The notes below the pieces were generated by a model. That model searched no databases. It worked only from the letters and a program-made list of their open reading frames with translations, and had not been told where the DNA came from. Of a stretch of DNA of 64,000 nt, positions 1 through 64,000 are shown one piece after another (the stretch's first letter is position 1; every line of letters starts with the position of its first letter). The translations under genes were made by a program, and so were the position numbers. Origin of the DNA: Halosegnis rubeus (GTDB taxonomy: Archaea > Halobacteriota > Halobacteria > Halobacteriales > Haloarculaceae); NCBI RefSeq assembly GCF_009184545.1, contig NZ_QJOW01000001.1, forward strand, positions 248,001 to 312,000, read 5' to 3'.

Positions 1-136
1 GCCCCGGCTTGTCGAACTCGGCTTTCGAGTACTGGCGGGTCCGGGTCAGCCCGAACTCGATGGCGACGAAGAAACCGTTTCCGAGAATCAGGGTGATACC
101 GCCCAGTAGTCGCAACCCTGTTTCGAGCGAGACCAT
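1..136 (-). CDS. CNNM/DUF21 membrane protein, N-terminal fragment
   Basis: Only the first 45 codons are in the window; the gene runs off the left edge. The translation starts MVSLETGLRLLGGITLIL and continues NGFFVAIEFGLTRTR. This is the first transmembrane helix and the conserved NGFFVA-E-F motif of the DUF21/CNNM domain. Family members usually carry CBS domains further on and are implicated in divalent-cation (Mg2+/Co2+) transport. The ATG at 134-136 is the only sensible start. Family call rests on a short stretch, so substrate is not assignable. Confidence 0.75.
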   Translation of the reverse strand, partial: MVSLETGLRLLGGITLILGNGFFVAIEFGLTRTRQYSKAEFDKPG

Positions 137-321
137 TTGTGTCACCTACATCCGGGGGTGGACTAAAGCCGGGCGATGGCCCCCCGAAAACAAACAGATG
201 CGGTGGCGTGGTCCGAGCGCGCCTCGTGCGCGCGAGTCAGCGCGAGGTCGTCGCGAGGGCACCGAGCGACGGCTTGTCAGCGCGTGCTCTGACAGTGGAT
301 GAGCGACTGAAAGGAGCGAAT

Positions 322-345
322 CGGCTGGGGAGGCGTGTGGGCGGT
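322..345 (+). repeat. GC-rich dispersed motif, copy 1
   Basis: This motif begins CGGCTGGGGAGGC, then three variable bases, then TGGGCGGT with a one-base length difference. It matches 3601-3624 almost base for base. Each copy lies in an intergenic stretch. The neighbourhood of each also contains a GAACG.AGTGAGCG-type sequence. It is too short and too weakly placed to call a mobile element end. Confidence 0.45.
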
Positions 346-366
346 TTGGGTGGGACTGAAAGGGGT

Positions 367-520
367 CCTGAAGTCTGCCATGGCAGACTTCAGGGTCAGC
401 AAGACGCGCAGCGTCTTGCAGAGACGGGCGTGTCGCGCGTGTTCGGTCGGCTCCGTGACCACTATCGGGAGCGAACGCAGTGAGCGACCGATATGTCACG
501 GGGAGACCGCGACACGCCCG
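367..520. repeat. cluster of palindromes and nested hairpins
   Basis: 367-394 is a 28-bp perfect palindrome centred on CCATGG. 399-419 is a 9-bp stem (GCAAGACGC) with a GCA loop. 425-437 pairs with 508-520 over 13 bp. Inside that, 453-459 (CCGTGAC) pairs with 495-501, and inside that 463-468 (TATCGG) pairs with 488-493. Nothing here is coding. The style of hairpin, a perfect stem closed by C-G on a purine-rich three-base loop, is shared with the intergenic elements at 20224, 30262 and 47581. Confidence 0.75.
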
Positions 521-597
521 GGGATTTCAAGCTGGTCACAACAAGAGAGCCAAATTCAGACAAGTAGGCTTGTTACCCCTCCCGCCGACGACCGGAT

Positions 598-1110
598 ATG
601 AACAAGAAGGGCCACGTCCTGAACGGCATCCTCCTCGCCATCGGGCTCGGCTACATCCTCGAACCCGCGGGCGACGTGGAGACGTTCCGGACCATCGCCG
701 CGACGCTCGTTCCGGTGACGCTGGGTGCACTCCTCCCCGACGTGGACACCGCGTTCGGGAAACACCGGAAGACGCTGCACAACATCCCGCTGCTCCTCGT
801 GGTCGCGGCGTATCCAATCTACTTCGGAAACCTCCAGTACGTCTGGATTGGTGTCGTTACCCACTACGTCCTCGACATCGTGGGGTCGCGCCGGGGCATC
901 GCGCTCTTTTACCCGCTGTCGAGCACGGAGTACGGCTTCCCGACCGGCGTGACGACCTCCTCGAAGTACGCCGACGCGGCGACGGTCGTCGTGACGATTA
1001 TCGAACTCGCGATTATCGCCGTCTTCGTCCACGTCGTGCCGGGAGTCCTCGACACGGCAATCGAGTCGCTGCCGTACACCGTCGAGAACGCGACGAACGT
1101 GCTTCAGTAG
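598..1110 (+). CDS. DUF457-like membrane-bound metal-dependent hydrolase
   Basis: A 170-residue protein starting MNKKGHVLNGILLAIGLGYI. It contains several hydrophobic segments, an early His (GHVLNG), the LLPDVDTAFGKHRKTLHNIPLL segment and HYVLDIVGSRRG. The D-x-D plus spaced His pattern on membrane helices is that of the YdjM/DUF457 family, called metal-dependent hydrolases but with no firm substrate. The ATG at 598 is the only start giving the conserved N-terminal helix. The 3' end overlaps the convergent PHP gene by 7 bp. Confidence 0.75.
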   Translation: MNKKGHVLNGILLAIGLGYILEPAGDVETFRTIAATLVPVTLGALLPDVDTAFGKHRKTLHNIPLLLVVAAYPIYFGNLQYVWIGVVTHYVLDIVGSRRGIALFYPLSSTEYGFPTGVTTSSKYADAATVVVTIIELAIIAVFVHVVPGVLDTAIESLPYTVENATNVLQ

Positions 1111-1853
1111 ACGCTCACGTCGTCGAACCGGCCGCCGTAGGCGACGTTCTTCGGGTGGGTCGGCTCCGTCCCCGACAAGAATAGGCGGTCGATTTTCTTC
1201 CACGTGTTCTCGTAGCCGAGGTGGGCGTATTCGAGGTGGCGACGGAGCGCGTGACCGTAGCCGTCGCGGTGGAAGACGCGGCGCGGCTCCTCGTTGCGGA
1301 ACGCTTCGACGACCGATTCGGGGCCGTCGAGACCTCCTTCGAACTCCGTCCACACCTCGCCCACGGTGCCGTGGAGGTGGGCGTACGAGGAGCCGAAGCC
1401 GGGAAGCTCGGTCTCGCGAGCAATGTGCTGGGCGCGCTCGTTCTGGTACTCCCGGTGTTTGGGGTTGTACACCTCGGCCGCGTGGAGGGTGTCGCGGTAC
1501 TGGCGAATCTCCTCGGGACCGAGACTGACGGTCGCAAACTCCGGGTGGGGGACGAGCCCGACGCCGTCCTGTCGGTCGAGTTCGGCCATCGCACCCTCGA
1601 GGGTTATGAAGTCGGGCACCGGGTCCGAAAGCCCGAGCATGAGGACGTGTTTGCGCGTGCGCCAGTTGCCGGTGAACACCTCGCGACCGGGAACAACGGC
1701 GAGGTCATCGTCGGCAAAGCGGCGAGCGCGGGCGCGAATCTCGTCGAGGCGGACGAAGTGGGGGGCGTAGACGATGGCGTCCAGTCCGCGCTGTTTCGCC
1801 CGGCGAACGACGTGTTCGTCGAGAATCTTCACGTGGGGGTCGACCCGGAACAC
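1104..1853 (-). CDS. PHP-domain protein, putative metal-dependent phosphoesterase
   Basis: A 249-residue protein beginning MFRVDPHVKILDEHVVRRAKQ from a GTG codon. The opening D-P-H-V-K matches the first metal-binding motif of PHP domains (usually D-x-H-x-H). Later motifs include VVPGREVFTG, GLVPHPEF and YNPKHR. PHP proteins act as phosphoesterases or nucleases with a trinuclear metal site. Here the second His of the first motif is Lys, so the activity is uncertain. No ATG lies close upstream in frame, so the GTG is preferred. Confidence 0.75.
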   Translation of the reverse strand: MFRVDPHVKILDEHVVRRAKQRGLDAIVYAPHFVRLDEIRARARRFADDDLAVVPGREVFTGNWRTRKHVLMLGLSDPVPDFITLEGAMAELDRQDGVGLVPHPEFATVSLGPEEIRQYRDTLHAAEVYNPKHREYQNERAQHIARETELPGFGSSYAHLHGTVGEVWTEFEGGLDGPESVVEAFRNEEPRRVFHRDGYGHALRRHLEYAHLGYENTWKKIDRLFLSGTEPTHPKNVAYGGRFDDVSVY

Positions 1854-1910
1854 ATCCGATACTGTGGCGAGGACGGCTTAGCGGTTTCCGTCGGCGACGC
1901 ATCCCGAACG

Positions 1911-1917
1911 TATATAC
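1911..1917 (+). promoter_or_regulatory. TATA box of the DUF7565 gene
   Basis: TATATAC lies 24-30 bp before the ATG at 1941. There is no Shine-Dalgarno sequence in between. This spacing is what is expected for a leaderless haloarchaeal transcript. Confidence 0.65.
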
Positions 1918-1940
1918 CCGATGCGTGGACACGTTGTGGT

Positions 1941-2252
1941 ATGTGGTCGTGTGCAATCGCCGGCTGTGACACGGAAACCGAGCGCGTCGAGGACCTCATC
2001 GTCCACCAGGCGAGAGACCACGAGCGCGTCCAGTGTCCGGTGTGTGCTACGGTGCTCCCGGACGGCTACTTCGCGATCAAACACACCTTCGAGGAACACA
2101 CCCGGACGGACTTCATGCGAGCCTACGACGCCGAGCCGAAGGACATCCGTCAACGCGAGTCCGTCATCGAGGCCGTCGAATCTCGCGCCGACATGGACGA
2201 GGTGTTGTCGCGACTCGACACCGACAGCCCACCGGCAGAGTCACACACCTGA
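1941..2252 (+). CDS. DUF7565-like small zinc-finger protein
   Basis: A 103-residue protein, start MWSCAIAGCDTETERVEDL. It has two C2H2-like units: C-x4-C followed by H-x4-H (VHQARDH), then CPVC followed by H-x5-H around KHTFEEHTR. The rest is acidic and helical. It matches my memory of a Halobacteria-specific family (DUF7565) of unknown function; nucleic acid or protein binding is plausible. The frame is open further upstream, but the ATG at 1941 sits correctly behind a TATA box and starts the first Cys motif. Confidence 0.75.
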   Translation: MWSCAIAGCDTETERVEDLIVHQARDHERVQCPVCATVLPDGYFAIKHTFEEHTRTDFMRAYDAEPKDIRQRESVIEAVESRADMDEVLSRLDTDSPPAESHT

Positions 2253-2261
2253 TTTTCACCG

Positions 2262-3446
2262 TCACACGTCAAGTCGAGTCCCCGCCGCGACAGCCGCGAG
2301 CCCGCCGAGACACAACAGTCCCAATCCGGTCGCGTAGGTACCCGTCGCGTCGTAGAGCGCGCCGATGACGACCGGACCGCCGAAACCCCCGACCTCGCCG
2401 CCGGCGAAGACGAACCCGACCGCCACCCCCGTCAGCCGCGGCCCGATGCCGTCGAGTTCGGGTGGAATCGCCCGCACCAACGGCGAGAGTCCACCGACGC
2501 CGAGTCCCGTACAGACGATACCGGCGAGCAGCGCCACGCCCACGCCGGTCCGTGCGATGGTCGCCACGCCGACCGCCACGGCAGCGCCACAACAGACAAC
2601 AGCTACCCGGCGCGCGTCGTAGCGGTCCGCGAGCACCGGTATCGTCAGGATGCCGGCGGCGTTCGCGACGACGAGCAGCGTGGCGGTCTGGCCGGCCGTC
2701 CCGCTCGCCATCCCGCGGGACTCGAGTATCGTCGGCAGCCACCCCTGTAGCCCGTGGAGCACGGAGAGATAGACGACGCCGAGCACGACGACGAGCTGGA
2801 GCGCCGGATTCGAGAGAATCGCCCGGAGGTCGGCGGTGAGCGACGCTAGCTCGAAACCGCTGTCCGTCTCGGCTTCGGGAACGGCCGTCCGCGCGACGAG
2901 CACCCACACGAAGGCGTATCCGAGCGCGACGGCCCCGCTCGCGAGGAACAGCGGTCGCCACCCACCGAGTGCGGGCCCGAGTATCGGTCGCCCGACGGAG
3001 AACGCGCCCGCGGTCCCGGCCGAGGCGCACAGCAGATACAGCGACGAGGCCGCGCCCGTCTCGCCGGCCGGGAACAGCGTCGAAACGAGCTTCGGGAGGC
3101 CGAAGGTGATGGCCGTCGCCCCGACACCGAGCAGAAGCGTCGCGGCCAACAGCGACGGGAACCCGCCCGCCACGCTCCGGGCCATCTGTGCGACGGCGAC
3201 GATAGCCAGCCCGACGGAGAGACTCCGCCCCGCGCCGACTCTGTCCACGACCAGCCCGGAGACGAGTGCGAGGGGAATGTAGACGAGCGGGACCGCGCCG
3301 GCGACCAGCCCGGCCTGCGTTCCGGTCAGCGCGAGCTCCTGTCGAATCGTCGGAAGATACGCCGGGAGCGTGAACCAACAGAACATCAGCGACGTGTACG
3401 TCAGGGCAGCGAGCAGCGTCAGCCCGTACGCGCGGCGAGTGGTCAC
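2262..3446 (-). CDS. MFS transporter
   Basis: A 394-residue protein with about 12 predicted membrane helices, starting at GTG (MTTRRAYGLTLLAALTYT). The loop after helix 2 reads GLVVDRVGAGRSLSVG, matching the MFS signature G-x3-D-R-x-G-R. It resembles the CynX/NarK-like branch (SLMFCWFTLPAYLPTIRQELALTGTQAGL), but substrate cannot be read from the sequence. It is separated by 9 bp from the convergent DUF7565 gene. Confidence 0.85.
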   Translation of the reverse strand: MTTRRAYGLTLLAALTYTSLMFCWFTLPAYLPTIRQELALTGTQAGLVAGAVPLVYIPLALVSGLVVDRVGAGRSLSVGLAIVAVAQMARSVAGGFPSLLAATLLLGVGATAITFGLPKLVSTLFPAGETGAASSLYLLCASAGTAGAFSVGRPILGPALGGWRPLFLASGAVALGYAFVWVLVARTAVPEAETDSGFELASLTADLRAILSNPALQLVVVLGVVYLSVLHGLQGWLPTILESRGMASGTAGQTATLLVVANAAGILTIPVLADRYDARRVAVVCCGAAVAVGVATIARTGVGVALLAGIVCTGLGVGGLSPLVRAIPPELDGIGPRLTGVAVGFVFAGGEVGGFGGPVVIGALYDATGTYATGLGLLCLGGLAAVAAGTRLDV

Positions 3447-3600
3447 GGTCGGTGGTCGCCCGCCGGCGATATGAACGTCGTGGTCGCCCGAATTTCAGCC
3501 CGATTCGTTCTTCCGTCGTGCGGTGGTGTGCGGCTTGGTGCGTGTCGTGCGCGCCACGTATCGTACGAGAGACGAACGCGAACGGAGTGAGCGGTGGCAT

Positions 3601-3624
3601 CGGCTGGGGAGGCTCCTGGGCGGT
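3601..3624 (+). repeat. GC-rich dispersed motif, copy 2
   Basis: CGGCTGGGGAGGC followed by TCCTGGGCGGT. It is nearly identical to 322-345. Both copies are intergenic, and both lie near GAGTGAGCG-like sequence. Function unknown. Confidence 0.45.
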
Positions 3625-3699
3625 GCTGCCGGTGTCGGGCGGGATGTTTGAGGTGATTGAAATACCCGTTCGATAAACGTGCGAACCAACCGCCGAGGA

Positions 3700-3706
3700 T
3701 TATATC
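3700..3706 (+). promoter_or_regulatory. TATA box of the DUF5789-like gene
   Basis: ATTATAT lies 25-31 bp upstream of the ATG at 3731, preceded by a purine-rich BRE-like GAGG. This is consistent with leaderless transcription. Confidence 0.6.
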
Positions 3707-3730
3707 CGTCTGGATATTCTACTGCTGTAT

Positions 3731-4063
3731 ATGGCAGATGATAGACAGGGCCGAGAGGAGCACGCGGATCGTGAAGAGAATCGCCAGCGTGAGCGAGAAT
3801 TAGAGGAGGCTAAAGCCCGAGGTGATGAAAAGAGACCGCTGTTTGATGACGAAAGCGTGCGTCTTGGTGAGCTTGATGAAGCGCTCAAGTCGCACGACTA
3901 TCCAACCACGACAAATGAGTTGGTTGCGGCCTATGGTGAGTATGAACTTGAAACTCAGGACGATAAGAAACCCCTGGAGGACGTACTCTCTTCAACAGAT
4001 GATCAAACCTATAATTCAGCTGAGGACGTTCGCAGACAGATACTGGAACTCATAGGCCGATAG
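3731..4063 (+). CDS. DUF5789-like small haloarchaeal protein
   Basis: A 110-residue, very charged protein. Residues 1-37 are an E/R/K-rich helix. The rest (VRLGELDEALKSHDYPTTTN, ELVAAYGEYELE, then SAEDVRRQILELIGR) matches the YPTTT-ELV-YGDYE pattern of DUF5789, a Halobacteria family of unknown function. Family members usually continue past the IGR motif; this one stops there. It has its own TATA box. Codon usage is less GC-biased than in the neighbours (aaa, gat, aga), which may indicate transfer. Confidence 0.65.
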   Translation: MADDRQGREEHADREENRQRERELEEAKARGDEKRPLFDDESVRLGELDEALKSHDYPTTTNELVAAYGEYELETQDDKKPLEDVLSSTDDQTYNSAEDVRRQILELIGR

Positions 4064-4340
4064 CTTCGAGTTACCTGATTGGTTACCGACTGTCGACGTG
4101 GTCGGCTTACCTTTTGATTTCGGCTATGAACCGTGGCGAACACCGAGTCAACCGCCAGCTCTCCACGCACAATGCGTAGCCCAGCCAATTGTCAGTTAAA
4201 ATGTCGGATTCATCTGGTGGCTAAAGCCACCAGTATTCTCCTTGATTCTGTATAATCTCTGACGATAAGTTTGCAGTGTGATGGACGCTATCCCGGCTAC
4301 GAGAACGTCCGATAGGCTGAGCGAATGGCCGACGTTCGCT
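4064..4340. other. intergenic region with orphan TnpB-type right-end hairpin
   Basis: 277 bp, AT-richer than its surroundings, with no credible gene. The perfect hairpin at 4214-4233 (CTGGTGGCT, loop AA, AGCCACCAG), read on the minus strand, is followed by GATGAATCCG. That is the arrangement seen beside the TnpB gene at 52020. It may be the remnant of an IS200/IS605-type element. Confidence 0.4.
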
Positions 4341-5432
4341 TTACTCACCCTTGTTGCCGACGCCCGCGTTCTCCCCGCTCTTCGCTTCGGTTTCCCCCCA
4401 GTTGAGGTCACGGGATCGGTCGGTCTCCCGGAGGATGAACGGCCCGATGGAGAGCGTGCGCTTCGTCACGGTGACGATGCGAAGAATGTAGGACAACAAG
4501 AACGCGAACGGCAGCAGGGAGACGGCAACGCCCGCGCTCACCACCACGACGAGCGGGCGCACGCCGAACACGGTCCCTGGGAACAGCGCCGGTTCGAGGT
4601 AGACGACGCCTGCGACCGCCGTGAGGAGTGCGGGTACGGACGCGTACAGCATCGTCCGGGAAAGGTCGATGAGCGCCCACTGGAAGTACAGCGTCTTGAA
4701 GTGCTCGCGCGCCGGTCCGAACAGCTCGAGCGCGTCGATGAGTTCGTCGAACGCCGCGCGGGCGTCCTCGGTGAGAACGTCCTCGTTCTCCGCGCGGATT
4801 CGGCGCGCCGCGTACAACTTCCACGAGTAGTTGTAGTTCAGCGCGGAGAATACCACGTCGAACTCCCCGAACTGGGCGTCCTTGAGGCCGTTCTCGACGG
4901 CGTCCGCGTTCCCCTTCACGTTCTCTGTGAACGCGGCCACTTGGTCGTTAAGGGCCTCGTCGTCAATATCCTGAATGGCGTCCGAGACGGCTTTGGCGCG
5001 TCGCTTCGTGAGTTTCACGAGCGACCGGAGGAACACCGAGGGCTGGGCGGGGCTGACGGGTTCCTCGATAACGTCCTCAACGTCCTTCCGGAACGCCATC
5101 GCGCCCTCCATGCGTTCGCGCTGATCTCCGACCGGCCCCAGTTCCTGAGAGAGTACAAGTTGACTGAGCGCGAGCACGAGCGTGACGCCCGTGATAATAG
5201 ACGTCAGCAGCCCCTGAAACAGCGTCTCGATCGGGTCTCCCTGGCTGAACAGCGCCGGCGTCTCGGTCGGGTGGAGGTGCCCGATGATGGCGAGCGCGAG
5301 GAACACGCCCCCCGAGATCCCGGCAGCGACCAGCCACCGGTTCGCGTTCAATAGTAGCCAGAACTTCCGACTGTTCTCCGGCACGCGCTCCCGCATCGTG
5401 TCGCTCGGGCGACTTTTATCACTGTCGCTCAT
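4341..5432 (-). CDS. membrane protein of unknown function
   Basis: A 363-residue protein I cannot assign. Two hydrophobic helices lie near residues 28-50 and 68-95 (LLTSIITGVTLVLALSQLVL). A long soluble, mostly helical region follows (about 100-250), then two more helices near 255-320. The acidic C-tail ends in ENAGVGNKGE. The layout suggests a four-helix membrane protein with a central cytoplasmic or extracellular helical domain. No operon partner is evident. Homologues seem plausible in other haloarchaea, but I do not recognise the family. Confidence 0.65.
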   Translation of the reverse strand: MSDSDKSRPSDTMRERVPENSRKFWLLLNANRWLVAAGISGGVFLALAIIGHLHPTETPALFSQGDPIETLFQGLLTSIITGVTLVLALSQLVLSQELGPVGDQRERMEGAMAFRKDVEDVIEEPVSPAQPSVFLRSLVKLTKRRAKAVSDAIQDIDDEALNDQVAAFTENVKGNADAVENGLKDAQFGEFDVVFSALNYNYSWKLYAARRIRAENEDVLTEDARAAFDELIDALELFGPAREHFKTLYFQWALIDLSRTMLYASVPALLTAVAGVVYLEPALFPGTVFGVRPLVVVVSAGVAVSLLPFAFLLSYILRIVTVTKRTLSIGPFILRETDRSRDLNWGETEAKSGENAGVGNKGE

Positions 5433-5635
5433 ACCAGCCGTATTCCGTTCACGATGGAAAATCCTTGAGGGAACTATCGAAGAGATCTCACACTGTGCTT
5501 ATGGAGTGACTGGCTGTCTCTGTCGAACTGGCTCCTCACTCTGGGTGTCCGCAGAGTTCAACAGCGTTCACCGAGCGATCTACGCCACGCTGGCGAGACG
5601 AAGAGACAGAACACAGCGAACGAGTCAGAGAACCT

Positions 5636-6073
5636 CTATCGCTCTTCGGAGTCGAGGACGCGAATCTGGTCGCCACGAACCGTCACCGGAATTGGGACGG
5701 TCGCCTCGTACAGCTCGACGGTGACCTGGTCTTTTCCCTCGTCGATGCGCTGGACCTGCGCCTTCTCGCCCTTGAACGGGCCGGCGACGAGTTCGACGAT
5801 GTCGCTTTCTGCGATTCCCTCCACGTCCGGCTTCGGAGAGAGGAAGTGCTCGACCTCCGCGATGCCGGACTCGCCGGGGACGACGCCGCGGGAGTGGGGA
5901 ATCTCGTCGAGGATGCGCTCGAAGACGGAACTGTCGTCGGCCTCGACCATGACGTAGGAAGTGAGCGAGTCGGGCGCGAGCGCGGCGTGAATCGACTCCT
6001 CTTCCTTGCTCATGATCATGTCCGCGACGGTCCGCTCCTGTGAGGCCGTGGTCTTGACGGCGAAAATCCCCAT
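5636..6073 (-). CDS. spt5: transcription elongation factor Spt5 (NusG-like)
   Basis: A 145-residue protein starting [20 protein letters not shown]. Residues 1-80 form the NGN domain that contacts RNA polymerase. Residues 85-145 form a KOW domain ([19 protein letters not shown]). Archaeal Spt5 pairs with Spt4 to keep polymerase processive. The frame is open upstream, but the ATG at 6071-6073 overlaps the secE stop as TGATG, so this start is certain. Order ftsZ1-secE-spt5 on one strand is conserved in haloarchaea. Confidence 0.95.
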
Positions 6074-6249
6074 CAGAGACCAGCCCCCGGCACGAACGAC
6101 ATCAGGAGGAAGATGACGAACCCGAGCAGGCCGACGAGCGCGACGCCGGCACCGGCGATGAGTGCGACGCGGGAGAACTCTTCCCACGACGGGGTGCTCG
6201 CCAGCTTCAGCACCCGCACGTAGCTGTTCAGGTCGAAAGGTACGTCCAT
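6073..6249 (-). CDS. secE: preprotein translocase subunit SecE
   Basis: A 58-residue protein, [20 protein letters not shown] followed by [11 protein letters not shown] and a single C-terminal membrane helix ending [11 protein letters not shown]. This is the archaeal SecE/Sec61-gamma pattern: an amphipathic surface helix, a short hinge, then one transmembrane helix that clamps SecY. Its stop overlaps the spt5 start by one base, which implies translational coupling. It lies 68 bp downstream of ftsZ1. Confidence 0.93.
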
Positions 6250-6317
6250 AGAGGTCGTTCCGCGGCTGGCTTTCTATACCTGTTGGTATCCGTCGTCACC
6301 CGAATCGAGACGAATAC

Positions 6318-7544
6318 TTAGTTGATGAACTCCGTCTCGTCGTTGTCGGTGGTGCGCTCCGTCGACTCGCTCGGCGAGCGGTCACCCGCGTGGCGACCGC
6401 CCGCGCCAACGTCACGCTGGCTGGCCTGCTCGCGTTCGGCCTCGCTCTTGCCGTAGATCTGTGGCGACTCGACGCCGGTGACGACGATCATCGTCTCCAT
6501 CTTCCCGTCGAACTCGTTGTTGACCGAGGCACCCCAGATGATGCGGGCGTCAGGGTCGATGCGGTCGTAGATCTCCTCGACGACGCCCTCCGCCTCGTCG
6601 ATGGACATGTCCGGACCGCCGACGACGTTGACGAGCGCGGAGTTCGCGCCGTCGAACTCAACGTCGAGCAGTGGCGACCGGAGCGCCGACCGAATCGAGT
6701 CCTGCGCTTTGTTCTCGGAGTCGGACTCACCGAGCCCGATCATCGCGACGCCGCCGTTTTCCATGATGGTCTTCACGTCAGCGAAGTCCACGTTGACCAG
6801 CCCGGGCTTCGTGATCAGTTCGGTCATCCCCTTGACCGAGCGCATCAGCACGCGGTCACAGATTTTGAATGCGTCCTGTAGCGGGAGGTTCGGCGCGTAA
6901 TCCAGCAGTCGGTCGTTCGGGATGACGATGACCGTATCCGAGACCGCACGCAGACGCTCCAGCCCGGCGTCGGCGTTCGCGCGTCGCCGTTCACCCTCTG
7001 CCGTGAACGGGACCGTCACGATGGAGATGGTGAGGGCGTCCTGTTCCTGTGCGGCCTGTGCGACGACCGGTGCGCTCCCGGTGCCGGTGCCGCCGCCGAG
7101 TCCGGCCGTGATGAACACCATATCCGAACCGTCGATGGACGCCTGGATGTCCTCGATGTTCTCTTGGGCTGCTTCCTCACCGATGCGGGGAACTGAGCCG
7201 GCACCGCGCCCGCCCGTGCGCTGGCGGCCCATCAGAATCTTCGTGTCCGCTTCGACCTCCGTGGCCAGATGCTGTGCGTCCGTGTTGGCGGCGACCAGCT
7301 TCGCGCCATGGATTCCCTCATGTGACATCCGGGTGACGGTGTTGCCGCCCGCGCCGCCACAGCCGACGACGGTAATCTTCGTCTCCAAGTCCTTGACGAC
7401 GCTCGCGAGTTCGTCGTCCGTCATGGTCCCCGAAGCGCTCGGGGACTCGTCTGTCTCGACCGGTGTCGACTCCGTAGGTGGGGCCGACTCCTCGTCGGCC
7501 GTCTCCTCGGCTTCGTCGATGGCGTCGTCGATGATGGAATCCAT
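6318..7544 (-). CDS. ftsZ1: cell division protein FtsZ1
   Basis: A 408-residue tubulin-superfamily GTPase. An acidic N-terminal extension (1-55) precedes the GTPase domain. The tubulin signature GGGTGTG is at residues 150-156, and NTDAQHL and the GCGGAGGN nucleotide loop are present. The C-terminal domain holds [20 protein letters not shown]. The divergent tail ends DNDETEFIN. Adjacency to secE-spt5 and the N-terminus [14 protein letters not shown] identify the FtsZ1 paralogue, one of the two FtsZ proteins of haloarchaeal division. I chose ATG at 7544 over an in-frame ATG 17 codons upstream because of the conserved N-terminus. Confidence 0.95.
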
Positions 7545-7750
7545 TATGCTCCCGTTTGCGCCATGCAGGTATTGTATCTTTCCCTGTTTCGGCAACAGAG
7601 ACCGGGATTTTGCCGTGAGGACGCAAGTCAGCCGAATCGCAGTGATAAATCAAATGACGCGATATAAAACTCGTTATCCCGCCTCACAGTGGCGACTTGC
7701 CGATGACGGTCGTGGGAGAAAAAGGAACTCCGATTATCGCCGAGTAGACC

Positions 7751-8518
7751 CTACAGCGCGGAGTAGCCGCCGTCGACCACCAGCTCGTGGCCCGTCACGA
7801 ACGAGGCGTCGTCGCTGGCGAGGAAGGCGATTGCGCCGGCGATCTCTTCAGGCTCGCCGATGCGCTTGAGCGCGTACTGCGACTCAAGCGAGTCGCGGGC
7901 CGCCTCGGGATCTTCGTGGTCTTCCAGTCCACCCTGCACCATCGGGGTGTCGGTGAAGCCGGGGCAGACGGCGTTGGCCCTGACGCCGTAGCGTCCGAGT
8001 TCGCCCGCGATGGAGCGCGTAAACTTCGCGACGCCGCCTTTCGTGAACGCGTACGCGCTCGACCACGGCTGGCCGATGACGCCGGCCAGCGACGCCGTGT
8101 TGACGATATTGCCCGACCCCTGTTCCTTCAGATGCGGAATCGCGGCGCGACAGCCGTTCCAGACGCCCATCGCGTTCACGCCGAAGACGCGGTCGCGGTC
8201 CGTCAGCGACACCTCCTCCATCGGCCCGCTCGTGTGCGAGATGCCGGCGTTGTTCACCATCACGTCGAGCCCGTGGGCTTCGACGGTCGCGTCGACTGCG
8301 TCTTGGACCGCCTCGGCGTCGGTCACGTCGAGTTCGACCGACTCGGCCGTGCCGGCCACGTCCGACTCGGCAATCTGCTCGACCGTCTCTGCGGCCCCGT
8401 CGGCGTCGATGTCGGCTGCGACGACCGTCGCTCCCTCGCGGGCGAACCGCCGTGCACTCTCTCGCCCGATTCCGCTCCCGCCGCCGGTGACGAACACCGT
8501 CGTGTCATTGAATCGCAT
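7751..8518 (-). CDS. short-chain dehydrogenase/reductase (SDR)
   Basis: A 255-residue protein, start MRFNDTTVFVTGGGSGIGRE. It has the Rossmann TGGGSGIG motif (residues 10-17), the DIDADG acidic residue that favours NAD(H), and NNAGISH. The catalytic Ser is in TASLAG, and the catalytic residues appear as YAFTKGGV (Y-x3-K). It ends in VDGGYSAL, typical of FabG-like classical SDRs. The oxidised substrate cannot be deduced. The ATG at 8518 places the Rossmann fold at the normal distance. Confidence 0.88.
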   Translation of the reverse strand: MRFNDTTVFVTGGGSGIGRESARRFAREGATVVAADIDADGAAETVEQIAESDVAGTAESVELDVTDAEAVQDAVDATVEAHGLDVMVNNAGISHTSGPMEEVSLTDRDRVFGVNAMGVWNGCRAAIPHLKEQGSGNIVNTASLAGVIGQPWSSAYAFTKGGVAKFTRSIAGELGRYGVRANAVCPGFTDTPMVQGGLEDHEDPEAARDSLESQYALKRIGEPEEIAGAIAFLASDDASFVTGHELVVDGGYSAL

Positions 8519-8808
8519 ACCGTCTCGTGTGTGGGCTGGCATATAACTGATTGCTGTTTGGCGTGCCATCGGCTGACACGAGCGCGTTAGGGCTAAGTGT
8601 CCGGCTCAGAATATTCGACCATGAGCCGGCGCGCAATCGTGTTCGACCCGCTCGCGCCGCCCGCCAGCCGACTGGCCGGATAGCTGCAGCACTCGTCTCG
8701 TTTTCGGTTACCAGCTATCCGCACGCGAATGACGCCACACCACCGGCCGCAGCCGCGGCCACTCGACCACTCGCATCGCTCGATAACCACACGCCTACGG
8801 GGGGACCG
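8519..8808. other. divergent intergenic region, SDR/MFS
   Basis: 290 bp between two divergent genes. A 20-codon open frame (8621-8683) begins with ATG and could be a leader peptide, but I see no supporting signal. Otherwise this is promoter and 5' leader sequence. The stretch just before 8809 contains GGGGGGA, a possible ribosome-binding run. Confidence 0.4.
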
Positions 8809-10095
8809 ATGAGCGACGGCTCCGTCTGGCGGAATCGGAGCTTCGTCGCCTTCCTCGCCGGCCAGTTCGCGACGAACGCCGGCGACAGCCTCTACACCGT
8901 CGCCCTGCTGTGGCTCACCCTCCAGCTCACGGGGTCGTCTGCCGTCGTCGGGGCGGTCAACGCCATCCTCCTGCTTCCGTGGCTGTTGCAGGCGCTCGCC
9001 GGCCCGTTCGTGGACCGACTCTCCCTCCGTCCGCTGCTCGTCGGCTCACAACTCACGCAGGGGGCGGTCGTGCTCGCGCTCCCGCTCGCATACGCGACCG
9101 GCCGACTGACGGTCGGTGTCATCCTCGGCGTCGCGACGACCCTGATGGTCGCCTCACTCGTGATGGCACCGATGGAGTCGGCGCTGCTTCCCCGTATCGT
9201 CGCCGACAGCCAGCTCTCGCGGGCGAACTCCGCGCTCGCGACCGTGACGCTCGGACTCGACATGGTGTTCGACGCGGTCGGCGGGGCGTTCATCGCCGTC
9301 TTCGGTGCGACGACGCTGTTCCTCGTCGACGCCGGTACGTTCGCCCTCGCTGCCGTCCTGTTCGCGACGGTCACGGTCGCCCCGCTTCCCGAGGAAGCCG
9401 ACGAGGACGACACGGCCGACGCGGACACTCCCCGCCTGCGCGAGTATCTGGCCGACCTTCGGGTCGGCGTTGACACGCTCCGGGGCACGGCGTTCGTCGA
9501 ACTCACCGCCCTGACTGCGTTCGCCAACTTCACGACCGGCGTGACGCTGGCCATCCTCCCGGCCTTCGGCGCGAGTCTCGACGGGGCGATACTGCTCGGC
9601 GTCCCGCTCGACGGAGCGGTGATTTACGGCGCGATGCTGGGCGCGCTCGGCATCGGCCGACTCGTCGGCTCCGTGCTCGGCCCGCGCTTCGAGACGGTTC
9701 CCTACGGACGCTTCTCCATCGCCGGCAACGCGGTCAGCGGCGTTGCGTGGCTCGCGTCCGTTCTCGCACCCGGACCGGCGCTCACGGTCGGGCTGTTCGG
9801 ACTCGCGTGGGTTCCGGTCGGTATCAGCGGCGTGCTCTCCTCGACGCTCCGCCAGCAACTGTTTCCGACCGAGGTACTCGGGCGCGTCTCTGCGGTGAAA
9901 GGAACCGCCTCGGGGGCGACGCTCCCGCTCGGCTCGCTCGTCGGCGGCGTCGTCGGTACCCTTCTCGGTATCGAGGTGACGCTCGCGCTGGCGGCCCTTG
10001 GCTTTGGACTCGCTGCGCCGTATCTCGCTGTGCGAAAACCTCTCCGAGGACTTCCGTCCGTCTCGGAGGCAGAGCCGGCCGACTTCGGCCTATAG
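8809..10095 (+). CDS. MFS exporter, MFS_3/EntS-like
   Basis: A 428-residue protein with about 12 membrane helices, start MSDGSVWRNRSFVAFLAGQF. The N-terminal NAGDSLYTVALLWLTLQLTGSS and GPFVDRLSLRPLLVGSQ are characteristic of the MFS_3 family that includes enterobactin and macrolide exporters. A charged central loop (EEADEDDTADADTPRLREYL) links the two six-helix halves. Substrate unknown. The frame stays open far upstream, but that extension is low-complexity; the ATG at 8809 precedes the first helix. It overlaps the convergent dtdA gene by 6 bp. Confidence 0.85.
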   Translation: MSDGSVWRNRSFVAFLAGQFATNAGDSLYTVALLWLTLQLTGSSAVVGAVNAILLLPWLLQALAGPFVDRLSLRPLLVGSQLTQGAVVLALPLAYATGRLTVGVILGVATTLMVASLVMAPMESALLPRIVADSQLSRANSALATVTLGLDMVFDAVGGAFIAVFGATTLFLVDAGTFALAAVLFATVTVAPLPEEADEDDTADADTPRLREYLADLRVGVDTLRGTAFVELTALTAFANFTTGVTLAILPAFGASLDGAILLGVPLDGAVIYGAMLGALGIGRLVGSVLGPRFETVPYGRFSIAGNAVSGVAWLASVLAPGPALTVGLFGLAWVPVGISGVLSSTLRQQLFPTEVLGRVSAVKGTASGATLPLGSLVGGVVGTLLGIEVTLALAALGFGLAAPYLAVRKPLRGLPSVSEAEPADFGL

Positions 10096-11412
10096 CGGGA
10101 ACCGTTCTTCCCGCGTCTCGTGGACGACCTCGGGGTCGATGGTCCGGCCGTCGACCTCCACCGACTCGCCCGCGGCCAGCGCACCGAACGCCGGTCCCTC
10201 GCCCACTCCGAGTGTCGCGGCCTTCTCCGGCTTGAACTGCTGGTCGCGCGCGACGACGGCCCCTTCGCCCACCTCGACGGTCTCGTAGCTCTCGTGCAAC
10301 ACGTCTGCCAACGCCGCGACGATTCCCCCGAACGAAGATTCGTCGGCGAGCGCTACCCGTCCGACCGGCCGGGTCCCGCCCTCCTCGGTCTCGAACGCCA
10401 CGGCCGCGTTCGCCACGGCCTCGCGCGCGCCGTCGGTGTCGATGTTCGCCGCCTCGCTCGCCAGCGACGCAGGTAGCGACCGGACCACGACATCGCCTTC
10501 GTAGCCGGTCGCCGGCCCCCCGAATCGGAGTCCGTCACCGACCGTCGTGACGGCCGCCTCGACAGCCTCGACCGTCGAGAGGGGGACCCCGTTCGTCGTC
10601 TGCGTGAACGTCTCGCTCACGACGCGGTAGCCCAGCGATTCGATGACCTCACACAACACGGGATGGTCGCCTTCGACGACGGCGTGGCGCGCGCCAGACC
10701 GCTCGAAGGCCGCCCGAATCGTCGCCTCGGCCTCGCGCGGGTGTGCCATCCCGTCGAGCGACCAGTCGGCGAGCATGTGTCCCGGCGACCAGTCTGTCTC
10801 GCGAGCGATGCGCTCGAACCGCGGGACGTAGTGGCCGCCCCCGACGCCGACGAACGGTCGCTGTGTCGCGAGACGCTCGCGGGCGTCGAAGATTGCCCGC
10901 GCGACCGCCCGCGCGCCGGCGGGGTCGTCCCACTGTTGGTCGTCGCTCCCGAGTTCCACGAACAGCGAGGGCACGTCGATGTCGGTCGGTCCGTGGTGGG
11001 TGCACTCGATTGCCGTTCCGTAGCCGTCGGGCGCGTACCCGTCGAAGGCGTCGAGAAGCGCCGCGAGCGAATCCGGGTCAGCCCGGGCGAAGCTGGCGTC
11101 GTCGCCGCCGTGTTCGGCCGGGCCGGAATTCCCGGTCGGGTGCGTCGTCAGCAGTGGGCCGGTGTCGCCGGCGTGTCGGCTGGCGACGAACAGCCGGTCG
11201 GGGTCGTCGAACGCCGACGCGAGTCCCTCCGCGTGGATGTGAAGTTCGTCGAACGTCCGGAGTTCGATGCCGTCGGTCCGGTACACCGTCCCGCCTCCCT
11301 CGGCGTCCGGCCGACTCCCATCCTCGCGTTCCGTCCACGAGCCGAGCGCGAGCAGCTGCTCGCCAATGTGTTGTGAGGCCCTGTCCGCACGCGAGACGAC
11401 GACAGCAAGCAT
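10090..11412 (-). CDS. dtdA: D-aminoacyl-tRNA deacylase
   Basis: A 440-residue protein, start MLAVVVSRADRASQHIGEQL. The N-terminal domain contains CTHHGPTDIDVPSLFVELGS and FVGVGGGHYVPRF, with conserved His residues expected of the archaeal/plant DtdA (GEK1-type, DTD2) deacylase that strips D-amino acids from tRNA. Residues from about 300 onward form an extra C-terminal region (GVPLSTVEAVEAAVTT onward) ending in TIDPEVVHETREERFPL. That extra region is often seen in haloarchaeal members. It is convergent with the MFS gene. Confidence 0.88.
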   Translation of the reverse strand: MLAVVVSRADRASQHIGEQLLALGSWTEREDGSRPDAEGGGTVYRTDGIELRTFDELHIHAEGLASAFDDPDRLFVASRHAGDTGPLLTTHPTGNSGPAEHGGDDASFARADPDSLAALLDAFDGYAPDGYGTAIECTHHGPTDIDVPSLFVELGSDDQQWDDPAGARAVARAIFDARERLATQRPFVGVGGGHYVPRFERIARETDWSPGHMLADWSLDGMAHPREAEATIRAAFERSGARHAVVEGDHPVLCEVIESLGYRVVSETFTQTTNGVPLSTVEAVEAAVTTVGDGLRFGGPATGYEGDVVVRSLPASLASEAANIDTDGAREAVANAAVAFETEEGGTRPVGRVALADESSFGGIVAALADVLHESYETVEVGEGAVVARDQQFKPEKAATLGVGEGPAFGALAAGESVEVDGRTIDPEVVHETREERFPL

Positions 11413-11517
11413 ACTAACTCTCCGTCGCCGCCGAGTAACTGTGTTCCGCTCTCGGACGCTGATAACGTCCGGGGCAGCTCACCTATCCGAGTTCCTGTTC
11501 CGTCTGCGTTCGGTCGA

Positions 11518-11886
11518 TCATGCCCGTTCGACATGCCCGGCGCGATTTCGCCGGCGACCTATCCCGAGTCCGGCGACGGCTAGCCGACCGATGAGGACCC
11601 ACGCTATCGTCGCCACCAGCCACGGCGTCGTCCCGACGACCCACCAGCCGAACGCGACCACGAAGAGCGCTGCTCCGGCGTCCAGCGAGCGGGTCGAGGC
11701 CGCTTTCGTCCGCGACCGGCCCGTGGCGACACCGAGCATCAACCCGATGCCGATGGCCGTCGGCAGCACGAACGAACTCGTCGTCCCCGCACTGATTGCG
11801 ACTGCGACTAGCCCGGCTAGTGCCGCGACGGTCACCAGTAGCTCGAAGTGTATCGTCGCCCGCCCTGCGAACGTCTCTCGATTCAT
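11518..11886 (-). CDS. small multi-helix membrane protein
   Basis: A 122-residue protein with four hydrophobic segments (ELLVTVAALAGLVAVAISAG, FVLPTAIGIGLMLGVATG, AGAALFVVAFGWWVV, LVATIAWVLIGRLAVAGLGI) and a basic tail RRRNRAGHVERA. I do not recognise the family. It is probably monocistronic: it sits between dtdA and the ABC operon on the same strand, with about 100-bp gaps on both sides. Confidence 0.6.
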   Translation of the reverse strand: MNRETFAGRATIHFELLVTVAALAGLVAVAISAGTTSSFVLPTAIGIGLMLGVATGRSRTKAASTRSLDAGAALFVVAFGWWVVGTTPWLVATIAWVLIGRLAVAGLGIGRRRNRAGHVERA

Positions 11887-11986
11887 GCTCCACGTACGCT
11901 CGCTGAATGGTTAAACCCCTCAGTCAACATACAATATAGCTGGAGCCGGACCGTCGATTCACTCCCGTCATACGGAGCGTCGACCG

Positions 11987-13151
11987 CTATCCGCGCAGGG
12001 ATTCGACCGGCGGCTCCCACGCCGCTCGGTAGGCCGGATAGAGTCCGCCCCCGAGCGCGATCAACATTCCAAACCCGAACGCGCCGAGGACGACGAGCCC
12101 GTTCGTCGGGACGAGCACGGCAGACAGCGGGAGTCGGGTGCCGAGTGCGACCCCCACGACGACGGCCGTCCCGAGAATGGCTCCGAGCGCCCCGCCAACG
12201 ACCCCGAGCAGCGTCGATTCCACGAGCAGCGTCCGGAGCACCTCGTCGCGGTGGACGCCGACGGCCCGGAGCACGCCGATTTCACCCCGACGCTCCGAGA
12301 CCGTCATCAACATCACGTTGAAGATGGAGACGCCGGCGACGACGAGCGAGATGCCGGCCACGGCGAGTAAGAACCCGTTCAACAGCGCGAAGAACTCGGT
12401 AATCCGGGAGAGCACGCTCGTCAACGAGAGCACCGAGACGCGCTCCTGGCGGGTGTTCAGCCGCTCGCGGACTCCGTCAGCAATCGCCCGTGCGTCGTCC
12501 GCGGAGTCGGCCTGTACCACGACCTGTGCGTAGTCGTCGGCGACGAACTCGTCGGGTGGAAGCACGACCGCAGACCCCGGCCTGATCGGGGAGAAGGTGC
12601 CCTCGGAGTCGATAATCGCGAGCACGCGATAGCGGTTCCCCTCGATTTCGACGGCAGACCCGACGCGTGCGCCGAGTCCCGCGGCGAGTTCATCACCGAC
12701 GGCGACGCCCTGTCTGAGCGTGTCGGGCACGTTGTCGACGCCGAACAGCGCCGCCGGCTGTGTCGTCCCGTACAGCTGGGCAAAGGACTGACCGTTCGGG
12801 CCCGAGACGCTTGCACCCCCCGAGTTTAGCGGGATGACGGTTCCGCCGCCGGCGGCGGCCTGCCGGATGGCCTGCACCTCGCGAGGCCCGAGGTTCTCCT
12901 CGCCGTCGTCGGGACTGATGATGACCTGATTGCCGAGCCCACCGAGTTCGGCCAGTGCGGCGGTCTGGAGCGCCGTCCCGAGCATCCCGAGCGTGATGAC
13001 GGCGAAGACTCCGATGACGATACCGAGCATCGCGAGCCCGGCCCGGAGCCGCTGGCGCGAGAGGTTCCGGACGGCGAGCGAGCCTGCGGGAAACCGTCGG
13101 GCCAGCCGCGTCGCCAGCGACGACTCCACAGACTGGTCCGACGCGCGTTCG

Positions 13152-13159
<8 letters not shown>
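11987..13159 (-). CDS. ABC transporter permease, MacB/FtsX type
   Basis: A 390-residue protein. It has an N-terminal helix (residues about 40-60, [19 protein letters not shown]), a large extracellular MacB-PCD-like domain (about 65-260), and then three C-terminal helices. The FtsX domain includes [23 protein letters not shown], the conserved coupling motif of this class. Such permeases do not transport across the membrane in the usual way but transmit ATPase motion to extracytoplasmic substrates. Its start overlaps the end of the ATPase gene by 8 bp, so the three genes form one operon read right to left. Confidence 0.9.
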
Positions 13160-13831
<672 letters not shown>

Positions 13832-13835
<4 letters not shown>

Positions 13836-15397
13836 TGGTAGCGGCGCGCGCCGAAGACGACCAGCGGGAGGGTGACCAACAGGCCGACGCCGAGCCCGAC
13901 GACGGTCCCCTCGACACCGCTCAGGAACCGTCCGCCGTCGCCGTCGTCGTCGGTCGCGACGGGCACGTCGACGGTCGTCGTCTGGCGTTCACCGGCGGTC
14001 GTGTAGGCCACGGTTATCGGCACGCTCGTCACATTCTCCGGGTCGATTTGGGCGGTCAGATCGAACGGGGCGAACTCGCTCGGGCCGACGGTGCCGAGGA
14101 ACTGATCTCTGTTCGGATACGTCGGTCCTGCGTGCTCGCCCTCGCCGACACCGACGACGACGCCGCGCACCTCACCGTCGCCGACGTTCCCGAGGTTTCC
14201 CGACAGCTCGAGCCGCTCGTCGTCGGCGCTGAGACTCAGTCCGGTCACCGACACCGCGCCGCTCGCGCGGTCGAGGTCGTACGGGCGCACGACGGTGCTC
14301 GCGTCGCCGCCGACGGTGTACTCGACCGCGAGTCGGAGTGTCGCGGCTTCAGCCCCCGAGAGGTCGACGGTCACGCTCTCGGTCGCGCCGGGCGCGATGG
14401 TGCCGGCGACGGCAGTCCTCCCCACGCTCAGCGCCGTCGTCCCGTTCGAGAGCCGCGGGACGAGCACCGGCTCTTCGATGGCCGCGTTCCCGAAGTTCGT
14501 CACCGTCACTCTGACGGCTCCCATCTGCCCACTAGCGGCGTCTTCGTCGTCGGACTGGAGGGTGTTTCCGCCGCCGAGTGCACCGGCAATCCCGCCCACT
14601 CCGCCGGCGTCTGCGGCTGCCGACTGCTGGTCTGCCGTCACTCGTTCGACGCGCAGCCCCACGTCGTCTCGCAGCGGCGCGACCGATACGGCTCGGGTCT
14701 GCGTGGTCGTCGCCCGCGTGCCTGCGGCAGTCGTGTACGAAGCTTCGACCGTGAGGTCTCGCTCACCGGCGGTCGCCGGCGCGAGACTGAAGTTCAGCGG
14801 CTGGCTCACGCCCGCCGGAAGCGTCGCTACCGTCTGTCGGGTCCGGTCGCCCGCAACGTCGGTGAACGCGACGGTGATATCACGCAACGGTGCGCCCGTT
14901 GGGTTCGAGACAGTCACCGTGGCGTCCGAGTCGGCTCCCGCGGTGAGTCCCGCCGCGTTGGTCGTTAGCTGTGGTGTGCCGGCCTCGACGGCGACAGACA
15001 GGGGTCGGCGAACGGTCGCCTGGTCGTCGTCTGCATCAGCGACCGTCGCGACGACCGTGAGGTCGCGTGCCCCCGGGTCGGAGAAGCTGACCGTAACGGG
15101 CACCGTGAGCGTCTCTCCCGGCGAGAGCGACCCAAGCCCGGTCGCGCTCGCGAGCGTCGCTCCCGTCTCGTTGACGACGGCGACGCGTTCGAGCGTCCCG
15201 GCCGAGTCGCTTCCGGCGGAGAGCCTGACGGTCGCCGAGACGGTGGTCGGTGCGCCGGCCGTCGGGTTCGTCGGCGAGACGCTCGCGTCGGTAATCGTCA
15301 CGCGCGCGTCTGGAATCGCGCCGACGGCAAAGCCGGGAACAGTTGCGGTCACGAGAAGAACGGCGATGATGAGGGCTGCGCCGCGAATACGGGCCAT
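13832..15397 (-). CDS. secreted CARDB-like protein with C-terminal anchor, ABC partner
   Basis: A 521-residue exported protein, start MARIRGAALIIAVLLVTATV. A signal peptide ends near PGFAVGAIPDA. Several beta-rich repeats follow, resembling CARDB/immunoglobulin-like modules (SPTNPTAGAPTTVSATVRLS, TVTVTNFGNAAIEEPVL, GNLGNVGDGEVRGVVVGVGE). A glycine-rich linker (DDDGDGGRFLSG) and one C-terminal membrane helix end in VFGARRYQ. It leads an operon with a MacB-type ATPase and permease, taking the place normally held by a MacA-like adaptor. It probably stands outside the cell and works with them. Substrate unknown. Confidence 0.75.
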
Positions 15398-15619
15398 TGA
15401 GTGGTCCCAATTGAGGGCTGGACGAGTATTAGTCCTTCCCGTACACTCCGATTCGGATGTTCTAGAGTTATATTCGACAGCAGAGCGGCTTCGATAGACG
15501 TTGTCGGGCTTACAGAGAGTCGCGGCTACTCGCGGACTACTCAATTTGCTATTGCGGTATGTAGTTTATACCTCTCCGCGCCGGGCGTATTTTGGTCGCG
15601 GAGACCGTCCGATCGGACA

Positions 15620-16066
15620 ATGCAGGAGTACGAGCGCGAGATACTGCTCGAACGAATCGGGCGCGAGAGCGCCACCGTCGGCGCGTCCATCCCCGACCGG
15701 ATCGACGTGCAGGGCGAGGAGGTCGATCTTCAGGAGTTCGTCTTCGAAATCAAGCGCAGGGACACGATTCCGGACGGCGAGCGCGAGCGCGTCGAGCGCG
15801 CAAAAAAGAACCTCCGGCGGGAGCGACTCCAGCGCAAACAGCGCATCGAGGGCGAGACGGACGAGGAACTCGCGTTCATCGAGGGCGAGCAGTTGGCTGA
15901 GGACATCATCGGTATTGACCGCGCGCTCGCGGCGCTCGAATCGCTCCGGCCGACAGATATCGAGGGCGAGCGCGAACGGCAGGAGACGGCAGACACCAAA
16001 CGCTGGCTGAATTTCCTGAAGCAGGCGCTGGGCCACGAAGACAGCTCCCAGTTGGGTGGACGGTGA
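15620..16066 (+). CDS. DUF5788 family protein
   Basis: A 148-residue, highly charged helical protein, start MQEYEREILLERIGRESATV. The pattern of VGASIPDRIDVQGEEVDLQE, then FVFEIKRRDTIPDGERERVE, then a long R/E-rich helix matches DUF5788, a Halobacteria family of unknown function. The frame is open well upstream, but the ATG at 15620 starts the conserved block. Its stop overlaps the GTG start of polX by 4 bp, so it is co-translated with a DNA repair polymerase and may work in the same process. Confidence 0.72.
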   Translation: MQEYEREILLERIGRESATVGASIPDRIDVQGEEVDLQEFVFEIKRRDTIPDGERERVERAKKNLRRERLQRKQRIEGETDEELAFIEGEQLAEDIIGIDRALAALESLRPTDIEGERERQETADTKRWLNFLKQALGHEDSSQLGGR

Positions 16067-17799
16067 GCCGAAACGCCGCCGTCGCCGACCGGCTCGACGA
16101 GATGGCAGACCGGCTCGAGGCGACGGGCGTCGAGTACAAGCCTCGAGCCTACCGACAGGCGGCCGACAACATCCGCGGCCACACCGTCGCCATCGAGACT
16201 CTCGCACAAGAGGGTGTCGAGAGCGTCAAACAGATCGACCGGATCGGCGACGCCATCGCCCAGAAGGTCATCGAGTATATCGACACCGGAGACATCGAGG
16301 AGCTAACGGAACTGCGCGAGGAGCTACCGATTGATATCGAGGCCATCACCCGCGTCGAGGGCGTCGGACCGAAGACAGCCGCCGACCTCTACGAGGCACT
16401 CGGCGTCGAGGACTTAGACGACCTCGAAGCCGCCGCAGAGGCCGGCGAGATTCAGGCGGTGTCCGGCTTCGGCGCGACGACCGAGCAGAACATCCTTGAC
16501 GGCATCCCCTTCGCCCGCGAAAGCCACCAGCGTGAACTGCTGGGCGATGCCCGACCGCTCGCCGACCGGCTGCTCGCGTCCCTTCGCGAACTCGACGCGG
16601 TCGAGGCGGCCGACACCGCTGGGTCGCTTCGCCGCTGGCGGCCGACCGTCGGTGATGTAGACGTGCTGGCGGCCAGCGACGACGGGACGCAGGTAATCGA
16701 GGCGTTCACCGACTTCGACGGGGAGGTCATCGAAGCCGGCACCTCGAAAGCGAGTCTCCGCGTCGACGGCCTGCGCGTCGACCTCCGGGTCGTCGTCACC
16801 GAAGAGTGGGGCAGCGCGCTCCAGTATTTCACCGGCAGCCGCGACCACAATATCGTCGTTCGAAACCGTGCGCTCGATAGGGGCCTGAAAGTGAACGAGT
16901 ACGGCGTCTTCGACGTATCGGAGGTCGACGATCCCGACGCCGGCCAGCGGGTCGGCGAACGCGTCGCCGGCGACACCGAGGTCTCGATGTACGAGGCGCT
17001 CGAGTTACCCCACATCCCACCCGAACTCCGCGAGGACAGAGGCGAAATCGACGCCGCAGCCAACGGCGAACTCCCGACGCTCGTCGAGGAGGGTGACCTC
17101 CGGGGCGACCTCCACCTCCACACCGACGCCTCCGACGGGCAGGCCTCCGTCGCCGGGATGATTCAGGGAGCAGCCGACCGCGGCTACGACTATCTCGCGA
17201 TTACCGACCACGCGACCGGGCCGGGGATGGTCGGCGGCGTCGGCGTCGACGACGACGCCCTGCTCGACCTCGCGGAGACAGTCCGGGAAGCCGCGAGCGA
17301 CGCCGACCTCCGCGTGTTCACGGGCGTCGAGGCGAACATCGGCGAGGACGGCTCCGTCAGCGTGGCCGACGACGTGCTCGCCGAACTTGACTGCGTGGTC
17401 GCCTCGCCCCACGCCGCGCTCGACGGTGATGGGACCGACCGCCTTGTCGCCGCCGTCGAACACCCGGAAGTGAACATCCTCGGCCATCCGACCGGTCGGC
17501 TGTTGAACCGTCGTGAAGGACTCGATTTCGACATGGAACGGATCGCCGAGGCGGCAGTTGTGAGCGATACCGCCCTCGAAATCAACGCGAATCCGAGCCG
17601 ACTTGACCTCCGGGGCGGCTACGTGAAACAGGCAATCGAGGCCGGCGCGACCATCGTCGTCAACACCGATGCCCACCAGCCGTCGAGTCTGGAGCTCGCC
17701 CGCTTCGGCGTTCACACCGCCCGCCGCGGCTGGGCCGAGACCGACGACGTGCTCAACACGCGCGATGCTGACGGCGTCGCCGACTTCCTCGGACTGTGA
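16063..17799 (+). CDS. polX: DNA polymerase/3'-5' exonuclease PolX
   Basis: A 578-residue fusion. Residues 1-90 are a helical 8-kDa-like domain. A helix-hairpin-helix follows (VEGVGPKTAADLYEALGV). The family X nucleotidyltransferase core has GDVDVLA as the metal-binding motif and VDLRVV as the third Asp, with YFTGSRDHNI downstream. From about residue 345 there is a PHP exonuclease domain, DLHLHTDASDGQ. Family members fill gaps and process AP sites in base excision repair. The start is GTG within GTGA, overlapping the preceding stop; the 3' end overlaps the next gene in the same way. Confidence 0.95.
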   Translation: MSRNAAVADRLDEMADRLEATGVEYKPRAYRQAADNIRGHTVAIETLAQEGVESVKQIDRIGDAIAQKVIEYIDTGDIEELTELREELPIDIEAITRVEGVGPKTAADLYEALGVEDLDDLEAAAEAGEIQAVSGFGATTEQNILDGIPFARESHQRELLGDARPLADRLLASLRELDAVEAADTAGSLRRWRPTVGDVDVLAASDDGTQVIEAFTDFDGEVIEAGTSKASLRVDGLRVDLRVVVTEEWGSALQYFTGSRDHNIVVRNRALDRGLKVNEYGVFDVSEVDDPDAGQRVGERVAGDTEVSMYEALELPHIPPELREDRGEIDAAANGELPTLVEEGDLRGDLHLHTDASDGQASVAGMIQGAADRGYDYLAITDHATGPGMVGGVGVDDDALLDLAETVREAASDADLRVFTGVEANIGEDGSVSVADDVLAELDCVVASPHAALDGDGTDRLVAAVEHPEVNILGHPTGRLLNRREGLDFDMERIAEAAVVSDTALEINANPSRLDLRGGYVKQAIEAGATIVVNTDAHQPSSLELARFGVHTARRGWAETDDVLNTRDADGVADFLGL

Positions 17800-18254
17800 G
17801 CGACCACGGCCCGTTCCTGCTCGACGTGATGTGTGGGAAGCTGGCGACGATGCTCCGATTTTGTGGCTACGATGCAGCCTACGCCCTCGACCGTGGGACA
17901 CGGGACGACGACCGACTGCTCGACATCGCACGGAGGGAGGACCGAACGCTCCTCACGCGCGACGTCGAACTCGCACAGCGAGCCGGCGACCGGGGTCGGT
18001 GTCTCACCGAGCGCGACACCGACGACCAGTTGCGTGAACTCGCCGCGTACGGACTCGACATCTCACTCGACTCCGAGCCGCACTACTGTGGCGACTGTAA
18101 CGGGCCGGTCGAGACCGTTCCCGACGACGACCCGACGCCGGAGTACGCGCCGTCGACCGAGGAGTTCGACATCTGGCGGTGTCGCGACTGCGGGCAGTAC
18201 TTCTGGAAGGGATCACACTGGGAGTCGATGAAACAGCGACTCGCGGCGATCTAG
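17796..18254 (+). CDS. Mut7-C (DUF82) PIN-like RNase with zinc ribbon
   Basis: A 152-residue protein, start MSDHGPFLLDVMCGKLATML. The opening FLLD-M-GKLA-LR-GYD is the hallmark of Mut7-C RNase domains. TLLTRD supplies another conserved Asp. The C-terminus is a zinc ribbon: YCGDC and WRCRDCGQYFWKGSHW. Catalytic acidic residues seem present (D10, D37-39, D56). The GTG start overlaps the polX stop as GTGA. It ends overlapping the convergent membrane gene by 4 bp. The substrate RNA is unknown. Confidence 0.88.
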   Translation: MSDHGPFLLDVMCGKLATMLRFCGYDAAYALDRGTRDDDRLLDIARREDRTLLTRDVELAQRAGDRGRCLTERDTDDQLRELAAYGLDISLDSEPHYCGDCNGPVETVPDDDPTPEYAPSTEEFDIWRCRDCGQYFWKGSHWESMKQRLAAI

Positions 18255-19153
18255 TCGGCCGTCCACTCCGTGCAGGCGTCCATGTCGTCCATGACCTCCT
18301 CGTGGAGACCACAGTACGGCTGGAGACCGTCGTCGGTGCGGACGTATTTGAACTCGCTGCAGTTGCCACAGTACCGGTCGCCGACGGTCGACTCGCGGTC
18401 CGGCGTGGTGGAGAACTGGTCGACACCCGAATCCTGCGAGGGGCCGTCTACCTCCTGAATCGACTCGGTCGTCGCGCCGCCGTCGGAGCCGAGCACCTGT
18501 GCGCCGTTGGTGTCGGGGGTCGACCGTCGGCGCGACTGCGTCCTCGTCTCGGGAGCGTTGGTCTGTGTCTCGGCGTCGCCGTCGGGGGTTTCACCGAGCA
18601 GGCCGATACCGCCCAGCCCTTGTCGAAGGCGGTCGTTCGACACTTCCACGACGCGCGTCTTCCCCTCGCGGGTCACCTCCAGCTTGACGGTTCCACCGGG
18701 GTCGTTGCGCGCCTTGAAGTTCGCGACCGCGACGAAGAGGCTCCAGAACGTCGTGATGACGCCGACGAAGTAGACGGCCGTCACCGGCAGGGTGTAGTCG
18801 GGGGTCATCCCGAACCAGTTGCTCGGGTAGACGCTGACGAACGCGGCGACGCCGCCGACGGCCACCGCTGCACCGGCCCAACTGGCGATGCGAAGCCCGC
18901 GTGAGGCCTTCGGGAGCACGGTCATCGCACCGAGGAAAATCGCCGGAAGGCCGAGCCCGGCGAATACGCCCGAGAGCGTCCGCGTCGTCGTCACGTCGAA
19001 GCCTGCGACGCCGCCGCCACCGGAGGAGGTCCCGAACACGATGCCGACCACCGTGGCCACCGCGCCGGCGGCGAACAGTCCGAGTCCGGCGTAGAGCCGC
19101 TGTCGGCCCGGTCCGCTCGCCCCACCGTCGTACACGTCAGCGAGGCTTGTCAT
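18251..19153 (-). CDS. membrane protein with C-terminal Cys cluster (DUF7139-like)
   Basis: A 300-residue protein. The N-terminal half has about four to five membrane helices (LYAGLGLFAAGAVATVVGIV, VFAGLGLPAIFLGAMTVLP, WAGAAVAVGGVAAFVSVYP, YFVGVITTFWSLFVAVANF). A polar, low-complexity linker follows (about residues 195-260). The C-terminal zinc-binding motif is YCGNCSEFKYV ... PYCGLHEEVMDDMDACTEW, with four Cys. It resembles haloarchaeal DUF7139 proteins; function unknown. Confidence 0.68.
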   Translation of the reverse strand: MTSLADVYDGGASGPGRQRLYAGLGLFAAGAVATVVGIVFGTSSGGGGVAGFDVTTTRTLSGVFAGLGLPAIFLGAMTVLPKASRGLRIASWAGAAVAVGGVAAFVSVYPSNWFGMTPDYTLPVTAVYFVGVITTFWSLFVAVANFKARNDPGGTVKLEVTREGKTRVVEVSNDRLRQGLGGIGLLGETPDGDAETQTNAPETRTQSRRRSTPDTNGAQVLGSDGGATTESIQEVDGPSQDSGVDQFSTTPDRESTVGDRYCGNCSEFKYVRTDDGLQPYCGLHEEVMDDMDACTEWTAD

Positions 19154-19229
19154 ACCGTCAGTTTTGCAGCGACTACTAAAAAACTGTGTCAGACGCGTGG
19201 CATGCGACCGACTGCGTATGAAAAAGCCC

Positions 19230-19236
19230 TTTATAA
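19230..19236 (+). promoter_or_regulatory. TATA box of the nucleotidyltransferase gene
   Basis: TTTATAA lies 23-29 bp upstream of the ATG at 19259 with no ribosome-binding run between them. This favours the 19259 start over an in-frame ATG at 19202. Confidence 0.65.
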
Positions 19237-19258
19237 TCGGCCTCGGAGCCTACTGGAT

Positions 19259-20224
19259 ATGAAAGCAGTCGTCCTCGCCGGCGGATACGCCACCCGCCTC
19301 TGGCCTATCACCAGACACCGCCCGAAGATGCTCCTCCCAATCGGCAACACGACGGTCATCGACCGCGTGTTCGCCGAACTCGAACGCGACGACCGCATCG
19401 AGGAGGTGTTCGTCTCCACCAACGAGGCCTTCGCCGACGAGTTCGAGACGTATCTCGCGGAGGGCGACTTCGAGAAGCCCGTCCTCTCCGTCGAGGACAC
19501 CACCGGCGAGTCGGAGAAGTTCGGCGTCGTCGGCGCGCTCGGTCAGCTCGTCGAGCGCGAGGGTATCGAAGACGACCTCGTCGTCATCGCCGGCGACAAC
19601 CTCATCGGCTTCGACTTGTCCGAGTTCATCGACGCGTTCGAGTCACACGACGCCCCCACGCTCGCCGCCTACGATGTCGGTTCCCGCGACAAGGCGACCT
19701 CCTACGGCGTCATCGACGTGGAGGACGACCGCGTCGTCGACTTCGAGGAGAAGCCGGACGACCCGCCGAGTTCGCTCGTCTCGATTGCGTGTTACGCGTT
19801 CCCCGAAGAGAGCCTCCGATTCGAGGAGTATCTCGCCGACGGCAACAACCCCGACGAGCCGGGGTGGTTCATCCAGTGGCTCGTCGAACACGACGAGGTG
19901 TACGCGTTCCCGTTCGACGAGGCGTGGTTCGACATCGGGACGCCCGAGTCGTACCTCGCGGCCGTCGCGTGGGCACTCGACGGTGACTCGCTCGTCAGCG
20001 ACGACGCCGTCGTCATCGACTCTGACATCGGCGAGAACGTCCACGTCATGGACGGGGCCCGCATCGTCGACTCCACGCTCTCGAACGCCGTCGTCTTCGA
20101 GAACGCCACCGTCCTCAACTGTGAGATTCACGACTCCATCATCGACGAGGAGACCAACGTCGAGGATATCGACCTCGCTGGCGCGCTCATCGGCGCACAC
20201 TCACAGCTCGGCAACACGGAGTAG
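19259..20224 (+). CDS. sugar-phosphate nucleotidyltransferase (Glc-1-P type)
   Basis: A 321-residue protein, start MKAVVLAGGYATRLWPITRH. It has the nucleotide-binding AGG-x-TRLWP motif, RPKMLLPIGN, then VIAGDNL as metal site, and FIQWLVEHDEVYAFPFDEAWFDIG typical of the glucose-1-phosphate thymidylyl/uridylyltransferase group. The C-terminal part (residues 255-321) shows left-handed-beta-helix-like repeats (DSDIGENVHVMDGARIVDST). It activates a hexose phosphate to NDP-sugar for glycan or glycoprotein synthesis. Its stop codon touches the repeat element that begins at 20224. Confidence 0.88.
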   Translation: MKAVVLAGGYATRLWPITRHRPKMLLPIGNTTVIDRVFAELERDDRIEEVFVSTNEAFADEFETYLAEGDFEKPVLSVEDTTGESEKFGVVGALGQLVEREGIEDDLVVIAGDNLIGFDLSEFIDAFESHDAPTLAAYDVGSRDKATSYGVIDVEDDRVVDFEEKPDDPPSSLVSIACYAFPEESLRFEEYLADGNNPDEPGWFIQWLVEHDEVYAFPFDEAWFDIGTPESYLAAVAWALDGDSLVSDDAVVIDSDIGENVHVMDGARIVDSTLSNAVVFENATVLNCEIHDSIIDEETNVEDIDLAGALIGAHSQLGNTE

Positions 20225-20472
20225 CACCTTTTTGCTGTTCGGGCTTCCTCGCGCGCCGGAGGCGCGCTGTGGGAGCCACTCACAGCAAAAATCTGCACCG
20301 CGAGACGCGGAGCGTCTCGCCTGCTGCTGAGAAACGCGGTGCGTTTCTCGCATCGCGGAAATCAGAGATTTCCGCAGACCTCGTTCGCTTCGCTCACGAG
20401 GACATCAAAAAGCCGCAGCCGAGCCTCCAGTCGGTCGGCTCGGAGAACCGTTCGCTCCGCTCACGGACACTC
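20224..20472. repeat. structured intergenic element, copy A
   Basis: The element begins at the last base of the stop codon (GCACCTTTTT). P1 pairs 20229-20237 (TTTTTGCTG) with 20283-20291. P2 pairs 20242-20248 (GGCTTCC) with 20271-20277. P3 pairs 20251-20257 with 20261-20267 on a GGA loop. After CTGCACC come three extra hairpins (20300-20320, 20329-20349, 20355-20375) not present in copies B and C. The 3' block CGCAGCCGAGCC pairs with GGCTCGG. The T-tracts could terminate transcription in both directions between these convergent genes. Confidence 0.8.
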
Positions 20473-20479
20473 TCAGCTG

Positions 20480-21202
20480 TTACTGTTCAGCAAGCCACGC
20501 GTCCGTAATCTTGATGTGGCCTCTATCGGCTTCCCACACCGTCTCGTACTCCAGATCGATACGCCGGTCCATGTGTGGCCCGTCCACAACGAACGTCTCG
20601 AACTCGCCGCCCTCCCCAAGGATGTGGACGCCGTACTCCTCGTTGAGCGATTCGAGTTCGGCGATGGCGTCGTGGTCGAGAGCGCGACCGAGCCACGACT
20701 CGTCCAACCCGTAGGCCGCGACTTGGATGATGAGAATCTCGAAGCCGGCATCGAGCATCGCGTCCGCGAGGTCGCGGGGGTCTTTCTGCCACAGCGGCGC
20801 GAACAGTTCGGCGTCGAGGCGGTCACACATCGCCTGAATGCGTGAGGTCTGGTACTCGCTCTCGACTGCGCCGGCGGTGATACCACCGATACCACCCCAC
20901 TCCCCGTGCAGCGTTTCGAGGGCACGCTCCAACGGCTCGAGTTCGGCGTCCCCCTGCTCACCGGAGTCGACGGCGCTGTCGGCCTCGAAATCCGACGGCT
21001 CTACCTCCAACAGTTCGATACCGACCGACTCGGCTGCGAGGCGGGCGAGATGCGTCGCCGGCGTGTGGTACATGTACGAATCCCCTTCCGGGTGGACGGT
21101 GACGAGTCGCTCGACCGGGTGGCCGGCTTCGAGTGCACGGTACAGCGCCCACGAGGAGTCTTTTCCGCCTGAAAACAGACTCACCCACGGTGTGTCGCTC
21201 AT
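20480..21202 (-). CDS. dph6: diphthine--ammonia ligase
   Basis: A 240-residue N-type ATP pyrophosphatase. The PP-motif SGGKDS is at residues 11-16, followed by VERLVTVHPEGDSYMYH, GGITAGAVESEYQTSRI and YGVHILGEGGEFETFVVDGP. These are the signature blocks of Dph6, which amidates diphthine on elongation factor aEF2. The usual length for archaeal members is about 220-240, so it is complete. It is convergent with the nucleotidyltransferase gene across the structured element. Confidence 0.9.
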   Translation of the reverse strand: MSDTPWVSLFSGGKDSSWALYRALEAGHPVERLVTVHPEGDSYMYHTPATHLARLAAESVGIELLEVEPSDFEADSAVDSGEQGDAELEPLERALETLHGEWGGIGGITAGAVESEYQTSRIQAMCDRLDAELFAPLWQKDPRDLADAMLDAGFEILIIQVAAYGLDESWLGRALDHDAIAELESLNEEYGVHILGEGGEFETFVVDGPHMDRRIDLEYETVWEADRGHIKITDAWLAEQ

Positions 21203-21233
21203 ACTCGGAGACGGCGCGCTCGGGGTTTAGCAC

Positions 21234-22349
21234 TCACGGACTGGACAGCTCCCCGACCGCCTCGCGGTCGGTGATATAGCTGACGACGAGGATACCACAG
21301 ACGGAGACGGCGAGGCTGGCGGCGACGAACAGCGCCAGCCGCTCCAGCGTCGCGAGCGCGAAGGGGGCGACAGAAATCGGACCGAAGGAGAGCGCCGGCA
21401 CCTGTGCCGGTCCGAGCACGCCACCGCGCTCGAGGAAGTAGCCCGCGAAGCCGCGGACGACGAGCCCGACCGCGACCACGCCGAAGGGGAGATTCAGGAA
21501 AGCAGACCGGACCGACTCGTCCTCGAGGAGTTCGTCGGCCAACCGACCGGCCGAGGCCGCCAGTGCGGCCGTCGCCAGCCACGGCACCGCGGTGTAGACG
21601 AACTCCATCACCGCGAGGAACGGGTCGTCCATCCCGGTCGCGGGGATCGCACCGACGAACGCCCCGATGAGTGTCAGTCCCGCCGCCACCACGTAGGTGA
21701 CGAGCGACACCTGCCCGGAGTAGAACGCCTCGCGGACCTGACCGGGAAGCTCGTTCGCCAGCTCGTCCACGCCCAGTCCCTTGTACAGCAGGAACACGCC
21801 TAATGCGGCGACGACGATGGCAATGGCGAGCGTCACCGACTCGGCGAGCAGGAGGAGTATCGGGAACGCCAACAGCGTCGCACCCAGCGGTACGAGCACG
21901 GTCGAGCGAAGCTCCTCGTCGGCGAGGAACTGTTTGAGGACGTAGTAGGTCGATTCGATGTCGTGGCTCTGGCGCACGACGACCCGGTCGACGGCGTCGA
22001 CGCGGAGCCGCGACTCCACGATGTGGACTAGTCGTTCGGCCTCGGCGCTCGCGACGACCACGACCGCCGAATCCGGATTCACGCGCTCGATGATGGTGTC
22101 GAGCCCGGCCGCGACGGCGCGGTCGGCACTCACCGCGTCACCGCCGCCCGACACGACCGCCACCTCTGCGTCTTCGTTCTCGTCGCGCAGGTCGCGAGTC
22201 ACCTTCAGCGCCTCGAGCGTCGAGTTCACCCGGGAGTCGCCGGGGTCCTCGATGCCGATGTCGGTGACGAGCGCGCGCACGGCCTCCCAGCCGACGACCG
22301 GCTCGTCGGTCAGGCCAGCGCGATCGACACACACGACGAGAGTCGTCAC
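21234..22349 (-). CDS. DUF373 family membrane protein
   Basis: A 371-residue protein from a GTG start, MTTLVVCVDRAGLTDEPVVG. Residues 1-145 form a soluble domain (DIGIEDPGDSRVNSTLEAL, VAVVSGGGDAVSADRAVAAG, VVVRQSHDIESTYYVLKQFL). About six membrane helices follow (from residue 150). This is the DUF373 arrangement, widespread in archaea with no known function. It lies 31 bp from dph6 on the same strand, so the two may be co-transcribed. Confidence 0.85.
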   Translation of the reverse strand: MTTLVVCVDRAGLTDEPVVGWEAVRALVTDIGIEDPGDSRVNSTLEALKVTRDLRDENEDAEVAVVSGGGDAVSADRAVAAGLDTIIERVNPDSAVVVVASAEAERLVHIVESRLRVDAVDRVVVRQSHDIESTYYVLKQFLADEELRSTVLVPLGATLLAFPILLLLAESVTLAIAIVVAALGVFLLYKGLGVDELANELPGQVREAFYSGQVSLVTYVVAAGLTLIGAFVGAIPATGMDDPFLAVMEFVYTAVPWLATAALAASAGRLADELLEDESVRSAFLNLPFGVVAVGLVVRGFAGYFLERGGVLGPAQVPALSFGPISVAPFALATLERLALFVAASLAVSVCGILVVSYITDREAVGELSSP

Positions 22350-22387
22350 GTTTTGTTGGATGTCACGTCAGGTGAAAAGTCTTCAGC

Positions 22388-23380
22388 CTACCGCCGGAGC
22401 CGGAACGCCGCGTCGCCGTCCACGCTGTCGGTTACTCCGCGACCGAACGCGTACGCCATCGACGCCGCCCCGCCTCGGACCGCCGACAGCGGTCCCCGCG
22501 ACGGCTCGAACTCGCGGACCGTCACCTCGCCGAGGTCGGCTTCGAGCTGCTCTTTCACGTCGCGGCGCGTCCCCAACTCGTCGACCAGTCCCAGCTCGGC
22601 GGCCTCGCTCCCGAGATACACCTTCGCCTCCGTCGACCGGACGAACTCGGGGTCGAGGTCGCGGCCGTCTGCGACCACGTCGACGAACTCGTCGTAGTAG
22701 CCGTCGATGAGTCCCTGGAGGTACTCGCGTTCGTCTTTCTCTAGTTCCGTGAAGGGGACGCCGGCTTCCTTGTACTCGCCGGCGGTGAACTGCTCGTACT
22801 CGACGCCCGCAGTGTCGAGTAGCTCCGTCGCCGTGAACCGCGAGCCGCGGACTCCGATAGAGCCGACGACGCTTCCGGTACGCGCCCACAGTTCGTCACA
22901 GGCGCTCGCAATCCAGTAGCCGCCCGACGCGCAGGTGTCGGTCGTGTACGCAATCACCGGCCCGTCGAACCGCTCGATTGCGAGCCGGATGTCGTCGCTC
23001 GGGACGACTGCCCCGCCCGGCGTGTTCAGCTTCACGAGCAGCGCCTCCACGACGGGGTCCTCGTCGGCGCGGTCGATCTGCTCGGTGATCTCGTCTGCTC
23101 CCGGCGTCGTCGGCGAACTCGGGAGCGAGCCGCCCCCGCCGTCGCGCACGATTGGTCCCTCGACTGCGACCTCCGCGACGTTGTACGCCGGATACTTCCC
23201 GTCGAGCAGTCGGCTCGCAACCTGGAGCGTGGCGAGCACACTCACGAGCACGAGCAGAATCCCCAGTATGTCGGCGATATCGGTCACTCGCTCTACGAAC
23301 AGATACCAGCTCACGACGGCCGCCGCGGCCACGCTCACCGTGAGCGCGACGAGCCGACCGAGCGTTCGTCCCTGACTCAT
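22388..23380 (-). CDS. sppA: signal peptide peptidase-like serine protease (S49, SppA)
   Basis: A 330-residue membrane protease. Two N-terminal helices (residues 9-28 and 34-58) anchor an S49 domain. The catalytic Ser is S152 in TCASGGYWIAS and the general-base Lys is K204 in GEYKEAG, giving the Ser-Lys dyad of archaeal SppA. It is single-domain length, unlike the tandem bacterial SppA. It probably degrades leftover signal peptides or membrane protein fragments. It lies 38 bp upstream of the DUF373 gene on the same strand. Confidence 0.9.
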   Translation of the reverse strand: MSQGRTLGRLVALTVSVAAAAVVSWYLFVERVTDIADILGILLVLVSVLATLQVASRLLDGKYPAYNVAEVAVEGPIVRDGGGGSLPSSPTTPGADEITEQIDRADEDPVVEALLVKLNTPGGAVVPSDDIRLAIERFDGPVIAYTTDTCASGGYWIASACDELWARTGSVVGSIGVRGSRFTATELLDTAGVEYEQFTAGEYKEAGVPFTELEKDEREYLQGLIDGYYDEFVDVVADGRDLDPEFVRSTEAKVYLGSEAAELGLVDELGTRRDVKEQLEADLGEVTVREFEPSRGPLSAVRGGAASMAYAFGRGVTDSVDGDAAFRLRR

Positions 23381-23456
23381 ACCGACTGTGGTGGAGCCAC
23401 GGCGATAAATCCCGACGCCGCTGTCGGGTGGGGAAAAACAGAGGGAAAAATCGCGA

Positions 23457-24347
23457 TTACAGGAGACCGGTCTTCTGCAGCTTCATGAGGTCCTCGGTGT
23501 CGAGGGTCTCGCCGTTCTGGAATGCCTCGTAGATCTCCTCGGCCTCCTCGCGGGCCTCTTCCTCTTTGGCCTCGCGGGCCTCCTGCTTCTCGCTTTCTTC
23601 TTCCTTGTCGAGCTCGCGGAGCCGCTTCTGGACGCGGACGAAGTCGTCGTGGTGCTGGTCGGCGGCCTCCTGTGCCTCGACGAACTTCTCGTGCCACTCG
23701 TCGGCGTCGTCGCGAATCTCGTCGGCCTCCCGATAGGCCTCGATCATCTGGTTGTGGTGCTCTTGGGCCTTGTCGGCGAGCTCCGTCACCTTCTGGTGGT
23801 GTTCGGACGCCTCGGCGCGGACCTCCTGGGCCTTCTCCTTGACCTCTTCGAGGTCGCCGGACTGGTCGAGCTTCTCCTTTCGCTCGGCCAGCTGCTCGCG
23901 CTTTTCTTCGATCTCCTCGATGAGCTCGCGCTCGTCCTCGGTGGAGAGCACCTCGGTCTGCTGTTTGAACTCCAGATCCTCGATTTCGCTCTCGAGGTCG
24001 TCGACGGACTTGCCCTCCGAGAGTTCGAGGTCGTCCTTGCGGTCGTCGACCTTGTCGAACAGCTCGTTGGCCTTGGCGTTGAGCTCGTTGCGCTTTTGCT
24101 TGTGCTCTTGGACCTGCTCGTTGAGCTCGTCGCGCTTCTCGCGGTGCTCTTGTGCCTCGTCGACCTTCTCGCGGGTCTTGGCGTTGAGCTCGTCGCGCTT
24201 GGACGCGCGCTCGGACGCGAGCTGGTTCAGCTCGTTGCGCCGGTCCCGCAGTTGACCAGCCTTCTTGATGAGCTGTCCCTTGTTGTTCGTCTCTAGTTCG
24301 TCGTCTGTGAGTTCTACGTTGTCGCTGCTTTCGATACTGTCACTCAT
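23457..24347 (-). CDS. long coiled-coil protein
   Basis: A 296-residue protein, nearly all heptad-like E/K/R/Q-rich helix (residues 25-280), for instance KRDELNEQVQEHKQKRNELN. It has no membrane segment or signal peptide. Homologous coiled-coil proteins occur across archaea (sometimes annotated DUF7121 or mis-annotated as phosphatases); I would not assign enzyme activity. The ATG at 24347 (MSDSIESSDN) is preferred, since the longer frame adds a non-conserved extension. Confidence 0.8.
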   Translation of the reverse strand: MSDSIESSDNVELTDDELETNNKGQLIKKAGQLRDRRNELNQLASERASKRDELNAKTREKVDEAQEHREKRDELNEQVQEHKQKRNELNAKANELFDKVDDRKDDLELSEGKSVDDLESEIEDLEFKQQTEVLSTEDERELIEEIEEKREQLAERKEKLDQSGDLEEVKEKAQEVRAEASEHHQKVTELADKAQEHHNQMIEAYREADEIRDDADEWHEKFVEAQEAADQHHDDFVRVQKRLRELDKEEESEKQEAREAKEEEAREEAEEIYEAFQNGETLDTEDLMKLQKTGLL

Positions 24348-24642
24348 AGTTGTACTCGATTCCATTACCGCTCCGGGTACAGCGCCAGCTACTGAAAAAC
24401 GAGCAACCACGGACAAGTGCATTCCCTGTCATTCTGGTTGGCTGGCGGTGCTTGAACGCCGGATGCGTTCTGGTAGTTTCATGTTGCTTGCACGGGTACA
24501 TAAAGATTTCCCACCCCGCGACGGCTGAAACGGCCTCACACACCCCACAGCGACTGCGTGAAGCATTACCACACGCTCCGGAGTGATATATAAACGCGAC
24601 GCGAGTCAGCGGGCTGAAGTCGTCGCGTCGCCACCTCCGCGT

Positions 24643-25062
24643 ATGCCCGAAACCGAGACCGTTCGCGCACGCGGCCACGAGCACGTCTCCGCCGAGCACG
24701 CGAGCACGTGGGAGCTCACGAGCGACGACTGGCTCACCCCCGCCGGCGACTGCATTCTGGGTATCGAGGCCGACACCACGCCTGCCGACTTCGACGCCGC
24801 GTTCGTCGCGGCGTGTCAGTCCCACGACGCCACCGTCGAGGCGACGCTCCGCGTCGGCGACCGCGAGCAGACGGTTGTCGGTGCCGGCCACCCCGAACTC
24901 TCTTTCGAGAGCGACCGCAGTCTCGTCGCTCGTACCAGCGGCTACGTCGACGACCGGACCGTGATGGTGAACGCCGACACCGCTGCCGAGGGAGTCGACC
25001 AAGCGTTGGTCGATGCGCTCGCCGAGGGCGGCTCACTCGAGTGTGTGTTCCGTGTCGAGTAG
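24643..25062 (+). CDS. DUF371 family protein
   Basis: A 139-residue protein, start MPETETVRARGHEHVSAEHA. The blocks GHEHVSAEHASTWELT and LTPAGDCILGIEAD, then GHPELSFESDRSLVARTSGY, are the conserved DUF371 pattern; the family is confined mainly to archaea and function is unknown. The open frame extends upstream but has no conserved sequence there. A TATA-like GATATATAAA occurs about 50 bp before the start. It is convergent with fttA. Confidence 0.82.
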   Translation: MPETETVRARGHEHVSAEHASTWELTSDDWLTPAGDCILGIEADTTPADFDAAFVAACQSHDATVEATLRVGDREQTVVGAGHPELSFESDRSLVARTSGYVDDRTVMVNADTAAEGVDQALVDALAEGGSLECVFRVE

Positions 25063-25263
25063 TCTGGGGACGGCTTGATTGGTGGCTTTGGGTTCGTTGG
25101 CTCTGCTTGCTCTGGCTACATCGATGAGGACAACAGCCAGAAAGCCCCGGGCGTGTCGCGGTGCGGTTTCCCGAGGCCAAGCAACGAGATCGGTGCTGTC
25201 GCTGTCAAATTCACACCAAACAGAGTGACGCCGTCAGAACCGAACCCAAACCGAACGGAGCGA

Positions 25264-27180
25264 CTACTTGAACCGGAACGTCTCCAGATTCTTCGGGGCG
25301 AAGGTGCGCATGTTGTACTCGTGGTACAGCGCGCTGGAGAAGTCCTGTACGGAGGATTCGTCGCCGTGGACACACAACACCTTCTCCGGACGCGGATTCA
25401 TCGTCTTCACGAAGTTCTCCAGTCCCTGTCTGTCGGCGTGGCCGGAGAAGCCGTCGACGGTCTCAACGTCCATCTTCAGGGTCAGGTTGCCCGAGCGACG
25501 GCCGTCGTTCATCGGAATCTCGTCCCAGCCGTTTTGAATTCTCCGCCCGAGCGTCCCCTGTGCCTGATAGCCGACGAAGACGAGCCGGTTGTCCGGGTCG
25601 GCACCGAAGTGGTGGAGCCACGACATGATCGGCCCGCCGGTGACCATCCCCGAGGTGGAAAGCACGATACACGGGTCGCCGTCGGCCACCTCCTGTCGCT
25701 CCTCCTCGCCGCCGTCGATGTGGTTGAACTGGTCGGCGAGGAACGGATTCTCGTCCTCGTGGAAGATGCGGTCACGGAGGTCGTCGCGCAGATACTCCGG
25801 ATACGTCGTGTGAATCGCCGTCGCCTCCCAGATCATCCCGTCCAGGTGGACCGGCATCTCGGGGATGTCGCCGCTCCGCATCGCCTCCTCCAAGACGAGC
25901 ATGATCTCCTGTGAGCGGCCGACCGCGAAGGCGGGAATCACCACCTTGCCGTCGCGCTCGTACGCCTCGTTGATGACCTTCTTGAGTCTGCGCTCGGAGT
26001 CCGCCTGGTCGGTCTGGTAGTCGTTGCGGCCGCCGTAGGTCGACTCCATGACGAGCGTCTCGACGCGCGGGAACTCGTTGACGGCACCGTTGAACAGCCG
26101 AGTGTCGTCGTAGTGGATGTCACCGGAGAAGGCGACGTTGTACAGGCCGTCGCCGATGTGGAAGTGGCTCACGGCGGAGCCGAGGATGTGCCCGGCGTTG
26201 TGCATCGTGAGCTTCACGTCCGGCGCGATGTCGGTCACGTCGCCGTACTCGATTGGGACGGTGTGTTTGATTGCCTCACGGACCTGCGAGGACTCGTAGG
26301 GGGGCGTGCGCCCCTCCTTGGCCGCCACGTCGAGGTAGTCGAGGGTGAGCAGCCCCATCAGGTCGCGCGTCGGCTCCGTACAGTAGATCGGGCCGTCGTA
26401 GCCGTACTTGAACAGGAGCGGGATGAGCGCCGAGTGGTCGAGGTGGGCGTGGGTCAACACGACCGCGTCAATGGTGTTCGCGCCGGCACCGAGCGCCTCG
26501 GGCACCTGCAGATACGGCACCTCGCCCTCCGCGCCGGGCTTGTCGCCGCAGTCGACGAGGATGCGCGTCTCCGGCGTCGAGATGATGAAGCTCGCGCGAC
26601 CGACCTCACGACAGCAGCCGAGCGTCGTAATCCGGACCCACTCGTCGTCGGACATCTCCTCGCGGTGGATCTGACGGCCGACGCGTTCGAGGATGTCGCG
26701 CCGCTCTTCCCGTTCCTGCTTGAGGAAGTTCCGGACGTTCGAGACCGTCGAGGACTCGATCGGCGGCGTCCGGACGACCTCGGGCGTCCAGCCGACCTCT
26801 TGGGTGATTTCACGGAGGGTGGAGCCGTGGCGGCCGATGACCATCCCGGGCTTTTCCGCCTCGATGAAGATCTCGCCGGTGTCGGTGTGGAAATCGAGGT
26901 CGGTGACGCCGGCCTCCTCGGGGATGATGTCACGCACCGTGTCTTCGGCCTCACGCGGGTGCGAGAGCACGTCCGGGTCGGGTCGGACGGTGATGCGTTT
27001 CCGGAGTTTGGAGGCGAGCCGGCGAACGAGGTCGCCGTCGCTGGCGAACCCCTTCGGGTCGCGCGTGTACACGACCAACTCCGGTCCCTCGTAGGTCACG
27101 TCCGAGATACTGATATCTGAAGGAACCTCGTCTTCGATCTCTGCTTGTAGGTCGTCGAGTTGCCGCTCTACTGAGCTCAT
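25264..27180 (-). CDS. fttA: transcription termination RNase FttA (aCPSF1)
   Basis: A 638-residue protein, start MSSVERQLDDLQAEIEDEVP. Two KH domains occupy the first 170 residues (second: GMVIGRHGSTLREITQEVGW). A metallo-beta-lactamase core follows (LTHAHLDHS), then a beta-CASP insert with ESTYGGRNDY, and C-terminal motifs LSTSGMVTGGP and GHADRQGL. This is the archaeal CPSF73 homologue that cuts nascent RNA at U-rich sites to terminate transcription. Its context matters here because U-tract-containing 3' elements occur in this window. Confidence 0.95.
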   Translation of the reverse strand: MSSVERQLDDLQAEIEDEVPSDISISDVTYEGPELVVYTRDPKGFASDGDLVRRLASKLRKRITVRPDPDVLSHPREAEDTVRDIIPEEAGVTDLDFHTDTGEIFIEAEKPGMVIGRHGSTLREITQEVGWTPEVVRTPPIESSTVSNVRNFLKQEREERRDILERVGRQIHREEMSDDEWVRITTLGCCREVGRASFIISTPETRILVDCGDKPGAEGEVPYLQVPEALGAGANTIDAVVLTHAHLDHSALIPLLFKYGYDGPIYCTEPTRDLMGLLTLDYLDVAAKEGRTPPYESSQVREAIKHTVPIEYGDVTDIAPDVKLTMHNAGHILGSAVSHFHIGDGLYNVAFSGDIHYDDTRLFNGAVNEFPRVETLVMESTYGGRNDYQTDQADSERRLKKVINEAYERDGKVVIPAFAVGRSQEIMLVLEEAMRSGDIPEMPVHLDGMIWEATAIHTTYPEYLRDDLRDRIFHEDENPFLADQFNHIDGGEEERQEVADGDPCIVLSTSGMVTGGPIMSWLHHFGADPDNRLVFVGYQAQGTLGRRIQNGWDEIPMNDGRRSGNLTLKMDVETVDGFSGHADRQGLENFVKTMNPRPEKVLCVHGDESSVQDFSSALYHEYNMRTFAPKNLETFRFK

Positions 27181-27413
27181 AGGTAGTAGGTGGGGTCCGG
27201 AACGCGCTGCGGCGCTGTCTGGGCTGCAGACTGCGACACGGCGCTTGTGTACGTAATCGTCATACGGTTTCTCAGTCACGCACAGTGACTGCGGGACACT
27301 GTACCGGAAAACCCGCTTACCTCGGTGTAGGATCCTATTCGCATAAAAGGCTTCCCAAAGCGGGAACGCCGGTCGACGGGAACACTTCTAACCGACCGCT
27401 TACACACTTCGGT

Positions 27414-28103
27414 ATGTCGTTTCTCGCAGACTTCCGTTCGGGCACACGCGACACCGCCCCCGTCGTGCTCGGCATCATTCCGTTCGGACTGGTCGCCGGC
27501 GCGGCAGCCGTCGAGGCCGGGCTCACCGGCGGACAGGCCCTCGGTCTCTCCGTCATCGTCTTCGCGGGCGCGTCACAGCTGGCCGCGATCGATCTGCTCG
27601 GTGACGGTGCGCCCGTGGCCGTCGTCGTCGGCACGATTCTCGTCATCAATCTCCGGATGGTGATGTACTCCGCGTCGATTGCGCCACACGTCGCCCGGGC
27701 GCGCCGCCGGTGGAAGGCGCTGGGCGCGTATCTCCTCACCGACCAGGCGTACGCCCTCTCGCTCGCGAAGTTTCGCAGCGCCGAGACCGCCGGCATCGGC
27801 TACTATCTCGGCACCGCCGTCCCGCTGTGGGTGTGCTGGCAGCTGTGTACCGTCCTCGGTGTCGTCGTCGGGGCACGCGTCCCGCCCTGGCTGCCGCTCG
27901 ATTTCGCGTTGCCCCTCGTCTTTCTCGCGCTGCTCGTCCCCGCCGTCGACGATTGGGCGACCGGGATGGCGGCACTCCTCGGCGGCACGCTCACCACGGT
28001 CGCCGTCGGACTACCGTACGAACTCGCGCTCCCGGTCGGAGCCGTGGTCGGCGTGCTCGCCGGCGTCGTGACCGACGCCGCCCTCGGGGGTGAGCCGGCG
28101 TGA
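27414..28103 (+). CDS. azlC: branched-chain amino acid exporter, large subunit AzlC
   Basis: A 229-residue membrane protein, start MSFLADFRSGTRDTAPVVLG. It has the AzlC signature IIPFGLVAGAAAVEAGL, the re-entrant-like VFAGASQLAAIDLL, and about six helices. AzlC with AzlD forms a two-component LIV-E exporter. Translation of azlD begins inside its stop codon (GTGA, 4-bp overlap). The ATG at 27414 is the first that leaves the conserved N-terminus. Confidence 0.9.
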   Translation: MSFLADFRSGTRDTAPVVLGIIPFGLVAGAAAVEAGLTGGQALGLSVIVFAGASQLAAIDLLGDGAPVAVVVGTILVINLRMVMYSASIAPHVARARRRWKALGAYLLTDQAYALSLAKFRSAETAGIGYYLGTAVPLWVCWQLCTVLGVVVGARVPPWLPLDFALPLVFLALLVPAVDDWATGMAALLGGTLTTVAVGLPYELALPVGAVVGVLAGVVTDAALGGEPA

Positions 28104-28462
28104 CCGCCTCTACCACTACCATCTGGCTCGCCATCCTCGTCGGCGGGGTCGGTACGTACGCGATTCGTGGCTCGTTCATCGCGGTGTACGGCCGACTCGA
28201 ACTCCCGGCGGGCGTCGAGAACGCGCTCCGATTCGTGCCCGCGGCCGTGCTCGCCGCGCTCGTCGTTCCCGAACTCGCACAGGTGGACGGGACGCCCATC
28301 GCCCAGTCGGGACTCCCCCCGGGCGACGCGATTGTACGACTCCTCGCGAGCGACCGTCTGCTCGCGGGCCTGCTCGCGGCCGTCGCTGCCTACGTGACCG
28401 AGGACGTACTCGCCACCATCGTCGTCGGGATGGGCGCGCTGCTCGCTCTCGGGGCACTGTAG
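28100..28462 (+). CDS. azlD: branched-chain amino acid exporter, small subunit AzlD
   Basis: A 120-residue protein, start GTG. It has about three to four helices: TIWLAILVGGVGTYAIRGSF, then ALRFVPAAVLAALVVPEL, and a C-terminal pair. R-G-S-F and FVPAAVLAALV are AzlD signature residues. It overlaps azlC by 4 bp and is its obligate partner. Confidence 0.88.
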   Translation: MTASTTTIWLAILVGGVGTYAIRGSFIAVYGRLELPAGVENALRFVPAAVLAALVVPELAQVDGTPIAQSGLPPGDAIVRLLASDRLLAGLLAAVAAYVTEDVLATIVVGMGALLALGAL

Positions 28463-28498
28463 CAGAACAGCCTTCACTCCGGGTGCCTCGTCCCCGAT

Positions 28499-28726
28499 AT
28501 GGGACTTCGGTCGCGGCTCCGCACTCCGCTGCAGGCGCGCCGGCGCGTCGTCGTCAAGACCGCCTGCTATCGACTCGTGATGATACTCGTCTCCATCGTC
28601 GTCGCGTACCTCGTCGTCGGAGACGTGACTGACGCGCTCTCTATCGGACTCATCACGAACGTCGTGAAGACGCTCACCTACTACGGGTACGAGCGGCTCT
28701 GGGACCGTATCGCGTGGGGAACCTGA
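28499..28726 (+). CDS. DUF2061 small membrane protein
   Basis: A 75-residue protein. After RRVVVKTACYRLVMILVSIV comes a second helix and KTLTYYGYERLWDRIAWG, the conserved DUF2061 ending. The role is unknown; many bacteria and archaea carry it as a single domain. It lies 36 bp after azlD and ahead of proS, and may be co-transcribed with azlCD. Confidence 0.82.
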   Translation: MGLRSRLRTPLQARRRVVVKTACYRLVMILVSIVVAYLVVGDVTDALSIGLITNVVKTLTYYGYERLWDRIAWGT

Positions 28727-28788
28727 CACGCGGCGTGGTGGCCGACGGAAACGACCGTGTTTAAGCGACCGCCCGGACAGGCTAGCGT

Positions 28789-30261
28789 ATGAGCGACGAC
28801 GGCGACGAATCCGACGCGCAGTCTCTCGGCATCACGAAACGCAAGGAGTACGAGACCGGCGAGTGGTACGCGGAGGTCGTCCAGAAGGCCGACCTCGCCG
28901 ACTACGCTCCGATGGGCGGGTTCATCGTTGTGAAACCACGCGGCTACGCGCTGTGGGAACAGGTCCAGGAAAACCTCGACTCGTGGTTCAAGACCACGGG
29001 CGTCGAGAACGCCTACTTCCCGATGATGATTCCGGAGTCGTATCTCGAACGCGAATCGGACATCGTGGAGGGCTTTGACCCCGAAGTCGCGTGGGTCACC
29101 CACGGCGGCCACGAGGAGCTCGAAGAGCGCCTCGCCGTCCGTCCAACGTCCGAGTCAATCATCACGCCGTACATGGCCGAGTGGACGCGTTCACACCGCG
29201 ACCTCCCGCTGCGATTGAACCAGTGGTGTTCGGTCGTGCGCTGGGAGGCGACGGACACCAAGCCGTTCTTCCGCACCAAGGAGTTCCTCTGGCAGGAGGG
29301 CCACACTGCCCACGAGAGCGAAGGGGAGGCGTGGGAGGAGACGATGACCCGACTCGAACAGTACAACCGCCTCTACGAGGACGTGCTCGCGATGCCGACG
29401 ACGCTCGGTCGCAAGCCCGACCACGACAAGTTCCCCGGGGGCGAGACGACGACGACCGTCGAGGCGCTGATGCCCGACGGGAAGTCGCTGCAGGCGGGGA
29501 CGAGCCACTATCTCGGCACCGGCTTCGCCGAGGCGTACGATCTCACGTACCGCGACGAGGACGAGAACGAGCAGGTGTGTCACACCACATCGTGGGGGCT
29601 GTCGTGGCGTGCCCTCGGCGGACTCATCATGACTCACTCGGACGACCAGGGACTCGTTTTGCCCCCGACGGTCGCGCCCGAACAGGTCGTCATCGTCCCC
29701 ATCTGGCAGGAGGACACCCGCGAGGAGGTGCTCGACTACTGCGAACAGCTGCACGCCGACCTCGACGCCGACGGGGTCCGCGTCGTCCTTGACGACCGCG
29801 ACGAGCGCAACCCCGGCTTCAAGTTCAACGAGTGGGAGCTGAAGGGGACACCCGTCCGCATCGAGGTCGGGCCGAACGAGGTCGACGACGAGGAAATCAC
29901 CCTCGTCCACCGCCCGGACGGCGAGACCGAGACGGCGGACCGCGCGGACCTTACCGACGCGACCGAGGACGCCCTCGATACGGTGTACGCGAAACTGTAC
30001 GCCGACGCCGAGGCGAACCTGGAGGAGAACGTGCGCGAGGCGCACGGCCGCGGCGAGATTCTCGGCACGCTCGGCCAGCACGGTGGCTATGTCAAGACCG
30101 GCTGGTGTGGCGACAAGAGCTGCGAGACGGAGATCAAAGACCAGATCGCGGCCGAAATCGTGATGCTCCCGCTGGAGGAGGACACCGAACCGGTCCACGA
30201 GACGTGTGGCGTCTGTGGCGAGGCAGCGACGGAGACGGCGTTCTTCGCGAAGAACTACTAA
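28789..30261 (+). CDS. proS: proline--tRNA ligase (archaeal/eukaryal type)
   Basis: A 490-residue class II synthetase. Motif blocks are visible: PRGYALWEQVQENLDSWFK, RPTSESIITPYMAEW, RWEATDTKPFFRTKEFLWQE, and FPGGETTTTVEALMPDGKSL. The anticodon domain and a C-terminal zinc-like domain (CGDKSCETEI, TCGVCGEAATE) end in the Tyr typical of the archaeal type. It charges tRNA-Pro. A TATA-like TTTAAG lies about 28 bp upstream of the ATG. The stop codon is followed directly by structured element B. Confidence 0.95.
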   Translation: MSDDGDESDAQSLGITKRKEYETGEWYAEVVQKADLADYAPMGGFIVVKPRGYALWEQVQENLDSWFKTTGVENAYFPMMIPESYLERESDIVEGFDPEVAWVTHGGHEELEERLAVRPTSESIITPYMAEWTRSHRDLPLRLNQWCSVVRWEATDTKPFFRTKEFLWQEGHTAHESEGEAWEETMTRLEQYNRLYEDVLAMPTTLGRKPDHDKFPGGETTTTVEALMPDGKSLQAGTSHYLGTGFAEAYDLTYRDEDENEQVCHTTSWGLSWRALGGLIMTHSDDQGLVLPPTVAPEQVVIVPIWQEDTREEVLDYCEQLHADLDADGVRVVLDDRDERNPGFKFNEWELKGTPVRIEVGPNEVDDEEITLVHRPDGETETADRADLTDATEDALDTVYAKLYADAEANLEENVREAHGRGEILGTLGQHGGYVKTGWCGDKSCETEIKDQIAAEIVMLPLEEDTEPVHETCGVCGEAATETAFFAKNY

Positions 30262-30456
30262 GCACTTTTTTGCCGACTCGGGCTTCCTCGGCGCGGCAAG
30301 GCCGCGCCTGTGGGAGCAATGTGGCGGCGTAGCCGCCACGAAATAGATTGCCGGCGGAGCCGGCAATCCGCTCGCGGCAAAAACCTGCACTAAAAAGACG
30401 CAGCCGCGCCTCCCGTCGGTCGGCGCGGTGAAACGCCTCGCTTCGCTCGCCGTATA
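30262..30456. repeat. structured intergenic element, copy B
   Basis: The element starts at the base after the proS stop, GCACTTTTTTGCCG. P1 pairs TTTTTTGCCG with CGGCAAAAA further on. P2 pairs GCTTCC with GGGAGC. P3 is GGCGCGGC, loop AAG, GCCGCGCC. Two extra hairpins lie inside P1: GTGGCGGC with a GTA loop, and TTGCCGGC with a GGA loop. The 3' block is CGCAGCCGCGCC paired with GGCGCGG, then CTCGCTTCGCTCG. Same order of parts as copies A and C. Confidence 0.8.
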
Positions 30457-30564
30457 CTCGTGGGGTGGAGCAATTCGCGGTACTGTCATCGGTGTGGTGT
30501 TTTCTCCTTGGTTCCTCGAAACACGCTACTTCTGGCCTCCGACGGAGGTCACACCGATGTAATA

Positions 30565-30572
30565 CTTATACC
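30565..30572 (+). promoter_or_regulatory. TATA box of the 75-residue membrane gene
   Basis: CTTATACC lies 23-30 bp before the ATG at 30595, with no Shine-Dalgarno sequence. It supports the short start and a leaderless transcript. Confidence 0.6.
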
Positions 30573-30594
30573 GCTGACGCGTCTTATCACGAGT

Positions 30595-30822
30595 ATGTTG
30601 AATCGACTCAAGACGATGAACCGGGTCACCAAAATCGAGTACGGGTTGATGGTTATGACAGCCCTGCTCGCGATTGGGGCCGGATTCGCACCGGTGGGGC
30701 GTGAAGAGAGCGTCCTCTTTGCGGCGGTGTTTCTCGGGATTACGATTGGTCTGTGGGTGTCACACCTGCTGACGATGTTACACACTGCGGTCGTGCAAAA
30801 CGACGCCCGAATCAATGGCTGA
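30595..30822 (+). CDS. two-helix membrane protein of unknown function
   Basis: A 75-residue protein, start MLNRLKTMNRVTKIEYGLMV. Two hydrophobic helices (about residues 17-34 and 42-63) are separated by a short loop (APVGREESV). I do not recognise the family. Its stop overlaps the start of the next gene by 8 bp, so the two are translated together and likely act together in the membrane. Confidence 0.65.
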   Translation: MLNRLKTMNRVTKIEYGLMVMTALLAIGAGFAPVGREESVLFAAVFLGITIGLWVSHLLTMLHTAVVQNDARING

Positions 30823-31687
30823 GGACACACCACCGGGACAGGCAATCGGTGAAGAGTTCGGCAACTTCGCCAGCTTTGCGCTCGTCTCGGGGATGGTGTC
30901 TGCCATCTTCGTCGCAGCGTTCCTCACGGCGTTCCCGGGCCGTATCGGCCGGTACTTCGGTGGTATCGCCATCGCGGTGTTGCTCATCACCTTCGTCGTC
31001 GGGCTGACGCTCGATCTACTGGGCTTTTTCGGCAACGAGTCGTCGCTCACCCGCGAAACGGAGTCGACGCCCTTCGAGGAGACGGATCGGTATCAGCGCG
31101 TCCGCTCACAGTCGAACGAGCCGCTGCCCCGTCAAATCAACTTCAACGAGGAAGTGACGGCGCTGAAAGAGTACTTCGACGGCGACGTGCCCCGGGCCGC
31201 ACAGTCGTTTTTCATCGAGTACGAGAAGCTCAGATCCAGCAGCTCGCGCCGGAAGACACAGGCGAGCAGCGTCCGGTCGGCGCTCAATCCCGTCCTCGCG
31301 TTGGTCGACGACGAGGAGCTTGAAGCCTCGCTCGAACAGATGGGCGAGGACCTGTTCGCGTACATCAAATCCAACCCCGCGGAGAACATCATCGTCACCG
31401 AGGTGGCCCTGACCCACGACGGGACCGAACAGTCCGTCATGGAGACCCAGGGACAGACGGCACACCTCACGGCCGCCCTCCACAACGAGGGCGAGGCGGT
31501 CGAAGCCGAGCTGTCGATTCGGTTCACCGACCCAACGGGAGCGAAGATTATGGAGACGACACTCCCGACCGGTCGGCTCTCGACCGAGGAGCGTATCGAA
31601 CTCAACACGGACCTTCTGGTCCCGGCGGCGGCGACGGATATCCAGTTCTCGATTCTGAACGCACGGCAGGTCGAAACGGGGACCTGA
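30815..31687 (+). CDS. membrane-anchored protein of unknown function
   Basis: A 290-residue protein. Two N-terminal helices (about residues 17-37 and 45-70) are followed by a soluble domain. First a charged helical part (FNEEVTALKEYFDGDVPRAA, about 100-190), then a beta-rich C-terminal part (VALTHDGTEQSVMETQGQTA to the end) that looks like an immunoglobulin-like fold. No catalytic motif is evident. It overlaps the preceding small membrane gene. Confidence 0.65.
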   Translation: MAEDTPPGQAIGEEFGNFASFALVSGMVSAIFVAAFLTAFPGRIGRYFGGIAIAVLLITFVVGLTLDLLGFFGNESSLTRETESTPFEETDRYQRVRSQSNEPLPRQINFNEEVTALKEYFDGDVPRAAQSFFIEYEKLRSSSSRRKTQASSVRSALNPVLALVDDEELEASLEQMGEDLFAYIKSNPAENIIVTEVALTHDGTEQSVMETQGQTAHLTAALHNEGEAVEAELSIRFTDPTGAKIMETTLPTGRLSTEERIELNTDLLVPAAATDIQFSILNARQVETGT

Positions 31688-31725
31688 CCCGAACCGTTTC
31701 CTCACCACCGACCGTACCGACCCTG

Positions 31726-32142
31726 ATGACCGAGCCTGCATTCGACGAGATTCTCCCTGCTGTCGCCGGTATCGTCCCGACGACGGACGATCGACTGCTC
31801 TTCGTCCACAACGAGGTGTTCGACGCGTGGACGCTCCCGATGGCGGCCGTCGAGCCTGGTGAGTCACTGGAGACTGCACTCCAGCACGAGGTCGAAACGG
31901 CCTCTGGACTCACGGCCGACCCGGTCGAACTCACCGGCGTCTACTCCAACCCGAACGTGCAGGCCGTCCAGTACGAATTGGGCGAACTCGTCCACTACGT
32001 GACGACGTGCTACCGGTGTCTGCCGGTTGACGCGCCGGCCTCGCTCGATGCATATCCCGACGCCGAACTGTTTCCCATCGCGAATCACCCGTATCTCGGC
32101 TACATGCAGCGGTGGCTCGACGACGGTCTCGCGGCCGAATAA
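31726..32142 (+). CDS. Nudix-fold protein with degenerate Nudix box
   Basis: A 138-residue protein with the overall Nudix layout: VAGIVPTTDDRLLFVHNE, then WTLPMAAVEPGESLETALQH, then EVETASGL. In the box the expected REUxEExGU reads H-E-V-E-T-A-S-G-L, so both of the paired metal-binding glutamates are Thr and Ala. The upstream Gly of G-x5-E is also replaced. Hydrolase activity is therefore doubtful; a binding or regulatory role is possible. It ends about 100 bp before gltB. Confidence 0.72.
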   Translation: MTEPAFDEILPAVAGIVPTTDDRLLFVHNEVFDAWTLPMAAVEPGESLETALQHEVETASGLTADPVELTGVYSNPNVQAVQYELGELVHYVTTCYRCLPVDAPASLDAYPDAELFPIANHPYLGYMQRWLDDGLAAE

Positions 32143-32247
32143 CGTCCCGTCAGACAGCCGAATTTATTAAAGGTACATAATATGGGTCTAATGACCCCTT
32201 ACATTTGGAGCGGAACAAAAATAAGGTCCAGTCGGCTAGCAATGGTA

Positions 32248-35200
32248 ATGTCTGACAACGCACACGGGGGGGCCACTGAGCTACTCGCCGACCCCGACGA
32301 GACGCGCGCGAACTGCGGGGTCGGAGTCGTATTCGACCTCGACGGCGACGCGAGCCACCAGCCCATCGCCGAGGGAATCGAACTGCTCGGTAACCTCGAA
32401 CACCGCGGTACCACCGGCGCGGACCCGAATACCGGCGACGGCGCGGGGATTCTTCTCCAGATTCCGGACCGGTTCTACCGCGAGGAACTCGACGTGTCGC
32501 TGCCGCCCGCTCGCGAGTACGCCGTCGGCACCGTCTTTCTCCCGCCAGACGAGACCGCCGCCAGCGACCTACGCGATATCGTCGCCGACGAGTTCACAGA
32601 ACACGGACTCGACGTGTTGACGTGGCGCGGCGTCGAGACGAACAACGACGAGCTCGGGCCGACCGCCCTCGAATCGGAACCACGCATCGAACAGGTGTTC
32701 GTCGCGCCCGACGCCGACCTCGACGGCGAGTCGTTCGACCGACTGCTCTACGAGGCCCGCCGGGCCGTCGAGACACGCATCGAGGACACCCGCCCGCCGG
32801 GCGGTGGCCGCTTCTACGTCTGTTCGCTCGACCGCAAGACCGTCGTCTACAAGGGACTGCTCACCGCCGAACAGCTGGTCGATTACTTCCCGGAGCTTTC
32901 CGACGAGCGGGTCGCGTCCACGTTCGCGATGGTCCACGCCCGGTTCTCGACCAACACGCTCGGCGCGTGGCACCTCGCACATCCGTACCGGAACATCATC
33001 CACAACGGCGAGTTCAACACCATCAAGGGGAACGTCAACTGGATGCGGGCCCGCGAGACCGACATCACACACGACGACCTCGACGTGGACACGGTCAAGC
33101 CTATCATCGACGACCCCGACCAGTCAGACACCGCGAGCGTCGACAACGCGCTCGAACTGCTGATGCAGGGCGGCCGAAATCTCCCGCACGCGCTCCGAAT
33201 GCTCATCCCCGAGGCGTGGCGCGGCGAGGCGAATCAGGTCTCCGAGGAGCGCCGCGAGTTCTACGACTACCACGCCTCGCTCGTCGAGCCGTGGGACGGC
33301 CCGGCGCTCGTCTGTGCCACCGACGGCGACCGCATCGGTGCCGTGCTCGACCGCAACGGCCTGCGCCCGTGTCGCTACGACGTCCGCGAGGACAACACCC
33401 TCGTGATGGCCAGCGAGGCCGGCGCGCTCGACACCGACCCCGCCGACATCCGCGAGCGCGGCCGACTCTCGCCCGGCCAGCTGTTCCTCGTCGACCCAGA
33501 GGAGGGTCGCGTCGTCCCCGACGACGAAGTGTTCGACTCCCTCACCGACCAGAAGTACGGCGAATGGGTCCGCGACCAGCAGCTCTCGCTCGATTCGCTC
33601 GCCGACCACGACAGCCACGAGCCGAACGCCGGTGACGACCTTCGGGCGCGGCAGGCGCTGTTCGGCTACACCCGCGACCAGCTCGACGAGATGCTCGAAC
33701 CCATGGCCAACGACGGAAAAGACCCCGTCGGTTCGATGGGTGACGACACGCCGCTGTCGGTGCTCTCGGAGTTCAATCGCCCGCTGTTCACCTACTTCAA
33801 ACAGCTGTTCGCGCAGGTGTCGAACCCGCCGCTCGATTACATCCGCGAGGAGATGGTCACCTCGATGGAGACGCGGCTCGGCAACCAACGGAACCTCCTC
33901 GACGAGACGCCGGAACACGCCAAACAGGTCGTCGCCGAGTCGCCCGTCCTGACGAACGGAGAACTGGACGCGCTCCAGTCACTCGACGGGGGCGACGACG
34001 TGAACGGGCTCTCGACCGTGACGCTGGACGCGACCTACGACACCGACGGCGACCTCGAAGCTGCCGTCCGCGAACTCCGGATGGAGGCGACCGCTGCCGC
34101 GAAGCACCACGACGTGCTCGTGCTCTCTGACCGCGATGCCGGGAGGGACCGCCTCCCGATTCCCGCACTGCTTGCGGTCGGTGGCGTCCACCACCACCTC
34201 GTCCGCAACGGCCTTCGCAACCGCGTCGAACTCGTGGCCGAGTCCGGCGACCCCCGCGAGGTCCACCACGTCGCCGCCTGCATCGGCTACGGTGCCGGTG
34301 CCGTCAATCCGTATCTCGCCTACGAGTCCGTCACCGACATCGTCGCCGGCCCGGACGGAGCCGACGAGGAGACCGCCCTCGGCGCGTACGTCCACGCGCT
34401 CGAAGACGGCGTGCTCAAGACGATGGCGAAGATGGGGATTTCGACGGTCGAGAGCTACCAAGGGGCACAGATTTTCGAGGCGGTCGGCCTCGATTCCGAT
34501 TTTGTCGCCGAGTACTTCGAGGGGACGCCCGCCCGGACCGAGGGCATCGACATCGACGACATCGAGAGCGACCTCCGCAAGCGCCACGCCGTCGCCTTCG
34601 GCGACGAGGAGCCGGAGCTCGAACACCAAGGCGAGTACGACCACCGCTCGTCGGGGATGTTCCACGAGTGGAACCCCTCCACCGTCGGCACCCTCCAGCA
34701 GGCCGTCCGCTCGGGCGACTACGAGCAGTATCTGAAGTTCGCCGAGCAGATGAACGACCAGCAGGACCAACTCCAGTCGCTGCGCGGCCTGCTCGAACTC
34801 GACTCCGACCGCGCACCGGTCGCTATCGAGGACGTGGAGCCGGTCGAATCCATCGTCGAGCGGTTCGCCACCGCGCCGATGTCGCTCGGCTCGCTCTCGC
34901 CGGAGGCCCACGAGAACAACGCGATGGCGATGAACCGACTCGGCGCGAAATCCGGCACCGGCGAGGGGGGTGAGCCGCCGGAACGGTTCGACACACAAAA
35001 GGAGTGTGCCGTCAAGCAGGTCGCCTCCGGCCGCTTCGGCGTCACCTCCGAGTATCTCGCCAACGCAGAAGAGATTCAAATCAAGATGGCACAAGGGTCA
35101 AAGCCCGGCGAAGGGGGCCATCTGCCCGGCGAGAAGGTGAACGAGATGATCGCTCACGTTCGCTTCTCGACGCCGGGTGTCGGTCTCATCTCGCCGCCGC

Positions 35201-36789
35201 CGCTGCACGACATCTACTCCATCGAGGACCTCAAACAGCTGATTCACGACCTGAAGGCGGCGAACCCCGACGCCGACATCAACGTGAAGCTCGTCGCCGA
35301 GGCCGGCATCGGCACCATCGCCGCCGGTGTCGCGAAGGCCAACGCCGACGCGGTCCACATCTCCGGCCACTCGGGCGGAACGGGCGCGTCCCCGCGCACA
35401 TCAATCAAGAACGCCGGGCTGCCGTGGGAACTCGGGCTGTCGGAGGCGAACCAGATGCTCCGGGCGACGGACCTGCGCTCGCGCATCCGCGTCAGCACCG
35501 ACGGCGGTCTCAAGACCGGGCGCGACGTGGCCGTCGCGGCGCTGCTCGGGGCAGAAGAGTACGTCTTCGGCACCGCACCGCTCGTCACCTCCGGCTGTGT
35601 GATGGCCCGCCAGTGTCACGAGAACACCTGCCCGGTCGGCGTCGCCACCCAGCGGGGCGTGCTCCGCGAGCGGTTCCCCGGCCAGCCCGACCACGTCATC
35701 AACTACATGACGTTTATCGCACAGGAGCTGCGCGAGCAGATGGCCGAGTTGGGCTTCGAGACGGTCGAAGAGATGGTCGGCCACGCCGAGCACCTGAGCC
35801 AACGCGACGACGTGACACAGGAGAAGGCGCGCAAGCTCGACCTCTCGGCGATGATCGCCGAACAGCCGGGCGAGGCGCGCACCAAAACGGAGCCACAGAC
35901 CCACGAAATCGCGGAGGCGCTCGACTGGGAGCTAATCGACGAGGCCGAAGCCGCCATCGAACACGGCGACCCGGTCCACATCGACCGCGACATCTCGAAT
36001 CACCACCGCGCGGTCGGCGCGACGCTCTCGAACCGCATCTCGACGAAACACGGCGGCGACGGCTTACCCGACGGCACGGTTCGGCTCGACTTCACCGGCA
36101 CCGCGGGCCAGAGCTTCGGCGCGTTCCTCGCGCCCGGCGTGACGATGCAGCTCACCGGCTCCGGCAACGACTACGTCGGCAAGGGGCTTTCGGGCGGTCG
36201 CATCATCGTCAACACGCCCGACGTGGCGACGTACGAGCCGGAGAAGAACATCCTCGTCGGCAACGTCGCCCTCTACGGTGGCACCCGCGGCGAGGCGTAC
36301 ATCAACGGGATGGCCGGCGAGCGCTTTGCCGTCCGCAACTCCGGCGTGAAGGCGGTCGTTGAGTCGGTCGGCGACCACGGCTGTGAGTACATGACCGGCG
36401 GCGTCGTCGCCGTCCTCGGCGAGACGGGCAAGAACTTCGCGGCCGGGATGTCCGGCGGCGTCGCCTACGTGCTCGACCGGGAGAGGGACTTCGAGCAGTC
36501 GGTCAACAAGGAGATGGTGTCGGTCACAGCGGAACTGGACGAATCCGACCGCGCGATGCTCCGCCGATTGGTCGAGAACCACGTCGCCTACACCGACTCC
36601 GACCGCGGCCAGTACATCCTTGACAACTGGGAGTCGGAACTGGAGAATATCCTGAAGGTGATGCCCGACGCCTACGCCGGCGTGCTCGAAGAGGGAGCCG
36701 ACGACGTGCGCGAGGAACTGCCCGTCCGTCCGGACGCCTCCGCGCGTGCGGGCGACGAGGAGTCCGGCTTCGTCACCAGCGACGACTGA
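32248..36789 (+). CDS. gltB: glutamate synthase, large subunit
   Basis: A 1,513-residue protein. The class II glutamine amidotransferase domain begins at C23 in NCGVGVVFDLD, so about 22 residues would be removed to expose the catalytic Cys. HARFSTNT and LRPCRYDV follow. The central and FMN-binding domains (FATAPMSLGSLSPEAHENNA; VHISGHSGGTGASP) come next, then the iron-sulfur motif CVMARQCHENTCPVG. The C-terminal beta-helix GXGXG domain follows (SGGRIIVNTP, YGGTRGEAYINGMAGERFA). It makes two glutamates from glutamine and 2-oxoglutarate. No small subunit is adjacent, so the electron donor is probably ferredoxin. Confidence 0.95.
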   Translation: MSDNAHGGATELLADPDETRANCGVGVVFDLDGDASHQPIAEGIELLGNLEHRGTTGADPNTGDGAGILLQIPDRFYREELDVSLPPAREYAVGTVFLPPDETAASDLRDIVADEFTEHGLDVLTWRGVETNNDELGPTALESEPRIEQVFVAPDADLDGESFDRLLYEARRAVETRIEDTRPPGGGRFYVCSLDRKTVVYKGLLTAEQLVDYFPELSDERVASTFAMVHARFSTNTLGAWHLAHPYRNIIHNGEFNTIKGNVNWMRARETDITHDDLDVDTVKPIIDDPDQSDTASVDNALELLMQGGRNLPHALRMLIPEAWRGEANQVSEERREFYDYHASLVEPWDGPALVCATDGDRIGAVLDRNGLRPCRYDVREDNTLVMASEAGALDTDPADIRERGRLSPGQLFLVDPEEGRVVPDDEVFDSLTDQKYGEWVRDQQLSLDSLADHDSHEPNAGDDLRARQALFGYTRDQLDEMLEPMANDGKDPVGSMGDDTPLSVLSEFNRPLFTYFKQLFAQVSNPPLDYIREEMVTSMETRLGNQRNLLDETPEHAKQVVAESPVLTNGELDALQSLDGGDDVNGLSTVTLDATYDTDGDLEAAVRELRMEATAAAKHHDVLVLSDRDAGRDRLPIPALLAVGGVHHHLVRNGLRNRVELVAESGDPREVHHVAACIGYGAGAVNPYLAYESVTDIVAGPDGADEETALGAYVHALEDGVLKTMAKMGISTVESYQGAQIFEAVGLDSDFVAEYFEGTPARTEGIDIDDIESDLRKRHAVAFGDEEPELEHQGEYDHRSSGMFHEWNPSTVGTLQQAVRSGDYEQYLKFAEQMNDQQDQLQSLRGLLELDSDRAPVAIEDVEPVESIVERFATAPMSLGSLSPEAHENNAMAMNRLGAKSGTGEGGEPPERFDTQKECAVKQVASGRFGVTSEYLANAEEIQIKMAQGSKPGEGGHLPGEKVNEMIAHVRFSTPGVGLISPPPLHDIYSIEDLKQLIHDLKAANPDADINVKLVAEAGIGTIAAGVAKANADAVHISGHSGGTGASPRTSIKNAGLPWELGLSEANQMLRATDLRSRIRVSTDGGLKTGRDVAVAALLGAEEYVFGTAPLVTSGCVMARQCHENTCPVGVATQRGVLRERFPGQPDHVINYMTFIAQELREQMAELGFETVEEMVGHAEHLSQRDDVTQEKARKLDLSAMIAEQPGEARTKTEPQTHEIAEALDWELIDEAEAAIEHGDPVHIDRDISNHHRAVGATLSNRISTKHGGDGLPDGTVRLDFTGTAGQSFGAFLAPGVTMQLTGSGNDYVGKGLSGGRIIVNTPDVATYEPEKNILVGNVALYGGTRGEAYINGMAGERFAVRNSGVKAVVESVGDHGCEYMTGGVVAVLGETGKNFAAGMSGGVAYVLDRERDFEQSVNKEMVSVTAELDESDRAMLRRLVENHVAYTDSDRGQYILDNWESELENILKVMPDAYAGVLEEGADDVREELPVRPDASARAGDEESGFVTSDD

Positions 36790-36826
36790 GCAGAACGGTT
36801 ATCCGGCCCTCGCTACTCTTTCGCTC

Positions 36827-36994
36827 GTGGTTTCAGAGAACACACAGCGGTCGATTCTGTTCGCCCTCGTCGCGACGGGGCTGTGGGTCGTCACCGGCCG
36901 GCTAACCGACAGTGCCCTGCTCCGGTGGGGGTTGCTCGTCGGGGTCGGCGTGATTCTGCCGACCATCCTCGCAGAGCGGGAACGCGACGACTGA
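36827..36994 (+). CDS. small two-helix membrane protein
   Basis: A 55-residue protein from a GTG start, MVSENTQRSILFALVATGLW then VVTGRLTDSALLRWGLLVGV and a charged tail AERERDD. The GTG is 37 bp after the gltB stop. Two hydrophobic stretches are clear. I recognise no family; small proteins of this pattern are frequent in haloarchaea. Confidence 0.5.
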   Translation: MVSENTQRSILFALVATGLWVVTGRLTDSALLRWGLLVGVGVILPTILAERERDD

Positions 36995-37029
36995 GAACTG
37001 TTTTCCCGCCTCCCTCCGGAGTGGTGGCC

Positions 37030-38022
37030 ATGACAGCGACGGCACTCGTCATCGGCGGGACGCGCTTTATCGGCCGCCACACCGTGAGCGAACTGCTCGA
37101 CAACGGCTACGACGTGACCGTATTCAATCGCGGCAACCACGAGAACCCCTTCGCCGACCACCCGGACGTGGCCCACGTCGAGGGCGACCGGACCGAGGAG
37201 GGCGAACTCCGACTCGCGGGCGAGCGGGTCGATCCGGATATCGTCATCGATTGCGTTGCCTACTACCCACGCGACGTGCGGGTCGCGACTGACATCTTCG
37301 CCGACGTGGACGCGTACGTCTACATCTCTTCGGGCGCGAGCTACGGGGCAAAGCGCGTCCCGAAACGCGAAGACGAGACCCGACTCCGCGACTGCACGAC
37401 CGAGCAGGCGACCGACGACAGCGACGCGACGTACGGTCCGCGCAAGGCCGAGGGCGACCGCGCTATCTTCGCGGCTGCCGACGAGGGCGTCAACGCGATG
37501 GCCGTCCGGCCGCCGGTCGTCTACGGTCCCCACGACTACACGGAGCGGTTCGACTACTGGATCGACCGCGTCGACAACCACGAGGAAATCGTCGTCCCCG
37601 GGGACGGGACGAACCTCTGGCATCTCGTCTACGTCGAGGACGTGGCTAGCGCCCTCCGTATCGTCGCCGAGGAGGGTGAGGCGGGCGAGGCGTACAACGT
37701 CGGCGACGGCCACGCGCCCATCCTCGGGGAGTGGGTCGACCGCATCGCCGACGCCTGCGACACCGAGGTCGAGACCGTCTTCGCCGGCCCGCGGGAACTC
37801 GGCGCGGCCGACCTCGAACTGACGGATTTCCCCCTCTACATTGAGTATCCGCACCTGCTCGAAACGGCGAAGATCCGCGACCTCGGCTGGGAGCCGACGC
37901 CGTTGGAGGAGACGGTCGCCGCGACGGTCAAGGCCCACCGCGACTCCGACCGCACCGGCCGCGAGAACGGTCCCGACCGCGAGGCCGAAGAACGCGTGCT
38001 CTCCGTGCTGGAGACGTTTTAG
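37030..38022 (+). CDS. NAD-dependent epimerase/dehydratase
   Basis: A 330-residue extended SDR, start MTATALVIGGTRFIGRHTVS. It has the glycine-rich GGTRFIG loop, IDCVAYYPRDVRVAT, the active-site segment YISSGASYG, and Y-x3-K as YGPRK. Later VVYGPHDYTERFDYW and WHLVYVEDVASALRIV are typical of NAD-dependent sugar epimerases of the CSP41/isoflavone-reductase-like branch. It is not clear which nucleotide sugar is used. GTG at 37021 is an alternative start. Confidence 0.82.
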   Translation: MTATALVIGGTRFIGRHTVSELLDNGYDVTVFNRGNHENPFADHPDVAHVEGDRTEEGELRLAGERVDPDIVIDCVAYYPRDVRVATDIFADVDAYVYISSGASYGAKRVPKREDETRLRDCTTEQATDDSDATYGPRKAEGDRAIFAAADEGVNAMAVRPPVVYGPHDYTERFDYWIDRVDNHEEIVVPGDGTNLWHLVYVEDVASALRIVAEEGEAGEAYNVGDGHAPILGEWVDRIADACDTEVETVFAGPRELGAADLELTDFPLYIEYPHLLETAKIRDLGWEPTPLEETVAATVKAHRDSDRTGRENGPDREAEERVLSVLETF

Positions 38023-38069
38023 CCGCGCGTTCGGACAACCGTTTTGTCCGGGGGCCGCGAGTCGGGAGT

Positions 38070-39128
38070 ATGTTCGAGAAATCGACGTGGATAAAACTGC
38101 CGCGGAGCGTCGTCGTCGGCCACGGCACCATCGACCGCGTGCCCGAGGCCGTCGCCGACCTCCACCTCGCGGGGCGACCGCTGGTCGTCACCTCGCCGAC
38201 GCCCAACGACATCGCGGGCGAGCGGCTCCGCGACGGGCTCGCCGGGGTCGGTCCCGCCGCCGAGACGGTCGTCGCAAAGGAGGCCAGATTCGAGACCGTC
38301 GAGCGCGTCATCGAGACGGCCCGCGCCGAGGAGGCCGGCTACCTCGTCGGGCTGGGTGGCGGGAAACCCATCGACATCGCGAAGATGGCCGCCGACGAAC
38401 TCGACGTGGGCTTCGTCTCCGTGCCGACGACGGCCAGCCACGACGGCATCGTCTCCGGACGCGGCTCCGTCCCAGAGGGCGACACTCGCCACTCCGTCGC
38501 CGCCGACCCGCCACTCGCCGTCATCGCCGACACGGAACTCATCGCGAATGCGCCGTGGCGGCTGACGACGGCCGGCTGTGCGGACATCATCTCCAACTAC
38601 ACCGCCGTGAAGGACTGGCAGCTCGCGAACCGCCTGAAAAACGTCGAGTACAGCGAGTACGCGGGCGAGCTCTCACAGCTGACCGCCGAGATGCTCGTCT
38701 CGCGGGCGGACTCGGTCAAGCGAGAACTGGAGGAGTCGGCGTGGCTCGTCACCAAGGCACTCGTCTCCTCGGGCGTGGCGATGTCGATTGCTGACTCCTC
38801 GCGTCCCGCCTCGGGTGCAGAGCACCTCATCAGCCACCAGCTCGACCGACTCGCGCCCGACGCCGCGCTCCACGGCCACCAGGTCGGCGTCGCGAGCATC
38901 GTCACGGAGTATCTCCACTCGGGCAACGACGGGGAGTGGACGCAGGTGCGGGATGCCCTCGCCAGTATCGACGCACCCGTGACGACGGGCGAACTCGATA
39001 TCGACGGCGAGACGTTCATCGAGGCGGTCACGACTGCCCACGAGATTCGCGACCGTTACACGATATTGGGCGACGGAATGAGCGAAGGCGCAGCAATCGA
39101 GGCCGCGACGGTGACGGGCGTCCTCTAG
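38070..39128 (+). CDS. egsA: sn-glycerol-1-phosphate dehydrogenase
   Basis: A 352-residue protein, start MFEKSTWIKLPRSVVVGHGT. NAD(P)-binding and catalytic blocks are GGGKPIDIAKMAA, VPTTASHDGIVS, and the zinc ligands ASHD, ASGAEHLISHQL and HGHQVGVASI. This enzyme fixes the stereochemistry of archaeal ether lipids by reducing dihydroxyacetone phosphate to sn-glycerol-1-phosphate. Length is normal. It overlaps the convergent gene by 4 bp. Confidence 0.95.
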   Translation: MFEKSTWIKLPRSVVVGHGTIDRVPEAVADLHLAGRPLVVTSPTPNDIAGERLRDGLAGVGPAAETVVAKEARFETVERVIETARAEEAGYLVGLGGGKPIDIAKMAADELDVGFVSVPTTASHDGIVSGRGSVPEGDTRHSVAADPPLAVIADTELIANAPWRLTTAGCADIISNYTAVKDWQLANRLKNVEYSEYAGELSQLTAEMLVSRADSVKRELEESAWLVTKALVSSGVAMSIADSSRPASGAEHLISHQLDRLAPDAALHGHQVGVASIVTEYLHSGNDGEWTQVRDALASIDAPVTTGELDIDGETFIEAVTTAHEIRDRYTILGDGMSEGAAIEAATVTGVL

Positions 39129-39565
39129 GGCGACCGCCACGCGGCCGGCGAGCGCGGCTCGCCGCGTTCGGGAATCGCCGAGAACTGCAGTTGGAGTTGG
39201 TAGGCCTCGTCGTCGCTGGCCTCACAGCCGAGTGCGACGATGGCTGCCCGTTCTAACGCCTGAATGTCGGGGACGACGCCGGTCTGTCTGGCGACGGTGT
39301 CACGGACGGTCTCGCCGAGCGACTGGCCCGTCGAGACGGTTGTGCTCGGCGCGTGCCAGCCGGTCGGCCCGTCGATGAGGAGCCGGTCGCCGTCGCCGTT
39401 CTCGACATGCACCTCTGCGAGGACGGTCTCCTCGTCGCCGGTGATGTCGGCGAACGTCTCGGGCGAGACGCTGACCGTGGTCTGCTGGATGTCGAAGTTC
39501 TCGTAGCTCCCACGAAGTTGCACGAGCCGAGCAGTCACTCGCTCGCGCGCGGTCGCCCCTGCCAT
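39125..39565 (-). CDS. Nudix-like protein lacking the catalytic box
   Basis: A 146-residue protein, start MAGATARERVTARLVQLRGS. The segment GPTGWHAPSTTVSTGQSLGE followed by TVRDTVARQTGVVPDI aligns with the Nudix pattern G-W-x-x-P-x-x-x-V-x-x-G-E-S-L ... REUxEExGU. Here the box reads D-T-V-A-R-Q-T-G-V, so none of the three glutamates remain. It is unlikely to hydrolyse nucleoside diphosphates. It is convergent with egsA and is followed by a gap before the S9 peptidase gene. Confidence 0.6.
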   Translation of the reverse strand: MAGATARERVTARLVQLRGSYENFDIQQTTVSVSPETFADITGDEETVLAEVHVENGDGDRLLIDGPTGWHAPSTTVSTGQSLGETVRDTVARQTGVVPDIQALERAAIVALGCEASDDEAYQLQLQFSAIPERGEPRSPAAWRSP

Positions 39566-39671
39566 ACCTCAGCCAGTCGCGCAAGCCGGATAAATCCCGC
39601 TGACTCTTCACGAGCGACCCGGCGCGTAGTGGCCAACTACCCGCACTCTCGCGTGCTGAGAAACAGCCGAC

Positions 39672-41450
39672 TCAGACGTGTTCGGCGAGGAATTCGGCGA
39701 TGCCGGCGTACGCCTCGACGCGATTTTCCCGCTTGGCGAAGCCGTGGCCCTCATCCTCGAAGATGAGCTTCTCGACGGGGACGTGCTCGCTGGCCTTCTC
39801 GACGATCTGTTCGGCCTCCCCGACCGGGACGCGCGGGTCGTTCGCGCCGTGGAGCACCATCAGCGGGGCGCGAATCTCGTCGGCGTGGTTCAGCGGTGAG
39901 ATGGATTCGAGGAACTCCCTGTCCTCGGCCAGCGAGCCGTACTCGGCCTCGCGGAGCTTGCGCCGCCACTCACCCGTGTTTTCGAGGAAGGTGACGAAAG
40001 AGGCGATACCGACGATATCGACGCCGGCGGCCCACAGGTCGGGGTATTCGGTGAGACAGGCGAGACACATGAAGCCGCCGTATGAGCCACCCATCACGAC
40101 GAGGCGGTCCTCGTCCACGGCGTCGTGGGCATCGAGCCAATCGACGCCGGCTCGGATGTCGCGCACCGAGTCCATCCGTTTCTCCACGTCGTCGAGGTGG
40201 GTGTACGCCTTCCCGTAGCCGGTCGAGCCGCGCACGTTCGGCTCGAAGTAGCCGTACCCCTGCGAGAGGAAGTACTGTTTCACGGCCGAGAAGGAGGGTC
40301 GCCGCTGGCTCTCCGGCCCGCCGTGGATATCTACGATGACGGGCGCGGGGGATTCCTCGCTGGCCCCCTCGGGGAGGGTGACGTAGGCCGGAATCTCGCG
40401 GTCGTCGAAGGTCTCGTAGCGCACCAGCTCCGACAACTGGAACTCCTCGCGGGGAAGCCCCGCGGTGGAGGCGTTCGTCCACCGGACGGTGTCGCCGCCG
40501 ACGGTCGCGACCCGGACGTTCGCGTTGTCGGTGTCGCTCGTCGCCGTGACGGCAAACCGGTTCCCGTCCTCGAAGAAACAGACGCCGCCGGCGACCCCGT
40601 CGAAGGCAATCGTGTCGAGTTCCGTGACGCCGCCGTTTTCGATATCGCCGACGGTGAACTCCGTGTAGCCGTCGACGTTGCGGGAGTAGACCGCTCGGCC
40701 GCTGTCCTCGTCGACGGCGACGCCGTCGATGTTCCAGTCGTCGTCGGTCTGCACGTACGTCAGGTCCCCGGCAGTCGAGAGTCGCGCGAGCGCGAGCAGA
40801 TCACGCCCCTCGTCGGTGACGAGGTAGATGTCGTCGTTTGGACCCCATTCGAGACCGCTGTAGCGGACCGACCCCTCGTGTGGGGTGAGGTGGGTGCGTT
40901 CGCCCGTTTCCACGTCGAGGGCGTACACGTCGTGGTCGAACGAGGAGTGGGCCTCGTGCAACAGGAGCGTCTCGTCGTCGGGCGACCAGCCGGCGAGCGA
41001 GAGCCAGCCGTCGCCCTCGAAGATGCGGTCGGCGGCGTCGCCGGTCGCGTCGCGGTCCTGGACGTACACGTCGAAGACGGCCTCGTCGCGGCGGTTGGAG
41101 GCGAAGGCGAACTGCGAGCCGTCGCTGTTCCAGCCGCCCCACCGGTGTTTCGCCTCGGGCATGTCGGTCCACTCGGTGACGGTGCCGTCGGGGTCGAGCC
41201 GGTAGAGTTGGGCGCGTTCGTTGCCGCCCTCGTCCATGCCGAAGGCGATACTCTTGCCGTCGGGTTCGAAGTCGGCGAAGGTGATGCGGTCCTCGAAGAA
41301 CGTGCGCTGGACCGGCCACTCGCCGGGGGCGTCCATCGTCCAGAGCTGACTCGTGCCCGTCGCGTCGAGCAGGAACGCGAGCGTGCCGTCGGCCGAGACG
41401 GAGGCGGCGGTCGCGCTCCTGACGTTGAGATACCGTTCGATGTCGCGCAT
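39672..41450 (-). CDS. S9 family prolyl oligopeptidase-like peptidase
   Basis: A 592-residue serine peptidase. Residues 1-340 contain WD/TolB-like beta-propeller repeats (FADFEPDGKSIAFGMDEGGN, FASNRRDE, LAGWSPDDETLLLHEAHSSF). The alpha/beta-hydrolase domain follows. The catalytic Ser is S456 in MGGSYGGFM, the Asp is in LHGANDPRVPVGEAEQI and the His in EGHGFAKRENR. It belongs to the acylaminoacyl/dipeptidyl peptidase group and probably cleaves short peptides in the cytoplasm; there is no signal peptide. It is divergent from grpE. Confidence 0.92.
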   Translation of the reverse strand: MRDIERYLNVRSATAASVSADGTLAFLLDATGTSQLWTMDAPGEWPVQRTFFEDRITFADFEPDGKSIAFGMDEGGNERAQLYRLDPDGTVTEWTDMPEAKHRWGGWNSDGSQFAFASNRRDEAVFDVYVQDRDATGDAADRIFEGDGWLSLAGWSPDDETLLLHEAHSSFDHDVYALDVETGERTHLTPHEGSVRYSGLEWGPNDDIYLVTDEGRDLLALARLSTAGDLTYVQTDDDWNIDGVAVDEDSGRAVYSRNVDGYTEFTVGDIENGGVTELDTIAFDGVAGGVCFFEDGNRFAVTATSDTDNANVRVATVGGDTVRWTNASTAGLPREEFQLSELVRYETFDDREIPAYVTLPEGASEESPAPVIVDIHGGPESQRRPSFSAVKQYFLSQGYGYFEPNVRGSTGYGKAYTHLDDVEKRMDSVRDIRAGVDWLDAHDAVDEDRLVVMGGSYGGFMCLACLTEYPDLWAAGVDIVGIASFVTFLENTGEWRRKLREAEYGSLAEDREFLESISPLNHADEIRAPLMVLHGANDPRVPVGEAEQIVEKASEHVPVEKLIFEDEGHGFAKRENRVEAYAGIAEFLAEHV

Positions 41451-41492
41451 ACGTCCGGGTGTGAGCGGTCGGGTATCACTGTTTCTACACGC

Positions 41493-41499
41493 TTATACG
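41493..41499 (+). promoter_or_regulatory. TATA box of grpE
   Basis: TTATACG lies 23-29 bp before the ATG at 41522. A heat-shock type regulator may act on this divergent promoter region with the S9 peptidase gene, but I see no clear operator. Confidence 0.6.
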
Positions 41500-41521
41500 C
41501 GTCCCACTCCTCTCTGGTGGC

Positions 41522-42082
41522 ATGAGCGACGAGCAGGCGACACACGAGATTCCAGAGCCCGACGCCGACCTCGTGGCACGCGTCGAGGAGACGTCGCCCG
41601 AACAGACCGCCCGGGAAATCGCGACCCTGCGCGAGCGCGTCGAGGAACTGGAAGCCGACCTCGAGACCAGCGAAGACGAGCGCGAGGAGCTCGAATCGAA
41701 GCTCACGCGCAAGCAGGCCGACTTCCAGAACTTCAAGAAACGCCAACAGAAGAAGACCGAGCAGGCTCGCGAGCGCGCCACCGAGGACCTCGTGGAGCGG
41801 CTGGTCGACGTGCGCGACAATCTCGTCCGCGCCCTCGACCAGGAGGGAGAGATTCGCGACGGCGTCGAGACGACGCTCCGGCAGTTCGACGAGGTGCTCG
41901 ACGCCGAGAACGTCGACCCCATCGAACCCGACGCGGGGACGGAACTCGACCCACAGCGCCACGAGGTGTTGATGCGCGTCGAGAGCGACGTGCCCGAGGG
42001 CACCGTCGCCGACCTCCACCGGCCCGGCTACGAGATGGCCGGCAAGGTGCTCCGGGCGGCACAGGTCACGGTCGCCGAGTGA
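41522..42082 (+). CDS. grpE: nucleotide exchange factor GrpE
   Basis: A 186-residue protein. An acidic N-terminus and a long coiled-coil (residues 35-85, RERVEELEADLETSEDEREE) are followed by QADFQNFKKRQQKKTEQARE, a GrpE core sequence. The C-terminal beta domain has DPQRHEVLMRVESDVPEGTV and HRPGYEMAGKVLRAAQVTVA. It releases ADP from DnaK. In this genome the next chaperone gene, dnaK, is separated from it by a 1.6-kb insertion sequence. Confidence 0.93.
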   Translation: MSDEQATHEIPEPDADLVARVEETSPEQTAREIATLRERVEELEADLETSEDEREELESKLTRKQADFQNFKKRQQKKTEQARERATEDLVERLVDVRDNLVRALDQEGEIRDGVETTLRQFDEVLDAENVDPIEPDAGTELDPQRHEVLMRVESDVPEGTVADLHRPGYEMAGKVLRAAQVTVAE

Positions 42083-42094
42083 GCTAGCGGTTCT

Positions 42095-42102
42095 GTTTAT
42101 AC
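42095..42102. repeat. target-site duplication, left copy
   Basis: GTTTATAC lies directly before the left terminal inverted repeat. The same eight bases follow the right end at 43742-43749. Eight base pairs is the duplication length of the ISH1 subgroup of IS5. Confidence 0.85.
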
Positions 42103-42119
42103 GGCCTTGTTGAAACCCT
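42103..42119 (+). repeat. IS left terminal inverted repeat
   Basis: GGCCTTGTTGAAACCCT; its exact reverse complement is at 43725-43741. The similarity stops at base 18. Confidence 0.88.
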
Positions 42120-42137
42120 TGCTGACAAACATGACTG

Positions 42138-43007
42138 GTGAGTAGCTGGAGGAAGATGGATGCTCTCCCAAAGTCACGACTTCTTCGATTCGTTGAACGG
42201 GCTATGGTGCTGGCTCGCCGTGCTGTGGCACGGTTCTCGACACGCTATTCACGGAAGCGGTTCACGCTCCGGCAACATGTTGTCCTGCTCTGTCTCAAGG
42301 TGAAGAAGACAACAACGTACCGCGATCTTGTTGACGAACTTATCGAGATGCCTCGCATTCGTGACGCCCTTGATCTCGATTCGATCCCTGCACCCTCGAC
42401 ACTCTGCAAGGCGTTTGACCGCTTGGAGATGGCCGTCTGGCGAGTGCTGCTGAACGTTTCACTTGCGGACTTGCCGCTGAACGGTGTCACTGGCATCGAT
42501 GCGTCCGGGTTCGAGCGGGCTCATGCCTCTACTCACTACACGAAGCGAACGAACCTCACCATCCAGCAGTTGAAAACGACGCTGTTGGTCGATACAAAGA
42601 CCAACGCCGTTCTCGATATTCACGTGACCACAACGCGGAAGCACGATACGCAAATCGCGCCACAGGTAGTGAAACGGAACAGACAGTCCATCGCGGTGTT
42701 GACCGGTGACAAGGGATACGACGACCAGAAACTTCGGCGGCTCGCCCGTGAGCATGATATTCGACCACTAATCAAGCATCGTGAGTTCACCTCACTCCAC
42801 AAGGCGTGGAATACACGGTTGGACAGCGATCTCTACCACAGACGGAACATGAACGAGACAGTCAACGCGGCGATCAAACAGAAATTCGGGGCCTTCGTGC
42901 GGTCGCGTCTCTGGTGGAAGCAGTTCCGCGAACTCGTTATCAAGTGCATCGTTCACAATCTGGAGCGAAGCCCCGCTATTTCACACAAGGAGTCCGACTG
43001 TCCATAA
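42138..43007 (+). CDS. IS5 family transposase (DDE)
   Basis: A 289-residue protein. It has an N-terminal DNA-binding part (MSSWRKMDALPKSRLLRFVE, RFTLRQHVVLLCLKVKKTTT), then the DDE core: first Asp in GVTGIDASGFERAHAS, second Asp in VLTGDKGYDD, and Glu in RRNMNETVNAAIKQKFG. N-x-x-E and the Y-x-R spacing suit the Transposase_11/IS5 family. Start: the M at 42138 is non-ATG (GTG); the ATG at 42156 (MDALPKSRLL) is an equally good alternative. No frameshift or stop is visible, so it should be active. Confidence 0.88.
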   Translation: MSSWRKMDALPKSRLLRFVERAMVLARRAVARFSTRYSRKRFTLRQHVVLLCLKVKKTTTYRDLVDELIEMPRIRDALDLDSIPAPSTLCKAFDRLEMAVWRVLLNVSLADLPLNGVTGIDASGFERAHASTHYTKRTNLTIQQLKTTLLVDTKTNAVLDIHVTTTRKHDTQIAPQVVKRNRQSIAVLTGDKGYDDQKLRRLAREHDIRPLIKHREFTSLHKAWNTRLDSDLYHRRNMNETVNAAIKQKFGAFVRSRLWWKQFRELVIKCIVHNLERSPAISHKESDCP

Positions 43008-43023
43008 TTTCGAGAGGAGGGGG

Positions 43024-43046
43024 CTGCTGAATACAGAGCGTGAATA
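43024..43046 (+). repeat. inverted repeat framing the passenger gene, left copy
   Basis: A 23-bp segment starting CTGCTGAATA. It matches the reverse complement of 43677-43699 at 20 of 23 positions. It lies 16 bp after the transposase stop and 49 bp before the pilin start. Confidence 0.75.
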
Positions 43047-43064
43047 CAGCAGCAAGTCCGGTGA

Positions 43065-43072
43065 TTATATTA
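43065..43072 (+). promoter_or_regulatory. TATA box of the pilin-like passenger gene
   Basis: TTATATTA lies 24-31 bp upstream of the ATG at 43096. The passenger therefore seems to have its own leaderless promoter inside the insertion sequence. Confidence 0.65.
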
Positions 43073-43095
43073 CTCGGTAGCGGATAGACATAGCA

Positions 43096-43665
43096 ATGAA
43101 TCAGCAGGATCGTGCTGTCACACCTGTTATTTCGACTATTCTTATGGTCGCAATTGTCGTTATTTTAGCTGCGACAGTCTCTGTGTTTTTTCTCGGTGTG
43201 GTAGAAGATGTTAATGAACCTGCGCCGAATGTCGCGGATACAACTGGTGAGTTTGTCATTGACGAGGAGGACGCTGAGGACAATCAGATCGTCCGAATTA
43301 CACATATTGCTGGCGACAGCGTTGATGTTGAAAATATAGAAATCATCGTTCGTGCATCCGGCCCTGATGTAGATACCGAGGCACGGTTGGTCGATCTTCC
43401 TGGCGATGGATTTTTCACCAGATCTCTTGCCGACAGCAATATTGACGGAAACGATGATCTCATAGATCAAGGCTTCGAGTCTGCTCGAATCATCGTTGTT
43501 GATGACTCAAATACGTGGACCGCTGGAACGACAATTGAATTTCGAATAAACACAGGCGAGGCTGACTTCCGCGAAGGAGAGTCTCCTGAAGCTGACGAAC
43601 TTGAAGTTCTTATCGTCCACACTCCATCGAATGCGATTATCTCAGAACACACATTCGCGCCGTAG
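43096..43665 (+). CDS. archaeal type IV pilin-like protein (passenger of the IS)
   Basis: A 189-residue protein, start MNQQDRAVTPVISTILMVAI. The charged N-terminus, then AVTPVISTILMVAIVVILAA with a hydrophobic helix to about residue 33, is the class III/type IV pilin signal of haloarchaea (PF07790-like). Prepilin peptidase would cleave near the R6-A7 region. The rest is acidic and beta-rich (ENIEIIVRASGPDVDTEARL, ARIIVVDDSN), as in pilin head domains. The gene is clearly AT-richer than its neighbours, suggesting transfer. It lies between the transposase and the right end of the IS, inside the target duplication. Confidence 0.82.
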   Translation: MNQQDRAVTPVISTILMVAIVVILAATVSVFFLGVVEDVNEPAPNVADTTGEFVIDEEDAEDNQIVRITHIAGDSVDVENIEIIVRASGPDVDTEARLVDLPGDGFFTRSLADSNIDGNDDLIDQGFESARIIVVDDSNTWTAGTTIEFRINTGEADFREGESPEADELEVLIVHTPSNAIISEHTFAP

Positions 43666-43676
43666 CAGCAGTGCGA

Positions 43677-43699
43677 TATTCGCGCCCTCTATTCAGCAG
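43677..43699 (-). repeat. inverted repeat framing the passenger gene, right copy
   Basis: The reverse complement begins CTGCTGAATA and matches 43024-43046 at 20 of 23 bases. It is followed at 43692-43709 by an almost complete palindrome, TTCAGCAGGACTGCTGAA, which lies next to the IS right end. Confidence 0.75.
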
Positions 43700-43724
43700 G
43701 ACTGCTGAAACCTATCATCGAATG

Positions 43725-43741
43725 AGGGTTTCAACAAGGCC
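43725..43741 (-). repeat. IS right terminal inverted repeat
   Basis: AGGGTTTCAACAAGGCC, the exact reverse complement of 42103-42119. Confidence 0.88.
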
Positions 43742-43749
43742 GTTTATAC
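43742..43749. repeat. target-site duplication, right copy
   Basis: GTTTATAC repeats the left flank at 42095-42102. Joining the flanks rebuilds an uninterrupted grpE-dnaK spacer. Confidence 0.85.
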
Positions 43750-43833
43750 GTATCGGTCGTTCGCGCCCGAATGCGTGAAAATCGCACGGAGACGCCCCGT
43801 CGTGTCCATCCGTGTGTCTCCCCATCACGCAAC

Positions 43834-43840
43834 TTTTAAT
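43834..43840 (+). promoter_or_regulatory. TATA box of dnaK
   Basis: TTTTAAT lies 26-32 bp before the ATG at 43866. dnaK keeps its own promoter despite the insertion 117 bp upstream. Confidence 0.6.
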
Positions 43841-43865
43841 CAGTTTAGCCCGGTAACGAGGGGTA

Positions 43866-45758
43866 ATGACGAGCAACAAGATTCTCGGTATCGACCTCGG
43901 GACCACGAACTCTGCGTTCGCGGTGATGGAGGGTAACGACCCCGAGATTATCGTCAACGCGGAAGGCGACCGGACGACGCCGTCCGTGGTGGCGTTCACC
44001 GACGACGAGGAGCGACTCGTCGGGAAGCCGGCAAAGAATCAGGGCGTCCAGAACCCAGAGCGCACTATCTCCTCGATCAAGCGCCACATGGGCGAAGAGG
44101 ACTACACCGTCGACATCGACGGCGAAGAGTACACGCCCGAGCAGATTTCGGCGATGATTCTCCAGAAGATCAAGCGCGACGCCGAGGAGTATCTCGGCGA
44201 CGACGTGGAGAAGGCGGTCATCACGGTGCCGGCGTACTTCAACGACCGCCAGCGACAGGCGACGAAAGACGCCGGCGAGATCGCCGGCTTCGAGGTCGAA
44301 CGCATCGTCAACGAGCCGACCGCCGCCGCGATGGCGTACGGCCTCGACGACGAGACCGACCAGTCCGTCCTCGTGTACGACCTCGGTGGCGGGACGTTCG
44401 ACGTGTCCGTCCTCGATTTGGGCGGCGGGGTCTACGAGGTCGTCGCCACGAACGGCGACAACGACCTCGGCGGCGACGACTGGGACGAGGCCATCATCGA
44501 GTATCTGGCCGACGAGTTCGAGGCCGAACACGGCATCGACCTCCGCGAGGACCGCCAGGCGCTCCAGCGGCTCACCGAGGCAGCCGAGGAGGCGAAGGTA
44601 GAACTCTCCAGCCGGAAGGAGACCACCGTCACGCTGCCGTTCATCGCGGCCGACGACTCCGGCCCGAAGGACCTCGAACAGAAGATTTCGCGTGCAAAGT
44701 TCGAGTCGCTCACGACGGACCTCGTCGACCGCACCGTCGAGCCGACCCGGCAGGCACTCTCGGACGCCGGCTACGACGCGGCCGACATCGACGAGGTCAT
44801 CCTCGTCGGCGGCTCCACGCGGATGCCGCAGGTTCAGGACAAAGTCGAGGAAATCACCGGTCAGGAACCCAAGAAGAACGTCAACCCCGACGAGGCCGTC
44901 GCGCTCGGCGCAGCCATTCAGGGTGGCGTGCTCTCGGGCGACGTGGACGACATCGTCCTGCTGGACGTGACACCGCTCTCGCTCGGTATCGAGGTGAAGG
45001 GTGGGCTGTTCGAGCGACTCATCGAGAAGAACACCACCATCCCGACCGAGGAGTCGAAGATCTTCACGACGGCCGCGGACAACCAGACGCAGGTGCAGAT
45101 TCGCGTCTTCCAGGGCGAGCGTGAAATCGCCGAGGAGAACGAACTGCTCGGTGCGTTCCAGCTGACGGGTATCCCGCCGGCTCCGGCCGGCACCCCGCAG
45201 ATCGAGGTGACGTTCAACATCGACGAGAATGGGCTCGTCAACGTCGAAGCCGAGGACAAAGGCTCCGGCAACAAGGAGGACATCACCATCGAGGGCGGCG
45301 TCGGTCTCTCGGACGAGGAAATCGAGGAGATGCAGGAGGAGGCCGAGGCCCACGCCGAGGAGGACAAGCAGCGTCGCGAGCGCATCGAGGCGCGCAACGA
45401 CGCCGAGAGCGCGGTCCAGCGCGCCGAGAGCCTGCTCGAAGAAAACGAGGAGGAACTCGACGGCGACGTCATCGACAACATCCACGACGCCATCGAGGAC
45501 GTGGAGGCCGTGCTCGACGACGAGGACGCCACCACCGACGAACTGGAGGAAGCGACCGAGGAACTCAGCAGCGAACTCCAGGAGATTGGCAAGCAGATGT
45601 ACCAGCAGCAGGCCGGCCAGCAGGCCGCCGGCGGTGCCGGTGGCATGGGCGGTGCTGGTCCCGGCGGGATGGGTCCCGAGGGCGAGGGTGAAGACGGAGA
45701 GTACGTCGACGCCGACTTCGAGGACGTCGACGGCGAAGAGAGCGACGACGAGGCGTAA
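43866..45758 (+). CDS. dnaK: molecular chaperone DnaK (Hsp70)
   Basis: A 630-residue protein. The ATPase domain opens with [20 protein letters not shown] and has [20 protein letters not shown] and [17 protein letters not shown] substrate-binding beta domain ([20 protein letters not shown]) and helical lid follow, then a glycine/methionine-rich stretch ([15 protein letters not shown]) and an acidic tail. It refolds proteins with DnaJ and GrpE, whose genes flank it. Haloarchaeal DnaK is thought to have come from bacteria. Start ATG at 43866. Confidence 0.96.
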
Positions 45759-45826
45759 CGCCTCGCTCGACTGCTGATTTTTGAGGCTATCACAACCGTG
45801 AACTGCCGCGGCTCGCATCTCCGGAC

Positions 45827-46144
45827 ATGAGCCGAGCGTACGACAAGCTCGTTCGCGACGACATTCCCGAGCTACTGCGTCGCGACGGGAAGCGCGTCGA
45901 GACTCACACGGCCGCCGCCGACGAGTACGTCGAGCGACTGGACGCGAAGCTGGACGAGGAGATTGCCGAGTATCGCGAGGACGGCTCGCTCGAAGAGCTG
46001 GCCGACGTGCTCGAACTCGTCTACGCGCTCGCGGCTGCGGAAGGGGCGACCCGGAGCGAACTGGAGGAACTCCGGGCGGAGAAGGCCGAACGCAACGGGC
46101 GATTCATCGACCGCACCGTGTTGGAGTCGGTCGGCGAAGAGTAG
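45827..46144 (+). CDS. MazG-like NTP pyrophosphohydrolase
   Basis: A 105-residue all-alpha protein, start MSRAYDKLVRDDIPELLRRD. The metal-binding pattern E-E-x-x-E...E-x-x-D appears as LDEEIAEYREDGSLEELADV, typical of MazG/phosphoribosyl-ATP pyrophosphohydrolase-like house-cleaning enzymes. It lies between dnaK and dnaJ on the same strand and may share regulation with them. The nucleotide substrate is not known. Confidence 0.82.
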   Translation: MSRAYDKLVRDDIPELLRRDGKRVETHTAAADEYVERLDAKLDEEIAEYREDGSLEELADVLELVYALAAAEGATRSELEELRAEKAERNGRFIDRTVLESVGEE

Positions 46145-46180
46145 CGACTGTCGCTACCGCCGGCGAGAAACGTTCGCGAT

Positions 46181-46330
46181 TCAGAGCGCGTCGCCGCCGT
46201 GCTGGAGCGTTAGCTCCTCGGCGTGGTAGATGTCGATGAGTTCCGACACCACGTCGTCGTAGCTCTGCCCCTCGACGCGGATGGCATCGAGTCGTTCGAG
46301 CGTCTCCTCGGAGAGTTCTGTCTCGGACAT
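46181..46330 (-). CDS. VapB-like/DUF7557 small protein
   Basis: A 49-residue protein, MSETELSEETLERLDAIRVE then GQSYDDVVSELIDIYHAEEL. This matches the ribbon-helix-helix-like antitoxin family (formerly DUF217/UPF0330, now DUF7557). No PIN-domain toxin is next to it, so it is an orphan. The ATG at 46330 is chosen; a longer frame runs upstream without conserved sequence. It is transcribed against dnaK and dnaJ. Confidence 0.7.
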   Translation of the reverse strand: MSETELSEETLERLDAIRVEGQSYDDVVSELIDIYHAEELTLQHGGDAL

Positions 46331-46421
46331 ACACGAAGCTACTCGATAATCAGAGAAAAGAGTCGGGGGCCGACCGTCGGGACCCGTTCCTTTCAAACGT
46401 CTCGGCGAGTTACGGCAGGTA

Positions 46422-47579
46422 ATGAGTCAGGACTTCTACGACGTGCTCGGGGTGTCACGGGACGCCGACGAGGACGAAATCAAGGAGGCGTACCGCGAGA
46501 AGGCTCGCGAGTACCACCCCGACGTGTCCGACGACCCAAACGCCGAAGAGAAGTTCAAGAAAGCGAAGAAGGCCAAGGAGGTCCTCACGGACGACGAACA
46601 GCGCCGGATGTACGACCAGATGGGCCACGAACAGTTCGAGCAGGCCGAAAAGCGCGGCGGCGCAGGCGGCGGTGGCGGCATGGGCGGGATGGGGGGAATG
46701 GGCGGTCAGGGCAACCCGTTCGGCGGCGGCGGTGGCGGTATGGGCGACATCTTCGATCAGTTCTTCGGCGGTGGCAGCGGTGGCCAGCAGAACGGTCCAC
46801 GACAGGGCCGTGACCTCCGCACCCGGATGAATATCTCGATGGAGGCGGCCTACGAGGGTATCACGCGCGAGTTCACCGTCACGCGCCCGGAGGCGTGTCC
46901 CGACTGCGACGGCGAGGGGCACCCGCCCGACGCCGACGCCCAGACCTGTCCCGAGTGTAACGGGCAGGGCCAGACCACGCGCGTCCAGCAGACGCCGCTC
47001 GGCCGCGTCCAGCAGCGCCAGACCTGTCCCCAGTGTGATGGCGACGGGACGCTCTACTCCGAGACCTGCTCCACCTGTGGCGGAGACGGCCGCGTCCAGC
47101 GCGAGGTCACCCTCCAGGTCGACGTGCCGGCCGGCATCCGTGACGGCCAGACCCTCCGCATGAGTGGCGAGGGTGCACCCGGCGAGAACGGCGGGCGGAA
47201 AGGCGACCTCCTCATCGAGGTGGCCATCGACCCGCATCCGGACTTCGAGCGCGACGGCGACGACCTCCACCACGACGCCGCGGTCTCGTTCCCGAAGGCC
47301 GTCTTCGGCGCGACTGTCGAGGTGCCAACCCTCGACGGCCCGGTCGAGATGGATATCGACCCCGGCACACAGTCGGGCGAGCGGTTCCGGCTGAAGGGGA
47401 AGGGGATGCCCCGACTTCGCGGGCGCGGCCACGGCGACATGTATGTGACCGTGCAGGTCGTCACGCCGACGGACCTCAGCAGCGAGCAGAAGGAGGCGCT
47501 CGAACAGTTCGCCGAGGCCGGCGGCGAGGAGGTCGACGTGGACGAGGGCTTCTTCGAGAAGATCAAGAATTCCTTCTAG
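46422..47579 (+). CDS. dnaJ: molecular chaperone DnaJ
   Basis: A 385-residue protein. J-domain residues 1-70 contain HPD at 32-34. A Gly/Phe-rich region (GGGGMGGMGGMGGQGNPFGG) follows. There are four zinc-binding repeats, CPDCDGEG, CPECNGQG, CPQCDGDG and CSTCGGDG, then two C-terminal beta domains and DIDPGTQSGERFRLKGKGMP. It stimulates DnaK ATPase and delivers substrates. The stop codon is followed within one base by structured element C. Confidence 0.95.
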   Translation: MSQDFYDVLGVSRDADEDEIKEAYREKAREYHPDVSDDPNAEEKFKKAKKAKEVLTDDEQRRMYDQMGHEQFEQAEKRGGAGGGGGMGGMGGMGGQGNPFGGGGGGMGDIFDQFFGGGSGGQQNGPRQGRDLRTRMNISMEAAYEGITREFTVTRPEACPDCDGEGHPPDADAQTCPECNGQGQTTRVQQTPLGRVQQRQTCPQCDGDGTLYSETCSTCGGDGRVQREVTLQVDVPAGIRDGQTLRMSGEGAPGENGGRKGDLLIEVAIDPHPDFERDGDDLHHDAAVSFPKAVFGATVEVPTLDGPVEMDIDPGTQSGERFRLKGKGMPRLRGRGHGDMYVTVQVVTPTDLSSEQKEALEQFAEAGGEEVDVDEGFFEKIKNSF

Positions 47580-47580
47580 C

Positions 47581-47715
47581 GCACCTTTTTCGACACTCGG
47601 GTGTCCTCGGCGCGGCTTCGCCGCGCCTGCGGGCACCGCTCGGTCGAAAAATCTGCACCAAAAACCGCAGCCGCGCCTTCGGCGCGGTGAAACGCCTCGC
47701 TTCGCTCGGCGTATG
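47581..47715. repeat. structured intergenic element, copy C
   Basis: The shortest copy, beginning one base after the dnaJ stop with GCACCTTTTTCGAC. P1 pairs TTTTTCGAC with GTCGAAAAA. P2 pairs GGTGTCC with GGGCACC, a different pair of sequences from copies A and B that still match. P3 is GGCGCGGC, loop TTC, GCCGCGCC. Then CTGCACC, CGCAG, and a hairpin CCGCGCC-TTC-GGCGCGG containing a UUCG tetraloop in RNA, and ACGC...GCGT. No added hairpins interrupt P1 or the CTGCACC block. Confidence 0.8.
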
Positions 47716-47811
47716 CTGCTGGCTTGCTTTCGTTTTCCGTCTACCGGCCCGCCGCCCGCCACGCTGCCCGCCAACGCACCCCTTTTCGCGCTCCCGGTCC
47801 AATCTTCGCAC

Positions 47812-48525
47812 ATGTCCGAGCAGTTCCAGACGCTCGCGGACGTGCTCGCCCGTGACCGCCGGAGCGACCGCCTCGCACACCTGCACGCGCCGTCCGGGCG
47901 CAGCTACGACTACCGGCGCTTTCTCACGACCGCGTGGAAGTCTGGCCTGTTCTTCCGCAACGAGGGCGTCCGCGGCGGGATGGCCGTCGCGATTGCCGGC
48001 GACCCCATCCCGGAGACCGTGCTCTCTTTCCTCGGTGCTGGCCTCCTGGGTGCAACCGTCGAGTTCGAACCCGATACGCTCTCCGAGGGGACGAAGGCGC
48101 TCGTCGCGCCCACCGGCCGCATCAGGGAGTTTGACACCGGCCCCGGCACGCGACTCGTCGGCTACGGCGCGGAACCAGACGACCCCTCCGTCTCCTACTG
48201 GGAACGTGACGTGTGGAGTGAGAACCCCACGCTCCCCCCCGACCGGGTTGCCCCCGAGGACCCACTGCTCCGTACTGACGGGGTGACCTACGGTCACGCC
48301 GACCTGCTTGAGGCAGCGACTGCGGTCGCGACGGAGTACGGTCTCGACGCCGACGACGAGGTCGTGATTCGGACGCCGCTCACCGACGCCGGCACCGTCG
48401 TCGGCCTGCTCGTCCCGCTGGTCGCGGGAGCGACGCTCGTCGTGCCCGACGGCGAGACGACCGGCACGCTCGGTATCGGTGACGGCCCGGACGACGCGAC
48501 GATGCTTCCCGCCGACATCTGGTAG
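47812..48525 (+). CDS. truncated AMP-binding (acyl-CoA synthetase-like) protein
   Basis: A 237-residue protein, start MSEQFQTLADVLARDRRSDR. SYDYRRFLTTAWKSGLFFRN and GMAVAIAGDPIPETVLSFLG resemble the N-terminal part of AMP-dependent synthetases. VSYWERDVW and the segment where SSGTTG-P-K would be expected (RTDGVTYGHADLLEAA) lack the phosphate-binding motif. The C-terminal catalytic domain with the SGKI lysine is absent. No frameshift explains this, so it looks like a shortened, probably non-catalytic homologue. It lies about 1.3 kb from full-length acetyl-CoA synthetase. Confidence 0.65.
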   Translation: MSEQFQTLADVLARDRRSDRLAHLHAPSGRSYDYRRFLTTAWKSGLFFRNEGVRGGMAVAIAGDPIPETVLSFLGAGLLGATVEFEPDTLSEGTKALVAPTGRIREFDTGPGTRLVGYGAEPDDPSVSYWERDVWSENPTLPPDRVAPEDPLLRTDGVTYGHADLLEAATAVATEYGLDADDEVVIRTPLTDAGTVVGLLVPLVAGATLVVPDGETTGTLGIGDGPDDATMLPADIW

Positions 48526-48564
48526 CGAGCCAACCTTTTTGTCCGCGGTGTGTGACTGGCTCTC

Positions 48565-49791
48565 GTGCGCTCACGACTCGCGGCGATGGAGTTCTACTAC
48601 GGGTGGGTCATCACTGGCGCGTGTTTCCTCGCGGCGGGCGCGCTGTTCGGGCTGACCTACTCATTCAGCGTCTTCTTCGACGCGCTCGCGGCGACGTTTC
48701 CAGTCACGCCGGCCCGAATCTCGCTCGTCTTCGGTGTCCAGACGGCGACCCTGTATCTCGGGGGTGCGGTACTCGGACGACTGCTTGACCGATTCGGGCC
48801 GCGTACCATGCTCGGCGTTGGCACGCTCCTGTTGCCCGGTGGGCTCTTGCTCGCGGCCCGCGTCGACAGCATCCTCGCGTTCACGCTCGCGTACGGCGTC
48901 GTGACCGGGGCCGGGATGAGCTGTTGTTACGTGGTCGCGTACGCGAGCGTCCCCTCGTGGTTCGGACGACGCCGCGGCTTCGCCAACGGAATCGCCGCCG
49001 CCGGCCTCGGAGCCGGCCTGATTGCCGTCGTTCCGGCCGCTTCGCGGCTCACTCAGACCGTTGGATGGCGACGGGCCTTCACCCTGCTCGCGCTCGGACT
49101 CGGCGGGGCCTTGCTGCTTGCGACACTCGTCCTCGCCCGGCCGAGCGACGTGGACGCCGATCGCTCGGGCGAGTTTCCCGACGGGGTGCCGAGCAGTGGA
49201 ACCGACACCGGACCGCCGGCCAGCGAGACCATCCTCTCGCTCCCCTTCGTCCTCGTCGTGCTCGGGTGGGCGGGGGTCTACGCCACGCTGTTCGTGCTCA
49301 TCAACCATCTCGTCCCCTACGCCGACGGGCTCGGGATTCGGTGGGCTGGCGTGACGGGTATCAGTGCCCTCGGGTTCGCGACGGCGCTGGCCCGGCTCGC
49401 TATCGGCTACAGCTCCGACACTCTCGGCCGCGTCCGGGTCTTCGTCGCCTGCTCGACGCTGATGGGGGCGTGTCTGCTCGCGCTCCCGTTGGCCCGCGGC
49501 CCGGCCGGTATCATTGCGGTCGCCGTCGTCTTCGGTGTCGGCTACGGCGGCAACGGCGCACTCCTGTCGCCGCTCGTCGCCGACCTGTTCGGGGTCGCGA
49601 ACATCGGGACGCTCCACGGCGTCGCTTCGACCGCCTTCGCGCTGGCCGGGCTCACCGCGCCACCGCTCGCGACGACCGTCGCCGCGTCGGACGGCTACCC
49701 AATCGTCTTCCTTGCGACCGGTGTCGCTGGCCTGCTCGGGGCGGGCTGTCTCGTGTTTGCCGGGCGAACCGCGCCGCGGCCGACCGCCTAA
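48565..49791 (+). CDS. MFS transporter, OFA/MCT-like
   Basis: A 408-residue protein with 12 predicted helices. It opens FYYGWVITGACFLAAGALFG and has SFSVFFDALAATFPVTPARI, which resembles the oxalate/formate antiporter and monocarboxylate transporter branch. It has GRLLDRFGPRTMLGVG as the MFS loop and SVPSWFGRRRGFANGIAAAG as second signature. GTG at 48565 or ATG at 48586 are both possible starts. It ends overlapping acetyl-CoA synthetase by 4 bp, tail to tail, which with the family suggests an organic acid, perhaps acetate-like, as substrate. Confidence 0.83.
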   Translation: MRSRLAAMEFYYGWVITGACFLAAGALFGLTYSFSVFFDALAATFPVTPARISLVFGVQTATLYLGGAVLGRLLDRFGPRTMLGVGTLLLPGGLLLAARVDSILAFTLAYGVVTGAGMSCCYVVAYASVPSWFGRRRGFANGIAAAGLGAGLIAVVPAASRLTQTVGWRRAFTLLALGLGGALLLATLVLARPSDVDADRSGEFPDGVPSSGTDTGPPASETILSLPFVLVVLGWAGVYATLFVLINHLVPYADGLGIRWAGVTGISALGFATALARLAIGYSSDTLGRVRVFVACSTLMGACLLALPLARGPAGIIAVAVVFGVGYGGNGALLSPLVADLFGVANIGTLHGVASTAFALAGLTAPPLATTVAASDGYPIVFLATGVAGLLGAGCLVFAGRTAPRPTA

Positions 49792-51845
49792 CGCGCGTTC
49801 TCCAGCCCCTCGAGCGCCTCCGGATTCTCGATAGATGACATATCGCCCAAATCCTCGCCGGTGCAGGTCGCCTGCACCGCCCGACGGATGATCTTCCCCG
49901 ACTGCGTCTTCGGGAACTCGTCGACGAACAACACCTCGCGCGGGCGGAACGGCTTGCCCAACTCCTCGCCGATGAGCGCCCGAATCTCCTCGCGCAGCGC
50001 GTCCGTCTCGTCGACGCTGTCCTCGACAGGACGGGACGAAGTCCCGCTTGCAGACGGCGGGTCCTGCCCGCCGTCGACGATGACGTAGAGCACGACCGCT
50101 GTCCCGGTGGTGTCGTCGGGCACGCCGACCGCGGCGGCCTGATTCACGGACTCGTGATCGATAGCCGCCCCCTCGACCTCTGCGGGCCCGACCTTCCGGC
50201 CCGAGACGTTGAGCACGTCGTCGGCCCGCCCGTGGAGGAACCAGAAGCCGTCCGTATCCTGTTGTGCCCAGTCGCCGTGGTCCCACATGTCTCCGAACCG
50301 GGACCAGTACTCGTCGAGATACCGCTCGTCTCCCGACCACAGCGACTTGGTCATCGAGGGACAGGAGTCGGTCGCGACGAGATAGCCGCGCTCGTGGTCG
50401 TTGGCCACCGACGCGCCGGTCGCGTCCACGATGTCGATTGCCATCCCCAGTCCGGGTTTCCCGAGCGTACACGGCTTGAGGTCCGAAATCGGGAGCGGCA
50501 TCAGGAACGACCCACAGATCTCGGTCCCGCCGGAGATGTTGACGATCGGGGCCTCTTCGTCGCCGACGTGCTCGTAGAACCACTGCCACGACTCGGGGTC
50601 CCACGGCTCGCCCGTCGAGCCGAGGATGCGCAGCGACGAGAGGTCGTGACCGTCGAGCCACTCGTCGCCCTGCTTGCGGAGCGCCCGAATGGCGGTCGGC
50701 GAGATGCCGAACTGCGTGAGGTTGTGGCGGTCGATCATCTCCCAGAAGCGGTCCGGCTGGGGGTGGTCCGGTGCACCCTCGTACATGAACATCGTCCCGC
50801 CGAAGGTGTGGGTGCCGATGAGCGTCCACGGGCCCATCATCCAGCCGATGTCGCTCACCCAGAAGAAGCGGTCGCTCGGCTTCAGATCGAAGCCGAAGTA
50901 CACCTCCTTGGCACACTGGAGCTGTGCGCCCGCCTGCGTGTGGACGATGCCTTTCGGCTGGCCGGTCGTCCCCGACGAATACAGGAGCATGGACTCCGCG
51001 CTCGCATCGAGCGTCCGGGTGTCGAACTCGTCATCCTGCGTCTCGACGGCCTCGGTCCAGAAGCGGTCGCGCTCGCCGGTCATCGACGGCTCGCTGTCCT
51101 CGAACCGGCGGTAGACGACGACGTTCGATACGCTGGTGTCGGCCTGTGCGAGCGCGTCGTCGGCGCTGTCCTTCAGCCCGATGCGGGAGCCGCGCCGCGA
51201 GAAGCCGTCGGCGGTGAACAGCACGTCTACCTCGGGATCCTCGATGCGAGTTGCGGTCGCGTCGACGCCAAAGCCCGAGAAGATCGGGACGGCAATCGCG
51301 CCGATCTTGAAACAGCCGTAGAGGATGGCGATGATTTCCGGCGTCATCGGCATGTACAGCGCGACAGTATCGCCTCCCTCGATGCCGACGCTGTCGAGGT
51401 AGTTCGCCACCTGATTCGACCGCCGGTACAGCTCGTGGTAGGTCAGCTCGCGCGTCTCGCCGTCCTCGCCCTCCCAGATGCAGGCGACCTTGTTGCGCCG
51501 CTCGCTGTCGCGGGCGGCGTGGCGGTCGACGGTGTTGTGGGCGATGTTGAGTTTGCCGCCGGGGTACCAGTCGGTGAACTGCGGGCCGTCGCTGTTGTCG
51601 CGGGTGGCGTCGGGCTCGCGCTGCCAATCGATGTCGAGATAGTCGGGGAGTTCCTCCCAGAACCACTCGATGCCGCTGTCGGGCTCCCCCGCCACCTCGG
51701 TCGTCGTGCGCTCGACGAGTTCGTCGTAGTCGTCGATGCCGTACGTCTGCATGAAGTCGTAGACGTTGGTCGACTCGACGAATTCGTCGTCGGGTTCGTG
51801 GACGATGGTGTCGAGGTCTGCAAGTGTTGTCTCGTCGTTGCTCAT
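49788..51845 (-). CDS. acs: acetyl-CoA synthetase (AMP-forming)-like
   Basis: A 685-residue protein, start MSNDETTLADLDTIVHEPDD. It has NIAHNTVDRHA, VALYMPMTPEIIAILYGCFK, SSGTTGQPKGIVHTQAG (ATP phosphate loop), WVSDIGWMMGPW, NISGGTEICGSF, and at the end FPKTQSGKIIRRAVQA with the Lys that is essential for adenylation. A short acidic/serine-rich insert lies at about residues 600-630 before the last domain. It forms acetyl- or propionyl-CoA from the acid and ATP. Exact chain-length preference is uncertain. The ATG at 51845 is followed by the conserved N-terminus. Confidence 0.9.
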   Translation of the reverse strand: MSNDETTLADLDTIVHEPDDEFVESTNVYDFMQTYGIDDYDELVERTTTEVAGEPDSGIEWFWEELPDYLDIDWQREPDATRDNSDGPQFTDWYPGGKLNIAHNTVDRHAARDSERRNKVACIWEGEDGETRELTYHELYRRSNQVANYLDSVGIEGGDTVALYMPMTPEIIAILYGCFKIGAIAVPIFSGFGVDATATRIEDPEVDVLFTADGFSRRGSRIGLKDSADDALAQADTSVSNVVVYRRFEDSEPSMTGERDRFWTEAVETQDDEFDTRTLDASAESMLLYSSGTTGQPKGIVHTQAGAQLQCAKEVYFGFDLKPSDRFFWVSDIGWMMGPWTLIGTHTFGGTMFMYEGAPDHPQPDRFWEMIDRHNLTQFGISPTAIRALRKQGDEWLDGHDLSSLRILGSTGEPWDPESWQWFYEHVGDEEAPIVNISGGTEICGSFLMPLPISDLKPCTLGKPGLGMAIDIVDATGASVANDHERGYLVATDSCPSMTKSLWSGDERYLDEYWSRFGDMWDHGDWAQQDTDGFWFLHGRADDVLNVSGRKVGPAEVEGAAIDHESVNQAAAVGVPDDTTGTAVVLYVIVDGGQDPPSASGTSSRPVEDSVDETDALREEIRALIGEELGKPFRPREVLFVDEFPKTQSGKIIRRAVQATCTGEDLGDMSSIENPEALEGLENAR

Positions 51846-52019
51846 ACCCGGGTATCTGTCCGCCCCGGAATAATGGTTACTGAGAATTGAGGAGGAAGCT
51901 CCGCTCTTCAGGGCGGAGATGAATCCGTCCCTATGCTTCACACCTCACCGTTCAAACGCTCGGCAGGATATTCCACGTTAATCTGAACCATTAAATAATA
52001 TTATTGATATAGGTTATGT

Positions 52020-53294
52020 ATGGCGAAACAGGTCGTTACTCGCACCTACACTGCGTCCATACAGAACCAGCAACGGGTGTCTGACGACCTCGATTCGCTT
52101 GGGTTCTCAGCCTCGAAACTCTGGAACGTCGGACGGTGGGTTTGCGACCGTGTATGGTCTGAAATCGGCCACATTCCCAGTCACAACGAACTCACCTCGT
52201 ATCTCAAGAGCCACGAACGGTATGATGACCTGCATTCGCAGTCAAGTCAGCGAGTCCTGCAAGAACTCGCTGAAGCGTTCAACGGCTGGTACGGCAAACG
52301 ACGCAACGGAGACACGCGAGCCAACCCGCCAACGTACCGCAAACACGGCGACAACCACCCGCGAAGCACGGTCACGTTCAAGCAGAAAGGCTTCAAACTC
52401 GACACCGAGTACGAGCGAGTCCGACTCTCGAAAGGATCGAACCTCAAGGAGTATTGGTCTGATTTCGTACTCTGCGAATATCAGACTCGTCCCGACGTTG
52501 ACCTCTCCACCGTAGAGAGCGTTCAACAAGTCAGAACCGTCTGGACTGGTGGCGAGTGGGAACTACACTTCGTCTGCAAAGTCGAGATAGAAGTCGCTGA
52601 AGCACCCGGTGAGAAGACCGTGGGCGTTGACCTCGGCATCAACAACTTCGCCGCACTCGCCTACGAAGACGGCCACAGCGAGTTGTACCCGCTCAATTGC
52701 TTGAAGCAGGACGACTACTACTTCAGCAAACAAATCGCTCACTGTGACGATCCGGACTCCAAGCAGGCCACGCGGCTGAATCAGAAGAAGTCTGCTCGCC
52801 GCACCCACTACTTCCACACGCTCTCCAAACACATCGTCCAGCAGTGTGTTAATGAGGGTGTTGGAACGATTGTGGTTGGCGACCTCGCCGGTATCCGCGA
52901 GGACGAGGAGAACGACGAGTCGAAGAACTGGGGCAAGCACGGCAACCTTGACCTGCATTCGTGGGCATTCGACCGCTTCACAGACCTCCTCACGTACAAG
53001 GCCGAGATGGACGGTATCACGGTCGAACAGGTATCTGAGCGGGATACGTCGAAGTCGTGTTCGTGCTGTGGTCGGAAGCATGACGCAAACCGTGTTGAGC
53101 GTGGACTGTACGTCTGCGATGAGTGCGGGACGGTAGCGAACGCGGACGTGAACGGTGCTGAGAACATTCGGCAGAAAGTATCTCCGAGTCCTGATGGAGA
53201 GGATAGGAGTAACGGCTGGTTGGCACAGCCATCGACGTACCTGTTCGATTCAGAGAGCGGATGCTTTGCATCGCGAGAACAGGATTCGTCGTAA
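52020..53294 (+). CDS. tnpB: TnpB, RNA-guided nuclease-like protein (OrfB)
   Basis: A 424-residue protein with the N-terminal helical/WED part (MAKQVVTRTYTASIQNQQRV) and a RuvC-like domain. The first catalytic Asp is D204 in GVDLGINNFA. The RuvC-II position, usually E in VxxEDL, is G287 in IVVGDLAGIRE; the nearest Glu is E294. The last Asp is D376 in ANADVNGAENI. A zinc ribbon CSCCGRKHD...VCDECG is present. Canonical TnpB cuts DNA guided by a right-end RNA. This variant may use a shifted Glu or be inactive. Confidence 0.88.
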   Translation: MAKQVVTRTYTASIQNQQRVSDDLDSLGFSASKLWNVGRWVCDRVWSEIGHIPSHNELTSYLKSHERYDDLHSQSSQRVLQELAEAFNGWYGKRRNGDTRANPPTYRKHGDNHPRSTVTFKQKGFKLDTEYERVRLSKGSNLKEYWSDFVLCEYQTRPDVDLSTVESVQQVRTVWTGGEWELHFVCKVEIEVAEAPGEKTVGVDLGINNFAALAYEDGHSELYPLNCLKQDDYYFSKQIAHCDDPDSKQATRLNQKKSARRTHYFHTLSKHIVQQCVNEGVGTIVVGDLAGIREDEENDESKNWGKHGNLDLHSWAFDRFTDLLTYKAEMDGITVEQVSERDTSKSCSCCGRKHDANRVERGLYVCDECGTVANADVNGAENIRQKVSPSPDGEDRSNGWLAQPSTYLFDSESGCFASREQDSS

Positions 53295-53353
53295 ACCACA
53301 ATATCCCAACGGCGGTCGGGAATCCTCGCGCTTCAGAGCGGGGAGGATGTCAA
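53224..53353 (+). ncRNA. putative right-end guide RNA (omega/reRNA) of TnpB
   Basis: The 3' part of tnpB plus its downstream hairpin, CCTCGC (53324-53329), loop GCTTCAGA, then GCGGGG, followed by GATGTCAA. In this family the transcript of this region (known in Halobacterium as a sense-overlapping RNA of IS1341-type genes) is the guide scaffold, and the bases after the right end serve as guide. The 5' boundary is not determined here. Confidence 0.45.
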
Positions 53354-53444
53354 CCGCGTTCGGGTGGGCGGTAACGATGAGTCGGCGACTCGTCGTGAAC
53401 GGTGCTCCGTTATGCTTTACTCGCCGGCCCCGAACCATACCGTA

Positions 53445-54929
53445 ATGACCGCACAGACCGCCCAGCAGGAGCTTTCGGCCGTCATCGGGCTGGAGGTCCA
53501 CGTCCAGTTGGAGACGGCGACGAAGATTTTCTGTAGCTGTTCGACCGACGCCGCCGAGGGCGAGGAGCCGAACACACGGACCTGCCCGACCTGTCTCGGG
53601 CTCCCCGGTGCGCTGCCCGTGCTCAACGAGGGAGCCGTCGAGGCCGCCGTCAAAATCGGGAAGGCCATCGACGCCGACATCCCCGAGGAGACCCGCTTCC
53701 ACCGGAAGAACTACTACTACCCCGACCTGCCGAAGAACTTCCAGATTACGCAGTACGACGCGCCAATCTGTGCAGACGGCACCCTCCCCTTCCGCGTCGA
53801 CGGCGACGAGCGAGCCGTCACCATCGACCGCGCCCACCTCGAAGAGGACCCCGGCAGCCTCCAACACGCCGGCGGCTCCATCGACACGGCCGACTACACG
53901 CTCGTCAACTACAACCGCGCGGGTACGCCCCTGATGGAGATTGTCACCGCCCCGGAGTTCCGCGGTGCCGAGGAGGTGCGCTCGTTCCTCGCGAAACTGG
54001 AGGAGGTACTCGAGTATCTCGGCGTCTTCGACTCCACGCGTGACGGCTCGCTGCGTATCGACGCGAATCTCTCGATTGTCGAGCGCGAGGAAATCGACGA
54101 CGACGGCTCGATTCCACAGGAGACACTGGAGGCCGCCAACCGCACCGAGGTGAAGAACATCTCCTCACACAAGGGTGCCCAGAAGGCGCTCGCCTACGAG
54201 GAGACGCGCCAGAAGAACGCGATTCGCCGCGGTCGCGAGGTCGAACAGGAGACCCGCCACTGGGACGAGTCGCGGGGAATTACGGTCTCGATGCGCTCGA
54301 AGGAAGAAGAGAAGGATTACCGCTACTTCCGCGAGGCCGACCTGCCGCCGCTGCGCGTCTCCGGCTGGAAAGACGAGATTTCGATTCCCGAACTCCCGGA
54401 CGCGAGACGCGACCGCTTCCAGCGCGAGTATGACCTCTCGGCGGAGGCCGCCTCGAAGCTCACCTCACGGAAGGCCGTCGCCGACCTGTTCGAGGACGTG
54501 GCCGACCGCTTTGACGCCGACCTCGCGGCGACGTGGGTGGCCGACAATCTGCTCGGCGAACTCAACTACCGCGACATGGCGATTGCCGACGTGAGCGACC
54601 GCATCGACGAGTTCGAACACCTTATCGCCCTCGTCGCGGACGAGGCAATCACGACGAAAAACGCCGAGGAGACGGTGCTCCGACGGATGCTCGATGACGG
54701 GCTCGACCCCGATACAATCGTCGAGGAGGAGGACCTCGGGAAGACCGACGACGACGCCGTTGTCGAGGCCGTCCGTGCGGCAATCGAGGAGAACCCCGAG
54801 GCCGTGGCCGACTACGAAGCCGGCGACGACGGCGCAATCAACTTCCTCGTCGGCCAGGTGATGGGGAAGACGGGCGGCTCCGCGGACCCGGGAACAGTCA
54901 ACGAGATTCTGCGAGACGAGCTGCCGTAG
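53445..54929 (+). CDS. gatB: Asp-tRNA(Asn)/Glu-tRNA(Gln) amidotransferase subunit B
   Basis: A 494-residue protein. VIGLEVHVQLETATKIFCSC and NTRTCPTCLGLPGALPVLN open the GatB domain with zinc-site cysteines. FHRKNYYYPDLPKNFQITQY, HLEEDPGSLQHAGG and LVNYNRAGTPLMEIVTAPEF follow, with a YqeY tail at the end (INFLVGQVMGKTGGSADPGT). GatB activates and amidates mischarged tRNA with GatA/GatC, which are not in this window. The ATG at 53445 precedes the conserved start; longer in-frame starts lie within the TnpB element's flank. Confidence 0.95.
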   Translation: MTAQTAQQELSAVIGLEVHVQLETATKIFCSCSTDAAEGEEPNTRTCPTCLGLPGALPVLNEGAVEAAVKIGKAIDADIPEETRFHRKNYYYPDLPKNFQITQYDAPICADGTLPFRVDGDERAVTIDRAHLEEDPGSLQHAGGSIDTADYTLVNYNRAGTPLMEIVTAPEFRGAEEVRSFLAKLEEVLEYLGVFDSTRDGSLRIDANLSIVEREEIDDDGSIPQETLEAANRTEVKNISSHKGAQKALAYEETRQKNAIRRGREVEQETRHWDESRGITVSMRSKEEEKDYRYFREADLPPLRVSGWKDEISIPELPDARRDRFQREYDLSAEAASKLTSRKAVADLFEDVADRFDADLAATWVADNLLGELNYRDMAIADVSDRIDEFEHLIALVADEAITTKNAEETVLRRMLDDGLDPDTIVEEEDLGKTDDDAVVEAVRAAIEENPEAVADYEAGDDGAINFLVGQVMGKTGGSADPGTVNEILRDELP

Positions 54930-55520
54930 TTACCGGTCGGGCGGGCTGAGGGTCAGCCCGAAGTTGATTCCACCCTCCTGTGCGCCGGGGTCGTATCTGA
55001 GTAACACGGCGAGCAGCCCGACAACGAGCAGCTCGAGCGCGACGGCAACGATACCGAACAGCGTCCGGACCGACCCCTGCCCGCTGGCCGCACTCCGGAA
55101 CGTCTCGGCAACCGGGTCGATGATGTGTGCGAGCACGACGGCGACGATGCCGCCGGCGTCGTGGCTGCTCGTCGGCGGAGCCTCGCCGGTGAGCGCGAAC
55201 CCGTGGTTTAACACGGTGTGCCAGCCGAGCCAACCGAGCAGGTACGCACCCATCGCGAGGATGCCGAGCTGGTAGGCCGTCCGGCGGTCGACGGTGCCCC
55301 GACCGGCGAGCACGAGGCCGGCGAGAATCGCGAGGCCCGACGGCACGAACAGCAGTGGCCGGGGTCGCTGGACGGCGTACTCGCCGAGATACTGGCCGAC
55401 AAGCCCGTTCGCGACGAGCGAGACGAGCACCTCTACCCCCACGACGATGTGGATGACCGCGACGATTCCCACGAGTTGTATCGTCGCGAACTGGAGGCCG
55501 CGGACTGTTCGCGCGTTCAT
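54930..55520 (-). CDS. haloarchaeal membrane protein of unknown function
   Basis: A 196-residue protein, start MNARTVRGLQFATIQLVGIV. About five hydrophobic helices are visible, including VALELLVVGLLAVLLRYDPG near the end. One segment, LIAHIIDPV-like (VAVVLAHIIDPVAETF), has a buried His. I recognise no family. It is convergent with gatB, with no gap. Its own upstream region is shared divergently with the small gene at 55712. Confidence 0.6.
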   Translation of the reverse strand: MNARTVRGLQFATIQLVGIVAVIHIVVGVEVLVSLVANGLVGQYLGEYAVQRPRPLLFVPSGLAILAGLVLAGRGTVDRRTAYQLGILAMGAYLLGWLGWHTVLNHGFALTGEAPPTSSHDAGGIVAVVLAHIIDPVAETFRSAASGQGSVRTLFGIVAVALELLVVGLLAVLLRYDPGAQEGGINFGLTLSPPDR

Positions 55521-55711
55521 ACCGACTAGTCGGGGCAAACGACCAAGAACGGCGCGATTGGCCGCGTCGTCAGTATTCCCGGCAGGTATTGCTGGCGGCT
55601 CAGCATGCACGGCAGTATTGGACATGCGCCGTGATAATCACCTGCTCTCGCCGGATTTGTCATGATTATGGGTGGGTTTATCGGTGTGAGTGCTCCTAGT
55701 CACAGGTAGCT

Positions 55712-55837
55712 ATGGCAGCAAAGAAGGGCGCGACGTTCGGAATCCGTCATCCGACGGTCGTTCCACACGACACGAGAGAGCCGGACGAACAGCCGGACGC
55801 GTCCGTCACACAGGGACCGACCTGTTACGACGACTGA
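55712..55837 (+). CDS. 41-residue conserved-looking small protein
   Basis: MAAKKGATFGIRHPTVVPHD followed by an acidic TREPDEQPDASVTQ and a terminal CYDD. The ATG at 55712 and stop at 55835-55837 give a frame with haloarchaeal-like composition. The N-terminal TFGIRHPTVVPHD has a non-random, motif-like look. I do not recognise a family. It may be real or chance; comparison with other haloarchaea would settle it. Confidence 0.45.
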   Translation: MAAKKGATFGIRHPTVVPHDTREPDEQPDASVTQGPTCYDD

Positions 55838-55951
55838 CGGGTCGGGGTGGGTGGCTGCTGTCGGTACGTGCAGTGTCTGCCACGACCGCGGAGACCCAGT
55901 CGGTCTTCGCGTGAAACGAAACTTCTTGTGAGTAGAGCGTCCACCGGGCGT

Positions 55952-57295
55952 ATGGGCTTGTTCGACCGACTACGCGGCGACGGTGGTCCGCGTGTCGCTT
56001 TCTTCGGTATCGACGGTGTGCCGTACAGTCTCATCGCCGATAACCCCAGCCGGTTTCCGAATCTGACCGACCTCGCCAACGACGGTGCCGGCGGTGCAAT
56101 CGACTCCATCGTCCCGCCGGAGTCGTCGGCCTGCTGGCCGTCGCTCACGACCGGCGTCAATCCGGGAACGACGGGCGTCTACGGCTTCCAGGACCGCGAA
56201 GTGGGAAGCTACGACACTTACGTCCCGATGGGGCGTGACGTGCAGGCGACCCGCGTCTGGGACCGCGTGACCGACGCCGGCCGCGACGCGACCGTGATGA
56301 ATGTCCCCGTGACGTTTCCGCCACAGCGCAACGTCCAGCGGATGGTCTCGGGATTCCTCTCGCCGGGTGTCGAGAAGGCCGCCTACCCCGACGAGCTGCG
56401 GGACGACCTCCAGAACTCCAACTACCGCATCGACACGAACGCGAAGCTCGGCCACCAAGCCGACAAGACGGAGTTCATCGAGAACGCCTACGCCACGCTC
56501 GACGCCCGCTACGAGGCGTTCTCGAAGTACGTCAAGAAGGACGACTGGGACCTCTTTTTCGGCGTCTTCATGACGACCGACCGGGTCAACCACTTCCTGT
56601 TTGGCGACTACGAGCAGGACGGCGAGTACAAAGAAGAGTTCCTAGAGTTCTACGAGCAGGTGGACGAGTATCTCGGCAAGCTGCGCTCGCAGCTTCCCGA
56701 GGACGTGACGATGCTCGTCGCCAGCGACCACGGCTTCACCACCGAACGCTACGAGGTGAACCTCAACACGTGGCTCGAGGACGAGGGGTGGCTCTCGTAT
56801 CAGACCGACGACCACGACTCGCTGGCCGACATCAGCGAGGAGGCGCGTGCCTACTCGTTCATCCCCGGGCGGTTGTATCTGAACCTGGAGGGCCGCGAGC
56901 CGCGCGGCTCCGTCCCCGAGTCGGAGTACGAAGACGTTCGCGCGGAATTAAGAAAGGCCATCGAGGAGCTGGAGGGGCCGACCGGCGAGCCGGTCGCCCA
57001 GCGTGTCGTCACGAAGGAAGACGCCTACCGTGGCCCACACGACGATATCGCCCCCGACCTGACCGTGATTCCGACCCACGGTTACGACCTGAAGGCCGGC
57101 TTCGCGGGCAACGACGAGGTGTTCACGACCGGACCGCGCAACGGGATGCACTCCTTCGAGAACGCCTGTCTGTTCGTCGACGACGACCGCGCCCGCATCG
57201 ACGACGTGGACCTGTTCGACATCACGCCGACTATCCTGGACCTGCTGGAGATGGAGACCGACCGCACGGAACTGGACGGCGCGTCGCTCGTCTAA
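55952..57295 (+). CDS. alkaline phosphatase superfamily protein (phosphodiesterase type)
   Basis: A 447-residue protein, start MGLFDRLRGDGGPRVAFFGI. The metal/nucleophile region reads FFGIDGVPYSLI and SSACWPSLTTGVNPGTTGVYG, with Thr/Ser as the expected nucleophile. VASDHGFTTERYEVNLNTWL and the final metal-binding GMHSFENACLFV match type I phosphodiesterase/nucleotide pyrophosphatase enzymes. It probably hydrolyses a phosphodiester or transfers a phospho-group in the cell envelope or cytoplasm (no signal peptide). It is convergent with CetZ across a 162-bp gap. Confidence 0.82.
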   Translation: MGLFDRLRGDGGPRVAFFGIDGVPYSLIADNPSRFPNLTDLANDGAGGAIDSIVPPESSACWPSLTTGVNPGTTGVYGFQDREVGSYDTYVPMGRDVQATRVWDRVTDAGRDATVMNVPVTFPPQRNVQRMVSGFLSPGVEKAAYPDELRDDLQNSNYRIDTNAKLGHQADKTEFIENAYATLDARYEAFSKYVKKDDWDLFFGVFMTTDRVNHFLFGDYEQDGEYKEEFLEFYEQVDEYLGKLRSQLPEDVTMLVASDHGFTTERYEVNLNTWLEDEGWLSYQTDDHDSLADISEEARAYSFIPGRLYLNLEGREPRGSVPESEYEDVRAELRKAIEELEGPTGEPVAQRVVTKEDAYRGPHDDIAPDLTVIPTHGYDLKAGFAGNDEVFTTGPRNGMHSFENACLFVDDDRARIDDVDLFDITPTILDLLEMETDRTELDGASLV

Positions 57296-57337
57296 CGCGG
57301 TCGAAAAGTATTACTCACACTACTCTAACTCCGACGT

Positions 57338-57400
57338 GTCGGGGTTTTCCCGACGTGGTGCCCTCGACGTGAGTCGAACGGGGATGGGTTTCATCCCCGT
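57338..57400. terminator. two hairpins between convergent genes, possible 3' structures
   Basis: Stem GTCGGG (57338-57343) with CCCGAC (57349-57354), loop of GTTTT. Stem ACGGGGATG (57378-57386) with CATCCCCGT (57392-57400), loop of GGTTT. They lie between the ends of the phosphatase-like and CetZ genes. They have T-rich loops rather than a classical terminal T-run, so the terminator role is only a suggestion. Confidence 0.3.
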
Positions 57401-57457
57401 CGGCTCCGGTGACCTGTGGGCGTCGAACTCGCTCGTCAACGACCCGCCAGCGCCTGC

Positions 57458-58531
57458 TCAAAACAGGTCGTCGAGGTCATCGTTCACCAGCGACTCCGTG
57501 GCGTCGGGCGTCTCCTCCGCAACGCTCGCCTCGCTGGCTTGGTCGAGGAACGCCTGCACGCGCTCGGACCGTTCGACGCCACCCAGCAGGACGAGCCCGG
57601 CCAGCCGCTCGGAGTCGAGCGGATAATCACCCCCGCGCACCTGCATCGACCCGAGTTCGTCCTCCAGCCACGTCTGGGCCGACTCGACGCCCTTGCGGTT
57701 GATGCGGTCTGCCCGTCCGGCGACGATGAGCAGCCCGCTTTCGGCCGTGGTCGCATCCGGGAGACTCGTTCCCGTGAGTAAGGCGTTCCGTACGACGGAG
57801 GTGATGGTGTTGAGGTTCGCGTCGGCGTCGGGGCTACTCTCGGCAGATGCGTAGCCGATGGCCGCGAGCGACCCCTCCCGGAGCGTGTTGATAATTTCGG
57901 AGCTGTCGACGACGGACTCGGCGGCGACGTTCGCTGGGTCGAACTCGCCGGCCGCGAGCAGCAGGCCGACGCGCTGGGCGATCTTCTCGTTGACGGCCGC
58001 GTACCCCTCGTCCATCGACTCACCGGCCTGTCGCCACGCGTCGTTGTCGACGAGGATGGTCGCGTCGGCCTCCCGCGCTAGCGTCTTCAGCGACCGCCCG
58101 GCGTTACGCTGATACAGCGCCCCCTCGTCGCGGCCGGGGAGCACGCCGAGCACGTAGACGGGCACGTCGTAGACGCGCTTGAGTTCGTGGGCGAGCACGG
58201 GCGCACCGCCCGACCCGGTACCGCCACCGAGGCCGGCAGTGATGATGATGGCCTCGCAGTCGGAGCCGACGCGGCCCGATACGGCGTCGATGACCTCGTT
58301 GGTGTCGTCTCGCATCACCGTCGCACCGAGGTCGTTGTCGCCGCCGACGCCGTGGCCGTTGACGCGCTCCGCGCCGACGAGGAGGGTGTCGAGACCGATG
58401 GAGGAGAGGTCCGCTCGCGCGCTGTTGATCGCGAGCGAACTGACGACCGAATCGGCCGCCAGCGGGTCACGCGAGAGGGCTTCGGCCAGCTTGCCGCCGG
58501 CTTGACCCACGCCGATAAGGGCGACTTTCAT
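57458..58531 (-). CDS. cetZ: CetZ tubulin-superfamily cytoskeletal protein
   Basis: A 357-residue protein, start MKVALIGVGQAGGKLAEALS. The GTP-binding T4 loop GGGTGSG is at residues 102-108, preceded by IIITAG. The first loop is VGQAGGKL, without the GG-G-GN style of FtsZ. The N-terminal INSARADL, GHGVGGDNDLGATVM and C-terminal ERSERVQAFLDQASEA fit CetZ, the family that controls haloarchaeal cell shape. It is shorter at the N-terminus than FtsZ1 and ends DDLDDLF. Which CetZ paralogue it is cannot be decided from one sequence. Confidence 0.88.
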   Translation of the reverse strand: MKVALIGVGQAGGKLAEALSRDPLAADSVVSSLAINSARADLSSIGLDTLLVGAERVNGHGVGGDNDLGATVMRDDTNEVIDAVSGRVGSDCEAIIITAGLGGGTGSGGAPVLAHELKRVYDVPVYVLGVLPGRDEGALYQRNAGRSLKTLAREADATILVDNDAWRQAGESMDEGYAAVNEKIAQRVGLLLAAGEFDPANVAAESVVDSSEIINTLREGSLAAIGYASAESSPDADANLNTITSVVRNALLTGTSLPDATTAESGLLIVAGRADRINRKGVESAQTWLEDELGSMQVRGGDYPLDSERLAGLVLLGGVERSERVQAFLDQASEASVAEETPDATESLVNDDLDDLF

Positions 58532-58680
58532 GTGATATACTCAACGTGTCGCACAATTAGTGTTGTCCCGGTCACCCGATACGCTGCCCTCATTTCTTTG
58601 GAGCGGACGCACTTCCTTGGCCCAACGACAGTCCATGATTAACGGAGTGACTGAAGCATACAGAGTAGATGAGTCGTTTC

Positions 58681-59361
58681 CTACTCGATTGGTCGGTCAG
58701 TGCTGATTCGGTCGATGCCGATATCGCGATACTCTTCAAGTACCTCTGGTGTCGGCCCTTCTTCGGGTGTTGCTGTCTGGACAACGAGCCCGCGGTCGTG
58801 CGCTGTCTCGACTACGTCTGCATCGGCTCCCATCGAGTGGAACAGGTGAACAGTATTACAGCCAAGATGTGCTGCGGTGTCTAATCCAAGCACTGGCGCA
58901 TCTTCGTACAGTCCATGATAGAGGACATGGCCAAGCGGTATCTCCGTTGTCGCCTCCGCGACGGCGTGGAGTGCAAGTGGGCTAAACGAGATAATCGTTA
59001 CTGGGTTGTCAATCGTATCGACAGCATCCAGCACATCCTCGACGAGTCCCCACTCTTTCAGTTCGATTTCGACGCCAGTGTCCGCTGGAATCGTCTGGAG
59101 TGCCTCGTCTAACCGCGGAATCCGTTCTCCAGAGTCTAAAACCTCCAGTGTCTGCAACTCATCCCAGCTTGCGTTCACCACGCGACCGGTGGCATCGGTT
59201 AGCCGACCCAACCACTCGTCGTGAAACACGACGAGCTCACCGGTACGACACGGTCGAACGTCCAACTCAATCCAGTCGGCTGTCTCTGCGGCCTGTTCAA
59301 ACGCCGCCAACGTGTTCTCTGGATACACATCCCCGTAGCCTCGGTGGGCAACAATCTCCAT
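58681..59361 (-). CDS. ugpQ: glycerophosphodiester phosphodiesterase
   Basis: A 226-residue protein, start MEIVAHRGYGDVYPENTLAA. It has HRG-x8-PENT with metal/active-site residues, ELDVRPCRTGELVVFHDEWL with catalytic His, and PRLDEALQTIP and ELKEW. The C-terminal IGIDRISTDRP completes the GDPD fold. It splits glycerophosphodiesters to glycerol-3-phosphate and an alcohol. It is divergent from the ugp transporter genes and shares their promoter region. ATG at 59361 is chosen because it begins the conserved core. Confidence 0.92.
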   Translation of the reverse strand: MEIVAHRGYGDVYPENTLAAFEQAAETADWIELDVRPCRTGELVVFHDEWLGRLTDATGRVVNASWDELQTLEVLDSGERIPRLDEALQTIPADTGVEIELKEWGLVEDVLDAVDTIDNPVTIISFSPLALHAVAEATTEIPLGHVLYHGLYEDAPVLGLDTAAHLGCNTVHLFHSMGADADVVETAHDRGLVVQTATPEEGPTPEVLEEYRDIGIDRISTDRPIE

Positions 59362-59624
59362 AGCAGCCAATATCGCGGCAGATATATGAATTAGTCGGTT
59401 AGCTGATATATATTGCATATAGCCGTGCCCTCTGTCGAATCGTTCCGTGGTAGTTCGTTAACGACGGGAAGTAAGCGTCAATATACAGCTCTCAGAGTGG
59501 TATTGTGAGTAACTGAGAACTATTATAAGCAGATTAGAAGTTGCAGTGAAATAATTCGCTGAATGCCACGTCCGATTTATGATTCGAACATGACCGTGGG
59601 TCAATTAGCGCGGGTGGGTGAGTG
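59362..59624. promoter_or_regulatory. divergent ugpQ/ugpC regulatory region
   Basis: 263 bp, markedly AT-rich. ugpQ: TATA GATATATG (59381-59388) 20-27 bp upstream on the minus strand. ugpC: candidate TATA boxes at about 59521-59529 and 59574-59580. A 10-bp perfect palindrome TCGTTAACGA (59455-59464) lies near the middle, a possible operator. Phosphate-starvation control is a reasonable guess but not shown. Confidence 0.5.
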
Positions 59625-60752
59625 ATGGCACGCATAGAACTGGAGTCGCTCCAGAAAGAGTTCGGCGAGACCGTTGCGGTAAACGACATTTCACTGTCGG
59701 TGCCGGATGGAGAGTTCCTCGTCCTTGTTGGACCGAGCGGCTGTGGAAAGAGTACGCTCTTGCGAACGATTTCCGGACTTGAATCACAGACGTCAGGGGA
59801 CATCAGTATCGGAGATAACCGCGTTACGAACGTTGAACCGAAAGACCGCGGCGTCGCGATGGTGTTCCAAGATTACGCGCTGTATCCCCATATGACGGCA
59901 CGGCGAAACATGACGTTCGGACTGGACTCACACGTCTCAATGAGTGACGACGAAATTGAGCAGGCCGTGCAGGATGTTGGTGAGACGCTGGGCATTGGCG
60001 ATCTGTTGGATCGGACACCAGATGCACTGTCCGGAGGTGAGAAACAGCGCGTTGCAATGGGGCGAGCGTTACTCCGTGAACCAGACGTGTTCCTGCTTGA
60101 CGAGCCATTGTCGAATCTTGACGCGAAGCTCCGCGATCAGATGCGTGCAGAGCTGACGCAGTTACACGAGCGGATCGGTACGACAACCATCTACGTCACC
60201 CACGACCAGACGGAGGCGATGACGCTCGGCGACCGCGTTGCAGTGATGAACGACGGTGAGATTGAGCAGGTGGAGTCACCACAAGTACTGTACGACGAGC
60301 CAGCAAGCCGGTTCGTTGCTGAGTTCATCGGCTCACCACAGATGAACTTCTTACCGGTGGACGTTGAGGGTCGGAGCCGCCCAACAGTGACTACGCTTCA
60401 ACGACACCTCACCAGTCCGTTCCCGACCCCGAACGAGACATCGTTACCAGCAACCGACAACGCAGTGCTCGGGGTTCGCCCAGAGGACCTCTATCTTGCA
60501 CAGGAAACGGAAGACGACTCCTTCGCTGGTCCAGTCGAGATGACCGTGACGCTCCACGAGACGCTTGGTGATTCAGTGGTACTGCATGGAACCGTGGCGA
60601 ACGAACGGATTCGCATTCGCACCAGCCAGCGGCCCAATGTCACTGCAGGCGACACTATCCGCGTCGTGGTTGACCCGACCCGACTGCACCTGTTTGATAG
60701 CGACGGCGATACACTTGCTCACGCGGCCGAGAAGATGGTACAGACGGTCTGA
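59625..60752 (+). CDS. ugpC: glycerol-3-phosphate/sugar ABC transporter ATPase
   Basis: A 375-residue ATPase, start MARIELESLQKEFGETVAVN. Walker A GPSGCGKST at 36-44, Q-loop AMVFQDYALYPHMT, signature LSGGEKQRVAMGRAL, Walker B DVFLLDEPLSNLD, switch YVTHDQTEAM. The C-terminal TOBE-type regulatory region (VLGVRPEDLYL) identifies the UgpC/MalK class. The GTG at 59622 is a possible alternative start. It powers the UgpA/UgpE channel. Context (UgpQ, UgpB) supports glycerol-3-phosphate or glycerophosphodiesters as substrate. Confidence 0.92.
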   Translation: MARIELESLQKEFGETVAVNDISLSVPDGEFLVLVGPSGCGKSTLLRTISGLESQTSGDISIGDNRVTNVEPKDRGVAMVFQDYALYPHMTARRNMTFGLDSHVSMSDDEIEQAVQDVGETLGIGDLLDRTPDALSGGEKQRVAMGRALLREPDVFLLDEPLSNLDAKLRDQMRAELTQLHERIGTTTIYVTHDQTEAMTLGDRVAVMNDGEIEQVESPQVLYDEPASRFVAEFIGSPQMNFLPVDVEGRSRPTVTTLQRHLTSPFPTPNETSLPATDNAVLGVRPEDLYLAQETEDDSFAGPVEMTVTLHETLGDSVVLHGTVANERIRIRTSQRPNVTAGDTIRVVVDPTRLHLFDSDGDTLAHAAEKMVQTV

Positions 60753-60820
60753 CAGACGGATTGAGTAGTATATATCCGTCCTGAGACGTCATACTGATCA
60801 GACGCCTATCTCTGACGAAG

Positions 60821-60828
60821 TATATAAA
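60821..60828 (+). promoter_or_regulatory. TATA-like box before ugpB
   Basis: TATATAAA lies about 42-49 bp upstream of the ATG at 60870, in a 117-bp gap after ugpC. ugpB-A-E may be separately or additionally transcribed from here with a short leader. Confidence 0.5.
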
Positions 60829-60869
60829 ATATAAACGGTCTAAATGATAGATTGCTCTTCACCAGTGTG

Positions 60870-62279
60870 ATGGATGCACAACAGTCACGGCGCTCCGTAC
60901 TGAAAACCACTGGACTGGCGGCAACAGTCGGTCTCGCCGGGATGGCAGGTTGTTCCAGCCTCGGTGGTGGAACTGGCGGTGGCAACGCTGCCCAGCAAAT
61001 CAACTTCGAGAACCTCGGCAACCGCGAGGCGAGCGAAAACGTTGAACTGGAGTTTTGGATTTCGATCGGCGCTGAAGATCTCGTCCAAGGTATCGTTGAC
61101 CGATTCAACGAACAGAGCGATTCGATTACGGTGTCAGTATCGAATCAGGGGAACTACAATGAGGTCTGGAACCAGACGCAACAAGCACAGACTGCCGGGA
61201 GTCCACCGGGAATCGTCCATCTCAATGCAGTGAGTACCCTCCCGGCATGGGCGGAAGACGTCGTGATTCCGGCTGAGGACCTTATCGGGCCAGAGATTGA
61301 CCGGAGCAACTTCGTCAGCGCAGTTAGCAACTACTACGTCATCGACGACACGCTGTTGGGGCTTCCGTTCGGTGTCTCGACGGTCGCGTGCAGTTACAAT
61401 CGCTCTGCATTTGAGCAAGCCGGGCTGGCTTCACACCCAGACGATGTCGAACTAACCACGTTTGACGACTGGCAGACCGCTGCTGATGCCGTGATGGCCG
61501 AGACCGAGATGAGCAGCGGTGTCACGTGGCCACAGATCGGCTGGTTTTACGAGACGTTCTTCGCGACGCAGGGACAGAACGTCGTCAACAATGAGAACGG
61601 CCGAGCGAGTCCTGCGACGGCGTCGTACTTCGATTCTGACGCGGCCCGACGTATGTACGAGTGGAACAGCAGCATGTACGAGTCGAACCGGTATCAGCTG
61701 TCGGCTGACTGGAGCGAGGCTAGACAGGCATTCCTCAGCGGACAGGTGGCAGTGCAGATGGACTCATCAGCCGCACTGGCTGCCCTCTCGGGTGGCGCAC
61801 GAGAGGCCGGCTTTGAGCACGGTGTCGGAACCGTGCCGTCAGCGACGACCGATGGACGGGAGGGGCCTATTATCGGTGGCGGCGCACTGTTCGTGCCAAC
61901 CGGAATCGACGGGGCAAAGCTGAAAGCGGCCGCGGAACTCATGCTCTGGTTGTCACAGCCTGAACAGCAAGCAGAGTGGCACATGTCGACTGGCTACTAT
62001 CCGCTGAGCCGAGAGGCGATCACGATTGCAGAAGAGCAGGGGTTCTACGAGGAATCCCCACAGTTCCGTCGTGCCTTCGAGCAGTTCGCGAGTCGACCGG
62101 AGACGCCTGCAACAGCCGGCGCATTCACCTACGACCACGGTGAGGTGCGGACCGAGATTGTCAACGGATTAGATCGGCTCTACGGCGGAAACAGCGTCGA
62201 AGATGTCGTGTCGTCGACGAAATCGAACGTCGACGACGTGTTGGCGCGGGCAAGCGACGCTGATCCACGTTCTGAGTAG
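60870..62279 (+). CDS. ugpB: glycerol-3-phosphate-type solute-binding lipoprotein
   Basis: A 469-residue protein, start MDAQQSRRSVLKTTGLAATV. It has a Tat signal (twin Arg R7-R8 in SRRSVLK) and a lipobox with C28 after GLAGMAG, so it is exported folded and lipid-anchored. The mature part has extracellular solute-binding family 1 features: LEFWISIGAEDLVQGIVDRF, GIVHLNAVSTLPAWAEDVVI, and LMLWLSQPEQQAEWHMSTGY. The fold and gene neighbours point to UgpB; sugars are not excluded. ATG at 60870 is better than TTG 18 bp upstream. Confidence 0.88.
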   Translation: MDAQQSRRSVLKTTGLAATVGLAGMAGCSSLGGGTGGGNAAQQINFENLGNREASENVELEFWISIGAEDLVQGIVDRFNEQSDSITVSVSNQGNYNEVWNQTQQAQTAGSPPGIVHLNAVSTLPAWAEDVVIPAEDLIGPEIDRSNFVSAVSNYYVIDDTLLGLPFGVSTVACSYNRSAFEQAGLASHPDDVELTTFDDWQTAADAVMAETEMSSGVTWPQIGWFYETFFATQGQNVVNNENGRASPATASYFDSDAARRMYEWNSSMYESNRYQLSADWSEARQAFLSGQVAVQMDSSAALAALSGGAREAGFEHGVGTVPSATTDGREGPIIGGGALFVPTGIDGAKLKAAAELMLWLSQPEQQAEWHMSTGYYPLSREAITIAEEQGFYEESPQFRRAFEQFASRPETPATAGAFTYDHGEVRTEIVNGLDRLYGGNSVEDVVSSTKSNVDDVLARASDADPRSE

Positions 62280-63182
62280 ATGACCGAGCAACACTCTCGA
62301 CTACAGGTGTTCACGAGTAACTGGCAGGCAGCGGCACTGCTACTGCCCACCCTCGCGCTCATCGCCGTCTTCCTCTATTATCCGTTTCTCGAAACGGTGC
62401 AACTGAGCTTCTATCAGCTGCGAGTGCTCGGTAGTGGTGAGTGGGTCGGGCTACAAAACTACGTACAGTTGTTCGAGTCCGGAGCGTACCGAAACAGCTT
62501 GGTCGTCACCGTACTGTTCACTGCAGCCACGGTAACTGCCTCGCTGTTTCTCTCTCTCATCATCTCGTTTCTCATCCACGAGGCCAACCGGTTCACTAAT
62601 CTCTACTTAGTGGCCGCAATCTGGCCATATGCGATGCCAATCGCTGTCGCCGGCATCGTGCTTGATTTTCTTATCAATCCTCGTATTGGGGTCGTCACGT
62701 GGGCGATTGAAGTGCTGACCGGCTTCCAATTTGCGTGGCAAACAAACGGGGCCCTCGCCCTAGTGGCTGTCATTATTGCTGCCGTCTGGCAGGGGTTGGG
62801 CTACAGTATCATCTTCATGACAGCCGCATTCAACCAAGTCCCCGACTCAATTACGGATGCAGCCAAGCTAGATGGGATTGGACGGTTCCAGCGGCTGTTT
62901 CGCATCTACGTCCCCCTCATTTCGCCTGTGCTCGTGTTTCTGATCGTTATCCAGACGATTGGAGCGTTCTTCGGTGGCTTTGCCCTTATCGACCTGATGA
63001 CAAGCGGTGGTCCGAGCAATGCCACAAACGTGTTGATGTTCAATCTGTACCAGGACGCCTTCCTGAACCAGCGATTCGGCTACGCCTCCGCACAGTCTAT
63101 CGTCCTGTTTGGATTCGTTGCCGTGTTGATGTACGTTCAGTTACGTGTCACTGACCGCTACGCGTACTACGGGGGTGCCTGA
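62280..63182 (+). CDS. ugpA: ABC transporter permease UgpA-like
   Basis: A 300-residue permease, start MTEQHSRLQVFTSNWQAAAL immediately after the ugpB stop (no spacer). It has six helices with the binding-protein-dependent coupling (EAA) loop SITDAAKLDGIGRFQRLFRI YVPLISP near residue 200. The N-terminal LAAFLYYPFLETVQLSFYQL-like start is typical of MalF/UgpA. It pairs with UgpE to form the channel. Confidence 0.9.
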   Translation: MTEQHSRLQVFTSNWQAAALLLPTLALIAVFLYYPFLETVQLSFYQLRVLGSGEWVGLQNYVQLFESGAYRNSLVVTVLFTAATVTASLFLSLIISFLIHEANRFTNLYLVAAIWPYAMPIAVAGIVLDFLINPRIGVVTWAIEVLTGFQFAWQTNGALALVAVIIAAVWQGLGYSIIFMTAAFNQVPDSITDAAKLDGIGRFQRLFRIYVPLISPVLVFLIVIQTIGAFFGGFALIDLMTSGGPSNATNVLMFNLYQDAFLNQRFGYASAQSIVLFGFVAVLMYVQLRVTDRYAYYGGA

Positions 63183-63183
63183 C

Positions 63184-64000
63184 GTGTCGATCGTCCCAGA
63201 CACCGTCAACGAGCGGCTGTTGACGACGACCGGTGACAGCCAACTGGCGACTCACGCAGCACTCTGGCTCATCATCTCGGTACTGATTTTGCCAATTGCA
63301 CTGGCTGCAGTGTACAGTACACAAACAACGAACGCTGTGTACCAAATCACGAACGTCTTCCCGGGGTCTGCACTCGTCGAGAACTACACCACGGTACTGT
63401 TTGAGTACAACTTCGGACAGTATATGTGGAACTCGTTTGTGATGGCGACCGTCGTTATCGTCGGGAAACTTGTTTTTTCGCTGCTCGCTGCGACAGCACT
63501 GGTGTACTACGACTTCCGGTTTCAGTCGCTCATCTTCTATGCAATTCTGTTTACGCTCCTGATGCCGCTCCCCGTCCGAATTGTCCCGCTGTATCAACTA
63601 ATGGCCGATATCGGCTGGCTCAATTCCTTTGCGGGACTTACCTCGCCGTTCATCGCCAGTGCGACAGCCGTCTTCTTATTCCGACAGCAGTTCCGCTCAA
63701 TCCCTGCATCGGTCGTTGAGACAGCCAAGCTGGACGGAATCGGTCCGATCCAATTCTTGATAAACGTCCTCATCCCGATGTCGAAGGGGATGATTGCTGG
63801 CGTCACGGCAATCATGTTCATCTCGACGTGGAACGCGTATCTGTGGCCGCTTGTCGCGATTATTGACCGCACGAACCAGGTCGCTCAGGTCGGCCTGCGG
63901 TACATCCAGGGGACCGGTGCAGAGGGCTTCGTCCAGTGGAACCTCGTCATGGCTGCCGGCATTCTCGTGTTGATTCCGCCCCTCATCGTGTTACTCGTCG
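63184..64000 (+). CDS. ugpE: ABC transporter permease UgpE-like, 3' end missing
   Basis: Starts at GTG 63184, one base after the ugpA stop; 272 codons are visible and the frame is open at the window edge. The translation MSIVPDTVNERLLTTTGDSQ leads into helices (LWLIISVLILPIALAAVYST), and MPLPVRIVPLYQLMADIGWL and the EAA loop SVVETAKLDGIGPIQFLINV are MalG/UgpE signatures. About 10 more residues are expected to complete it. Confidence 0.88.
   Translation, partial: MSIVPDTVNERLLTTTGDSQLATHAALWLIISVLILPIALAAVYSTQTTNAVYQITNVFPGSALVENYTTVLFEYNFGQYMWNSFVMATVVIVGKLVFSLLAATALVYYDFRFQSLIFYAILFTLLMPLPVRIVPLYQLMADIGWLNSFAGLTSPFIASATAVFLFRQQFRSIPASVVETAKLDGIGPIQFLINVLIPMSKGMIAGVTAIMFISTWNAYLWPLVAIIDRTNQVAQVGLRYIQGTGAEGFVQWNLVMAAGILVLIPPLIVLLV

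Follow-up and report, generated by a model that had tools for sequence, protein, structure and literature searches.

The stretch of DNA analysed here (64,000 nt of Halosegnis rubeus contig NZ_QJOW01000001.1, hereafter the window, to which all coordinates refer) contains between grpE and dnaK an IS5-family element of 1,639 bp (42103-43741), in which the transposase gene is followed by a pilin gene lying between two inner sequence motifs, L and R. From left to right, the following features can be distinguished:

42095..42102, no strand: left copy of the 8-bp target duplication GTTTATAC (from sequence and repeat finder; present as a single copy at the empty site of congeners)
42103..42119, plus strand: left terminal inverted repeat of 17 bp, GGCCTTGTTGAAACCCT (repeat finder; same end in relatives)
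42138..43007, plus strand: IS5-family transposase, 289 aa from the GTG at 42138, with an ATG at 42156
43025..43051, plus strand: L motif of 27 nt, TGCTGAATACAGAGCGTGAATACAGCA, left cassette boundary (relatives, covariance model and break points)
43052..43677, no strand: cassette DNA of 626 bp containing the pilin gene
43065..43072, plus strand: predicted AT-rich, TATA-like element TTATATTA of the pilin gene, with counterparts of similar sequence in related pilin cassettes
43096..43665, plus strand: type IV pilin of 189 aa (Pfam Pilin_N, NCBIfam TIGR02537)
43678..43698, plus strand: R motif of 21 nt, ATTCGCGCCCTCTATTCAGCA, right cassette boundary (relatives, covariance model and break points)
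43699..43724, plus strand: constant right module, from R to the terminal repeat (right-end listing)
43725..43741, minus strand: right terminal inverted repeat of 17 bp, the perfect inverse of GGCCTTGTTGAAACCCT (repeat finder)
43742..43749, no strand: right copy of the target duplication GTTTATAC (repeat finder; empty site of a congener)

The transposase reading frame scores 213.7 bits against the NCBIfam IS5 model NF033579 (cut-off 140) and also matches Pfam DDE_Tnp_1, and the repeat finder reports a further, inner pair of inverted repeats (43024-43051 and 43672-43699) that brackets the pilin. The complete element is single-copy in the host genome. When both flanks are joined with one GTTTATAC, they align without a gap to the congener L318 (383/404), and three further congeners (L319, L320 and L321) are uninterrupted across GTTTATACG, so that the empty site is seen in four congeners in total. 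The ungapped flank alignment and the congeners that read through thus demonstrate a true insertion with a real target duplication, and the insertion of the element at the grpE-dnaK site is certain. The initial annotation had proposed that transposase and pilin form one mobile unit, and the matching ends, the target duplication and the empty site in the congeners all bear this out. A native pilin locus or a captured neighbouring gene can be ruled out by the empty site, as the congeners have no pilin between grpE and dnaK, and an origin of the terminal repeats from different elements can likewise be ruled out, since the ends match each other and so does the duplication. Judging by the 8-bp duplication and by the call made in the initial annotation, the element probably belongs to the ISH1 subgroup.

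With respect to the pilin itself, the match to Pfam Pilin_N is clear (61.4 bits against a cut-off of 25.2, E = 1.6e-16) and the reading frame looks intact. The upstream AT-rich element that had been ascribed to it is indeed present, with TTATATTA lying just upstream of the pilin ATG, and should be read as TATA-like, i.e., as a predicted promoter only. At 11 of 21 loci comprising the window pilin and its closest relatives, L is found upstream and R downstream (reversed control, 0), and nearly all of the more distant pilins (n = 12) lack both motifs, the exception being L153 with a motif on one side. One of the pilin cassettes, L061, has no transposase and is 93% identical to the window cassette over the first 332 nt, after which it diverges. 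Taken together, these locus counts and L061 indicate that pilins of this group recur as a cassette whose start is conserved and whose end varies. In L177, L174, L165 and L061 the pilin cassettes carry L, R and degenerate ends resembling the terminal repeats, and no match to the window transposase is found nearby; on their sequence layout they look like non-autonomous elements. One pilin cassette occurs twice in a single genome (L167/L168), the interior being identical at 628/628 positions. In L167 (G069), a copy of this duplicated cassette is flanked by two related tyrosine recombinases of about 367-381 aa (4207-5310 and 7587-8732), which belong to a family other than the recombinase IntH described below. 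The pilin is therefore not a fixed passenger, as close relatives are found between the same inner motifs without the window transposase, and the backbone carries other genes elsewhere.

Copies of the element were sought in 391 Halobacteria genomes. The search found copies that match the left part of the element and end near query position 957, corresponding to window position 43051. Those relatives that could be delimited have their second terminal repeat at a distance of 1.5 to 6.8 kb, most of them with perfect 8-bp duplications. The delimited copies close to the window transposase carry foreign DNA between the transposase and the right end, and these cargoes are unrelated to each other: besides the pilin they comprise a PHO4 transporter, an amine oxidase, a cytochrome P450, a metallophosphoesterase, a multicopper oxidase, MgtE, a formate/nitrite transporter, a thioesterase and a bactofilin-like protein, and the element of Halobaculum gomorrense (L036) holds a second pilin. 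The PHO4 cargo is common to the transposons L052 and L062 at 98.5% identity, one of the two transposases being truncated. Several elements hold more than one cassette, with internal R-L junctions (two each for L036, L040 and L071, and four for L045), and their target duplications are perfect or near-perfect. A search for cargo-free members of this IS clade turned up none. Like ISH1-like IS5 elements, the window element has an IS5-type DDE transposase, 17-bp terminal repeats and an 8-bp duplication; unlike these elements, which are about 1 kb long and hold the transposase only, it measures 1,639 bp with the pilin and belongs to a set of delimited relatives of 1.5-6.8 kb with an exchangeable cassette between L and R. 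The expectation of the initial annotation that a transposase-only element of about 1 kb is the rule and a cargo the exception is therefore not upheld for this clade, since cargo is present in the delimited close relatives of the window transposase.

The L motif (consensus TGCTGAATACAGAGGATGNATTCAGCA) lies 3' of the transposase, at about position 923 of the element in most relatives, and the R motif (consensus ATACGCGCNCTGTATTCAGCA) begins, in most elements, 64 nt before the right end; in a few elements L or R is degenerate and scores below threshold. The same motifs are found in arrays of genes, and a covariance model built for the array sites recovers both halves in the window, at 43007-43051 (E = 5e-6) and at 43682-43716 (E = 5e-5). 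While the mobile pilin unit of the initial annotation stands, these inner motifs, which tie the element to what appears to be a class-wide cassette system, had been missed.

In 301 kb of chosen regions, R was found 50 times and L 48 times, compared with 0 and 2 times, respectively, in the reversed sequence. The spacing from the start of R to the start of the following L is exactly 60 nt in 29 of 37 distinct pairs, giving a junction of 87 nt that consists of R, a partly conserved spacer of 39 nt, and L. A conserved fold was not detected in this junction, the model of 26 sites yielding 2 predicted pairs without covariation and -0.13 kcal/mol; an attC-like folded site is accordingly ruled out for these junctions. 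A search of two array loci for known RNA families returned none. With the junction model, 175 of 194 Halobacteria genomes show sites at E <= 1e-3 and 39 of 53 at E <= 1e-5, and at the latter threshold none of about 242 genomes from elsewhere in the phylum has a junction. In 20 array regions neighbouring junctions lie on the same strand in 79 of 79 cases, with a median cassette of 851 bp; as these regions were picked for junction richness, the strand result describes arrays and not every junction. One genome contains an array of about 35 junctions in 36 kb, mostly with one short gene on either strand between neighbours, including genes for methyltransferases, RibD_C, a CNNM/CorC transporter, RidA-like and DUF7537 proteins and membrane proteins. 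Over all loci fetched, the number of distinct complete cassettes amounts to 251. Within an array cassette of L268 there is a TnpB/OrfB_IS605 gene (5406-6734). In L220 and L221, both on contig 4 of G367 (114 kb), two copies of one motif layout stand about 93 kb apart, which suggests a large duplication or an assembly overlap.

Cassettes are shared between the arrays and the transposons. A 968-bp cassette of a chromosomal array of Haloprofundus type (L267) recurs as IS cargo on a plasmid of Haladaptatus halobius (L093) with 91% identity over its full length, and an array cassette of another genome (L241) matches the IS cargo of Halorubrum sp. Atlit-26R (L110) at 97% identity. For a cassette present in two contexts, identity begins in L around CAGAG and stops in R right after CGCGC, as read base by base in four pairs, L167/L168 included. 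In turn, where the same backbone carries different cassettes (the window, L032 and L036), these same bases mark the end and the return of identity, and from CGCGC onwards the right module, together with R and the terminal repeat, is identical between the window and L032 at 61/61 positions. From these positions we infer crossover regions at CAGAG near 43034-43038 for L and at CGCGC (43681-43685) for R in the window. The insertion of a circle at one site would bring the spacer along, which the observed breaks do not; they therefore agree with one crossover in L plus another in R, and a double-site exchange is proposed on the basis of these few pairs.

A candidate for the enzyme is a tyrosine recombinase of about 224-240 aa, here called IntH (an example is WP_226008235.1 of Natrinema salinisoli), the gene of which is placed inside the junction, flanked by R and L, in array orientation. 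R is found upstream and L downstream of IntH in 12 of 22 close members of the family and in 0 of 4 distant members, and IntH also occurs inside two transposon loci (L037 and L038). The Pfam match covers the catalytic domain only, and against the integron-integrase model TIGR02249 IntH attains a partial match of 20.8 bits (cut-off 265). It is 45% identical to Int1 of the Natrialba phage phiCh1 over 97% of its length and 49% identical to the integrase of HCTV-5, and in the phiCh1 record int1 lies inside the annotated invertible tail-fibre segment. Its position and kinship make IntH a reasoned candidate for the enzyme of L/R exchange. However, it is present in only 66 of 292 genomes, and a search of the genome to which the window belongs gave no match. 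As IntH is patchy and the junctions are nearly universal, it may act from elsewhere, be often lost, or not be the enzyme. A second family of recombinases (349-371 aa) was observed near three arrays (L277, 9471-10520; L278, 12663-13778 on the reverse strand; L286, 15449-16534 on the reverse strand), in one case ending about 110 bp ahead of the first junction. These proteins might possibly be the main enzyme instead, but their genes sit outside the junctions.

Comparative evidence lends strong support to what would be a haloarchaeal cassette system, and exchange at L and R would be its best-supported mechanism, as read from the traces that it appears to have left. The window element probably represents a carrier transposon of this system, and we hold this reading with reasonable confidence. 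Its layout is terminal repeat, transposase, L, cassette, R and terminal repeat, and cassettes would be exchanged through two crossovers, one pairing L with L and the other R with R. Since the centres of L and R differ (CAGAGGAT versus CGCGC), a cassette would be swapped between fixed landing sites. IntH might act on the transposon from elsewhere, which is the less certain part of the scheme, and the IS5 transposase would then move the landing site together with its current cassette to new places. The pilin would be one among many cassettes, adding a surface protein wherever it lands, and might in this way alter adhesion or virus binding, as the initial annotation had suggested. The broader proposition, that the Halobacteria as a class possess a cassette system of their own, unrelated to integrons, with a tyrosine recombinase of the phage-inversion type, double-site exchange and IS5 carriers, seems somewhat better than an even bet.

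Passenger-carrying insertion sequences are a known class, and with its matching ends the element is a genuine transposon. It could be argued that a plain insertion sequence took up a neighbouring pilin gene by using a more distant right end, L and R being functionless parts of its ends. This is very unlikely, since L and R stand at fixed places around unrelated cargo in many elements, and since the same motifs bound array cassettes without this IS, cargo being common to elements and arrays from end to end. The arrays in turn might have arisen by repeated insertion of the R-39-L sequence, if this were a MITE derived from an element that carries IntH and is bounded by R and L: IntH does lie between R and L as it would in an autonomous parent, and the 39-nt spacer would then represent an internal deletion. 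However, 79 of 79 neighbours share the same strand, the shared units are the DNA from L to R and not from R to L, and around the cargo of the IS5 elements the order of the two motifs is the opposite one, with L and R close to the two different ends. The strand uniformity and the unit boundaries disfavour MITE insertion as the cause of the arrays, and we regard it as highly improbable.

Haloarchaea recombine readily, and homologous recombination or gene conversion between the conserved flanks L and R could yield some of the same breaks, in which case a dedicated recombinase would have no present role. In line with this, L and R are the only conserved sequence common to all arrays, and IntH is absent from many genomes. 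However, the two motifs are imperfect and span just 21-27 nt, which is little for homologous recombination, the breaks are located at the centre of these motifs, which consist of two inverted arms, and a recombinase gene lies within the junction itself; such an origin is therefore unlikely.

The proposed site-specific exchange has several features in common with integrons, namely one-way arrays of small cassettes with a conserved site between them, sets with and without a recombinase as well as transposon-borne versions, and cassettes that are common to unrelated contexts and end at the site. However, in contrast to the attC hairpin the haloarchaeal junction has no conserved hairpin fold, IntH fails the integron-integrase cut-off, IntI being distinguished by an extra domain, and instead of an attI site next to the integrase gene with the array on one side, the IntH gene is located within a junction and has cassettes to its left and right (L285/L287). 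Moreover, the cassette genes lie on either strand, and the breaks fall at two separate motifs. In phiCh1 the homologous recombinase gene int1 also lies between inverted motifs, but there one pair of tail-fibre genes is concerned, whereas the haloarchaeal motifs bound hundreds of unrelated cassettes; the 87-nt site was sought at the phiCh1 int1 locus and not found. The proposed logic resembles that of laboratory recombinase-mediated cassette exchange with Cre or Flp, which likewise uses two inverted, incompatible sites with different centres between which the interior is replaced. Unlike this technique, the haloarchaeal case is natural and occurs in arrays, its activity being read from break points.

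Halobacteria are known for heavy gene exchange. No report of haloarchaeal cassettes of this kind was met in the open-access PMC literature, and closed journals or preprints may hold one. Archaeal integrons have been described by Ghaly et al. 2022 (PMC9668308), a paper with no mention of haloarchaea or of Halobacter- names, and cassettes are not mentioned in a review of archaeal tyrosine recombinases (PMC8371274). If the present reading holds, most haloarchaeal genomes would hold arrays of ready-made genes, many of them for the cell envelope, which would be swapped at defined sites and carried by transposons between chromosomes, plasmids and species. This would constitute a route of gene capture beside the bacterial integrons and a natural counterpart of recombinase-mediated cassette exchange, and the pilin cassettes would provide a concrete means of changing surface structures.

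As for the wider relationships of the carrier, a more distant sister IS5 group of 66-71% identity (L096, L099, L102, L103 and L125, at 69-70%) has 8-bp duplications and a length of 1.2-2.5 kb, and L, R and cassettes are absent from it at the threshold used; another member of this group, L105 (66% identity), shows one weak L. Transposase relatives with 46-52% identity were also observed far outside the haloarchaea, in L112 and L128, on contigs binned as Candidatus Bipolaricaulota.
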